Origin: a virus
DNA length: 38,477 nucleotides
IMG/VR virus record: IMGVR_UViG_3300043172_000070
Location: 1-38,477 of that record
Direction: 5' to 3' (one strand)
Part shown: piece by piece, positions 1-38,477 of the stretch
Position numbering within the stretch: position 1 is the stretch's first letter
How the letters are laid out: each line of letters opens with the position of its first letter
The notes under the pieces: generated by a model
What the model was told of the DNA's origin: nothing
The model's database searches: none
The model's input: the letters and a program-made list of their open reading frames with translations, nothing else
Program-made: the position numbers and the translations under genes

Positions 1-5
1 GGTTT

Positions 6-89
6 ATGACTATACCTGAAATATATGGATATATTTGTTCTGGTGTTGGAGGATTTGTATTTGGTTGGGGTTTAGCAACAAAGCAATAA
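6..89 (+). CDS. Small membrane peptide (27 aa)
   Basis: Short frame with a hydrophobic, Gly-rich core (residues about 8-23) that could form one membrane segment; it ends in ATKQ. If the window is circular, its ATG overlaps the stop of the gene that runs off the right end (ATGA at 6-9), the same coupling seen at 8406 and 24430. If the window is linear, it could instead be the 3' end of a longer gene. Function not recognised. Confidence 0.5.
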   Translation: MTIPEIYGYICSGVGGFVFGWGLATKQ

Positions 90-157
90 TTTTTATTGTG
101 CCTAACAAAGAAATATAACACATTAAACGATTAAGTAAATAACAAAACAATAAATAA

Positions 158-397
158 ATGGATAAAACAAAGAAACTAAAAGGAAATACAGAGAAGGAGT
201 GTGCAGACCGTTTACGAAAGTTTATGGTAGAGTACGACGAAAACCCTACTAGTGTAGCCAGAGGAATACGAGAGCTTTTAAAAGTGAAGTTTACAGCCCA
301 TGATATTGGTAGATGGTTTAACGACGAAAAGGGGTTAATGCTTCACAAGTGGGATCACATATTACTATACATTGAATGGGTAACTAAAAACAAGTAA
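158..397 (+). CDS. Hypothetical protein (79 aa)
   Basis: Charged, soluble, probably helical protein with no motif I recognise; Lys/Glu-rich N terminus and an aromatic C-terminal segment. It begins after an A-rich leader without Shine-Dalgarno sequence and lies 6 nt before the NinG-like gene, so the two are probably co-transcribed. A small regulatory or DNA-binding role is possible but not shown. Confidence 0.7.
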   Translation: MDKTKKLKGNTEKECADRLRKFMVEYDENPTSVARGIRELLKVKFTAHDIGRWFNDEKGLMLHKWDHILLYIEWVTKNK

Positions 398-403
398 GAT
401 GTT

Positions 404-1009
404 ATGAAGCTTTTTAAGCCCTGCAAGGGAACGTCCAAAGCACTAGGCTACGGTTGTGGTAATGAAGTATCAGTAAAGCTACGTAAGTTCGGTTTATGTA
501 ATAAATGTTACCGTGATTGGCTGCTAAATTCTAAGGAGGGTAAAGATATGGTAATTAGTCACACGTTAAAGGCTACAAAACCACGTAGAGACCTACAGAC
601 ATACAAAGACGAAAGGAAAAGCGAGGGTAAAATCTCTAACCTACTAATCAATGTACGCTACGTATGCCATAACTACATAAAGGAACGGGACAAAGGTAAA
701 CCATGTGTAAGTTGTGGCGAACCGTGGCACGAAGGACACCAAGCGGGACACTGGAAGAAAGCAGAAACGTATTCAGTACTTAGGTTTCACGAAAACAACG
801 TACATAACCAGTGCCAAGGCTGTAATCTGATGAAAGATGGTAACGTTCAAATGTACAGTGATAGAATAACCGAACGGATCACACTAAAACAAAAGCAAGA
901 AATAGAGCATATAGCAGCCGAGAGTAAGAAGGGACACCACAAATGGAGTAAGCCTGAATTGATAGAGATCAGGGAGTATTACAAAAAGAAAATGAACGAA
1001 TTGAAATAA
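404..1009 (+). CDS. ninG: NinG/Rap-like recombination protein
   Basis: Resembles the lambda NinG (Rap) family, structure-specific endonucleases that cut recombination intermediates such as Holliday junctions. The 201-aa length is usual. Near the N terminus a Cys cluster (CKGT...GYGCG...GLCNKCY) looks zinc-binding, and the middle carries an HNH-like zinc core (CVSCGEP, HEGHQAGHW, HNQCQGCNLMKDGN). The C terminus is Lys/Glu-rich and helical. With the Rad52-like annealing protein on the other side of the circular junction it would make a phage recombination set. The family assignment comes from the Cys/His spacing and overall similarity; activity is inferred. Confidence 0.85.
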   Translation: MKLFKPCKGTSKALGYGCGNEVSVKLRKFGLCNKCYRDWLLNSKEGKDMVISHTLKATKPRRDLQTYKDERKSEGKISNLLINVRYVCHNYIKERDKGKPCVSCGEPWHEGHQAGHWKKAETYSVLRFHENNVHNQCQGCNLMKDGNVQMYSDRITERITLKQKQEIEHIAAESKKGHHKWSKPELIEIREYYKKKMNELK

Positions 1010-1025
1010 ATACCACAAAAGATGC

Positions 1026-1054
1026 TTGCGTATTAAAATACATTACTATATTTG
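1026..1054 (+). promoter_or_regulatory. Bacteroidota-type promoter, repeated class, copy 1
   Basis: TTG at 1026-1028, an 18-nt spacer and TATATTTG at 1047-1054 match the Bacteroidota -33/-7 consensus. The spacer holds GTATTAAAATAC (1030-1041), an interrupted palindrome shared with three other promoters here. Transcription would start near 1060 and serve the gene at 1089. Confidence 0.8.
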
Positions 1055-1088
1055 TAGGGTATTAACGAAGTAACTTAAAACAAACGAT

Positions 1089-1418
1089 ATGAAATTTAAA
1101 GGAACACGAGCACCTTGGACGATAGAAATATCCAACGACGAAAGATTTTCAATAAAAGCACCCGACAGAGGATTATTTATAGATGTTTGGGGAGTTGGTA
1201 TTGCACAGGTAGAAACCCGTGAGGAAGTACAAGCCAACGCACAACTAATCGCAGCAGCCCCCGATCTACTTGAGGCGCTTAACTGGGTAGCCAATTCTGA
1301 CGAAGCAATTGATAATATGGAACTTGGACAAATAGTACAACAAGCAATCAACAAAGCCCTAGGAACTACACAATCACTAGGTAAGGACTTCTTTAAACTA
1401 CTAAACCCAAACGATTAA
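1089..1418 (+). CDS. Phage protein with ANAQLIAAAPDLLEAL motif (109 aa)
   Basis: Belongs to a widespread group of small phage proteins recognised by the ANAQLIAAAPDLLEAL helix (about residues 49-64), usually preceded by a small beta-rich region as here. The function of the group is not known to me. It is the first gene behind the repeated-class promoter at 1026-1054, which suggests early expression, and is followed 2 nt later by a small membrane protein. The leader contains ACTTAAAAC before the ATG, similar to other promoter-proximal leaders in this genome. Confidence 0.8.
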   Translation: MKFKGTRAPWTIEISNDERFSIKAPDRGLFIDVWGVGIAQVETREEVQANAQLIAAAPDLLEALNWVANSDEAIDNMELGQIVQQAINKALGTTQSLGKDFFKLLNPND

Positions 1419-1420
1419 CT

Positions 1421-1606
1421 ATGTCATTATCTAAAAAGCAATGGTCTGAGTTACTTGGTAAGGTGGTTATAGGATTGATATTTATAGGACTATTTTGGTT
1501 ATTATTCTATTCACTAATTGAGTTAGCGTCTAATAACCATAAAGAGCCTACACAACCAGACTACAAGATAGAAACTGATCGAGGATTTGAATATCCTAAG
1601 TATTAG
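1421..1606 (+). CDS. Small single-pass membrane protein (61 aa)
   Basis: One strongly hydrophobic segment (residues about 13-36) follows a short Lys-containing N terminus; the C-terminal part is polar and acidic. Starts 2 nt after the preceding stop, so probably translationally coupled. Function unknown; an envelope-directed accessory protein is possible. Confidence 0.65.
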   Translation: MSLSKKQWSELLGKVVIGLIFIGLFWLLFYSLIELASNNHKEPTQPDYKIETDRGFEYPKY

Positions 1607-1731
1607 CGTACACAAATAGAGTACACACTTAACCCGTATAATTAAACGGTGTACGGGATAGGTTAAAGCAAAGGTTTAGCCGTTACACCTTTAAAGTAAT
1701 AGCGATTAAATACGTTCGTAAAACTTAGACT
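1607..1731 (+). other. Structured intergenic leader
   Basis: A 125-nt gap with nested inverted repeats. CCCGTA (1633-1638) pairs with TACGGG (1652-1657), flanked by TTAA at 1629-1632 and 1663-1666. A second hairpin pairs AAAGGT (1670-1675) with ACCTTT (1687-1692). GTACAC at 1621-1626 could pair alternatively with GTGTAC at 1649-1654. No good -7 box is seen. It may be a processed or regulatory 5' leader for the gene at 1732. Confidence 0.4.
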
Positions 1732-2127
1732 ATGAAAAATAAGAGCATAAAAATAGTTATTCCATCTGATCTTACTCCTGAACAGGAGGCTATTGAAATC
1801 AGTAAAAAGCTGACAGGAAAACTACTTTCAGGATCAGCGAACCAAAAGGATAAATTGAGACTAGGAAACGAGGTTAATATCTCATACTTAAACACTCACA
1901 TTGAAATTGAGCGAAAAGTTCACAATCTTATTGAGTTCGTTCCTTGCCCATATTGTAAGGTAGAATATCAAAATGATTTATTCTTTAGAGTTTGGACTAA
2001 TTACGGAGGAAAAACGAAGCAGCATAGACTTTGTTCGGATGGATGCCAAGAATCATACATTGGACTTCTTGGAGAGGGTAGATCATCAAAAACAAAAAAT
2101 GGATTAGAGCCAGTTAGGTTCTATTAA
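1732..2127 (+). CDS. Putative zinc-binding protein (131 aa)
   Basis: The C-terminal half carries a CPYC pair (about residues 72-75) and a second Cys pair in CSDGC (about 102-106), a four-Cys zinc-ribbon-like arrangement. The N-terminal half is helical and charged. No enzymatic motif is visible. Preceded by a hairpin-rich 125-nt leader. A nucleic-acid- or protein-binding role is inferred only from the Cys pattern. Confidence 0.7.
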   Translation: MKNKSIKIVIPSDLTPEQEAIEISKKLTGKLLSGSANQKDKLRLGNEVNISYLNTHIEIERKVHNLIEFVPCPYCKVEYQNDLFFRVWTNYGGKTKQHRLCSDGCQESYIGLLGEGRSSKTKNGLEPVRFY

Positions 2128-2128
2128 A

Positions 2129-2152
2129 CGTTCGGTTACGGGCGAGTAAAAA
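2129..2152 (+). repeat. Intergenic leader repeat, copy 1
   Basis: CGTTCGGTTACG (2129-2140) is identical to 3076-3087; the following GGCGAGTAAAAA is close to ACCGACTAAAAA in the other copy. Both lie directly before a small gene start. Confidence 0.6.
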
Positions 2153-2159
2153 TAACAAT

Positions 2160-2408
2160 ATGGAATATTATTACATTAGAAATGAAGGGTACTTAGGAAA
2201 CGCATTAATCTGGTGGCGAAAAGGTGGTTCGTACACTTGTGACATTAACCAAGCTGAAATGTTTACTAAAGAAGAAGCTGAAAGCAAATGTAAGCGTCCA
2301 GAAGATTCAGCATATAAATGCAAATACATTGACGGACTTACCGAAGCAAAAAAAACAATCGTAGATAGTCAATATGTTGATTCACGTCAAAGACGTTGGA
2401 ATAATTAA
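2160..2408 (+). CDS. Hypothetical protein (82 aa), YYIRNEGYLGNA type
   Basis: Begins MEYYYIRNEGYLGNALIWW, an aromatic N terminus of a kind I associate with small proteins in Bacteroidota phages and mobile elements; a segment with TKEEAE follows. Function unknown. Its leader (2129-2152) contains CGTTCGGTTACG, repeated before the gene at 3107. Confidence 0.7.
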   Translation: MEYYYIRNEGYLGNALIWWRKGGSYTCDINQAEMFTKEEAESKCKRPEDSAYKCKYIDGLTEAKKTIVDSQYVDSRQRRWNN

Positions 2409-2420
2409 ACGTTAGTTATT

Positions 2421-2666
2421 ATGAGCTGGAAAAAGTTACCAAGAGAGATTGATAAGCATTTAGGGATAGACCCAACAAAATGTATCTGTAAAGGTTGTGG
2501 ATGCAATACGTTATTACATGGTTGTTTTTGCGAAGACGTAAACATTCAGACTGATATTTACAATGCAATAAGAGGTTGTTGTATTTCTGATGAATCAGCA
2601 ACCGAAGCAACAAAGAAAGCCTTTGAAGCTATTAAGGACCGCTTAAACAAACGTTCAAATACTTAA
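2421..2666 (+). CDS. Cys-rich hypothetical protein (81 aa)
   Basis: A dense cysteine cluster (CICKGCGCN at about residues 21-29, then HGCFCED) suggests metal binding, followed by another Cys pair (RGCC) and a helical C terminus. No fold assigned. The reverse-strand reading frame over this gene is taken to be a shadow. The sequence around its stop (TTCAAATACTT) recurs at the end of the next gene. Confidence 0.65.
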   Translation: MSWKKLPREIDKHLGIDPTKCICKGCGCNTLLHGCFCEDVNIQTDIYNAIRGCCISDESATEATKKAFEAIKDRLNKRSNT

Positions 2667-2670
2667 CAAT

Positions 2671-2871
2671 ATGAAATTATTTAAAAAAAGATGGAGTAAA
2701 TGGACTGATATATCAGTTGGAGCAGTACACGAATACAGGTATTTACTACAAGCGAGAAGACACAGAAACGGCAAGGTTAAGTTCCGAGTAACTAAGAACA
2801 ACAAATCTGCTTGGGGGTGTGATGCCCCAACACTAGAACAACTTGAAAATATTAAACCTTCAAATACTTGA
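2671..2871 (+). CDS. Hypothetical basic protein (66 aa)
   Basis: Small, strongly basic N-terminal half (Lys/Arg/Trp-rich) suitable for nucleic-acid contact, but no recognised domain. Starts 4 nt after the preceding stop. Its C-terminal SNT* and surrounding DNA duplicate the end of the upstream gene. Confidence 0.6.
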   Translation: MKLFKKRWSKWTDISVGAVHEYRYLLQARRHRNGKVKFRVTKNNKSAWGCDAPTLEQLENIKPSNT

Positions 2872-2875
2872 TACT

Positions 2876-3064
2876 ATGAAAAGAGAAGAGATACGAGAGA
2901 TTGTAATCAAAGCGGTTGCTGGCACAATGGACTTAACAGAATCGATAGATGAATTGTTGGCTCTGTCAAATAAACAACATTGTGAAGCCTGTAATGATGT
3001 TCATGACGTAAAGGTAATTTGCGATGATTGCATTACCGACATTTGTAATAATCGAATACGATAA
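2876..3064 (+). CDS. Small Cys-pair protein (62 aa)
   Basis: Start chosen at ATG 2876, 4 nt after the preceding stop, because the longer in-frame version from 2843 overlaps the upstream gene and loses the conserved leader. The C-terminal half has CEACNDVHD followed by CDDCITDIC, a compact zinc-finger-like Cys pattern; the N-terminal half is helical and acidic. Function unknown. Confidence 0.65.
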   Translation: MKREEIREIVIKAVAGTMDLTESIDELLALSNKQHCEACNDVHDVKVICDDCITDICNNRIR

Positions 3065-3075
3065 GTTTAATTAAT

Positions 3076-3099
3076 CGTTCGGTTACGACCGACTAAAAA
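3076..3099 (+). repeat. Intergenic leader repeat, copy 2 (hairpin)
   Basis: CGTTCGGTTACG repeats 2129-2140. Here TCGGT-TACG-ACCGA (3079-3092) forms a perfect 5-bp hairpin with a UNCG-type tetraloop in RNA. CGACTAAAA at 3090-3098 begins a 21-nt leader that is nearly repeated at 36337 and 36728. Confidence 0.6.
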
Positions 3100-3106
3100 A
3101 AGCACT

Positions 3107-3403
3107 ATGAAAGAGCTACACGAGATTACAGCGAGGGGCTGCGACAAGTACCCAACAAAATCTTTGCAGTACGTAGAGGTCAAAGGAGACCGACGAACGA
3201 CAAACAACGGGAGCGATAGCATACACCATGACATTGAAAGCGTTCTATTAACTACTGATCCCGAAGAAATGGAAAGGATAGTCGCACAGTCTAAAAACTG
3301 TTATTTAGAGTGCAAAAACAAGTTCGTCAAAGGCACTCAGTTTCATAAAGACGGGATGTGCATTAGATGTCACCAACGTAAAACACAACTAAACAGAGAT
3401 TGA
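3107..3403 (+). CDS. Hypothetical protein with C-terminal Cys cluster (98 aa)
   Basis: The polar N-terminal half has no recognised motif. The C terminus has two Cys pairs, CYLECKNK (about residues 65-72) and GMCIRCHQRK (about 85-94), compatible with one zinc site. Function unknown. Expressed behind the hairpin-bearing leader at 3076-3106. Confidence 0.65.
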   Translation: MKELHEITARGCDKYPTKSLQYVEVKGDRRTTNNGSDSIHHDIESVLLTTDPEEMERIVAQSKNCYLECKNKFVKGTQFHKDGMCIRCHQRKTQLNRD

Positions 3404-3448
3404 AATTAATACGGATAGATTTAACTAACTTAGTAAAAACAAAGAAAC

Positions 3449-3760
3449 ATGAAGAACTTTTTAAGATGGGCAGCAGATTGGATAGCCTACGTAACATTAC
3501 CTATTATTTACTATACGTTAAGAATAGCTCGCGCCCCGTTTTGGTGGATACCAATAGAAAGCCATACCGAATGGAGTATGACGGCTAATCTACTAGCGAA
3601 CGATATAATGATGTTTATATTTATTGTGGTGTTAGTAGTGCTTTATGCTATTCAAGGGCTTTGGTGGTTGTTATATGGGGCAATAGGACTATTAACACTA
3701 TTGTTTATGGCTGCATTGTTCTTTTGGCTACGTAAGAAATGGAAAAACCGTAAAAACTAA
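3449..3760 (+). CDS. Polytopic membrane protein (103 aa)
   Basis: Two long hydrophobic stretches (about residues 50-71 and 72-94) with a more amphipathic N-terminal hydrophobic region (about 10-32), ending in a basic tail (RKKWKNRKN). The positive C terminus suggests a cytoplasmic end. It could be an early membrane-active protein or an alternative holin, but it lies far from the lysis block. Function unknown. The last gene before the gene-free region. Confidence 0.7.
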   Translation: MKNFLRWAADWIAYVTLPIIYYTLRIARAPFWWIPIESHTEWSMTANLLANDIMMFIFIVVLVVLYAIQGLWWLLYGAIGLLTLLFMAALFFWLRKKWKNRKN

Positions 3761-3769
3761 ATAGGATAT

Positions 3770-3958
3770 AGGGCTATACACCGAAGATAAACGACAGCCT
3801 AAAGTGGAGGGGCGGCAATTAGATACGTTTGATTGTGATGCTATCAGCAACTGTCAGTACTACTAAGAGTACTATGTTTATTGTAGGATAGATGAGTACA
3901 GATAAGAATGTAGGTTAACGACTGCATCTCTATTCCACTTAGAAGGATGTATAGCCCT
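3770..3958 (+). ncRNA. Candidate structured RNA, about 189 nt
   Basis: No reading frame of note. The ends close with a long stem: AGGGCTATACACC (3770-3782) pairs with GGATGTATAGCCCT (3945-3958) over 13 bp with one bulged A. A second nested helix pairs 3799-3808 with 3934-3942 (CTAAAGTGGA/TCCACTTAG, one bulge). Inside are hairpins AGTACT-ACTAAG-AGTACT (3856-3873) and TGCT-ATC-AGCA (3839-3849). GACAG (3793-3797) can pair with CTGTC (3851-3855), which would make a pseudoknot. No U-tract follows and no -7 box is obvious upstream, so it may be processed from the early transcript. I cannot assign it to a known RNA family. Confidence 0.55.
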
Positions 3959-3983
3959 TATTTAATTAAATAGTTCTTTGATA

Positions 3984-4036
3984 ACCGTTCATAACACCCA
4001 TTTACCACTTATCATTTTATATTACCGTTCATCACA
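3984..4036 (+). repeat. Direct repeats ACCGTTCATMACA, possible operator
   Basis: ACCGTTCATAACA (3984-3996) and ACCGTTCATCACA (4024-4036) are 12/13 identical and start 40 bp apart, placing them on the same helix face, upstream of the promoter at 4066-4073. They may be activator or repressor sites. The rest of the gap between 3959 and 4066 is A+T-rich and shows nothing else. Confidence 0.5.
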
Positions 4037-4045
4037 TTAGCACTA

Positions 4046-4073
4046 TTAAGGCGGGATAAGTACCGTATATTTG
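4046..4073 (+). promoter_or_regulatory. Promoter for the 4112 gene
   Basis: TATATTTG at 4066-4073 is a perfect -7 box. The best -33 match is TTA at 4046-4048 (17-nt spacer), which is imperfect, so activation through the upstream direct repeats is plausible. Start expected near 4080; the leader ends ACTTAAACAAG before the ATG. Confidence 0.65.
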
Positions 4074-4111
4074 TTGTGTAGGCAACGAAGCCACAAAGAA
4101 ACTTAAACAAG

Positions 4112-4285
4112 ATGAAAGCAACTATCAAATTTAACACTAACGAACAAGCTAACGAATTCGCGACACAATGGGGTCGTAAATCAATGAGCGGTCACACGGT
4201 TAGCGATAAGTCAGTATCTATTTACAATATTACAGACGATTTAAAAACTTGGATTGATAGTTACATAGCTAATTTAAACAACTAA
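4112..4285 (+). CDS. Small conserved phage-type protein (57 aa)
   Basis: Short gene starting at ATG 4112, stop TAA at 4283-4285. It contains FATQWGRKSMSGHTVSDK (about residues 16-33), resembling small proteins I associate with phages of varied hosts; function unknown. Soluble alpha/beta composition. First gene behind the promoter at 4066 and followed by a GC hairpin. Confidence 0.75.
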   Translation: MKATIKFNTNEQANEFATQWGRKSMSGHTVSDKSVSIYNITDDLKTWIDSYIANLNN

Positions 4286-4291
4286 ACCAAC

Positions 4292-4312
4292 AGGGGGTGA
4301 AAGTCCCCTTTA
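4292..4312 (+). terminator. Weak terminator or mRNA hairpin
   Basis: AGGGGG (4292-4297) pairs with TCCCCT (4304-4309) around the loop TGAAAG, followed by only a few T. It may attenuate transcription or stabilise the upstream mRNA; the next ATG is 15 nt downstream. Confidence 0.45.
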
Positions 4313-4323
4313 ACACTTTAACC

Positions 4324-4452
4324 ATGCACAACTTAACAGAACTAGACGAGTACTTCAAGACCCTAAAAAAGATGAGGGAGACAACCGACCCAAAGATAAA
4401 ACAAATCTATAAGGACTGGTTGGATGATTATCTAATTAAGGCTAAACGATAA
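4324..4452 (+). CDS. Hypothetical protein (42 aa)
   Basis: Short frame from ATG 4324 to TAA 4450-4452, entirely helical and charged (TELDEYFKTLKKMRE, then IKQIYKDWLDDYLIK), with no recognised motif. Supported by position between two RNA hairpins and its start spacing behind the first one. It could be a small regulatory helix. Confidence 0.55.
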   Translation: MHNLTELDEYFKTLKKMRETTDPKIKQIYKDWLDDYLIKAKR

Positions 4453-4506
4453 CACATAAACACTAAACAACAGTAACTAAGTGAATTATACAATAACCAA
4501 GAGAGA

Positions 4507-4605
4507 TGATACTGGGTGAGGTTCAGCCTATTTATAGGTGTATCAGACTTAGATGCTGAGTGAATGCCCAAACCGTGACGGGGGAATGGAAACGCCCCCT
4601 TTTTT
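4507..4605 (+). ncRNA. Candidate leader RNA with terminator
   Basis: About 100 nt without a convincing gene. TGATAC (4507-4512) pairs with GTATCA (4540-4545), enclosing a hairpin CCTA-TTTA-TAGG. CTTAG-ATG-CTGAG follows (about 4548-4560). TGGG (4513-4516) could reach CCCA (4567-4570) in an alternative fold. It ends in the intrinsic terminator at 4580-4605. This could be a small RNA, an attenuator or a riboswitch-like leader for the genes from 4625 on; the ligand or partner is unknown. Confidence 0.45.
4580..4605 (+). terminator. Intrinsic terminator before the late operon
   Basis: GGGGG (4580-4584) pairs with CCCCC (4595-4599) around a 10-nt loop, followed by six T (4600-4605). It lies 20 nt before the ATG at 4625. 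Confidence 0.8.
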
Positions 4606-4624
4606 AAAACTAAAACCAAGACTA

Positions 4625-4837
4625 ATGGACACTAAGAAGGCAGCAGAAGAACTATACAATAAGTTTTACGACTTACTATTCACCAGTGACTTTAGAGAAG
4701 TAGAGTCTAAGAAGTCGGCTATACTATGCGTAGATGAGATAATAAAAGAGGTAGAAAGACATGAGATTGCATTTGAGATGAACCATTCATTTAAAGACGA
4801 TTGGGAGGAAGTAAAAGAACACTTAAACAACATGTAA
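4625..4837 (+). CDS. Hypothetical acidic helical protein (70 aa)
   Basis: Start chosen at ATG 4625 (MDTKKAAEELYNKFYDLL). The longer in-frame start at 4553 would be translated through the terminator hairpin and adds a Pro/Cys-rich stretch unlike the rest. The protein is helical and acidic with no recognised motif. One nucleotide separates its stop from the next gene. Possibly a conserved small phage protein of the kind found near terminase genes; function unknown. Confidence 0.65.
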   Translation: MDTKKAAEELYNKFYDLLFTSDFREVESKKSAILCVDEIIKEVERHEIAFEMNHSFKDDWEEVKEHLNNM

Positions 4838-4838
4838 G

Positions 4839-5081
4839 ATGATAACAATAGGAATAATGATAGCAGTATTTGTGATTCTCCAATACAGAAGATACCTTAA
4901 GTTTGTCTCTATACCAGAGAATGTTAAGCACACAGAAGGAATTGGGGAAAGATATGATAACTACGTTGAACAATCAGACTATAACCTTTGGATGTCGTTA
5001 ACGGCTCTTACTTTTCTTGGGTTAGCGAGTTTTGCGGGCGTAATAATGCTAGGATCAACGATAATAAGATATTTACCATAA
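4839..5081 (+). CDS. Two-pass membrane protein (80 aa)
   Basis: An N-terminal hydrophobic segment (residues about 1-15) and a second one (about 49-75) flank a polar loop. The start lies 1 nt after the upstream stop. Reading frames on the other strand are taken to be shadows. Function unknown; its position between leader RNA and terminase does not point to a role. Confidence 0.65.
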   Translation: MITIGIMIAVFVILQYRRYLKFVSIPENVKHTEGIGERYDNYVEQSDYNLWMSLTALTFLGLASFAGVIMLGSTIIRYLP

Positions 5082-5115
5082 AACCCAATCAAATTCTTAA
5101 TTCGTATATTGCACC

Positions 5116-5199
5116 ATGAGCAAAGACAAAACAGAACAGTATCTAAAAGAAATAGCACACTTTTCACGAAAGACTAGCAATTATACATACAGTATTTAA
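5116..5199 (+). CDS. Very short putative gene (27 aa)
   Basis: ATG 5116 to TAA 5197-5199 encodes a polar peptide beginning MSKDKTEQYLKEIAHF. It lies 9 nt before the terminase small subunit start and fills an otherwise empty gap. An imperfect -7-like TATATTGC (5105-5112) overlaps its leader. It may be a leader peptide or chance. Confidence 0.4.
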   Translation: MSKDKTEQYLKEIAHFSRKTSNYTYSI

Positions 5200-5208
5200 C
5201 CAAGTACG

Positions 5209-5631
5209 ATGAGCGAAACTAGTAAGCATAAGAACCAACATTCATTCAAAGAAGGTAATACAGCCGCAGAGAAGTGGTACGAAGAAAACGCATTAGAGTT
5301 CATTGAAAGCGTATATCAATTCAATGAAGACAATAAGCAAAACTACACCTTAGCAGGGGCATTAGTGGACGGTAACAACGCTGCTAGTCTATGGGCTTAC
5401 CTAACAAATAAGTTCAAAGAAAATGCGCCCGTTTTGAAAGCTATAAAGCGAGTAGAGAGACAATTAGAGGGTAGGATAGTCAACGACACCCTAACAGCAA
5501 CAGCAAAAAGCGCGGCTATGGCTATCTTCTTATTAAAGAATAAACATGGTTACGAGGATAGAACACAAGTAGACACTTCGGAGATTAAAGCACCTCAGAT
5601 AGATTTCAGCGATTCCGCAAGCGATGACTAA
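5209..5631 (+). CDS. terS: Terminase small subunit (probable)
   Basis: A 140-aa helical protein immediately upstream of, and overlapping by 1 nt, the large terminase gene, as expected for the DNA-recognition subunit of the packaging motor. The segment LAGALVDGNNAASLWAYLTNK (residues about 49-69; quoted here only as a location) could be the DNA-binding helical region, and the middle helix (about 75-110) the oligomerisation core. The acidic C terminus (SDSASDD) could contact the large subunit. Assigned by position, size and composition rather than by a diagnostic motif. Confidence 0.75.
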   Translation: MSETSKHKNQHSFKEGNTAAEKWYEENALEFIESVYQFNEDNKQNYTLAGALVDGNNAASLWAYLTNKFKENAPVLKAIKRVERQLEGRIVNDTLTATAKSAAMAIFLLKNKHGYEDRTQVDTSEIKAPQIDFSDSASDD

Positions 5632-6989
5632 TGAAGATATGCAGAAAGTTTAAGCCGTTATTCGATCTACCTAAAGCGTGGGATAAACTAAAAGACCCCA
5701 ATCTAAAGAATAGACAATACTGGGAGGACTTAGCAAAGGTAACAGTAGTAAATATAACAGGGGGTCGAGAATCATCCAAGACATTCACAGCAACAGTAGC
5801 GTCAAATGATAGGGTAGTTAATTATGGCTATCGAGAACTCTATACACGCTACACATTAAAGAGTGCTGAGAAGTCAATTATACCAGCATTCACAAATAGA
5901 ACAAAAGACTTAGGCTATCAAGGATTCCTATATGCTACTAAGACATCTGTAATATGTAAATCAAGCGGTGGGTACGTAGACTTCTCAGGTATAAAGACTA
6001 GCAGCGGTGATCAGACAGCAAATCTAAAATCATTAGAGAACTACTCGGCATTTACATGTGAGGAATTAGAGGAGTATCCAAGCTATGAAGATTGGGCAAC
6101 AATAGAGCTATCCATAAGGTCTAAAGATGTACAGCCATTTACGGTAAACATAATGAACCCTAAGAGTAAGAAGTTTTGGGCTTACCAAAAGCTATGGAGG
6201 GAGAAAGGTGTAGAAGGTGGACATAATGGAGTGGTAGTACATGCAGACGGTACGGCAACATTATACATACATACAACCTATTTAGACCTAGGGGAGAAGT
6301 ACGTAGCACGTAAGAACTGGGTAAAGTTCGAGGCGGCTAGGGTTATTTATGAAAGGCTAGAAGAGTTCACAAATGAAGACAGAAAGCAATGCAGCAAGCA
6401 GGATAAAATAGCATGGTCATACTACAAATATACTGTACTAGGTGGATGGAAAGAAAGCGAAGACGGTTTAGTTTATACTGATTGGAAAGAGTTTGACACG
6501 TTCCCTGCTGAGTACGACCTTCGTATATTTGGCTTAGATTTCGGGTTTAATCCTGATCCGCTTTCATTCGTTGAGTGTGTGATTAAGGGTAACGACATCT
6601 ATATTAAACAACACATCTACAAGACAGGACTACTAAACAAGCACTATGTACCAATGATACGCGCGGTACTAGATCAGTATTCAGAAGATCATTACATAGT
6701 AGCGGATATTGCAGGGGGTAAAGATATGGCAGAACTAGCCGAACAAGGTATCTATACAATGCCATGTGATAAGACCTACGGGGGCAGTGGTATGAATAAG
6801 ATGCGAGGTATACGTAAGATGCAAAGTAAGAACATGCATATCCATAAGGACTCAGAAGACCTAAAAGATGAGTTAATGCACTACCACCATATTGAGATAA
6901 TCAACAGCAAAGGAGAACACAAAACGCATGTAGTAGATAAAGACGATCACTTGATGGATGCAATGCTTTATGCGTGTACTCGGTATTGA
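5631..6989 (+). CDS. terL: Terminase large subunit
   Basis: ATPase-nuclease that drives DNA into the prohead. Walker A-like GGRESSKT is at residues 44-51. A Walker B plus catalytic Glu is seen as FTCEELEE (141-148). The RNase-H-like nuclease has its first Asp in FGLDFGF (D303), a second in VADIAGG (D359) and the third in DHLMDAML (D443). The 452-aa length is normal for the PBSX-like/phage terminase group. It overlaps the small subunit gene at the stop/start and is followed, after a short gap with a promoter, by the portal gene. Confidence 0.95.
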   Translation: MKICRKFKPLFDLPKAWDKLKDPNLKNRQYWEDLAKVTVVNITGGRESSKTFTATVASNDRVVNYGYRELYTRYTLKSAEKSIIPAFTNRTKDLGYQGFLYATKTSVICKSSGGYVDFSGIKTSSGDQTANLKSLENYSAFTCEELEEYPSYEDWATIELSIRSKDVQPFTVNIMNPKSKKFWAYQKLWREKGVEGGHNGVVVHADGTATLYIHTTYLDLGEKYVARKNWVKFEAARVIYERLEEFTNEDRKQCSKQDKIAWSYYKYTVLGGWKESEDGLVYTDWKEFDTFPAEYDLRIFGLDFGFNPDPLSFVECVIKGNDIYIKQHIYKTGLLNKHYVPMIRAVLDQYSEDHYIVADIAGGKDMAELAEQGIYTMPCDKTYGGSGMNKMRGIRKMQSKNMHIHKDSEDLKDELMHYHHIEIINSKGEHKTHVVDKDDHLMDAMLYACTRY

Positions 6990-7008
6990 TTAAAATCTAA
7001 CCATTTCA

Positions 7009-7035
7009 TTGATTAGAATATAATCACTATATTTA
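7009..7035 (+). promoter_or_regulatory. Putative promoter before the portal gene
   Basis: TTG at 7009-7011, a 16-nt spacer and TATATTTA at 7028-7035 resemble the -33/-7 consensus with one change in the -7 box. The spacer is slightly short. It would supply head genes independently of the terminase transcript. Confidence 0.55.
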
Positions 7036-7055
7036 CGACTTAAACGAGTGAGTAA

Positions 7056-8300
7056 ATGGCTAATATTTTCACTAAGGTTATTGATGGTGCTGTTGGGCGT
7101 TACGTTTCAAAGCATTCAATACGCCTAACTTCTCATGATTCAGGGCTACTGCAAATTTTCGGTGACTACTTTAACTACAATGTAACGGGTTATTCACTGA
7201 CTAAATTCATAGACGCATACTCAAGCAATCCATACGTATTCAACATCATTAACAAGATCGCAAAAACAAGCGCATCTATGGATCGTATAGTACATACTAA
7301 GGGCGAGAAAGAGATAGTTAACTCTAAGATACTAGAACTATACACCGAAGAGAAGCGGCAAAAGATCAACGAAAGCCTATTAGCTACTGGTAACGCGTTT
7401 GCATATTTCGTTAAAGGCATTGGTGCAGGTGGTGAGCTTGATGTATGGCATGCTAACCGTGTAGAATTATTCTGTAATACAATAGGAGAGGTTGTACGAT
7501 ACGAGTACACTACACCGTGGAACTCAATAACAAAGATTCAAGGTGACGAACTAAAGAACGTTAGACACATAAAGACTAGCAACATAGTAAGCTGTGAGGG
7601 AACAAGCGTTAAATGGGGGTTAAGTCCTTTACAGGCTGCATGGGTAGTAGTAGAGGCATCCAACGAGAAGTTTAGAGCAGAAGCGGCTATATTTAAAAAC
7701 AGAGGTGCAATAGGGTTGTTAAGTAACGGATCAGACATACCAATGACAGGTACTGAGCGCGACAAGCAACAGGCTTTACTTGATGGTCAGATAGGGGGTG
7801 CGGATAACTTTAACGGTGTTAACATATCAACGGCAAATCTAAAGTTCGTACAGCTAGGAATGAGTCCAACAGACTTAAAACTACTGGAGGGGCTTGTATC
7901 ATCGCTTAGAATACTATGCAGCGTATACGGCATTAGTTCCGTTCTATTCAATGACAACGACAATAGCACGTATAACAACATCTCAGAGGCTAAAACAAGT
8001 GCTTACAATGAGGTGTATATCCCATTAGGAAAGAAGGTAGATAAGGAAATTAGCGAATGGTTAAGTGAGTTACTTAATATAGACGAAACCATAGTAGTAA
8101 ATCTAAACTCTATTGATGAGATTAAGTTAAGTACTAATGATGTAGCACAAGCACTTAGCAACTTAGACCCAAGGGCGCAAGAGCGAGTACTTGAGGTTAT
8201 GACAGAAGAAGAGGCACGTAACCTTATAGAGTTGGGGGCGCTTACTGCTGGGGCTAAACTACTAGGTAAAAAAACTGATAGTAATGAAGGACAAGCGTAA
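7056..8300 (+). CDS. Portal protein (HK97-like)
   Basis: Dodecameric ring protein at the DNA-entry vertex. The protein has the typical N-terminal SNPYVFNIINKIAKTSASM segment (about residues 57-75), the central GLSPLQAAW motif (about 188-196) followed by a helix and the GAIGLLSNGS loop, and the C-terminal crown region. The 414-aa length fits the family. Gene order terminase - portal - protease - capsid supports it strongly. Confidence 0.92.
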   Translation: MANIFTKVIDGAVGRYVSKHSIRLTSHDSGLLQIFGDYFNYNVTGYSLTKFIDAYSSNPYVFNIINKIAKTSASMDRIVHTKGEKEIVNSKILELYTEEKRQKINESLLATGNAFAYFVKGIGAGGELDVWHANRVELFCNTIGEVVRYEYTTPWNSITKIQGDELKNVRHIKTSNIVSCEGTSVKWGLSPLQAAWVVVEASNEKFRAEAAIFKNRGAIGLLSNGSDIPMTGTERDKQQALLDGQIGGADNFNGVNISTANLKFVQLGMSPTDLKLLEGLVSSLRILCSVYGISSVLFNDNDNSTYNNISEAKTSAYNEVYIPLGKKVDKEISEWLSELLNIDETIVVNLNSIDEIKLSTNDVAQALSNLDPRAQERVLEVMTEEEARNLIELGALTAGAKLLGKKTDSNEGQA

Positions 8301-8409
8301 CGACATACAGAAGATCAAAGAGAAGGTAGAACGCATGAAAGATTGTCCTACTAAATCATTGATACTTGAAGAAATAAAGAAAAAGGAACGTAAAGAGGTT
8401 TTGAAATGA
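8284..8409 (+). CDS. Small charged protein (41 aa)
   Basis: Starts inside the portal gene end (17-nt overlap) and stops at TGA 8407-8409, overlapping the prohead protease ATG as ATGA. The highly charged helix (Lys/Glu-rich, e.g. IKEKVERMKDCPTKSL) and tight coupling at both ends argue for a real gene between portal and protease. Possibly a small head assembly factor; function unknown. Confidence 0.65.
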   Translation: MKDKRNDIQKIKEKVERMKDCPTKSLILEEIKKKERKEVLK

Positions 8410-9230
8410 GCGTAATAAAAGCAATAGAATTTCCCGACAAGGAATTTGCTACTAAGTTAGAGTTGTTCAAGTACTTAAAAGAGAATAAGGATTTGATTAT
8501 ATCTAACAAGAAAGCGAATAAGACTAAGAGCGCACCTTGGAAAGCACATGTAGCTACTAAAGGTGGTGAAGCTATCAAGGGTTTAGACGGTATGGAGGAC
8601 GGTTTTATCTATCCTATCATAAACACTACTAAGATAATGGACTCCCATAACGATGTCCATGCTGATGGTATTTGGGATAAGTCACTAAACGAAGCGGGTG
8701 CAAATGTTGTTTACGCACAGAACCACGACCTTTCAATAGGTAGTATCATAGGGTTTCAGAAAGACGTTACACCATTTGTACAGATGGTAGCATGGAAAGA
8801 CATCGGAGAATCATTTGAAGGTAGTACACAAGCCCTAACGTATAAGGTAAAGGTACATGATAGCGCACCAACACAAGCAAAAGCGATCATAGAAGATAAG
8901 ATACCTATTCAGAACAGCGTAAGGATGCAATATGTTAAGATGTCATTGGCTGTATTGTCAGATGATGCAGACATGAAAGAAGAAAACGCAACGTTCGGAA
9001 AGCATATTGATACCATAGCGAATAAGGAATTGGTAAAAGAACAGGGTTATTTCTGGTTACAAACAGAAGCAAAGGTAATAGAAGAGGGTAGTATGGTAGT
9101 TAGGGGATCAAACTCATCAACGCCAATTACATATCCAACTAAAGATACTCAGCCGCCACAAGGCACTGATAAAAACGAGCCGCCACAAGGCACTCAAGGT
9201 AAAGATGAAGTATTCACATTATTTATTTAA
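8406..9230 (+). CDS. Prohead maturation protease (HK97-like)
   Basis: Probable serine protease that cleaves the scaffold domain from the capsid protein. The motif VVYAQNHDLSIGSIIGF places a candidate catalytic His at H107, and QNSVRMQYV places a candidate nucleophile at S171. DSHNDVHADGIWDKSL (79-94) is characteristic of this protease group. The C-terminal region past about residue 240 is a low-complexity tail with two PPQGT copies, encoded by a 16-bp direct repeat (9150-9165 and 9179-9194), and may be removed by self-cleavage. It lies 6 nt before the capsid gene. Confidence 0.88.
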   Translation: MSVIKAIEFPDKEFATKLELFKYLKENKDLIISNKKANKTKSAPWKAHVATKGGEAIKGLDGMEDGFIYPIINTTKIMDSHNDVHADGIWDKSLNEAGANVVYAQNHDLSIGSIIGFQKDVTPFVQMVAWKDIGESFEGSTQALTYKVKVHDSAPTQAKAIIEDKIPIQNSVRMQYVKMSLAVLSDDADMKEENATFGKHIDTIANKELVKEQGYFWLQTEAKVIEEGSMVVRGSNSSTPITYPTKDTQPPQGTDKNEPPQGTQGKDEVFTLFI

Positions 9231-9236
9231 CACAAA

Positions 9237-10526
9237 ATGAAAACATTAAAAACATATCTAGAGACGCTAGATAAAACAATGGAGCAGTTCAAGGATATGA
9301 GTCCTGATGAACGCGCAACGATCTACAACGATCTAAACGAGATTAACACTAAAGCCTATGCAACATTAGCTGAAGATGTTAATACGACTAAAGAGCAACT
9401 AGCAAAAGCACAAGAAGATCACGCTATGCAAACAGCAGAAGAGATTAAAGAAATCTTTTTAGCTATGAAAGCAACATCCAAAGCGCAAAAAGAGCAAGGT
9501 GTAGCACTTACAAAGCTTATGACTGAGGGGTCGCCAACCAATAGTGGAGGTGATTTAGCTAAGGAAATTGCGAAGAACCGAGATGCGCTTAAGGCAATTG
9601 CAAATGGAGACAATGAAACTGTAGAGCTTAAAGCAATTACGGTACGTGCTTCTGTAATCAACAACGATCAAGCGGTTGATCTAAGCGGAATTGGTCAATT
9701 GGCTACAGGACGTTTAAGAGCGATTGATTTGTTTCCTACTATTACTATCACAGGGTCGAACGACAATGGTACGGTACGTTACTACGATTGGGATGCGGCA
9801 ACTACAGTTCGTGCAGCAGCTATGATGGCAGAGGGAGGAACATTCCCACAGTCAACGGCTAAATGGGAAAAGTTCACAATTGATCTTAAAAAGATTGGTG
9901 ATTCGATTCCAGTTACTGCTGAATTCTTTGAAGATGAAGCAATGTTTGCAGCAGAGCTTACAATGTTCTTACGTTTGAATGTTGACCTAGTAGCGAATAC
10001 GCAAGTGGTTAATGGTTCTGGTGCTGGTAACAACCTCACAGGATTGGTAACTTCTTCTCCTGCATTTGTTCCTGTTGCTTCTGGTATTACTGATGCTTCA
10101 ATTTATGATCTGATCGTTAAGGTTAAAGAAAACATTGAGACGGATCAGGATGCTAAATACATGGCTGACTTTGCATTGATGAATATTGCGGATGTTAACC
10201 TTATGAAGTTGAAGAAAGACGCTAACAATAACTATATCATGCCTCCATTTGTTGATAGAGATGGTAATGTTGTTGATGGTATCACTATTGTAGTTGATAA
10301 TACTGTAGTGGCAAATTCAATGATTATGGGTGATTCAAGATTTGGTAGAATCTACGAAAAGAATGGTGTAAGTATCACAAGAGGTCATGTTGATGCTCAA
10401 TTTATAGAAGATACTGAGACTTTGAAGATTCGTAAGAGAATGCTATTGTTAGTTCGTAACGTTGATAAGACTGGTTTCCGTAAGGTTACATCTATCTCAG
10501 CGGCATTAGTAACCCTAGCAACATAG
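9237..10526 (+). CDS. Major capsid protein (HK97 fold)
   Basis: 429 aa with an N-terminal coiled-coil delta/scaffold region (residues about 1-100, Lys/Glu/Ala-rich), then the HK97-type body beginning about residue 125-145 (VRASVINNDQAVDLSG). The protein has the typical TVRYYDW...EGGTFPQS...KKIGDSIPVTAEFFEDE core and a C-terminal VRKRMLL-like P-domain strand (here KIRKRMLLLVRNVDKTGF). Cleavage by the upstream protease probably removes the N-terminal region. Codon use in the distal third shifts to GTT, GCT, GGT and ATT, unlike the GTA/ACA-rich neighbours. Confidence 0.93.
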   Translation: MKTLKTYLETLDKTMEQFKDMSPDERATIYNDLNEINTKAYATLAEDVNTTKEQLAKAQEDHAMQTAEEIKEIFLAMKATSKAQKEQGVALTKLMTEGSPTNSGGDLAKEIAKNRDALKAIANGDNETVELKAITVRASVINNDQAVDLSGIGQLATGRLRAIDLFPTITITGSNDNGTVRYYDWDAATTVRAAAMMAEGGTFPQSTAKWEKFTIDLKKIGDSIPVTAEFFEDEAMFAAELTMFLRLNVDLVANTQVVNGSGAGNNLTGLVTSSPAFVPVASGITDASIYDLIVKVKENIETDQDAKYMADFALMNIADVNLMKLKKDANNNYIMPPFVDRDGNVVDGITIVVDNTVVANSMIMGDSRFGRIYEKNGVSITRGHVDAQFIEDTETLKIRKRMLLLVRNVDKTGFRKVTSISAALVTLAT

Positions 10527-10530
10527 TATT

Positions 10531-10686
10531 ATGAAGAATGGTAAAGAGGTTGTTTTCACGAAAGACTACGCAGGAAAAAAGAAGGGTGATACTGGATCGT
10601 ATGACGGAATGTTGGCATCTAGATTAGTCACCTTGAAAGTAGCGAAGTATAAGAGTGCTTCTAAGAAAACAGGTAAACAAGTATAG
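10531..10686 (+). CDS. Small basic protein (51 aa)
   Basis: ATG 10531 to TAG 10684-10686. Lys-rich with GKEVVFTKDYAGKKKGDTG at the N terminus, an SH3-like turn-rich composition also seen in small beta-barrel head proteins. It sits between capsid and head-tail connector, 4 nt after the capsid stop and 2 nt before the next start, so a small head or decoration protein is possible. No family recognised. Confidence 0.7.
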   Translation: MKNGKEVVFTKDYAGKKKGDTGSYDGMLASRLVTLKVAKYKSASKKTGKQV

Positions 10687-10688
10687 CA

Positions 10689-11180
10689 ATGGCAGTAACA
10701 GTAGCATCATTTATTAATAAGTTCGAGACGACTCAAAATGAGTTTGACACGGCAAAGTTAGCTGACTATATTACACGTTATGAGACTATAACACTAATCG
10801 AATTATTCGGTAAGGAGTTATATGATTTGTATGTGATAGGTATAGCCGCTAGTGATCCTGTGTATACGGTGCTTAGAGATGCGTTTACTGTTCAGCTTGA
10901 AAACGGTATAATCTTAAATAGTAGAGGGGTAGATGATCTCGTAACAGGGATTATCTACTTTTACTACCATAGAGATAACTACACGCAGCAATCCATTAAC
11001 GGTGGAGTAAAGAACAAAGGCGAGAACTCAGAGAACGTCAGTGTCTTTGTATCTAATATACAAGCCCGTTGGGATGAAGCTGTAAGCAGTTACCGAGCTA
11101 TTCAATGCTATTTGCTAGACAATAATACAGTTTACCCTACTTACTTAGGATTAAATAAAACAATCTTGCAGCTATTTTGA
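10689..11180 (+). CDS. Head-tail connector (adaptor) protein
   Basis: 163-aa mainly helical protein in the position of the head completion/adaptor gene, directly after capsid genes and before the tail tube. The run of helices ending in a Tyr-rich segment (IIYFYYHRDNYTQQS) resembles adaptor proteins of Bacteroidota phages. It would bind the portal ring. Assigned from position and helical layout, not from a diagnostic motif. Confidence 0.6.
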   Translation: MAVTVASFINKFETTQNEFDTAKLADYITRYETITLIELFGKELYDLYVIGIAASDPVYTVLRDAFTVQLENGIILNSRGVDDLVTGIIYFYYHRDNYTQQSINGGVKNKGENSENVSVFVSNIQARWDEAVSSYRAIQCYLLDNNTVYPTYLGLNKTILQLF

Positions 11181-11860
11181 AAGATATAATTTACATAGTG
11201 GAGCAAGAGATCGTAGATAAGATGGATCGCAATGTTACAGTTAAATTGATAGCTAGTAATGATGTGACTACGTGCGGTGTTAAATGGGCTGCTGTTAATA
11301 AAGTTGTTCAAGATGGTAACGGTACAGACTTTACGGTTACGGCTGTAAATTATGATACGGATGTTATCACGTTGGCAGATGCTACGGGGTTTACAGGAAA
11401 CATGGTTTTACAAAAGCCTTATTTCTTTGTAGGTACTCCAATGGCAACGAATGCAGAATGGAAGAAAGCGAGTAGCAATGAATTTTTAAAGACTCCTTTC
11501 ATCTGGATGGTAGAGCCAACGCCCGAACGATTTGATTACAGTGGCGCGTCAATAGAGAGAGAAAGCGATATAAGATTAGAGTTTTTAGATTCTAACAATG
11601 TCACTGACTGGATTACTAAACAGACGCACGATTTCAAACTACAATCGCTCTATAATATGTATGAAGAGTTTGTTAATGCTATAGAGGCTAATCCAATATT
11701 CCAAACGGATTTATTCGTAGCGGCAACAGTAAGGAACTTAACAAAGTTCGGCACTGAGTCTGCATCGGGATTTGAAAGCAACATAATAGGCGCAAACTTA
11801 ACGGGGTTAGATGTTCGTATGACCTTACCAATAATTAAACTATACGGATGTAAATGTTAA
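11177..11860 (+). CDS. Head-tail joining or tail completion protein
   Basis: 227 aa, probably starting at TTG 11177, which overlaps the upstream stop as TTGA; the first downstream in-frame ATG (11222) would remove the IIYIVEQEIVDKM helix. The mixed alpha/beta protein contains a WAAVNKVVQDGNGTDF turn and a Cys-Lys-Cys C terminus. Its position between connector and tail tube gene fits a stopper or tail terminator. Function inferred from order only. Confidence 0.55.
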   Translation: MKDIIYIVEQEIVDKMDRNVTVKLIASNDVTTCGVKWAAVNKVVQDGNGTDFTVTAVNYDTDVITLADATGFTGNMVLQKPYFFVGTPMATNAEWKKASSNEFLKTPFIWMVEPTPERFDYSGASIERESDIRLEFLDSNNVTDWITKQTHDFKLQSLYNMYEEFVNAIEANPIFQTDLFVAATVRNLTKFGTESASGFESNIIGANLTGLDVRMTLPIIKLYGCKC

Positions 11861-11879
11861 TAATTAAAAACATAATAAA

Positions 11880-12806
11880 ATGGCAATAACAATAGGTTGT
11901 TTCTGTGATGATGGAAATGGCAACACAGGATTACCAAAATGTATTTCAAACCTAGGAATTACAATAGGGAACGGCTTACAGGAAATGGTAGCAGCAGACG
12001 GTACTCGTAATGGTTACGATATATCAGCACCGTTAGGAACTCAATTCATTGATTCACTAACAGCAACGGACACATCAAAGCGAATGTATCCACTTAGAAA
12101 TTACAAAAACATGGACTTTCCAAAAGAGGACACGCAATACGCGACTAACTCAGATGGTTCTAAAACTTTCCTACGTGAAGGGATTCAGTCTTTTGTAGCA
12201 GAGATGCATGACGTACCAGCGGGATTCGATTCTAAACTTCAAAACATGAAGTGTAAGAACAACGGAACGTGGGGCTTCTCAGTTGAGGGTGTCTACGGAA
12301 TGAGAGAGGATGATATGTGGTATCCAATTAACATAAACACTTTCGCGCCAACGTTTAAAATGCGTACTCCTGCTGCACCACAGATGGAGATGATCGCTTA
12401 CGATTGGGACGGTACGGCAAATCCTGGGCGTTTATATTTAATTCCTTGGGCTGACTTGAATACTACTTACGAAGCTATGTTAGGGTTGCAAGATGCAAAC
12501 TTTGCAGAAGTAACAGTACCAGTAGCGGCAGCGTCAGTTACTACGGTTGAAGTAGCTATTACTACTGATTATGGTGAGGGTCTTTTAGAGCCTCAAACTG
12601 TTGACGGCTTAGTAACGGCTAACTTTATTCTATACGAGAATGGAATAGATGTTACTGTTGCAGCAGCACCAGTTTTAGCGGTAGAGACTCCAGACGTTAA
12701 GTACGTAGTTACTTATGCTCAACAAACTGTAGGTGCTACAATGCGCTTAGAGTTGGTTTTATCGACAGGTTACGAAGGTGTTTATTCTTACGTAGAACCT
12801 GCTTAG
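11880..12806 (+). CDS. Major tail tube protein (probable)
   Basis: 308 aa in the tail tube position, two genes before the tail chaperone/tape-measure block and immediately before a strong terminator, consistent with a highly expressed structural protein. The N-terminal domain (about 1-215) contains many beta segments. The C-terminal region (about 217-308, rich in Val/Thr/Ala) looks like an added Ig-like domain exposed on the tail surface. The N terminus has an unusual Cys-rich GCFCDDGNGN stretch. Identification is by order and size. Confidence 0.7.
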   Translation: MAITIGCFCDDGNGNTGLPKCISNLGITIGNGLQEMVAADGTRNGYDISAPLGTQFIDSLTATDTSKRMYPLRNYKNMDFPKEDTQYATNSDGSKTFLREGIQSFVAEMHDVPAGFDSKLQNMKCKNNGTWGFSVEGVYGMREDDMWYPININTFAPTFKMRTPAAPQMEMIAYDWDGTANPGRLYLIPWADLNTTYEAMLGLQDANFAEVTVPVAAASVTTVEVAITTDYGEGLLEPQTVDGLVTANFILYENGIDVTVAAAPVLAVETPDVKYVVTYAQQTVGATMRLELVLSTGYEGVYSYVEPA

Positions 12807-12807
12807 T

Positions 12808-13005
12808 ATGTATACTAAGATAGGAGGTATCGACTTTCCTACTAAATGGTGTGAGGGTCGAACTTTGGAAGAGTTACAGCAACAGTTTAAAGGTCAGGTA
12901 GCAGACAAGTTTATACAACAGTTGTATACGGAACTAAACCCAAAGCAGAAACAATCTAAGAAGAAGCGAAAGGTGGAAACGAAGGTTGACGATTCAAATG
13001 ACTAA
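12808..13005 (+). CDS. Small tail-region protein (65 aa)
   Basis: Starts 1 nt after the tail tube stop. The N-terminal part (YTKIGGIDFPTKWCEG) is followed by a Gln-rich helix and a strongly basic then acidic C terminus. Last gene before the terminator at 13011. Possibly a tail assembly cofactor; no family recognised. Confidence 0.65.
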   Translation: MYTKIGGIDFPTKWCEGRTLEELQQQFKGQVADKFIQQLYTELNPKQKQSKKKRKVETKVDDSND

Positions 13006-13010
13006 ACCTT

Positions 13011-13044
13011 AAAAGCCCTACTCATACGGGTGGGGCTTTTATTT
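13011..13044 (+). terminator. Strong intrinsic terminator within the tail block
   Basis: A 13-bp stem pairs 13011-13023 with 13028-13040 (two G-U pairs) around the loop ATAC, followed by ATTT after a TTTT inside the stem end. The A-tract on the left may let it act on both strands. The next ATG is at 13048. Confidence 0.85.
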
Positions 13045-13047
13045 ACT

Positions 13048-13530
13048 ATGATTGATTTAACCAAGACAGAGCCGTATAGAATGGCTGTAAGGGCTGAAAA
13101 GTTTCTTACTGATAGTCTACTATGGTTTGATACGTTTGGTAATAACCCTAGGCTTATTAATCAGATGTTAGACTTAATACGGTTCGATCAGTTATTTAAC
13201 AAAGGGGTTGACGGTAACGATGAAGTAATAGGATTCTATTCATTTACGACATCATTAATTAATCCAAAGAAAGCGTTTAACACTCACTATACGCTGAATG
13301 ATACGGGTGACTTGTATAGGTCAATGATGATAATTGTATTACGAGATTCATTAGAGCCAATTGCAGACGTTACAGAAATACAGGATCAGGAGTGGTACGA
13401 CAATGATATTATTAAGTGGAACGAAACAAGCCTAAATAAGATAAGAGATGCTTACAAAAGAAATGCGATTAGTTACGCCAAAAGAATATTACTTGGAAAT
13501 TTCGGATTGTCCAATGTCAGTTTGGCGTAA
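13048..13530 (+). CDS. Possible tail assembly chaperone, first gene (160 aa)
   Basis: Start chosen at ATG 13048 (MIDLTKTEPYRMAVRAEK); the in-frame GTG at 13030 lies inside the terminator stem. Soluble, helical. Together with the next gene, which starts 83 nt before this stop in the +1 frame, it occupies the place of the tail chaperone pair ahead of the tape-measure gene. No slippery heptamer is evident, so simple overlapping translation is as likely as frameshifting. Confidence 0.6.
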   Translation: MIDLTKTEPYRMAVRAEKFLTDSLLWFDTFGNNPRLINQMLDLIRFDQLFNKGVDGNDEVIGFYSFTTSLINPKKAFNTHYTLNDTGDLYRSMMIIVLRDSLEPIADVTEIQDQEWYDNDIIKWNETSLNKIRDAYKRNAISYAKRILLGNFGLSNVSLA

Positions 13531-13960
13531 GCGTTTTGATAAAGGTGACATAGCATTACGGAAAACAGACAATAAGAAACTAACGGATAAGACAGACTTT
13601 GAGGCGTGGGATATACTATTTACTGATTTTGTAGACAAAGTAGGCTTAGACGAAAGCTTTAAGGGGTATCTAGGCAACATACAGCAGTTAATAGCAGAGC
13701 AAGCGAAGTTCATACTAAGTGAGAAGATAGATAGATACGGAACTACACTAAGGGATAGGTTCATATTGAATAAGATAAAGTACCTCGAAGCATTGATACA
13801 AGACTTTGAGAAGCAGGGAAACACTGATAAGGTTACAATTCCTAAGATGTTAAACAAGCTCAGTAAGATGCAGGGCGTGTACTTGAAGGAAGAAGAAGTA
13901 ATGGTAGATAGATATTTCGAAATGATTAAAGACTATAAGGAATGGGTGAAGGAAAGGTAA
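13448..13960 (+). CDS. Possible tail assembly chaperone, second gene (170 aa)
   Basis: Helical, charged protein overlapping the upstream gene by 83 nt and the tape-measure gene by 19 nt. Starts MLTKEMRLVTPKEYYLEI; a later ATG at 13463 is an alternative start. The position fits the downstream (T-type) partner of the chaperone pair that coats the tape measure during assembly. No motif confirms this. Confidence 0.55.
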   Translation: MLTKEMRLVTPKEYYLEISDCPMSVWRKRFDKGDIALRKTDNKKLTDKTDFEAWDILFTDFVDKVGLDESFKGYLGNIQQLIAEQAKFILSEKIDRYGTTLRDRFILNKIKYLEALIQDFEKQGNTDKVTIPKMLNKLSKMQGVYLKEEEVMVDRYFEMIKDYKEWVKER

Positions 13961-16900
13961 AACAGTCAGACGTACAGGAAGACGCATTATTTGCACCCAC
14001 AATTAAGAGTGCGAAAGAATTAACTACTGTTTTAGATATAGCGAACAAAGAGCTTAATGAAACTGTTATCCTGCTAGACAAGGTAGCTAAAGAGGCTAAC
14101 ATCACCAGCCAAAAAGGTATAAATCAGCTAATAGCGGCTAAGGATAAAATGTCTAAGGCTACACTTAAGGCTGATAAGATAGAAAAGGCCACGCTAAAGA
14201 ATTCAAAAGCACTACAGAAAGCCCGATTAGAAGAAATAAGGGTACAGAAAGCGCGTGAGGTTGCGGTTGATAGATTCAATAAAAAAGAAGCTATAGCAAT
14301 TAAACAGGCTCAAAAAGCTAAGAGAGCAACTTTAGACGGTGCTAATGCATATAAGATACTATCTAAGAACGTTAACAGTGCATCGGCTAGGCTTAAAAGA
14401 ATGTCGGCTCAATACGGGGAAACGGATAAGCGAACTATTAGAGCGCAAAAGAACTTCGATAGATTAGAAAAGAAGCTAAGAGGTGTTAATAATGCGGCTA
14501 GAGATGGGCGTAGAGATGTTGGGCGTTACGGTAAAGCCTTAGAGGGTGTTAAAGGTTCTGCTATCAGGTTGTTAGGCGCTTTAGGTTTAATGGGTGGTGG
14601 TCTAGCTGCGTTTAGAAAGGTTGGCAATGTTATTGTAGATTTTAATAAAGCACAAACAGACTTAGCGGCTATATCGCAACGTAGCACAGAAGACCTTAAA
14701 AAGTTTGAAGACCAAGCCCGTAAACTAGGCGGCACTACTCAATTTACAGCAACAGAAATAACTGGGCTTCAGCTTGAGTTGGCGAAATTGGGCTTCGAAA
14801 CAAACGAGATACTCAATTCAACGGGGGGTATAAGTAACTTTGCAGCAGCAACGGGTGTAGAAATACCAAGGGCAGCGAAAGTAGCAGGGTCAGCACTGAG
14901 GGCGTTTGGATTAGATGCTAGTGAAATAGATAGGGTAGTAAGTACTTTGGGGGTTGCGACTACGAAAAGTGCATTAGATTTCGGATTCTTAGAAACAGCA
15001 CTAAGCACAGTTGCACCAGTGGCGAGTGCTATGGGGTTCTCTATAGAGGACACAACAGCTTTACTATCACAGCTTGCAGATAGTGGTTTTGACGCTTCTA
15101 GTTCAGCTACGGCAACTAGAAATATATTACTAAACCTAGCAGACGCTAATGGAGAATTAGCAAAAGAGCTAGGTAGACCGATTAAGAGTGCAGACGATTT
15201 AGCAGGTGCGCTACAAGAGTTAGACGCTAAAGGAATAGACCTTGCTAAAAGCTTAGAACTTACAGATAAAAGAAGCGTTGCAGCCTTTAATACATTCTTA
15301 AATGGGGCAGACACACTGTCTAAAACTAAGGACGGTATAACAGACGTTAACGATGAGCTAGAGAAAATGGCTAAAGATAGACTAGACTCTGTTGCTGGAC
15401 AGTGGGCGTTATTCACTTCTAAAATGGAGGAATATATTCTAGGTGCTGCTGACGCTACAGACGCTACGGAAAAGCTAAAAGGGTTCATTAAGTCGCTAAC
15501 TGACAATTTAGAATTTATTCTAGGAACTATAGGTAGGTTAGTATCTGTGTTTGTAATTTACAAAACGCGCTTATTTGCTATGAATATAGCTCAGAAGTTG
15601 TTTAGTGATGGTGCTGGAAAAATGTCTTTTAAATTAAAGACGGTAACTAAAAACCTAAAGAACGGATCAAAGGAAAGTAAGGGGTTCGGTAAAAATCTTA
15701 AAGGTATAGGATGGGCTGTTGCTATTGGTTTAGCTATTGAGTTTGCTAATGCATTAATAGATGTGGCTACAGGCGCGGATGTTGCGGAACGTGAATTAGC
15801 ATCGTTTCAAGCTAGACAAGAGGGCTTCCAAAAGAATACAGATAAGAATATTAAGGTATTAAATGATTTAATAGAAGCTGAAAAAAAGCGTTTAGAGTTG
15901 GCTATAGCCAGTGGAGAGATAAACGAGGAGCAAGCGGCAAAGCAATTTGAGGCGTTCATAAAACTAGACAAGGCGAGTAAGGATTTAGTAGGTTTTCAAG
16001 AGTACGACCCAATTAGCGGTAAAGTTATAGATTCATTTGTTGATTTAGAAGCAAAAGTAGCGAGTCTAATAGAACAGGAAAAGAGAAGAATAACAATTTC
16101 ACAAAGTGGTATTCGTCAATTTGAAGCGGAAGGTAAATTTAAGAACAGATTATTAATAGCAGAAGAAAAGGCTACAATTAGACTATCAAAAGAGTCACTT
16201 AAAAGCCTACGAGATTTTAGAGGGGAGTTAAAGAACGAGCAGTTTCAAGCAGAAGTAAGTACTAAAACATTCGAGAAATTTTCTAGAGCAATTGGAAAAG
16301 GAAATATAGAGCGAGAGAAGCAACTAAAACTAATAAAAGACGTTCAAGGTGTACTAGACGAAGGACAAACTTTAGAAGATATTGAAAGCGAAGAAATAGA
16401 ACAGGAGAACGAAGTAATACAAAGTCTGTTAAATGAGCGTTTAACCTTCATCAACGATCAGGAACGACTTAGAAACCTAACAGCAAAAGAGGCAGCTGAA
16501 CAAAGAACAATAGCAGAATTAGAAGCGTTACTAGAACAGAAAAAAATACTAGAGCTTTACGGGCGTGACGTTATAGATATTGATTTACAGATTTCACAAG
16601 CTCGTTTAGGTTTGGTTGGTAAAGTACAAGACGAAACTATTGAATCTGAAAAGAAGCATTTAGATGAACTACTAGAACTTCGTAAAAAGGCATTTGATAA
16701 ACTTGATGAGTTCGCACAAAAAGCGTTAGATAAGGAAATCGAGAAGTCTAAAAAGAAACAGGAACTACTTGATGAAGAGATAAGCAACTCGCAGACCTTA
16801 GAAGATCGTTTACGCGAATCGGCTGCTAACGGGAACGCGATAGCTAGTGAATCATTAGCGGCTCAATCTGACATAACAGAAGAGAAGCAACGAGAGAAGA

Positions 16901-17463
16901 TCAAAGAAGCGAAACGACAAGAGCGCATAGAAGAACTTAAAGCACTATGGCAGACGTTAAATACTTTCCTTAATCAAGGTGATAATCCATTGGTTGCTGG
17001 TGGTAAAGCTATAGGCGTGGTCGCAGGGTTTAAGAGCTTATTTAGTGGTATTGCGGGATTCTTTAAGGGTACAAAGGGACGTTTAAAAGATGAACATAAG
17101 GCGCAGATGTCAGGGCGTGACGGTCACGTGGTACGAGTAGATGGAGATGAAGCCATACTAACGGGTGATAAGATGGACAGGTTAGCAGCAGCGGGATTGA
17201 CTAGCACTAACGACATTGTAAACAGTGCTATAATGAATCAACAGTTAGTAGGTGTACCAATGGCTAATCACATAGATGATAGAGCAGGTCGTTCTGGTGG
17301 TGACAATACCGAACTTATTAAGGAGATTAGAAATCTTGAGACAGCGATAAAAAACAATAAACCCGCGTCATTGCATCCTGTATTTAAGCGCGGATTGCTT
17401 AACGCTGTTGTAGAGAAAGAACTTAAGGATGGAAAAGTAACACGTAACTGGACGTACAAATGA
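13942..17463 (+). CDS. Tail tape-measure protein
   Basis: 1173-aa protein whose length sets tail length. N-terminal coiled coil (about 1-195), a hydrophobic Gly-rich helix (about 205-227), then the TP901/PhageMin-tail-like core (about 235-480). Further hydrophobic segments lie at about 525-550 and 585-612 and may insert into the host membrane during ejection. A long Glu/Lys coiled coil covers about 615-1010, followed by a Gly-rich region. The largest gene in the window, directly before the baseplate genes. Confidence 0.93.
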   Translation: MGEGKVKQSDVQEDALFAPTIKSAKELTTVLDIANKELNETVILLDKVAKEANITSQKGINQLIAAKDKMSKATLKADKIEKATLKNSKALQKARLEEIRVQKAREVAVDRFNKKEAIAIKQAQKAKRATLDGANAYKILSKNVNSASARLKRMSAQYGETDKRTIRAQKNFDRLEKKLRGVNNAARDGRRDVGRYGKALEGVKGSAIRLLGALGLMGGGLAAFRKVGNVIVDFNKAQTDLAAISQRSTEDLKKFEDQARKLGGTTQFTATEITGLQLELAKLGFETNEILNSTGGISNFAAATGVEIPRAAKVAGSALRAFGLDASEIDRVVSTLGVATTKSALDFGFLETALSTVAPVASAMGFSIEDTTALLSQLADSGFDASSSATATRNILLNLADANGELAKELGRPIKSADDLAGALQELDAKGIDLAKSLELTDKRSVAAFNTFLNGADTLSKTKDGITDVNDELEKMAKDRLDSVAGQWALFTSKMEEYILGAADATDATEKLKGFIKSLTDNLEFILGTIGRLVSVFVIYKTRLFAMNIAQKLFSDGAGKMSFKLKTVTKNLKNGSKESKGFGKNLKGIGWAVAIGLAIEFANALIDVATGADVAERELASFQARQEGFQKNTDKNIKVLNDLIEAEKKRLELAIASGEINEEQAAKQFEAFIKLDKASKDLVGFQEYDPISGKVIDSFVDLEAKVASLIEQEKRRITISQSGIRQFEAEGKFKNRLLIAEEKATIRLSKESLKSLRDFRGELKNEQFQAEVSTKTFEKFSRAIGKGNIEREKQLKLIKDVQGVLDEGQTLEDIESEEIEQENEVIQSLLNERLTFINDQERLRNLTAKEAAEQRTIAELEALLEQKKILELYGRDVIDIDLQISQARLGLVGKVQDETIESEKKHLDELLELRKKAFDKLDEFAQKALDKEIEKSKKKQELLDEEISNSQTLEDRLRESAANGNAIASESLAAQSDITEEKQREKIKEAKRQERIEELKALWQTLNTFLNQGDNPLVAGGKAIGVVAGFKSLFSGIAGFFKGTKGRLKDEHKAQMSGRDGHVVRVDGDEAILTGDKMDRLAAAGLTSTNDIVNSAIMNQQLVGVPMANHIDDRAGRSGGDNTELIKEIRNLETAIKNNKPASLHPVFKRGLLNAVVEKELKDGKVTRNWTYK

Positions 17464-19142
17464 AGATTAAAGGATTCTTAGGAGACATAGATATTAACCC
17501 TAAAGACCATAGGGAGTTGGCGTTAGTTAAAAACTTTCGTACACCTGAAAGTGGTATTAAGCTGAATGTGGACTCATTGGAGATAGTACGAGAGGCTTAC
17601 GATGCCCTTATAGAACATTTGTATACTACAGTAGGACGGTTTGAGAATCCACCAGCTACAATAACTACGGATAGCGGAACTATAATAAACAGCTACCTTG
17701 ACTTAAAGGATGTAAATATAGGGTTGAAAAGTGCTGATATAGGTATAGGTGTACGGAAATCACATGGGCATTTCTTTACAGACTCCAACGTGTTAACATT
17801 TGAACTATTAGCATTTAAGGGGTTTCTACCTAATTCTATGCGTATCAAAGTGCCGTATATCATTGTTCCCGATGACTTGCGACAACAGAGAGCTATACTA
17901 ATTTTTCAAGCACTAAATTTATTATACCAAATACTAGATGTAGCTTACAAGATAGCTGCTGGAATTGCTCAATTTCTTGATCTTGGTTATGGAATACTTG
18001 CCGCAATTGCTCAACTGTTAGCGCTTCTAATTATGTTAGCTGCGGTAATCATAAACTTGATCCAAACATTAAGCGAAATAAAAGAGTTATACTTTCCTAA
18101 ACTTAGAGAATTTAAAGCGGTTCGTGATCTTGATTTAATACGGCAAGGTTGCCAATACTTAGGGTATACTTTAGAAAGTGACTTATTGAATATAGAACTA
18201 AGAAAACTATGTACTATGGGCGTACCTCAAGCTGTTGCAAGTCGTAGTATCTTTGACTTCTTCCAGAATGAACAAACGCAATTCTTTAATAAGGGTTATC
18301 CAACAGCACAGGATAGAGTATCTACATTAGGTGGGCTGATTAAATTCATAACTGACACATACGATGCGAGAGTATTTGTATACAATGGAATAGTAAAGAT
18401 TGAAAGGCGCGCGTACTTCGTTGGGACGGCTAGTATAATATTGAAACCAACATTAACAGATCAACAAAACCACGAAGACTTCTATAAACTAAGTGATAAG
18501 ACGGCTTGGGGGCGCACGTATGACCATTGGGAAATAGATTATACGGATATACACTCCCCCGATACTTACGATGGGATGAAGTCCGAACATATTACAGAGC
18601 CTATAGTGACGTTTAATCCTGATTTGGTACGATTGGTAGGGTTAAAAGAGAACGCTGCGCCATTTGCGTTAGCAGCACGTAAAAATGGACTCACAAGGGT
18701 AGAGAAATTAGCGCAGAACATATTTGGCTTATTTGGAACGGCTATAGGTTCGTCTGATGATCCTATAGAGGCTAGACTAGGTGTTATGATGATTTCACAA
18801 CAGTATTTTAGTAGCACGAAAAAATTATGGTTAGATGTTAGCGCGTCAAACATTGGCAAACAGCCGTTAGTATACAAACTAGCACTATCAATGGACACTA
18901 TATACACCACATTCAAAACAGGGTTAGAGGTTATTAATAATAATTTCGCTGAGAAAACTATGATCGTACCGTTTACGGATGAAAATTTCATTTCACTTCA
19001 AATGAATAACTTTGTGATATACGAGGGTCAAGTGGTAGAATTAGAAAATATTGAATGGTTTGATAGGAAATGGAAAGCGAAAGTGGAAATATTGTTACCA
19101 GATTCTAGCGCATTTAACACGAAAACAACTAAATTAGCATAA
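17460..19142 (+). CDS. Tail/baseplate protein with a hydrophobic insertion
   Basis: 560 aa, starting in the last codons of the tape-measure gene (4-nt ATGA overlap). N-terminal about 130 residues look like a distal-tail/baseplate domain. Residues about 144-203 form a continuous hydrophobic stretch with two or three potential helices (ILIFQALNLLYQILDVAYK; then LLALLIMLAAVIINLIQ), unusual for a soluble tail component. The rest is alpha/beta with a C-terminal beta-rich part. It may penetrate a membrane during infection; this is inference. I know no family that explains the insertion. Confidence 0.7.
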   Translation: MKIKGFLGDIDINPKDHRELALVKNFRTPESGIKLNVDSLEIVREAYDALIEHLYTTVGRFENPPATITTDSGTIINSYLDLKDVNIGLKSADIGIGVRKSHGHFFTDSNVLTFELLAFKGFLPNSMRIKVPYIIVPDDLRQQRAILIFQALNLLYQILDVAYKIAAGIAQFLDLGYGILAAIAQLLALLIMLAAVIINLIQTLSEIKELYFPKLREFKAVRDLDLIRQGCQYLGYTLESDLLNIELRKLCTMGVPQAVASRSIFDFFQNEQTQFFNKGYPTAQDRVSTLGGLIKFITDTYDARVFVYNGIVKIERRAYFVGTASIILKPTLTDQQNHEDFYKLSDKTAWGRTYDHWEIDYTDIHSPDTYDGMKSEHITEPIVTFNPDLVRLVGLKENAAPFALAARKNGLTRVEKLAQNIFGLFGTAIGSSDDPIEARLGVMMISQQYFSSTKKLWLDVSASNIGKQPLVYKLALSMDTIYTTFKTGLEVINNNFAEKTMIVPFTDENFISLQMNNFVIYEGQVVELENIEWFDRKWKAKVEILLPDSSAFNTKTTKLA

Positions 19143-19143
19143 T

Positions 19144-19410
19144 ATGGGATTGACTAACCAAAATAAACTTATAGATGAGTTGTTAATGTTATTCGACAGC
19201 TCAATTGAAGGGTTGCCCGACTCTGTTAATACTGAAATGAGAGCAGACGTAAATAATCTCACTCAAAAGTTAAATGGCATGGTTGATGATAACTACAGAG
19301 CATTACAAAACGAGACAAAAATGGTTCATAGTTCAGAAGAAGTAAGAATACAATCTGAATATTTATTGAATAAGTTTAACGCGAAGTATGGGACTAAGGG
19401 TAATAAATAA
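19144..19410 (+). CDS. Small helical tail-region protein (88 aa)
   Basis: Alpha-helical, acidic, no recognised domain. It starts 1 nt after the upstream stop and its end overlaps the next start by 23 nt, which ties it into the baseplate gene group. Possibly a structural or chaperone peptide. Confidence 0.65.
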   Translation: MGLTNQNKLIDELLMLFDSSIEGLPDSVNTEMRADVNNLTQKLNGMVDDNYRALQNETKMVHSSEEVRIQSEYLLNKFNAKYGTKGNK

Positions 19411-21619
19411 GGTATATACAGACTTAGAGGGGCGTACTGGTAAATCTATGCAAGGAAACTACATGGATAAATCTATTGTACAGTATGATGTAGAATACGA
19501 TGCTAAGATAGACCTATCTAATTCCGTTTCTGTTCTTAAGCAGGGTGCTAAGTTTATATTAACCAAGGGTACATGGTTTGATAAAATAGGAGCTTTTAAA
19601 GGTGCTAATATTGATTTCAGATTAAGGTTACAAGGCAACGTAATAAGTACTACAATTGATTACGTAGACGGTGCAGAAATGACCCTAATAAATGGCGGTA
19701 ATTCTCAGGATGGTCCAAAATTAGTTGGGTTCTTCCAAGTAACGGACGCTCCCGAACTATTCGAGGTGGACTTTAACCTAGTACAGAATTCGATTTCTGT
19801 AGGTTCTAGATTTAGTCTTATTGACGGTGAAACACAAAGGTTTAGCGTAGTACTTGCAAACGCTTTAACTATTGGCGGTGGTATAGATAACTTTATCCAA
19901 CTAGGTAAGAAATCAGGAGGCTCAGAAATTACATCTAACATTGATAGAATTGCAGATAGTGGAGCAGGAAACCAACGCTATACGCTACTAATCAACTATA
20001 AAAACCCGCTATTATTCGACGAAGAGCTATATAAAGCCGATGACTGTATAGGAGATTATGCGCGTATACGAGTAACGGCACAACGAGGGAATGATAATGT
20101 ATTTGTTGATTTCGACACGAAGAATATTGGAGACACGGGGTATGAAGATGAAGCGTTAAACGGTGGGGCTGCTGAGTATGTATTTAATACTTTGGTTTGG
20201 ACAGATGGAGCGGCTAACGTTATGGAGGCAATGGACTACTCACAACCTAGTAACTTTGCTATAAACATTACGGGGACATTTACGGCTGCTGAAAAATACG
20301 GTGTTAAGCTATTTAGAATCCCACAAGACGAATCAGAATATAAGAATAAGGCGTTAAACTTGGAGCGCAATTTGTCTTTATGTATGAATGATGTGTTAAT
20401 TGCTGACGGTGTACCTACAGCAGTAGCGGGAGATACGAACGCAGACGGTGCAGCATTCGACATTAGCGGGTTCACAGTAACCGACAACGGTACAGACGTA
20501 GATGTAGTGGGGTTAATTACACCTAACGCGGCTATGATAACGCTACTAGGCGACCGTGGAGAGACAGATAAGGACTATAAGTTACTAATTGTAATAGATG
20601 ACACAACGAAGGCTTACAGGGATGCTAATACGGTAAACGTACTATGTGACTCAAATAACGCGGTAAAGAATAAAATTCCTTTAGGGACTTGGGGCGGTGT
20701 TGCTGACTTTAACATGATCGGTTCTGATGGTGTTGTGCTTACAGGTACACCCGCGCTACTAATTGAGTCCGACAACAGGATGAACGTAACATTTACACTA
20801 CCAAAGAATACAAACTTTGTTAACCCTTGGTTGTCAATGACAGGGCAAATAGTCGCTACACGTATAAGCACAGGTGAACGATTTATATACAAGTCAGAAG
20901 AGTATGTTTACGACATATCACAACTATCAGCAGAACGACCTAGTAAGATATTACTTATTGACTACGAGCAAACTAAGGGTAGAAAACTACCAGCAGCAAG
21001 TGAATTTAATGATGTAACATTTGAATTGAATCCTTTCCTAGATACTGGGACGGACTTCGGGGTTCAGCTTAACTATTCTTTCCAAGTTGGTTATCAAGAT
21101 TGGATTGAAGTACCAGAGATTAGTAATTACTTCGAGGGTGAAAAGAACAATAATTGGTACAACATTAGTAACGATCCTGATTGGGGGCTTTCGTTTGAAT
21201 TTGTTTTAGAGCATGAAGACGGCACGTATACCAATAGTAAAGACTTTACCGTAACGAACTACGGGGCTTGGACGGGTGCAGTAGTAAAGACTTATGTAGA
21301 TGAAGATTCTCAAGTAGTTACACGCCCTTTAGCAAATCAAACTAACACCATTACAGCGGTTGCAACTGGTTTAAATCCATTTACAGGAAACGAGTACGCT
21401 TCAATAAGTGTTAGAGATAAAGACGGGGTAACACTAGGTCAAATAGCAACAGACATAGACCCGTTGATTAGCGGAAATCCTTTACAACCAATAGCAGGAG
21501 ATACAAGATTAAAAATAACGGTGCTATCTAATGTGGCAACGCTAGTATGTTTAATAGATACCAAGCTAATAGACGTAAAGAAGTACACAATAGTAATAGA
21601 TTTTAATGCGGACGTATAA
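19388..21619 (+). CDS. Large tail/baseplate structural protein (743 aa)
   Basis: Beta-rich and Asn/Asp/Gly-rich throughout, the composition of extracellular tail proteins, with several probable Ig- or jelly-roll-like repeats. There is no catalytic motif I recognise. It is followed with a 1-nt overlap by the lectin-like adhesin gene, so it probably forms the adhesin-bearing hub or part of the fibre. Function inferred from size, order and composition. Confidence 0.65.
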   Translation: MGLRVINKVYTDLEGRTGKSMQGNYMDKSIVQYDVEYDAKIDLSNSVSVLKQGAKFILTKGTWFDKIGAFKGANIDFRLRLQGNVISTTIDYVDGAEMTLINGGNSQDGPKLVGFFQVTDAPELFEVDFNLVQNSISVGSRFSLIDGETQRFSVVLANALTIGGGIDNFIQLGKKSGGSEITSNIDRIADSGAGNQRYTLLINYKNPLLFDEELYKADDCIGDYARIRVTAQRGNDNVFVDFDTKNIGDTGYEDEALNGGAAEYVFNTLVWTDGAANVMEAMDYSQPSNFAINITGTFTAAEKYGVKLFRIPQDESEYKNKALNLERNLSLCMNDVLIADGVPTAVAGDTNADGAAFDISGFTVTDNGTDVDVVGLITPNAAMITLLGDRGETDKDYKLLIVIDDTTKAYRDANTVNVLCDSNNAVKNKIPLGTWGGVADFNMIGSDGVVLTGTPALLIESDNRMNVTFTLPKNTNFVNPWLSMTGQIVATRISTGERFIYKSEEYVYDISQLSAERPSKILLIDYEQTKGRKLPAASEFNDVTFELNPFLDTGTDFGVQLNYSFQVGYQDWIEVPEISNYFEGEKNNNWYNISNDPDWGLSFEFVLEHEDGTYTNSKDFTVTNYGAWTGAVVKTYVDEDSQVVTRPLANQTNTITAVATGLNPFTGNEYASISVRDKDGVTLGQIATDIDPLISGNPLQPIAGDTRLKITVLSNVATLVCLIDTKLIDVKKYTIVIDFNADV

Positions 21620-23178
21620 TGCCAACAGAATACAGCGTAGATAAAGAAGATTTAGACTTAACTCCTGATCAGGGACATCCTTTCCAAGACCCTGAGAAAG
21701 ATATAATCGACGGTAATATTATCGAAGAGTGTAGAGGTTATGATAATTGTAGAGATGTTTATAGAGTATTCGCGTCTCTAACAGACGATGCTAGGCGTCA
21801 GAACGACGTTAACAGTGCATGGCGAACGGGTGATGTGGTTAGCTTTACATTATTTAAAGAAGTAGACGGGGTGTTTGTGACGGCTAATTATTCACCTGTG
21901 ACTGTTGCTTTTGATAATGAACCTAACGCATTTTACACTACTATTGAATGGCGAGACGTGGCAGATCAAGACGGCTATGGCTGTTTTAAGCTAGTCACCA
22001 ATTCACAAATAGCAGGATTACCACAGCCGTTTCTTAATTGGCAGACATACACATTAGAACCTTACTTAATTGATGGATGTTTAAATCCGAATGTAGTTGG
22101 AACGGCTAGAATACTTTCCGAGTTCAACGATATGAACGACTTTCTAGGGCTTGACTTCACTGGTAGTCGTATATTAGATTCTGTACGCTTAAACGCGAAG
22201 GTCGGGTACTTTAACGACAACACCGAGATAGACATGGTGGAGTATATCGACGGTACAAACGAAAAAGTAAGTATTGAGGACTTTGTTAGTTACGAGTTGA
22301 GACTAAATTTATCAGGTTTCTGCGTTGTTGAGTTCCTTAGAATGCACTTATTACAAGCCAATAGACAGTGGATTTCAGATTACAACTTTGATAGTTACTC
22401 GTATTTAACGGATGACGTACCAGTAGTTTTAAAAGAAGGTTTAGAACCTGAGTTCTTTGATGGATCGAGAAATATTAAAGGCGTTGTTAAGTTCCGAGAT
22501 AAGATAAGCAAACGAAGAACACATTTTCAAAATAATAGAATAACAGCAGAAGACGAAGCCCCTCCCCACGTATGCCCATTGATACCCACTCCAACGCCTA
22601 GCGCGACAAGTACAATGCCTTTAAGAACAGGTCAAACAACGTCCTATAGAACGGGTGATGATGGAGATTTAGAAGAAGGCAGAGGGGCGGCAATATTAAC
22701 GCTATCATCAAATAATCCATTTGGTAATACTAGCAGGTTTACAGATGAGTTAGGACTACAGACTTATGCAAACGACATAATAATTGATTGGGAAGCTAGG
22801 GATTACACAGGCACAACGGTTTTAGGGTATTATAGAATTGATAGAGTGGCGTTAAACTGGAATGATGCCATAGATACAGCGGCAGCGCTTTCAATAGGGA
22901 CATTTACAACGGGGTGGTATCTACCGAACATTGTAGAGATGTTTAGAATATTTAAGTTTGAAGGAAACACAGCTAACATACCTATGGATTATGCTCCATT
23001 TAACCTATCATACACGGGGAAATTTTGGAGTTCTACAACTAGAGGGATAGCGTCAGCACAAGCACACGATGTAATTAATAACTCAGGGTACGGGGCAAAT
23101 GTATCAGGTAAAACAACAGCAATAAACCATCATATTTACGCACGAATATTTACAGTAACAGGAACAGTTTTAACTTAA
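21619..23178 (+). CDS. Tail adhesin with C-type-lectin-like (DUF1566) domain
   Basis: Two parts. The N-terminal region (about 1-315) is a beta-rich tail-attachment domain with a conserved EECRGYDNCRDVYRVF segment. A Pro/Thr hinge (CPLIPTPTPSATSTMP, about 318-333) leads to a C-terminal domain (about 334-519). That domain starts TGQTTSYRTGDDGDLEEG and includes GWYLPNIVEM and FWSSTTRG, the hallmarks of the DUF1566 (Lcl C-terminal) C-type-lectin fold used by phages as a receptor-binding module. It probably recognises the host surface. No reverse transcriptase or template repeat is in the window, so I do not call it a diversity-generating target. Confidence 0.78.
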   Translation: MPTEYSVDKEDLDLTPDQGHPFQDPEKDIIDGNIIEECRGYDNCRDVYRVFASLTDDARRQNDVNSAWRTGDVVSFTLFKEVDGVFVTANYSPVTVAFDNEPNAFYTTIEWRDVADQDGYGCFKLVTNSQIAGLPQPFLNWQTYTLEPYLIDGCLNPNVVGTARILSEFNDMNDFLGLDFTGSRILDSVRLNAKVGYFNDNTEIDMVEYIDGTNEKVSIEDFVSYELRLNLSGFCVVEFLRMHLLQANRQWISDYNFDSYSYLTDDVPVVLKEGLEPEFFDGSRNIKGVVKFRDKISKRRTHFQNNRITAEDEAPPHVCPLIPTPTPSATSTMPLRTGQTTSYRTGDDGDLEEGRGAAILTLSSNNPFGNTSRFTDELGLQTYANDIIIDWEARDYTGTTVLGYYRIDRVALNWNDAIDTAAALSIGTFTTGWYLPNIVEMFRIFKFEGNTANIPMDYAPFNLSYTGKFWSSTTRGIASAQAHDVINNSGYGANVSGKTTAINHHIYARIFTVTGTVLT

Positions 23179-23183
23179 AAACA

Positions 23184-23432
23184 ATGGCAAATTATATAAT
23201 ACCAAACATTAACGGGGGATTAGAGGTTGTAGACCCCGTAATAGTTGAGGTTGATGTGTTTTTCAACAACACAATGGCTAACGCTAAACTACTAAATCTA
23301 CGCGTATACATTAATACACCTGTAAAATTCTCTGAGGAAATATTAAACGTCTCTGTTACTACAATGGATTACGATGAAGCGGGGTTATTTATATTGGCGC
23401 AAGCTCATTTTGATGCAAACTTTAAACAATAA
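23184..23432 (+). CDS. Small tail-region protein (82 aa)
   Basis: Mixed beta-rich small protein between adhesin and fibre genes, starting with a leader that lacks Shine-Dalgarno sequence. No motif recognised. May be an adhesin assembly factor. Confidence 0.6.
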   Translation: MANYIIPNINGGLEVVDPVIVEVDVFFNNTMANAKLLNLRVYINTPVKFSEEILNVSVTTMDYDEAGLFILAQAHFDANFKQ

Positions 23433-23434
23433 TA

Positions 23435-24433
23435 ATGGCATTTGATATAGTCATACAGGGCGGTTATTTTATAGTTAATGATACTTCAACGGTTGAGTAT
23501 ATAAGCGAACCTAGCGACTCAGTGAAGTTTACTGTTGATAGTTCTAGTATTTATCGGTTCTACTGGAAGGCTTCAAGTATAGACGGTACAATAAACAGTC
23601 TTATACTAGGTGGTAGCACTGTTGAGTTTGACTTTTTAGATTTCAACGCGTTAATAGAAAACGGTTCACCTATAGTTATTGGTAGTGCTTCTGATTTAAC
23701 AGAATATCTAAGGGGTAAAATTGGCGTAGTTGATTCTGGAGGGGCTGTAACGCATACAGGCGAGGTTACAGGTAGCACGGCTTTAACCTTAGACCCTACA
23801 GCTATAAGCAATAAGGCTTCTATTGCAGCGGCTAGTGGAATGGAGCTTGTAGTGAATGATTCAGGTACATTAAAAAAAGTAGATGCTAATGACTTTCTAG
23901 GTGGTGGCGTACCTAGCGGATCAGCGGGGGGTGATTTAGATGGAACATACCCAAATCCAAGCGTAAAAGCTATCACAGAAACAAGCGGTCCGACTTCATT
24001 ACTTTTTGGAGCTATTGCAGATGGTGAAATAGTTAAAAGGGTTGGGACTACATTAGTAGGGTATAAACCTGTTGTAGCTTGCTGTCCTTTCGGGTCAAAG
24101 AGTGACAGTCTAGGAAAATTTCTTATTGCTAATGGTAAAAGTTCGGATGCTGATGATTCAACAAAACCAAAAACTAGACAACCTATAGCGTTAGATGGAA
24201 CACTAATAAGATTAGCATATAAAACCAAGGACGGCAGCACATCGACACAAATGAAAATCCACGTCAATGGCTCAGTAGAACAGACGGTAGTACTTAGTTC
24301 AATGAATGCAAACGATGGAGGGGTGGAGACTATAAGCGTTAGCGTAACGGCTGGCGACTATGTAGAAATAGAATACGATGCTAGTCAAAAACCAGGGGAG
24401 TGTACAATGTACTTTATACAAGAATTAACATGA
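23435..24433 (+). CDS. Tail fibre protein
   Basis: 332 aa, beta-rich, with the sequence SGSAGGDLDGTYPNPSVKAI (about residues 166-185) that marks many phage tail fibres. The C-terminal third (from about 210) looks like a separate globular tip. It starts 2 nt after the upstream stop; its TGA overlaps the next ATG (ATGA at 24430-24433). Likely part of the host-recognition apparatus next to the lectin-like adhesin. Confidence 0.8.
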   Translation: MAFDIVIQGGYFIVNDTSTVEYISEPSDSVKFTVDSSSIYRFYWKASSIDGTINSLILGGSTVEFDFLDFNALIENGSPIVIGSASDLTEYLRGKIGVVDSGGAVTHTGEVTGSTALTLDPTAISNKASIAAASGMELVVNDSGTLKKVDANDFLGGGVPSGSAGGDLDGTYPNPSVKAITETSGPTSLLFGAIADGEIVKRVGTTLVGYKPVVACCPFGSKSDSLGKFLIANGKSSDADDSTKPKTRQPIALDGTLIRLAYKTKDGSTSTQMKIHVNGSVEQTVVLSSMNANDGGVETISVSVTAGDYVEIEYDASQKPGECTMYFIQELT

Positions 24434-25257
24434 TAGTAGCAATTATCAAAATAGAGTCTGAGTTATCAGCCGTAGAGGAATGCAGAACAGCTATAGATGA
24501 ATTAACAGCCGTCAGTGATTTCTGTAATGAATACGACCCAGCATTAAATGTAGAAGATTATCTAGGAGTTAATGCTAGTTCTATAGATTTACAAGATACT
24601 TGGGGTTGGGATTTCTCAAAAGCTACACCAGTATTGGAGCGAATAGCGTTTATTTTAAATTTGCCGCTACCTTTTGACTCAACAGGATCAAACGACTACA
24701 ACCAGTTTAGGGATTACAGAAAATCAATACTAAATACTAAAACTTGGGAGAATTTATCTAATTATGAAAGGGACTTCACAATACAGATAAACATAAAAGA
24801 AGATGCAATCACTGAATCTCAGGACGCTACCAACAAAATCACGCACCTAATAACAACAGGACAAGCCACAACTACGGAGGAAGCTCGAATAATAATGGTT
24901 GATAATTGGGGCGATCATCATTTACTGGACATTGAATCATGCAGGGCTAGAGCTATAGCGGTTGATTTATATGTAAAAGTTGGAACGTATCTAAACAGGG
25001 TTGATTATACGGATTTCTTTTTAACGGTAGAAAACTTATATTTTGCGTTTAGAGATCAAGCAATAAAGGGAACAAATGACGGTTCAGAAACGGGCGTAAT
25101 TGATTACATAGAAAGCACACCCGGAACGGTCTATGAGTTTGCGGGTTTAGCGTCAAAGGGTTACACAATGCAAAACGGTGATCCAGATATGACGAATTTT
25201 ATTATTTCGATTATGGACATAATGAGACACGGCAAATATGAACCACTAACAAATTAA
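24430..25257 (+). CDS. Hypothetical structural protein (275 aa)
   Basis: Start chosen at ATG 24430, which overlaps the fibre stop; a longer in-frame version from 24400 would overlap by 34 nt. Acidic protein, rather helical, with VDYTDFFLTVENLYFAFR in the C-terminal half and no recognised domain. As the distal gene of the tail module it could be a minor tail protein or fibre assembly factor. Confidence 0.65.
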   Translation: MIVAIIKIESELSAVEECRTAIDELTAVSDFCNEYDPALNVEDYLGVNASSIDLQDTWGWDFSKATPVLERIAFILNLPLPFDSTGSNDYNQFRDYRKSILNTKTWENLSNYERDFTIQINIKEDAITESQDATNKITHLITTGQATTTEEARIIMVDNWGDHHLLDIESCRARAIAVDLYVKVGTYLNRVDYTDFFLTVENLYFAFRDQAIKGTNDGSETGVIDYIESTPGTVYEFAGLASKGYTMQNGDPDMTNFIISIMDIMRHGKYEPLTN

Positions 25258-25261
25258 GATA

Positions 25262-25534
25262 ATGAAAGCAGATTTCGTAGTACGTGAGATGGTGTTAAAT
25301 ACCATAATGAAGGACATGATAATGTGGGTTGAAAATAACGATGGTAATGATGAGCAAAAGATAATATCTTACGTTAAAGTAGTTCCGAAATCACCTATTA
25401 TTATGGTAACATTTACAGATGGTGTGACCGTTGAAATAAACGAAAATAAGTGTTATACTTTTGAGGTTAATAGAAAGTTAGATTGGAAAAAGGCAACAAG
25501 AAGACAGATAGCAAGCTCTACAATTAACACATAA
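25262..25534 (+). CDS. Hypothetical protein (90 aa)
   Basis: Small soluble protein, alpha/beta, with a helix-rich start (VREMVLNTIMKDMIMWV) and a two-strand middle. Last gene before the lysis block; no family recognised. Confidence 0.6.
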   Translation: MKADFVVREMVLNTIMKDMIMWVENNDGNDEQKIISYVKVVPKSPIIMVTFTDGVTVEINENKCYTFEVNRKLDWKKATRRQIASSTINT

Positions 25535-25570
25535 ATTCAAGGTAGCAGTAGTACAATAATATAATAAAAT

Positions 25571-25588
25571 GTTAATTTAGTAACTTTA
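25571..25588 (+). promoter_or_regulatory. Possible promoter of the lysis block
   Basis: TAACTTTA at 25581-25588 is near the TAnnTTTG -7 box and sits in a gene-free, A+T-rich 68-bp gap directly before 25603. No clear TTG -33 element is visible, so this is a weak call. Confidence 0.35.
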
Positions 25589-25602
25589 CAATAAAAAAAA
25601 CA

Positions 25603-25785
25603 ATGGCAATAATTAAATTCAGAACAGAAAAAGGCGAATACGATAAACCGACTATCGACTTGTCTGCTCACCCTGCAATACTAGGGATAAAAGACCCCAA
25701 AAAGGAATGGACACTAATAACAGAGTGTGAAGGTGTAAAATATTCCGTAGACTTTATTGGAGGTAGACCAAAAAAGAGATCGTGA
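25603..25785 (+). CDS. Hypothetical protein (60 aa)
   Basis: Small beta-type protein ending in a basic tail, first gene of the lysis block. Its TGA overlaps the GTG start of the next gene (GTGA), so translation is probably coupled. Function unknown. Confidence 0.6.
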   Translation: MAIIKFRTEKGEYDKPTIDLSAHPAILGIKDPKKEWTLITECEGVKYSVDFIGGRPKKRS

Positions 25786-26090
25786 AAACCGAAATTCTAG
25801 CGGTAATATCATTTATCACAGTAACTATGGCATATTTATTTACTCCCGTTTTGCCCAACTATCTGTTTTTCGATCTAATTGCATTGGCTTTTAGTTTAAT
25901 GTGGTTATTTATTTACTTAAAATCAAAGGGTTGGTGGTCTATAACCTTTTTTGTATTCTTTTTAATAAGCCTAAACAACCTAGCAGACGAACTATTCTTT
26001 GATCCTATAAAATACGATCTAAATGAACTTTCAGCGGCAATCCTAATCGCACTAATCACTATTATATTTAAAAAGAAATGGACGAGGTAA
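25782..26090 (+). CDS. Polytopic membrane protein in the lysis block (102 aa)
   Basis: GTG start overlapping the upstream stop (GTGA). Three to four hydrophobic segments (residues about 4-22, 25-46, 50-65, 84-97) and a basic C terminus (KKKWTR). It overlaps the next membrane protein gene by 13 nt. Either of these two could be the holin, with the other an antiholin or regulator. Confidence 0.7.
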   Translation: MKTEILAVISFITVTMAYLFTPVLPNYLFFDLIALAFSLMWLFIYLKSKGWWSITFFVFFLISLNNLADELFFDPIKYDLNELSAAILIALITIIFKKKWTR

Positions 26091-26380
26091 AAGAATATTT
26101 AGAAGACTTTGGTATTCACTTGGGTTTAATCATCGCGGGCTTATTTGGTGCTTACTTATCGGTAAGTATAAATAAAGAACTAACGGTACTACAAAAGATC
26201 ACGGTTATTATATCTGGTGCTGCTACAGCTAACTACGTAGCCCCTTTTATATTCCAATATCTAAACGTAGGAGATAATGCTCAGTTTGGCTTAGCGTTCC
26301 TTATCGGGTTCTCAGGACTTAAGGGTGTGGAATGGATTATAGTAACTATAAAAAACAAGTATGGCAAGAAGAAAGAATAG
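26078..26380 (+). CDS. Holin candidate (100 aa)
   Basis: Three probable membrane segments (about 12-31, 39-60, 70-90) and a short, very basic C terminus (KNKYGKKKE). GLFGAYLSVSINKEL and the AATANYVAPFIF segment resemble the LydA/LLH-type phage holins. A holin sets lysis time by opening the inner membrane for the amidase encoded downstream. It overlaps genes on both sides by 13-20 nt. Confidence 0.72.
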   Translation: MDEVKEYLEDFGIHLGLIIAGLFGAYLSVSINKELTVLQKITVIISGAATANYVAPFIFQYLNVGDNAQFGLAFLIGFSGLKGVEWIIVTIKNKYGKKKE

Positions 26381-26828
26381 AATGAAGCCCTACGAACTTT
26401 GGGAGCATTTAGAGTTACGCGATATGGCTATTAAACACATTAAGCGTTTAAAGACTGAGCGCAACTTAGAAGAGAGATGGATAGCTTTAATTATAGAAAT
26501 GTTTGCTTCTAACGAATGGAATCCAATTAATGACTACAACGGTTGTACAATAGTACAAGACACTAAGCACCCTTCTTTAGCTTGTTTACCGCACGATTAC
26601 ATGTGGATAAGTGGACACGGTGGAACAATGGCAGATAGAATATTTTACAACCTTATGGTAATGCAGGGAGTTAGCAAGGGGCGTTCTATGCGTAGATGGT
26701 TGTTAGTTCGTGCTGGTTGGTATGGGTTTTATATGTGGAAATACATATTTTCAAAGAAGTTTATGCCCCCTACAAAGGCTATGATAGCGTTAGATAAGTA
26801 CTTTAAGGCTAAAGAATACTACGAATAA
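26361..26828 (+). CDS. DUF1353-like phage protein (155 aa)
   Basis: Contains HPSLACLPHDYMWISGHGGTM (about residues 70-90) followed by DRIFYNLMVMQGVSKGRSM, resembling the His-Asp core of DUF1353-type phage proteins (compare their LHDYLY...AD..F...M pattern). The C-terminal part is aromatic and basic. It overlaps the holin gene by 20 nt. The family's role is not established; a lysis or tail-associated enzyme is possible. Confidence 0.5.
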   Translation: MARRKNRMKPYELWEHLELRDMAIKHIKRLKTERNLEERWIALIIEMFASNEWNPINDYNGCTIVQDTKHPSLACLPHDYMWISGHGGTMADRIFYNLMVMQGVSKGRSMRRWLLVRAGWYGFYMWKYIFSKKFMPPTKAMIALDKYFKAKEYYE

Positions 26829-26841
26829 GTATCATATAATA

Positions 26842-26870
26842 TCGCGTATTAAAATACTTTACTATCTTCG
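26842..26870 (+). promoter_or_regulatory. Repeated-class promoter, copy 2 (degenerate)
   Basis: GTATTAAAATAC at 26846-26857 matches the shared spacer. The -33 position reads TCG and the -7 box TATCTTCG (26863-26870), so this copy should be weaker. The leader ends ACTTAAACAAT before the ATG at 26895. Confidence 0.65.
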
Positions 26871-26894
26871 TTGTAAACTTTTAACTTAAACAAT

Positions 26895-27470
26895 ATGAAA
26901 AGCAATTACACAACGGAACAAGTAAACGGTATTCTAGCCGAATGGAAGGAATTAGTGTTTAAGAATCATTTTAGTGAACAAGACTTCGACAAATTCAAGA
27001 AATCACACGGCTTAATACCTACACTAGAGGTAGGATGGTATAGGTACGATTCAGAGCCTAAATATCTAATGTATAGAGATAAAACTTTTTTGTATGGTTT
27101 TTGTACCGATGGAAGTTGGCTTGATAAAGAATCCGATCATAACGGGCTTATCGGAATCAACGAATATACATTAGCCACCACCGAAGAAGTAGAAACAGCT
27201 TTAAAGGCAGAAGCGACTAAGCGAGGGTTTAAAGAAGGGGTAACGGTTGAGTGTTTGACGGGTAATTTTAAAACTGCTTTGGCGGGTGATTATTACCAAC
27301 CTAATGGATATGACTACGATCAAATATGGATGCTTGAATCAACTGGTGATAGCGTTCAATTATTTGCTAGAGGAAAGTGGGCTAAAATCGCAGAGCCTAA
27401 AGTACTAGAACTTACTATGTCAGAACTAGAGAACAAGTACGGTTGTAAGGTTAAGATCATTAAAGAGTAG
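26895..27470 (+). CDS. Hypothetical protein (191 aa)
   Basis: First gene behind a repeated-class promoter. EVGWYRYDSEPKYLMYRD and the C-terminal LTMSELENKYGCKVKIIKE are recognisable blocks of a small-protein group I associate with phages and mobile elements; function unknown. Two Cys are scattered and no catalytic motif is seen. It may belong to the early regulon rather than to the lysis genes that surround it. Confidence 0.65.
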   Translation: MKSNYTTEQVNGILAEWKELVFKNHFSEQDFDKFKKSHGLIPTLEVGWYRYDSEPKYLMYRDKTFLYGFCTDGSWLDKESDHNGLIGINEYTLATTEEVETALKAEATKRGFKEGVTVECLTGNFKTALAGDYYQPNGYDYDQIWMLESTGDSVQLFARGKWAKIAEPKVLELTMSELENKYGCKVKIIKE

Positions 27471-27474
27471 AGCT

Positions 27475-27816
27475 ATGTCATTAGTAAGCACAGATTTCAA
27501 CGTTAACATACGGACTAGTTCATACGCACTTACTAGTCAGGTAGCTATTAGTAAGCATCCATTTTTTGAAAACGATCAATTATCTATCAACATATTTATT
27601 GATAAAATAGAGTTCGGTATAATTACAATAGACTCTAATGGTAAAAGTTACAACACTACTAAAGCTGGGAACGGTCATGTAAATTCAAATGATGAACAGC
27701 ATAGGAAAGTTTGTACCACTCTTTTAGGTGACTACGTTGGAAAGTACTTGATAGATTTGAATGAAGTTACAGAGGACAAGTTAACAATATGGCTAGAAGA
27801 TAAAATAGAAAACTAA
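27475..27816 (+). CDS. Hypothetical protein (113 aa)
   Basis: Soluble alpha/beta protein, starting 4 nt after the upstream stop and ending 5 nt before the spanin-like gene. No recognised domain. Confidence 0.6.
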   Translation: MSLVSTDFNVNIRTSSYALTSQVAISKHPFFENDQLSINIFIDKIEFGIITIDSNGKSYNTTKAGNGHVNSNDEQHRKVCTTLLGDYVGKYLIDLNEVTEDKLTIWLEDKIEN

Positions 27817-27821
27817 AAACT

Positions 27822-28304
27822 ATGAAGTATTTAATCATTCTATTGCTATTAACGTCATGCTCTACTACGTCCCTAATGAAAAGGTATGTAAAACGGGGTG
27901 GTACTTTCGAACAAGTTGACAAGATTGTAACCGTTCGAGACACTATACAAGGTGCAGACGGAAAGGATAGCATAGTATTTAGGGATTTAATCGTTCCTTG
28001 TCCAACGCCCATTATTAAAACCAAGTGGATGTACCGCTTTGACAATAGACGGTTTAAAGACTCGGTTAAGCACATTAGAAAGACTATACAGGACTCTTTG
28101 GATCATGTTGAGACGATCAAGTCAGATAGTATAGATGGTGTCGTTAAAAACGCTAAGACAGCCGCAAAGGTAACGAAGAACGAGAATAACAATAATACTA
28201 AACAAATAAAAGCAAAATGGAACGTATGGATAATCTTGACAAGCTTGGTAATGGGTTGGCTTCTGCCAAAGATAGCGCAGAGAGCATGGAAAAAGTGGAA
28301 GTAA
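27822..28304 (+). CDS. Unimolecular spanin candidate (lipoprotein with C-terminal TM)
   Basis: N-terminal lipoprotein signal: MKYLIILLLLTSC with a lipobox LTSC and Cys13 as the acylation site. A periplasmic charged helical region follows (about 20-130, rich in Asp/Lys/Asn). A single hydrophobic C-terminal helix (about 132-149) ends in a basic tail (WKKWK). An outer-membrane lipid anchor plus an inner-membrane helix in one chain is the layout of unimolecular spanins such as T1 gp11, which fuse the two membranes at the end of lysis. The C-terminal 88 nt overlap the amidase gene. Confidence 0.72.
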   Translation: MKYLIILLLLTSCSTTSLMKRYVKRGGTFEQVDKIVTVRDTIQGADGKDSIVFRDLIVPCPTPIIKTKWMYRFDNRRFKDSVKHIRKTIQDSLDHVETIKSDSIDGVVKNAKTAAKVTKNENNNNTKQIKAKWNVWIILTSLVMGWLLPKIAQRAWKKWK

Positions 28305-28963
28305 AGAAAAGGCTAGACTTAAAGTCTATAATTCAGTTAGTTTACCCCGCCAATAGATCATTTAGTAAGAAGTACAAAAAAACCCAGACAGTAGGGCATC
28401 ATACGGTAAGTGGTAAAGGTGTAATGGGTGATCTAGCGCACTGGTTAAAGGCTAAATTCAATATGGGTACTCCTGTTATATTCCCTAGAGAAGGTCCGAT
28501 TAATCAGTTATTCAGTACTTCTAGGTGGGCGTATCATTTAGGCGTTCAAAGTTGGGTGTATAAAAAGTTAGGCATTCCGTATAATCGTCGAGACATGGAG
28601 TCTATTGGTTATGAAATTGATTCGTACGGTGGTCTTAAATGGAATAAATCAAAGGAACGTTGGGAAAACGTGTATGGTGGACATGTAGCCACAGAAGATG
28701 TAATTGAATACCCTAAAGGTTTTCGTGGTTACTATGCTTTTGAACGTTATACACCTAATCAGGTTGAACTAGTTAGACAGTTTCTTGTTTATTGTAATGA
28801 AGTATACGGCATACCAATGGACTATAAACCTGAGATGTGGGAAGTTAGCGCAGCCGCATTGAGTGGTGAAGCGGGTAACTGGTCACATACTTCGTTTAGA
28901 TACGACAAATCAGACATGCACCCTCAACCAGAATTAATAGAGATGTTTAAAGGGTTAGCATAA
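28217..28963 (+). CDS. N-acetylmuramoyl-L-alanine amidase (endolysin)
   Basis: Amidase_2-type zinc hydrolase that cuts the peptide from the glycan of peptidoglycan. GHHTVSGKG (H61, H62) provides a first ligand region, WAYHLG and SIGYEIDSYGGL the core, and GNWSHTSFRYDKSDMHPQP (about 220-238, H224) the last ligand region. No signal peptide, so release needs a holin. Starts at 28217 or 28226 are possible; another in-frame ATG is 28286. The N terminus overlaps the spanin-like gene by 88 nt. The 248-aa length is usual. Confidence 0.9.
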   Translation: MERMDNLDKLGNGLASAKDSAESMEKVEVKKRLDLKSIIQLVYPANRSFSKKYKKTQTVGHHTVSGKGVMGDLAHWLKAKFNMGTPVIFPREGPINQLFSTSRWAYHLGVQSWVYKKLGIPYNRRDMESIGYEIDSYGGLKWNKSKERWENVYGGHVATEDVIEYPKGFRGYYAFERYTPNQVELVRQFLVYCNEVYGIPMDYKPEMWEVSAAALSGEAGNWSHTSFRYDKSDMHPQPELIEMFKGLA

Positions 28964-28984
28964 TTTCACTATATTTGTGTTCGG
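28964..28984 (+). promoter_or_regulatory. Promoter for a short RNA
   Basis: TATATTTG at 28970-28977 lies immediately after the amidase stop; the -33 region is inside the amidase end (TTA, not TTG). Transcription would start near 28983. Confidence 0.5.
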
Positions 28985-29073
28985 CTCCATCTAGGAGTTA
29001 TTTCATTCCCATCTTCATATCATGGGTGTTTAGGTTTAAGTTAGAGCGATTGTCTTAGGATAGTCGCTTTTTT
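28983..29073 (+). ncRNA. Candidate small RNA, about 90 nt
   Basis: Gene-free stretch delimited by a -7 box (28970-28977) and a strong terminator (29045-29073). It can form CTCC-ATCTA-GGAG (28985-28997), CCCAT...ATGGG (29008-29026) and the terminator hairpin. No reading frame of note. Probably a small regulatory RNA or just a short leader/terminator unit separating lysis from early genes. Confidence 0.5.
29045..29073 (+). terminator. Intrinsic terminator after the lysis block
   Basis: AGCGATTGTC (29045-29054) pairs with GATAGTCGCT (29059-29068) over 10 bp with two G-U pairs, loop TTAG, followed by a T-tract (29068-29073). Confidence 0.85.
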
Positions 29074-29095
29074 AATTAAATAATGTCACAAGTGC

Positions 29096-29124
29096 TTGCG
29101 TATTAAAATACTTTACTATATTTG
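29096..29124 (+). promoter_or_regulatory. Repeated-class promoter, copy 3
   Basis: TTG at 29096-29098, 18-nt spacer with GTATTAAAATAC (29100-29111) and TATATTTG at 29117-29124. Nearly identical to copy 1 from the TTG to the -7 box. It drives the genes from 29151. Confidence 0.82.
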
Positions 29125-29150
29125 TACCATACGAAACAAACTTAAACGAT

Positions 29151-29372
29151 ATGAAATTTATACAGAAACAACTAGTAGCGTCAGAACCTTATCAAATGCA
29201 CGACCCTAAGAAATGGGTTTGCAATGTGTTTGAGCTAGAAACTAAGAATAAGGTAGCCGCGTTCTACGGAGAGTCTAAGGATGAATTAGAAAGCGCTGCA
29301 ATGATCTTTGTAAAGGCTTGGAAGATACTTCAAACTACTAACGACATACTAACAGGAAAAGACAATGCCTAG
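29151..29372 (+). CDS. Hypothetical protein (73 aa)
   Basis: First gene behind the copy-3 promoter, with the leader ACTTAAACGAT before its ATG. Small alpha/beta protein; no motif recognised. It overlaps the HTH gene by 8 nt. Confidence 0.65.
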   Translation: MKFIQKQLVASEPYQMHDPKKWVCNVFELETKNKVAAFYGESKDELESAAMIFVKAWKILQTTNDILTGKDNA

Positions 29373-29679
29373 GGTAACAGACAAAAAAGTTCTTAAGGCT
29401 ATACGCTTGGATATTGCAGAGAGTAAACACCTTTCTTATGCTCAGATAGCTAGGAATCACGGGGTAAGTTACAATGTGGTTAATCTATTGGTTAGGTTAG
29501 TATTTAAGCAGCTTAAGGAAAAGGAGTTACACGGTGCAAAATGTGTAATAGGTAGCAAAACAGAAGCGTACTATACAGAAGAAGAAATGTTAGCGCCACT
29601 ACCTACGTACACCGCGACAAATAGAGATAAGATTACACCGATCAGAAAGGATTGGCAATTAATTACATACGAAGACTAA
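29365..29679 (+). CDS. Putative helix-turn-helix protein (104 aa)
   Basis: YAQIARNHGVSYNVVNLLV (about residues 25-43) has the spacing of a helix-turn-helix DNA-recognition unit, similar to the recognition helices of small resolvase-like or sigma-like HTH proteins. The rest is basic. It is a candidate for a regulator of the repeated promoters, being encoded second behind one of them; this is inference only. Confidence 0.6.
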   Translation: MPRVTDKKVLKAIRLDIAESKHLSYAQIARNHGVSYNVVNLLVRLVFKQLKEKELHGAKCVIGSKTEAYYTEEEMLAPLPTYTATNRDKITPIRKDWQLITYED

Positions 29680-29689
29680 AACAAAAATT

Positions 29690-29830
29690 ATGAAACATTT
29701 ATATCAAAGATGGTTAGCATTGATTATGGTTGCTACTATTGCAAGCGGAGTATTTAACCTTACTGATTGGGAATTCTGGTTAGTAGTGCTATTAAACGGC
29801 ACAGCATGGGGTTCATTATTTAAAAACTAA
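29690..29830 (+). CDS. Small membrane protein (46 aa)
   Basis: ATG 29690 to TAA 29828-29830. Two hydrophobic segments (about 7-22 and 28-43) separated by NLTDWE. In line with its neighbours on both sides, so likely translated. Function unknown. Confidence 0.55.
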   Translation: MKHLYQRWLALIMVATIASGVFNLTDWEFWLVVLLNGTAWGSLFKN

Positions 29831-29835
29831 ACGAA

Positions 29836-29949
29836 ATGATACATCAAATAGAAGTAAACAACGAATGGATAGAAGTAACCCCCTTTAAGCACTACGAATA
29901 CAAGGGTAACAAACGAATATTGAAGGATATAACACACTTAAAAAACTAA
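29836..29949 (+). CDS. Very small protein (37 aa)
   Basis: ATG 29836 to TAA 29947-29949, 5 nt after the preceding stop. Polar alpha/beta composition (EVNNEWIEVTPFKHYEYKG) resembling a short beta-hairpin protein. Called because of tight packing; function unknown. Confidence 0.5.
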   Translation: MIHQIEVNNEWIEVTPFKHYEYKGNKRILKDITHLKN

Positions 29950-29953
29950 GGAT

Positions 29954-30133
29954 ATGAGCAATATGAGCTATTGTAGATTTGAGAACACATTTGAAGATTT
30001 AGAAGACTGTTACGATGCCTTAATTAATGAAGGTGGGATTGAAGGGTTAGAGGAGGAATCAAGTGAATATGAGAAGCCGTATATCAAAAGGCTAATAGAA
30101 TTATGTAAAGACATATCTGAAGAGTTCGGATAG
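29954..30133 (+). CDS. Conserved small phage protein, MSYCRFENT type (59 aa)
   Basis: Begins MSNMSYCRFENTFEDLEDC, an N terminus I recognise from a very widespread group of small phage proteins of unknown role; the rest is acidic and helical. Either ATG 29954 or 29963 could be used. Supports assignment of this block as early accessory genes. Confidence 0.75.
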   Translation: MSNMSYCRFENTFEDLEDCYDALINEGGIEGLEEESSEYEKPYIKRLIELCKDISEEFG

Positions 30134-30168
30134 GCGTGATTACTAATGGATATAGAAAACTAAACAAC

Positions 30169-30513
30169 ATGGAAACACAAACTTACATAGAACAAGCGGT
30201 TAATAATATGTTTGATCGCAAGAACGAGAGACAGATAGTAATAGCCTACTTATTTCGTAAGCTGCTAAACCAAACTCAGATAGAAGTGGGTAATTATTTA
30301 GAGATTGATAGGGCAGACGTCAGAGAGCTAAACGAAGAACTGCGTAAAACACTATCCAACAAAGACCTACTTAGTAAACCCTTTCAGAATTCATTTAGGA
30401 TATGCTTAGTGTCTTGTGAGGGGTACGCAATTCTAAACGTTGCTAAGAGGTTCAAAGAGTCGTTAGCAGTCACTAAAGAGCGTTTTGATAACCATTACTT
30501 TTTACTAAACTAA
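30169..30513 (+). CDS. Putative HTH-containing protein (114 aa)
   Basis: Start chosen at ATG 30169 (METQTYIEQAVNNMF); the longer in-frame GTG start at 30136 would add 11 unremarkable residues. The segment NQTQIEVGNYLEIDRADVREL (about residues 33-53; location only) has the shape of a helix-turn-helix. The C-terminal part is basic and ends in FLLN. Possibly a transcription or replication regulator. Confidence 0.6.
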   Translation: METQTYIEQAVNNMFDRKNERQIVIAYLFRKLLNQTQIEVGNYLEIDRADVRELNEELRKTLSNKDLLSKPFQNSFRICLVSCEGYAILNVAKRFKESLAVTKERFDNHYFLLN

Positions 30514-30518
30514 TTATT

Positions 30519-30689
30519 ATGATTAATCAAGCACTTAAGAACCTATCAACTAGGGTTGTAAAGCCCGATGTAGAATGGAATAACGTATACACTCCTTACG
30601 CTGGGGTTTCAGACCTAGACAGAGAGCGACACTTTACAAACATAAATCAGGACTTACTTAGAAAGGTTCGTCAAGTTAAAGCACAATAG
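30519..30689 (+). CDS. Small basic protein (56 aa)
   Basis: ATG 30519 to TAG 30687-30689. Polar, basic C terminus (LLRKVRQVKAQ); aromatic middle (NNVYTPYAGVSD). It lies between the HTH-like gene and the helicase gene with short gaps on both sides. Function unknown. Confidence 0.6.
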   Translation: MINQALKNLSTRVVKPDVEWNNVYTPYAGVSDLDRERHFTNINQDLLRKVRQVKAQ

Positions 30690-30718
30690 ATAATACCTAA
30701 ACAAATAAATAAGTAGAT

Positions 30719-32083
30719 ATGGAATATTCAGATTTTTTGGAATCTAAAAAACACACGTTAGGAGAATTCGGTTTTGAACCTAACTTTATACCTGACATGG
30801 CTTTCGACTTTCAACGAGAGATTATTACAAGGGCTGTAAAAAAAGGTAGGATAGCAGTATTTGCCGATACTGGATTAGGTAAAACTTTAATTCAATTATC
30901 AATAGCTCAAAACATAGTTAACCATACTAATAAAAGAGTTCTTATTCTTACTCCTTTGGCTGTTGCTTTTCAGTTTATTATTGAGGCAAAAAAGTTAGGT
31001 ATAGAAGATATTGAATATTCTAAGGATGGTGTATTTACAAAAAGTATAGTGATATGTAATTACGAACGGTTGCACTATTTCAATAGTTCAGATTTTGAAG
31101 GGGTTGTATTAGATGAGAGTTCTATACTTAAAAACTTTGACGGTAAAATAAAAGGTCAAATAACTAGTTTTGTAAAGAAGTTACCTTATAGATTCTTATC
31201 AACTGCTACACCTAGTCCAAATGATTTCATAGAATTAGGCACAAGCTCAGAAGCACTAGGGTATATGGGTTATATGGATATGCTAGGAAAGTTCTTTAAG
31301 AACAACCAAAACAGCGTAGACGGGTCGAATAGAAATATAGGCGAGAAGTTCTACCTAAAACCTCACGCTGAAAAGAGTTTCTTTGCTTGGGTTAATCAAT
31401 GGTCTATTATGATTAAGATGCCTAGCGACTTAGGATTTTCTAATGATCGTTATATCTTGCCTGAGTTGATTATTAATAAGCACACGGTAAAGAATGAATC
31501 TCTAATTGACGTTGAGGGTCAGGTTCAAATGTTTAACATAGTAGCTAAAAGTTTTCACGAAATAAGACACGAACAGCGAGAAACAATAACCGAACGATGT
31601 GAAAAGGCTGTTGAATTAGCAAAGGGCAAAACGTCTGTTTATTGGTGTAATTTGAACGATGAGAGTAAACTACTAAAACAGTTAGACCCCGAAGCAATTG
31701 AAATTATAGGTAGTATGTCATTAGAGAAAAAAGAAGATATACTAATGAGGTTTGCTAATGGTGAAATTAAGCGTATAATAACAAAAGCTAAGATTACTGG
31801 TATGGGCTTAAATTGGCAACATTGTCAGCATTCAGTATTCTTCCCTACTTATTCATACGAACAGTACTACCAAGCTATAAGAAGGTTTTGGAGGTTTGGA
31901 CAAAAGCATAACGTAACTATTGATATGGTTATTAGTGATGGACAAACTAGGGTACTAGAAGCATTACAACAGAAAACAAAAAAAGCGATTGAATTATACA
32001 CAAGTTTAACAGAAAATGTTAACTCAGTATTTGAGGATAACAAAAAAGAGTTTAATACAGAAATAGTAACACCTAAATTTTAA
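30719..32083 (+). CDS. SNF2/DEAD-like SF2 helicase
   Basis: 454 aa, both RecA-like lobes present. Walker A ADTGLGKT (49-56), Walker B-like LDES (131-134), motif III STATP (161-165), and motif VI QAIRRFWRFGQ (about 387-397). An ATP-driven DNA translocase or helicase. It lies 5 nt before a DNA methyltransferase gene; such pairs occur in restriction-modification-like and defence-like contexts and in many phages, but no nuclease gene is next to them here. The pair is probably an early-expressed DNA processing or modification unit. Confidence 0.88.
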   Translation: MEYSDFLESKKHTLGEFGFEPNFIPDMAFDFQREIITRAVKKGRIAVFADTGLGKTLIQLSIAQNIVNHTNKRVLILTPLAVAFQFIIEAKKLGIEDIEYSKDGVFTKSIVICNYERLHYFNSSDFEGVVLDESSILKNFDGKIKGQITSFVKKLPYRFLSTATPSPNDFIELGTSSEALGYMGYMDMLGKFFKNNQNSVDGSNRNIGEKFYLKPHAEKSFFAWVNQWSIMIKMPSDLGFSNDRYILPELIINKHTVKNESLIDVEGQVQMFNIVAKSFHEIRHEQRETITERCEKAVELAKGKTSVYWCNLNDESKLLKQLDPEAIEIIGSMSLEKKEDILMRFANGEIKRIITKAKITGMGLNWQHCQHSVFFPTYSYEQYYQAIRRFWRFGQKHNVTIDMVISDGQTRVLEALQQKTKKAIELYTSLTENVNSVFEDNKKEFNTEIVTPKF

Positions 32084-32088
32084 TTGAT

Positions 32089-33105
32089 ATGAAAGTAAAA
32101 GAACAAATTATTACAGATCAGTATGCAATCTATAACGGGGATTGTATGCACGTTCTACCAACTTTAGAAGATGAAAGTATTGATCTTAGCGTATATTCTC
32201 CACCATTTGCAGGACTGTATAATTATTCAAGTAGTGAGAATGATTTTAGTAACTGCGAAAGCAAAGAACAATTCTTAGAACAATACGAGTTTTTAATTAA
32301 AGAAATGGCACGAGTTACAAAGGCTGGAAGGATTACGGCTGTACATTGTACGGATGTATTTGATAATACGTGTAGGCTTTGGGATTTCCCTAATGAGATT
32401 ATTCGACTACATACAAAGTACGGGTTTGAATACCGTAACCGTATTACTATTTGGAAAGAGCCTTTAAAGGTTCGTATGCGTACGATGGTGCAAAGTCTTA
32501 TGCACAAGTTTATTGTAGAAGATAGTACAAAGTGTTTTACTGCTATGCCCGATTACGTTTTGATATTTACTAAGAAAGGAGAAAACCAAGTACCAGTAAC
32601 ACACCCCAACGGACTAAAAAGATACTTTGGTGAAACGCCTATTTTACCTAATATTTTACGTGCATGGAATAACGCTAATAAATCGAATGTAAACGAGGAT
32701 CAATTATGGGAACACTTAAACACTAAATTTGTGGATCATGTAGACCCTAAAAGTAATAAATTGAGTCACTACATTTGGCAACGTTACGCATCTAGTGTAT
32801 GGGATGACATTAGAATAGATAATGTTTTACCGTTTAGAGATTCAAGAGAAGAGGACGACGAGAAGCACGTACACCCGTTGCAATTGGATGTAATTGATAG
32901 AATTATAGAATTGTACTCAAATGAAGGTGAAGTAGTTCTTACTCCATTTATGGGCGTAGGTAGTGAGGTTTACAGTCCAGTGTCATTAGGGCGTAAAGCT
33001 ATTGGTATTGAGTTAAAGGATAGCTATTTCAAACAGGCTAAGATTAATCTTACAATGACTGAAAAGAGATTTAAAGATGAAGCTAAACAAGAAAAACTCT
33101 TTTAG
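32089..33105 (+). CDS. DNA N6-adenine or N4-cytosine methyltransferase
   Basis: 338 aa. The catalytic motif IV is SPPF (37-40), a variant of the usual (D/N/S)PP(Y/F/W). The AdoMet-binding motif I is at the C-terminal side, FMGVGS (287-292), followed by GRKAIGIEL. Order IV then I places it in the beta group. The protein may protect phage DNA from host restriction or mark it. It follows the helicase gene by 5 nt and precedes a small gene by 2 nt, so all are co-transcribed. Target sequence unknown. Confidence 0.9.
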   Translation: MKVKEQIITDQYAIYNGDCMHVLPTLEDESIDLSVYSPPFAGLYNYSSSENDFSNCESKEQFLEQYEFLIKEMARVTKAGRITAVHCTDVFDNTCRLWDFPNEIIRLHTKYGFEYRNRITIWKEPLKVRMRTMVQSLMHKFIVEDSTKCFTAMPDYVLIFTKKGENQVPVTHPNGLKRYFGETPILPNILRAWNNANKSNVNEDQLWEHLNTKFVDHVDPKSNKLSHYIWQRYASSVWDDIRIDNVLPFRDSREEDDEKHVHPLQLDVIDRIIELYSNEGEVVLTPFMGVGSEVYSPVSLGRKAIGIELKDSYFKQAKINLTMTEKRFKDEAKQEKLF

Positions 33106-33107
33106 AT

Positions 33108-33356
33108 ATGAACGATTTAACATTATGTATGCGAATACTTTGCTTATCACAGAGCGTAATTAATACAACTGATGAACTTACTGACAGGGTAATATTTAAG
33201 CACAAATTTAAGCAGCAAACTAAGTCTTACTTAAAAGTAGTTGAAGGCATGGTAGACGACCTAGCAAAAGCAATGGACATTAAGGACATGGACGAGTACT
33301 CTAAGATAGTTAAGAGCTTAGACGACCTAGTAGCAACAATTGAAATAACAAATTAG
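33108..33356 (+). CDS. Hypothetical helical protein (82 aa)
   Basis: Starts 2 nt after the methyltransferase and ends 1 nt before the MazG-like gene. Helical with several acidic stretches; no motif recognised. Likely part of the same operon. Confidence 0.6.
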   Translation: MNDLTLCMRILCLSQSVINTTDELTDRVIFKHKFKQQTKSYLKVVEGMVDDLAKAMDIKDMDEYSKIVKSLDDLVATIEITN

Positions 33357-33357
33357 A

Positions 33358-33630
33358 ATGGAATTTAAAAAACTAATAGAGGACAACTACACCAGTATAG
33401 TAGATAGGGGCTTAATAACCCCTAATACTAATGTAAGCGACTTTATCGAGAAGCTAGATGAGGAGGTAAGCGAGTTGTATCATGCTACTGACCCATCGAA
33501 CGAGATAGAAGAACTTGCAGACGTTATACTAGTGTGTTTAAACTACGCTAGGCACTTTAATATTGACATTGAAAAGGCGTTACATGATAAAATACTAACT
33601 AATAAAAAAAGAGGATATGAAGGACTTTAA
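33358..33630 (+). CDS. MazG-like nucleotide pyrophosphohydrolase
   Basis: 90 aa with the all-alpha NTP pyrophosphatase pattern: EKLDEEVSELYHA (about residues 31-43, EExxE-like metal site) and EIEELADVILVCLNYA (about 49-64, ExxD-like). Such enzymes hydrolyse nucleoside triphosphates or the alarmone (p)ppGpp. In phages they may remove modified dNTPs or relieve the stringent response. Minimal single-domain size. It overlaps the next small gene by 14 nt. Confidence 0.78.
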   Translation: MEFKKLIEDNYTSIVDRGLITPNTNVSDFIEKLDEEVSELYHATDPSNEIEELADVILVCLNYARHFNIDIEKALHDKILTNKKRGYEGL

Positions 33631-33739
33631 ACTTAAGGATATGGTAGGTAGAGATTACACTACTAAAGCATACACACGAAACCAAGCGGTAAAGAACGTT
33701 AAAAAGTTAACGGGTTTATACGTGTATGTAGTCGATTAA
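33617..33739 (+). CDS. Small basic protein (40 aa)
   Basis: ATG 33617, overlapping the MazG-like gene end, to TAA 33737-33739. Very basic, with a Tyr/Lys-rich body (KAYTRNQAVKNVKKLTG). Function unknown; may be a nucleic-acid-binding peptide. Confidence 0.55.
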   Translation: MKDFKLKDMVGRDYTTKAYTRNQAVKNVKKLTGLYVYVVD

Positions 33740-33743
33740 TTAC

Positions 33744-33818
33744 TATCTTTATGGTGTGTCAGATACTTAGCGGTTCTGTTCAATGAGGTGTTATCGGCTA
33801 CCTGCATACTTTCTTTTT
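33744..33818 (+). ncRNA. Candidate short RNA with terminator
   Basis: TATCTTTA (33744-33751) resembles a -7 box without a -33 TTG. Behind it GTGTG (33754-33758) and CAG (33760-33762) pair with CTG (33802-33804) and CATAC (33805-33809); TAGC/GCTA continue the stem, with TTTCTTTTT directly after (33810-33818). This may be a terminator of the upstream operon, or a short RNA with its own promoter. No reading frame. Confidence 0.4.
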
Positions 33819-33847
33819 AAGCCGTATTACAAAACGAACGATGAACT

Positions 33848-34528
33848 ATGTCACACAATCAGGGGTGGATTAGCATTTCACGAGAATTAAAAAATCATTG
33901 GGTATATTCCAAACCAGAAGCTTTAAGAGCATGGTTAACTATATTGTTTTGCGCCAACTTTAAGGACGGTAAAATGATACTAGGTAAAAAGACCTACACA
34001 GTAAAACGTGGTCAATCTTCAATGTCATTAAGATCATGGGCAAATGAGTTAAATATGGGTGTAAAAGCCGTTGTAACCATTTTTGACTTGCTTGAAAGTG
34101 ACAACATGATTACGCGCAAAACTATTGGAAAAGGGAAACAAAGCACAACCCTTATTACCATTACGAATTACGACAATTACCAGACCCTTCAAGAAACGCT
34201 AGAGAAACGCAACGGCATCGATAGGGAAACGCTAGGGCAACGCGAAGGAAACGCGAAGGGCATACAATATAACAATGGTAATAACGATAACAATGAAAAC
34301 AATGAAAACAAAAAGCCCGCGTATGAAGATTTTCTAAAATACGCTCTCGAGCATAAGCCAAAGGTTAAAAAGACAGAGGTTGAATTTAAATACAAGGCTT
34401 GGGAAGCAAGTGGATGGTGTACGAATAGGAAAGGTAAACCCCAACCGATACTAAACTGGAAAACAACATTGTTAAACTCATTGAGGTACATGGGTGAAAC
34501 TGGTAGTGAAATCAAAATCGTATCGTAA
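33848..34528 (+). CDS. Replication initiator (lambda O/DnaD-like)
   Basis: 226 aa. N-terminal winged-helix region (about 1-105; AWLTILFCANFKDGK, then the SLRSWANELNMGVKAVVTI helix-turn-helix), a repetitive and Asn-rich linker (about 112-155), and a C-terminal domain (about 156-226) resembling replisome organisers that recruit helicase. The linker DNA holds six tandem 11-bp repeats and an A-rich tract, the layout of an origin inside the initiator gene as in lambda O. Its stop overlaps the primase-helicase ATG by 1 nt (TAATG). Confidence 0.82.
   Translation: MSHNQGWISISRELKNHWVYSKPEALRAWLTILFCANFKDGKMILGKKTYTVKRGQSSMSLRSWANELNMGVKAVVTIFDLLESDNMITRKTIGKGKQSTTLITITNYDNYQTLQETLEKRNGIDRETLGQREGNAKGIQYNNGNNDNNENNENKKPAYEDFLKYALEHKPKVKKTEVEFKYKAWEASGWCTNRKGKPQPILNWKTTLLNSLRYMGETGSEIKIVS
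34193..34258 (+). repeat. Six tandem 11-bp iterons, probable replication origin
   Basis: Six contiguous 11-bp units: GAAACGCTAGA, GAAACGCAACG, GCATCGATAGG, GAAACGCTAGG, GCAACGCGAAG and GAAACGCGAAG. AACGC occurs every 11 bp except in the degenerate third unit. Units 1-3 and 4-6 form a 33-bp (11-codon) near-duplication. Spacing at one helical turn fits cooperative initiator binding. Confidence 0.78.
34259..34316 (+). other. A-rich tract next to the iterons, possible DNA-unwinding element
   Basis: About 58 bp, very A-rich and strand-asymmetric, with repeated AACAATG and AAAACAATG units, right after the iterons. It encodes the Asn-rich linker and could be the site of initial melting. Confidence 0.65.
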
Positions 34529-36315
34529 TGGCTGATTTTATAGATTGGGATTCGATAATAGTCCGTGGTTCTGAAAAGGGGGTAAAAAAGACAACATGCC
34601 CGTTATGCTCAGAGTCAAGAAAGAAGAAAAAAGACCCTTGCCTGTACGTCAACTTCGAAAGTGGCGTAGCGAAATGCTATAATTGTGACGCTCTAAGTTT
34701 TAAAGATTCAAATACAGACTTTGTAAAAAGCACGTATAAAGCCCCACCGCAACAATGGCAGAACTACACCAAGTTATCAGATCAGATGGTAAATTGGATT
34801 CGTGACACACGCGGAATACGACAAGAAACGCTCATACACTTTGGGATAACAGAAGAAAAACAGTATCAACCAGCAAAGCAAAAGGAATTAAATAATATTG
34901 TTTTCAACTATTTCGAGGGTGACAAGTTGGTTAATAAAAAATACCGATCAGGAGCAAAGGATTTCACGCAGACAACAGGGGCAAAGCGAATATTCTACAA
35001 TATCAACTCGGTAATAGGTGCAAATAAATGCTGGATTGTAGAGGGTGAATTTGACGTATTGGCAATGTACGAAGCGGGGGTAAAAGAAGTGATAAGCCTA
35101 CCGAATGGCGCGAATGATAACGATGAATTTTGGAAGAACTCAGAGAAGTATTTAAAAGATATTGAGCATTTTGTAATCGCGGTTGATAATGACGAAAAAG
35201 GGAACATTGTAAAAGATAAGATTGCACAGAGGTTAGGGAGGTATCGCTGTAGTTACATTGAATGGCAGTTTAAAGACGCTAACGGGGATTTAACCGAGGG
35301 AGTGATACATGAGTCTATAAAACAAATTAAACGCTTTCCTGTGGGTGGTACGTTCAAAGTTGAGGACTTACTCGAGGGGGTTTATGATTTGCATGATAAC
35401 GGATTACCTGAAACAATCTACCCAAAGCACGAAAGTTTTGGAAACGTAAAGGATGTATTCTCAATAATGCGCGGTCAAGTAACGGTAATAACTGGTATTC
35501 CTTCACACGGTAAAAGTTCATTTTCTGAGTGGCACGTCCTGAATTTGATAAACGACTACACTATGAAGGCTTCATTTTTCAGTCCTGAGCATTCACCAAT
35601 GGCACTGCATCAAACGAATTTCATACAAAAAGCGATAGGTAAACCGTTTTGGAAGTCTCACGATGGTATTGACAGGATCACAAAAGAAGATATTGAACGC
35701 TACAAAGAATGGGCTAACGAAAAGCTATATCTAACGGGAGCGGAAAAGGGTAAACCAGCAGATTGGGATTGGTTGCTCGAGAAGTTCAAAGAACAAATGT
35801 ACAGTTTCGGTATAGATTTATTTGTTATTGACGCGTTTAACAAGGTGATGCTCGACAAGGGTATAAACAAAAAGGACGCGATTGATGATGTAATGACTCG
35901 AGTAACGTCATTCGCTATAGAAAACAATGTGCATATATTCTTAGTCGCTCACCCAACAAAGATGCGTAAGAATGACGACGGCAAATATGAAGCGCCAACG
36001 CTGTACGATGTATCGGGGTCTGCTGACTTTAGAAACCAAACGCACAACGGATATTGCATATACAGGTATTTTGCGAATGATAACGAAGATGGTTTTACAA
36101 CATTCATAAACCTAAAGACAAAGTTTAGTTTTCAAGGTGAAATTGGATCGAGTATAAGTTACGATTACCATTTACCTACTGGTAGATATTACCTAAAGGG
36201 AACTATGCCGCCTTTGTTTGATATGACCGAACACTCAAAACAAAAAGAACCTGTCCAATCGGCATTAATACCAAACGACGACTTTGAAACACCAGTAGAA
36301 GATTGTCCATTTTAA
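34528..36315 (+). CDS. T7 gp4-like primase-helicase
   Basis: 595 aa. Zinc-binding primase N terminus with C24, C27, C50 and C53. Toprim primase core: VEGEFDVLAM (171-180) and AVDNDEKG (218-225). DnaB/RecA-type helicase: Walker A GIPSHGKSS (323-331), Walker B FVIDAFN (432-438) and LVAHPTK (472-478). It both synthesises primers and unwinds DNA at the fork. The C terminus ends acidic and hydrophobic in DDFETPVEDCPF, like the tail of SSB proteins. No phage DNA polymerase is present, so the host polymerase is probably used. Starts inside the upstream stop. Confidence 0.93.
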   Translation: MADFIDWDSIIVRGSEKGVKKTTCPLCSESRKKKKDPCLYVNFESGVAKCYNCDALSFKDSNTDFVKSTYKAPPQQWQNYTKLSDQMVNWIRDTRGIRQETLIHFGITEEKQYQPAKQKELNNIVFNYFEGDKLVNKKYRSGAKDFTQTTGAKRIFYNINSVIGANKCWIVEGEFDVLAMYEAGVKEVISLPNGANDNDEFWKNSEKYLKDIEHFVIAVDNDEKGNIVKDKIAQRLGRYRCSYIEWQFKDANGDLTEGVIHESIKQIKRFPVGGTFKVEDLLEGVYDLHDNGLPETIYPKHESFGNVKDVFSIMRGQVTVITGIPSHGKSSFSEWHVLNLINDYTMKASFFSPEHSPMALHQTNFIQKAIGKPFWKSHDGIDRITKEDIERYKEWANEKLYLTGAEKGKPADWDWLLEKFKEQMYSFGIDLFVIDAFNKVMLDKGINKKDAIDDVMTRVTSFAIENNVHIFLVAHPTKMRKNDDGKYEAPTLYDVSGSADFRNQTHNGYCIYRYFANDNEDGFTTFINLKTKFSFQGEIGSSISYDYHLPTGRYYLKGTMPPLFDMTEHSKQKEPVQSALIPNDDFETPVEDCPF

Positions 36316-36336
36316 CAATTAACAGAAGTAAACGAA

Positions 36337-36357
36337 CGACTAAAAGAAGGACTATGA
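36337..36357 (+). repeat. Repeated gene-start leader, copy 2
   Basis: CGACTAAAAGAAGGACTATG with the following A; 20 of 21 bases match 36728-36748 and 19 of 21 match 3090-3110. The gene's ATG lies inside it. Confidence 0.6.
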
Positions 36358-36734
36358 TAGTAAAATTAGAAGAATTAGCACCTTATTTGCCTTATGGGCT
36401 AATGATATTAGACAATGAAGGTATAAAAAGAGCATTGTTACCTAGAGATTTAATAGTTAGAGAAAAGCGTGATGGAGTTCCTGACTATTCGAGTTTCATT
36501 AAACCAATCCTTCGCCCTTTGTCGGATTTGACGAATGTAAATGAATATTTTGAAATTTGGGACAAAGAAACGGATCACGAAAGTATTGAACAATGGATAG
36601 ATTTAGATACTGAGAGCCAACAAACTTGTAAATTCTCACTACACTTTTGGAACGATTTATACAAACATCACTTCGACGTATACGGACTACTCCCAAAAGG
36701 ACTAGCGATTGACATAAACACCCTAAACGACTAA
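36354..36734 (+). CDS. Hypothetical protein, conserved in Bacteroidota elements (126 aa)
   Basis: Start chosen at ATG 36354 behind the repeated 21-nt leader; an earlier in-frame start at 36303 would overlap the primase-helicase end. Contains KPILRPLSDL and LLPKGLAIDINTL, blocks I associate with small proteins of Bacteroidota phages and mobile elements. Function unknown; alpha/beta composition. Confidence 0.7.
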   Translation: MIVKLEELAPYLPYGLMILDNEGIKRALLPRDLIVREKRDGVPDYSSFIKPILRPLSDLTNVNEYFEIWDKETDHESIEQWIDLDTESQQTCKFSLHFWNDLYKHHFDVYGLLPKGLAIDINTLND

Positions 36735-36748
36735 AAGAAGTACTATGA
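36728..36748 (+). repeat. Repeated gene-start leader, copy 3
   Basis: CGACTAAAAGAAGTACTATG with the following A. It contains the TAA stop of the upstream gene (36732-36734) and the ATG of the downstream gene (36745). Confidence 0.6.
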
Positions 36749-37116
36749 AATTAGAAGCAAAAGAATTGAGAATAGGAAATATAGTAATCAATGCGGGGCG
36801 TAGGGATTCCGTACAACCGTTAATAGGTGTTGAATCTGTATCGGTATCATTACTAGGAATAATAGCAACTTATCCTGATAACCATGAATACGAACCAGTC
36901 CCGTTAACCGAAGAGTGGCTAATTAAGTTTGGATTCGTGTTCGATGGTTTCAGATACCAACAAGAAATTAATAATAACTTATGGGTGCTTGTTAAAAATA
37001 ACGTTTACGGGTGGTATTCTCCACATATTGAAATCTCAAACGGAATTCAAAACGTACACCAACTCCAAAACCTTTACTTCGCTCTAACTGGTGAAGAACT
37101 AAAGCCAACCCTATAG
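36745..37116 (+). CDS. Conserved protein, LRIGN...HQLQNLYFALTGEEL type (123 aa)
   Basis: Begins LRIGNIVINAGRRDS, contains EPVPLTEEWLIKFGF (about residues 50-64) and ends HQLQNLYFALTGEELK. This is a protein type I associate with Bacteroidota phages and mobile elements; function unknown. Supports the host inference. It starts inside a 21-nt repeated leader. Confidence 0.8.
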   Translation: MKLEAKELRIGNIVINAGRRDSVQPLIGVESVSVSLLGIIATYPDNHEYEPVPLTEEWLIKFGFVFDGFRYQQEINNNLWVLVKNNVYGWYSPHIEISNGIQNVHQLQNLYFALTGEELKPTL

Positions 37117-37164
37117 ACTTTAATAACGGGAGCAAAGATGCCCCATTTAAAAACAACTAGAATT

Positions 37165-37329
37165 ATGGAAGAGAAAATAGATGTGCTAATTCATAAGTAT
37201 GAACTTATCTATGAAACACTCAGGAACAATAAATCGTTAAAAACAAAGGGTGACGACTACAATTACGAAGAGGACATGAAGAACGTTCGTAAGTTCGTCT
37301 CAGACCTTTTAACCCTAAAAACTAAATAA
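37165..37329 (+). CDS. Small helical protein (54 aa)
   Basis: Start chosen at ATG 37165 (MEEKIDVLIHKYELIYETL) because the in-frame ATG at 37138 lies within a small GGG/CCC hairpin and adds unrelated residues. Charged, coiled-coil-like. Function unknown. Confidence 0.6.
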   Translation: MEEKIDVLIHKYELIYETLRNNKSLKTKGDDYNYEEDMKNVRKFVSDLLTLKTK

Positions 37330-37343
37330 AAGTACTTTAATGC

Positions 37344-37373
37344 TTGCGTATTAAAATACTTTAGTTACTTTTG
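37344..37373 (+). promoter_or_regulatory. Repeated-class promoter, copy 4
   Basis: TTG at 37344-37346, GTATTAAAATAC at 37348-37359 and TACTTTTG at 37366-37373, giving a 19-nt spacer. TTGCGTATTAAAATAC is identical to copies 1 and 3. Start expected near 37379, so the leader is about 16 nt. Confidence 0.75.
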
Positions 37374-37394
37374 GAACAACTTAAGACTTAACAA

Positions 37395-37673
37395 TTGAAC
37401 GATAACAGAAATAAGAAGGCATCTAATGGAGACATAACTTTTTACAAGGGTGTTCTTTTAAAACAGATTCACAAAGAAGTAGTTTCTAAGGGGGCTATTA
37501 TATCAATAGACGAGATGGATTTATTTCTAAAGGACTACGCAGATTTACCTAACCTGTCCTGCTTAGATATGAGTCACGACCAAATGCAACAATTAAAGGA
37601 ATGGTCTAAGCACTTTGCAATGTCAATAGGATTAGATATAGATAAAAACAACGGGATAAACTTTAACTTTTAA
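37395..37673 (+). CDS. Hypothetical protein with TTG start (92 aa)
   Basis: No ATG fits the N terminus; TTG 37395 follows the leader ACTTAACAA at the spacing seen for other promoter-proximal genes. The protein is soluble and mixed alpha/beta (FYKGVLLKQIHKEVVSKG, then DLFLKDYADLP). First gene of the recombination unit, 13 nt before the Rad52-like gene. Function unknown, possibly a recombination cofactor. Confidence 0.65.
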   Translation: MNDNRNKKASNGDITFYKGVLLKQIHKEVVSKGAIISIDEMDLFLKDYADLPNLSCLDMSHDQMQQLKEWSKHFAMSIGLDIDKNNGINFNF

Positions 37674-37686
37674 ACATAAACGAGAT

Positions 37687-38313
37687 ATGGGACACAAAAA
37701 AGACGAGTTCATGGAAGAACTAGAAAAAAGAAAGGACGAAGAACAAAACGAGATCGAGGACGTAATACCACATAACCAAGATTTAACAGGATTAAACACC
37801 CCTTTATCAATCGAGGACATAGACTTTCGTATCCAATCAATAAACAAGGGTGGATATGCTACTATACTAGCTTACAAAGACGCTAGGGTAGACATGAATC
37901 GTTTAGACGATGTTGTTGGTAGTATGTACTGGAAGCGTGAACTACTAGATAATAATACACGGTGTAGAGTATCTATTTACAATAAAGACCTAAAAGAATG
38001 GGTAGCAAAAGAGGACGTAGGTACACCAAGCGCAACGGAAAAGGAAAAGGGTTTAGCTTCTGACAGTTTCAAAAGGGCTTGTTTCAACTGGGGTATAGGT
38101 CGTGAATTGTACGATTATCCAGTAATACAAATCAAGCTTATCGCTAACGAATTCAAGATAGATCAAGGTAGGGCGAAGCAAACCTATGAACTAAAGCTAA
38201 AGGAATGGATTTGGTTTTCACAATTCACAAACGGCAAACTAACATATTTGGCGTGTAAAGACCAAAGCGGTACTAAACGCTTCTCATTTGGACAATACAT
38301 AAAATCAGTGTAA
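37687..38313 (+). CDS. Rad52-like single-strand annealing protein
   Basis: 208 aa. Matches the Rad52/Rad22-type annealing proteins: YATILAYKDARVDMNRLDDV (about residues 57-76), RCRVSIYNKDLKEWV (about 93-107), then ATEKEKGLASDSFKRACFNW (about 116-135) with the GIGRELYDYP motif. Such proteins anneal complementary DNA strands and support phage recombination and concatemer formation. The N-terminal about 35 residues are acidic and low-complexity. Its stop overlaps the next ATG (TAATG). Confidence 0.82.
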   Translation: MGHKKDEFMEELEKRKDEEQNEIEDVIPHNQDLTGLNTPLSIEDIDFRIQSINKGGYATILAYKDARVDMNRLDDVVGSMYWKRELLDNNTRCRVSIYNKDLKEWVAKEDVGTPSATEKEKGLASDSFKRACFNWGIGRELYDYPVIQIKLIANEFKIDQGRAKQTYELKLKEWIWFSQFTNGKLTYLACKDQSGTKRFSFGQYIKSV

Positions 38314-38477
38314 TGAAAGTAGAACCAATAATTAAACGACAGATTGCAATGGCTTGTTATACTTACAGCCGTACCGAATGGAGTAGATACCTACAGAGAT
38401 GGGATGAGGGTAAAGTAATACGTAGAAACCGATCAATAGACTTTGAGGGTACAGAAAAAGAGTTTGATGACCTTATA
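38313..38477 (+). CDS. Hypothetical protein, open at the window end (55+ aa)
   Basis: ATG 38313 overlaps the Rad52-like gene stop. The visible 55 codons are polar and Arg/Lys-rich (SRTEWSRYLQRWDEG). If the window is circular it continues Gly-Leu-stop at bases 1-9 and ends overlapping the ATG at 6, giving a complete 57-aa protein. Function unknown. Confidence 0.65.
   Translation, partial: MKVEPIIKRQIAMACYTYSRTEWSRYLQRWDEGKVIRRNRSIDFEGTEKEFDDLI

Follow-up and report, generated by a model that had tools for sequence, protein, structure and literature searches.

Positions 34193–34316 of the IMG/VR virus record IMGVR_UViG_3300043172_000070 are very probably the phage's replication origin, helicase loading included, and this origin lies inside the initiator gene (the whole record of 38,477 nucleotides is referred to here as the window). 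This reading, which comes from sequence comparison, builds on a repeat array that is unique in the 38 kb and unexplained by the protein sequence, on a period of 11 or 22 bp in most of the related linkers surveyed, 11 being no multiple of the codon length, on repeat DNA that is kept across different reading frames in one relative, and on iterons that track the N-domain of the initiator and not its C-domain. It is further supported by an A-rich tract that is the least stable stretch of the gene, by a fixed codon in the corresponding tract of relatives, by a motif search that on its own recovers the same architecture, and by published analogues (SPP1 oriL, 80alpha ORF20 and the Rep boxes of pSK41). 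The initial annotation had proposed an origin within the initiator, an interpretation for which the comparisons argue well. Coordinates are given in Table 1.

Table 1. Coordinates of the repeat units, the adjoining tract and the surrounding genes in the window; identities of the iterons are relative to GAAACGCTAGG.
Feature	Position	Strand	Remarks
DNA helicase gene	30719–32083		Upstream of DNA methyltransferase gene
DNA methyltransferase gene, N6/N4 type	32089–33105		
Initiator gene, 226 aa	33848–34528	+	phrog_2514 match; AlphaFold2 model
Iteron 1, GAAACGCTAGA	34193–34203	+	10/11
Iteron 2, GAAACGCAACG	34204–34214	+	9/11
Iteron 3, GCATCGATAGG, degenerate	34215–34225	+	8/11
Iteron 4, GAAACGCTAGG, consensus	34226–34236	+	11/11
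Iteron 5, GCAACGCGAAG	34237–34247	+	8/11
Iteron 6, GAAACGCGAAG	34248–34258	+	9/11
GGCATACAAT box	34259–34268	+	DNA common to window, L121 (other frame there) and L124
A-rich, easily melted tract, 9-nt units (AACAATGAA)	34262–34316	+	Least stable 50 bp of gene; top PWM site of record
TOPRIM primase/DnaB-type helicase gene	34528–36315	+	PF13155 E 4e-10; DnaB_C E 8e-6; phrog_239 E 1e-87
Rad52/Erf-type single-strand annealing protein	37687–38313		Close to replication genes

The initiator matched phrog_2514, 'DnaD-like helicase loader', over residues 4–160 (E 4.3e-26, 92.8 bits). The Pfam scan gave no significant match, Phage_rep_O included, and no RepA_N domain (PF06970) up to E 1, and a DnaB_2 C-domain (PF07261), present in 4 of 8 compared members, was absent from the window initiator. 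The AlphaFold2 model, built from 29 relatives (mean pLDDT 80, linker pLDDT <50), predicts a winged-helix N-domain at about residues 7–120, a disordered linker at about 123–152 and a small C-domain at about 153–215; the array and the tract encode the end of the last N-domain helix plus the disordered linker. A PDB fold search with the N-domain returned generic winged helices at best, none significant (E at least 0.011), with MarR and ArsR proteins among them and 4pql, which we take to be a RepA_N domain, at rank 10. A PDB sequence search yielded nothing significant. The start codon of the primase-helicase gene overlaps the initiator stop codon, and its product is the probable partner loaded at the origin. 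The helicase, the methyltransferase and the Rad52-type protein encoded near the initiator make this region a phage replication and recombination module; the methyltransferase gene directly after the helicase gene (30719–33105) points to possible modification of the phage DNA.

The array consists of six gapless units, all spaced exactly 11 bp (34193–34258), the weakest being units 3 and 5, and is followed by the A-rich tract at 34265–34316, which confirms the six tandem 11-bp iterons inside the initiator gene described in the initial annotation. At a lag of 11 bp, 40 of 55 comparisons matched in the array; the runner-up among the non-overlapping 66-bp stretches of the 38 kb had 29, and at periods between 8 and 40 every other stretch of 55 comparisons stayed below 38. 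The array is hence the strongest 11-bp periodicity of the window, and no second array of this kind was found elsewhere in the 38-kb record. A plain count of the pattern GAAACGCNANG with 2 mismatches (102, against 88 expected) is uninformative, since only the tandem register is unusual. The predicted stability of the iterons is above average. An imperfect 21-bp tandem repeat of 2.5 copies lies at 144–195, close to the left record end. When the 22 residues encoded by the array were recoded synonymously with the phage's own codon usage (n = 20,000), the number of lag-11 matches averaged 22.7 and peaked at 36, so that none of the 20,000 trials reached the observed value and the periodicity of the DNA is not a consequence of the encoded protein. 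The 11-residue protein repeat that had been read from the array is present, but as two weak copies (ETLEKRNGIDR and ETLGQREGNAK, 5/11 identical), and three 11-bp units (33 bp) necessarily give one.

The closest relative among the matches listed, L121 (N-domain 75% identical), carries five units instead of six, the shared GAAACGCTAGA and GGCATACAAT being separated by 55 nt instead of 66 nt, and its A-rich tract differs in length by 1 nt (32 versus 33 nt to the next anchor). The frame is shifted by the 11-bp difference and restored by the 1-nt indel in the tract, and past the missing unit the shared repeat DNA is consequently translated in different frames (NAKGIQYNNGN versus KHEGHTIEEGN). The frame-shifted repeat DNA and the GGCATACAAT box nevertheless stay alike in the window and L121. 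Two further relatives, L122 and L125, share GGCATACAA in a frame unlike that of the window. Judged from these alignments, the conserved entity is the DNA and not the protein.

Period 11 was surveyed in IMG/VR using N-domain motifs only, which avoids bias from the linker itself. Among the matches listed, 47 distinct linkers (that of the window included) had a top period, between 5 and 30, of 11 in 31 cases and of 22 in 5, together 36 of 47; the remainder had period 12 (8 linkers, mostly within one subgroup), 23 (2) or 25 (1). In L123, L128 and L134–L139 the spacing is mainly 12 bp (GAAACGCAAGATACTACGCAAGATACT...) with the ACGCAAG core kept, which suggests that the core can stay while the spacing changes. 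The tblastn relatives from Staphylococcus (PVL, phi575, StB27), Enterococcus (EH-TP1), Anoxybacillus (A403) and Vibrio (1.064.O) have their repeats right after NYxxYQ, with tandem periods of 11 or 22/23, unit sequences that vary among the phages, and 9-nt repeats such as AATAATGAT behind the array; Paenibacillus phage Jacopo, a weak tblastn match, showed no such repeats. In nearly every relative examined the array occupies the same place, mid-gene and about 350 bp past the start codon. Period and position are thus conserved while the unit sequence varies with the N-domain, a stronger form of the earlier proposition that the iterons are conserved despite protein divergence. The 11-letter rhythm of this gene family recurs, as far as the sequences compared here go, in viruses whose bacterial hosts are distantly related, and it seems to mark this N-domain family, given the periods near 15/30 in TP901-1 and 80alpha, which have N-domains of other kinds.

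A prophage survey found the N-domain in 3 of 395 Bacteroidia genomes, a plasmid search gave 12 plasmids, every one below 60% identity, and a search with the N-domain of L028 matched itself alone. Two phages with other genes in the initiator position also carry repeats. In Cellulophaga phage phi19:1, gp031 contains about four 11-bp tandem copies (AAACCGAAACA; L008, 2087–2140); it belongs to the unrelated family phrog_29280 and is encoded just upstream of a primase-helicase resembling that of the window, a possible convergence on the same plan. Flavobacterium phage sniff9-2 (L007) has a primase-helicase 58% identical to that of the window, but the gene in its initiator position is a different one and contains AGTGTA repeats; a AACAAGTACCC repeat ends another gene upstream; these sites (1797–1837 and 2669–2717 in L007) are candidate unrelated origins.

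The relation of the iterons to the two protein domains was assessed in 71 distinct initiators by partial Mantel tests on similarities. Iteron k-mers followed the N-domain with the C-domain controlled (r 0.35, p 0.001) and also with DNA composition controlled (r 0.34, p 0.001), and did not track the C-domain (r 0.05, p 0.13). The similarities of N- and C-domains were almost independent of each other (r 0.05). The simplest reading would be a single cassette of N-domain and iterons, combined with exchange of the C-domain; part of the correlation between N-domain and iterons may stem from physical linkage. When assigned with a crude regular expression, C-domain type was associated with the gene that follows the initiator at an odds ratio of 6.25 (p 0.019), which is a hint only.

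The A-rich tract at 34265–34316 is composed of A31 T8 C7 G6. The 50-bp segment starting at 34262 has the lowest predicted stability in the gene and lies at the 97th percentile of the record, making the tract a probable, predicted unwinding element. The strand asymmetry pointed out earlier holds (A31 versus T8), yet it is at least partly a coding effect, polar linker codons being T-poor. With respect to the motif CAAACAAKAATGAT found behind the arrays of the family, the window tract is a degenerate match: the best PWM site of the record is indeed at 34262, but its score of 10.4 is poor compared with the member median of 41.2.

In relatives, the codon choice within this motif is close to invariant. 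The first asparagine of the tract is encoded by AAC in 53 of 53 distinct sequences, against a background of 37% AAC in these genes; the 53 group into 4 to 13 N-domain clusters as the threshold is varied and are not 53 independent cases. At the third tract position, wherever this is asparagine, the codon is AAT in 47 of 47. Conserved N-domain asparagine codons of the same genes vary (AAT 34/AAC 16 and AAT 40/AAC 6), so shared descent alone is insufficient to account for the fixed tract codons. Loci L014–L107 were found via the tract peptide pattern and were excluded from claims on tract frequency; statements on codon choice are unaffected, as that search pattern is degenerate at the DNA level. 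A search of IMG/VR with the 21-nt motif CAAACAAKAATGATAAKAATG alone returned at least 80 loci. Among the motif matches listed, 76 of 79 usable loci (those with enough upstream sequence) had it in frame in initiator-like ORFs, and in 69 of 79 the strongest upstream period was 11 or 22. In L325 the motif lies in another frame and the ORF stops within it (REHKQ-stop), representing a broken initiator gene, a sequencing error or a frameshift. In L300 and L345 the 21-nt motif occurs inside an unrelated 838-aa ORF without 11-bp repeats, a match due to chance or to some other cause.

The coding strand of the tract consists largely of A-centred triplets, the pattern used for finding DnaA-trios (PMC8287927), and the other strand abounds in 5'-TnnT-3' steps, which form the core of the element that DnaD of Bacillus subtilis binds on single-stranded DNA (PMC10201434). 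The two strands thereby resemble the pair of DnaA-trio and DnaD recognition element at the chromosomal origin of this bacterium (PMC10201434, PMC8287927). Much of this pattern would be expected from polar linker codons alone; coding would not explain the fixed synonymous choices. We therefore put forward, as a speculative proposal that we consider doubtful on balance, that the tract is a sequence-specific single-strand element which, unlike the diverged iterons, has remained near-unchanged in phages of Firmicutes, Bacteroidota and Vibrio. If true, phage initiators would use a two-part opening system, with double-strand boxes and single-strand trios, within coding sequence.

For the window we infer iteron binding, tract melting, helicase loading and the start of replication at this site. 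Several initiators would bind the six iterons via their winged-helix N-domains and, with the iterons about one helical turn apart, would line up along the same face of the helix. Once assembled, the complex would open the weak A-rich tract adjoining the array, and the C-domain would bring in the primase-helicase of the next gene, upon which theta replication would begin. Counted against this reading are the poor motif match of the window tract, the generic outcome of the fold search, and the GC skew, which does not point to this site. A skew minimum near 34200 had been anticipated; instead, the skew climbed steadily over the record, with a detrended minimum at 7409 and a maximum at 20737, and it is uninformative because all large genes are on one strand. 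The only DnaA box in the record was one weak nine-mer at 34720. Terminal repeats, a sign of a circular genome, were absent from the record, which may be incomplete.

Three other explanations of the array were weighed. It could be an operator through which the initiator or another phage regulator controls its own gene or the primase-helicase gene, with replication starting elsewhere; winged-helix proteins are often repressors (MarR and ArsR are relatives by fold) and autoregulation is frequent among iteron initiators. We consider this improbable, as the array lies mid-gene at the same place in nearly all relatives examined and usually adjoins an A-rich tract, in a plan that equals that of characterized origins. 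Even less probable is a role of the array in binding the initiator at a different step, for instance in the switch to rolling-circle replication or as a termination site, with the main origin elsewhere. A precedent is SPP1, where G38P binds two regions, oriL within gene 38 and oriR some 13 kb from it (PMC6316719), whereas the array here is the sole one of its kind in the 38-kb, possibly incomplete, record.

The DNA repeats might, alternatively, simply follow from a protein linker that is repetitive and of low complexity, without any function at the DNA level, and the linker is indeed predicted to be disordered and rich in polar residues. This explanation has next to no probability in our estimate: 11 is not a multiple of 3, recoding never attains the observed periodicity, a one-unit difference shifts the frame and yet the DNA is conserved, and a synonymous codon is fixed at the first tract asparagine of relatives. 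It was rejected on the strength of the synonymous recoding and the L121 frame shift. An origin inside the initiator gene remains our preferred reading.

The rule of an 11-bp period after NYxxYQ, followed by CAAACAAKAATGAT, pinpoints candidate origins in many phages that have not been cultured and yields predictions on the protein domain by which each DNA element is read. A cassette of N-domain and iterons, swapped apart from the C-domain, would be a natural experiment on initiator specificity, and an 11-bp signal is kept in coding DNA despite being read in all three frames. The near-fixed motif raises the question of whether a single-strand opening code is common to phages and chromosomes.

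The origin plan itself is already known from lambda, SPP1, TP901-1 and RepA_N plasmids. The family-wide 11-bp rule and the motif CAAACAAKAATGAT are apparently undescribed; no description of either was found in the open-access literature searched. Closest to the window are the other phrog_2514 initiators (PVL orf46, phi575, StB27, EH-TP1, Vibrio phage 1.064.O), which have a homologous N-domain, an A-rich tract and, at the same place after NYxxYQ, the array with its 11-bp or 22/23-bp repeats, the unit sequences differing between phages. The next gene is a primase-helicase in the window and a DnaC-like loader or DnaB helicase in EH-TP1, A403 and Jacopo.

Lambda has mid-gene iterons between a DNA-binding N-domain and a helicase-side C-domain, followed by an A-rich tract, and the window has the same layout, with a putative DNA-binding N-domain. 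In this respect the 'Lambda-O-like' label given to the region was apt as to plan; it did not hold as to descent, the O-like phrog_391 matching the initiator weakly (E 0.0026, against 4e-26 for phrog_2514). Lambda carries four 18-bp iterons starting 20–24 bp apart, annotated in the O gene, whereas the window has contiguous 11-bp units, in line with the earlier remark that these are shorter than the lambda iteron. With no weighty O-family match and 11-bp instead of 18-bp units, identity of the window initiator with lambda O was rejected. Residues 96–297 of lambda O, its C-terminal two thirds, match the phrog_2514 profile (E 2.8e-37), indicating that C-domains of the O type circulate within this group.

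The repeats in ORF13 of lactococcal phage TP901-1 are reportedly essential, a finding attributed to Ostergaard 2001. TP901-1 and 80alpha differ from the window in their best profiles (phrog_186 and phrog_428) and their repeat periods. In staphylococcal phage 80alpha, deletion of ORF20 was not complementable in trans (PMC5499656), and for SPP1, where oriL lies inside gene 38, binding of G38P has been shown (PMC6316719). RepA_N plasmids are unlike the window in being plasmids and not phages and in having different boxes, and the window initiator gave no RepA_N Pfam match. Their organization is nonetheless parallel: the Rep boxes of pSK41 are central in the rep gene and are bound by the winged-helix N-domain, the ori of these plasmids encodes the linker, the C-domain is DnaD-like, and in pPR9 the N-domain and the ori were replaced as one unit (PMC5703833).
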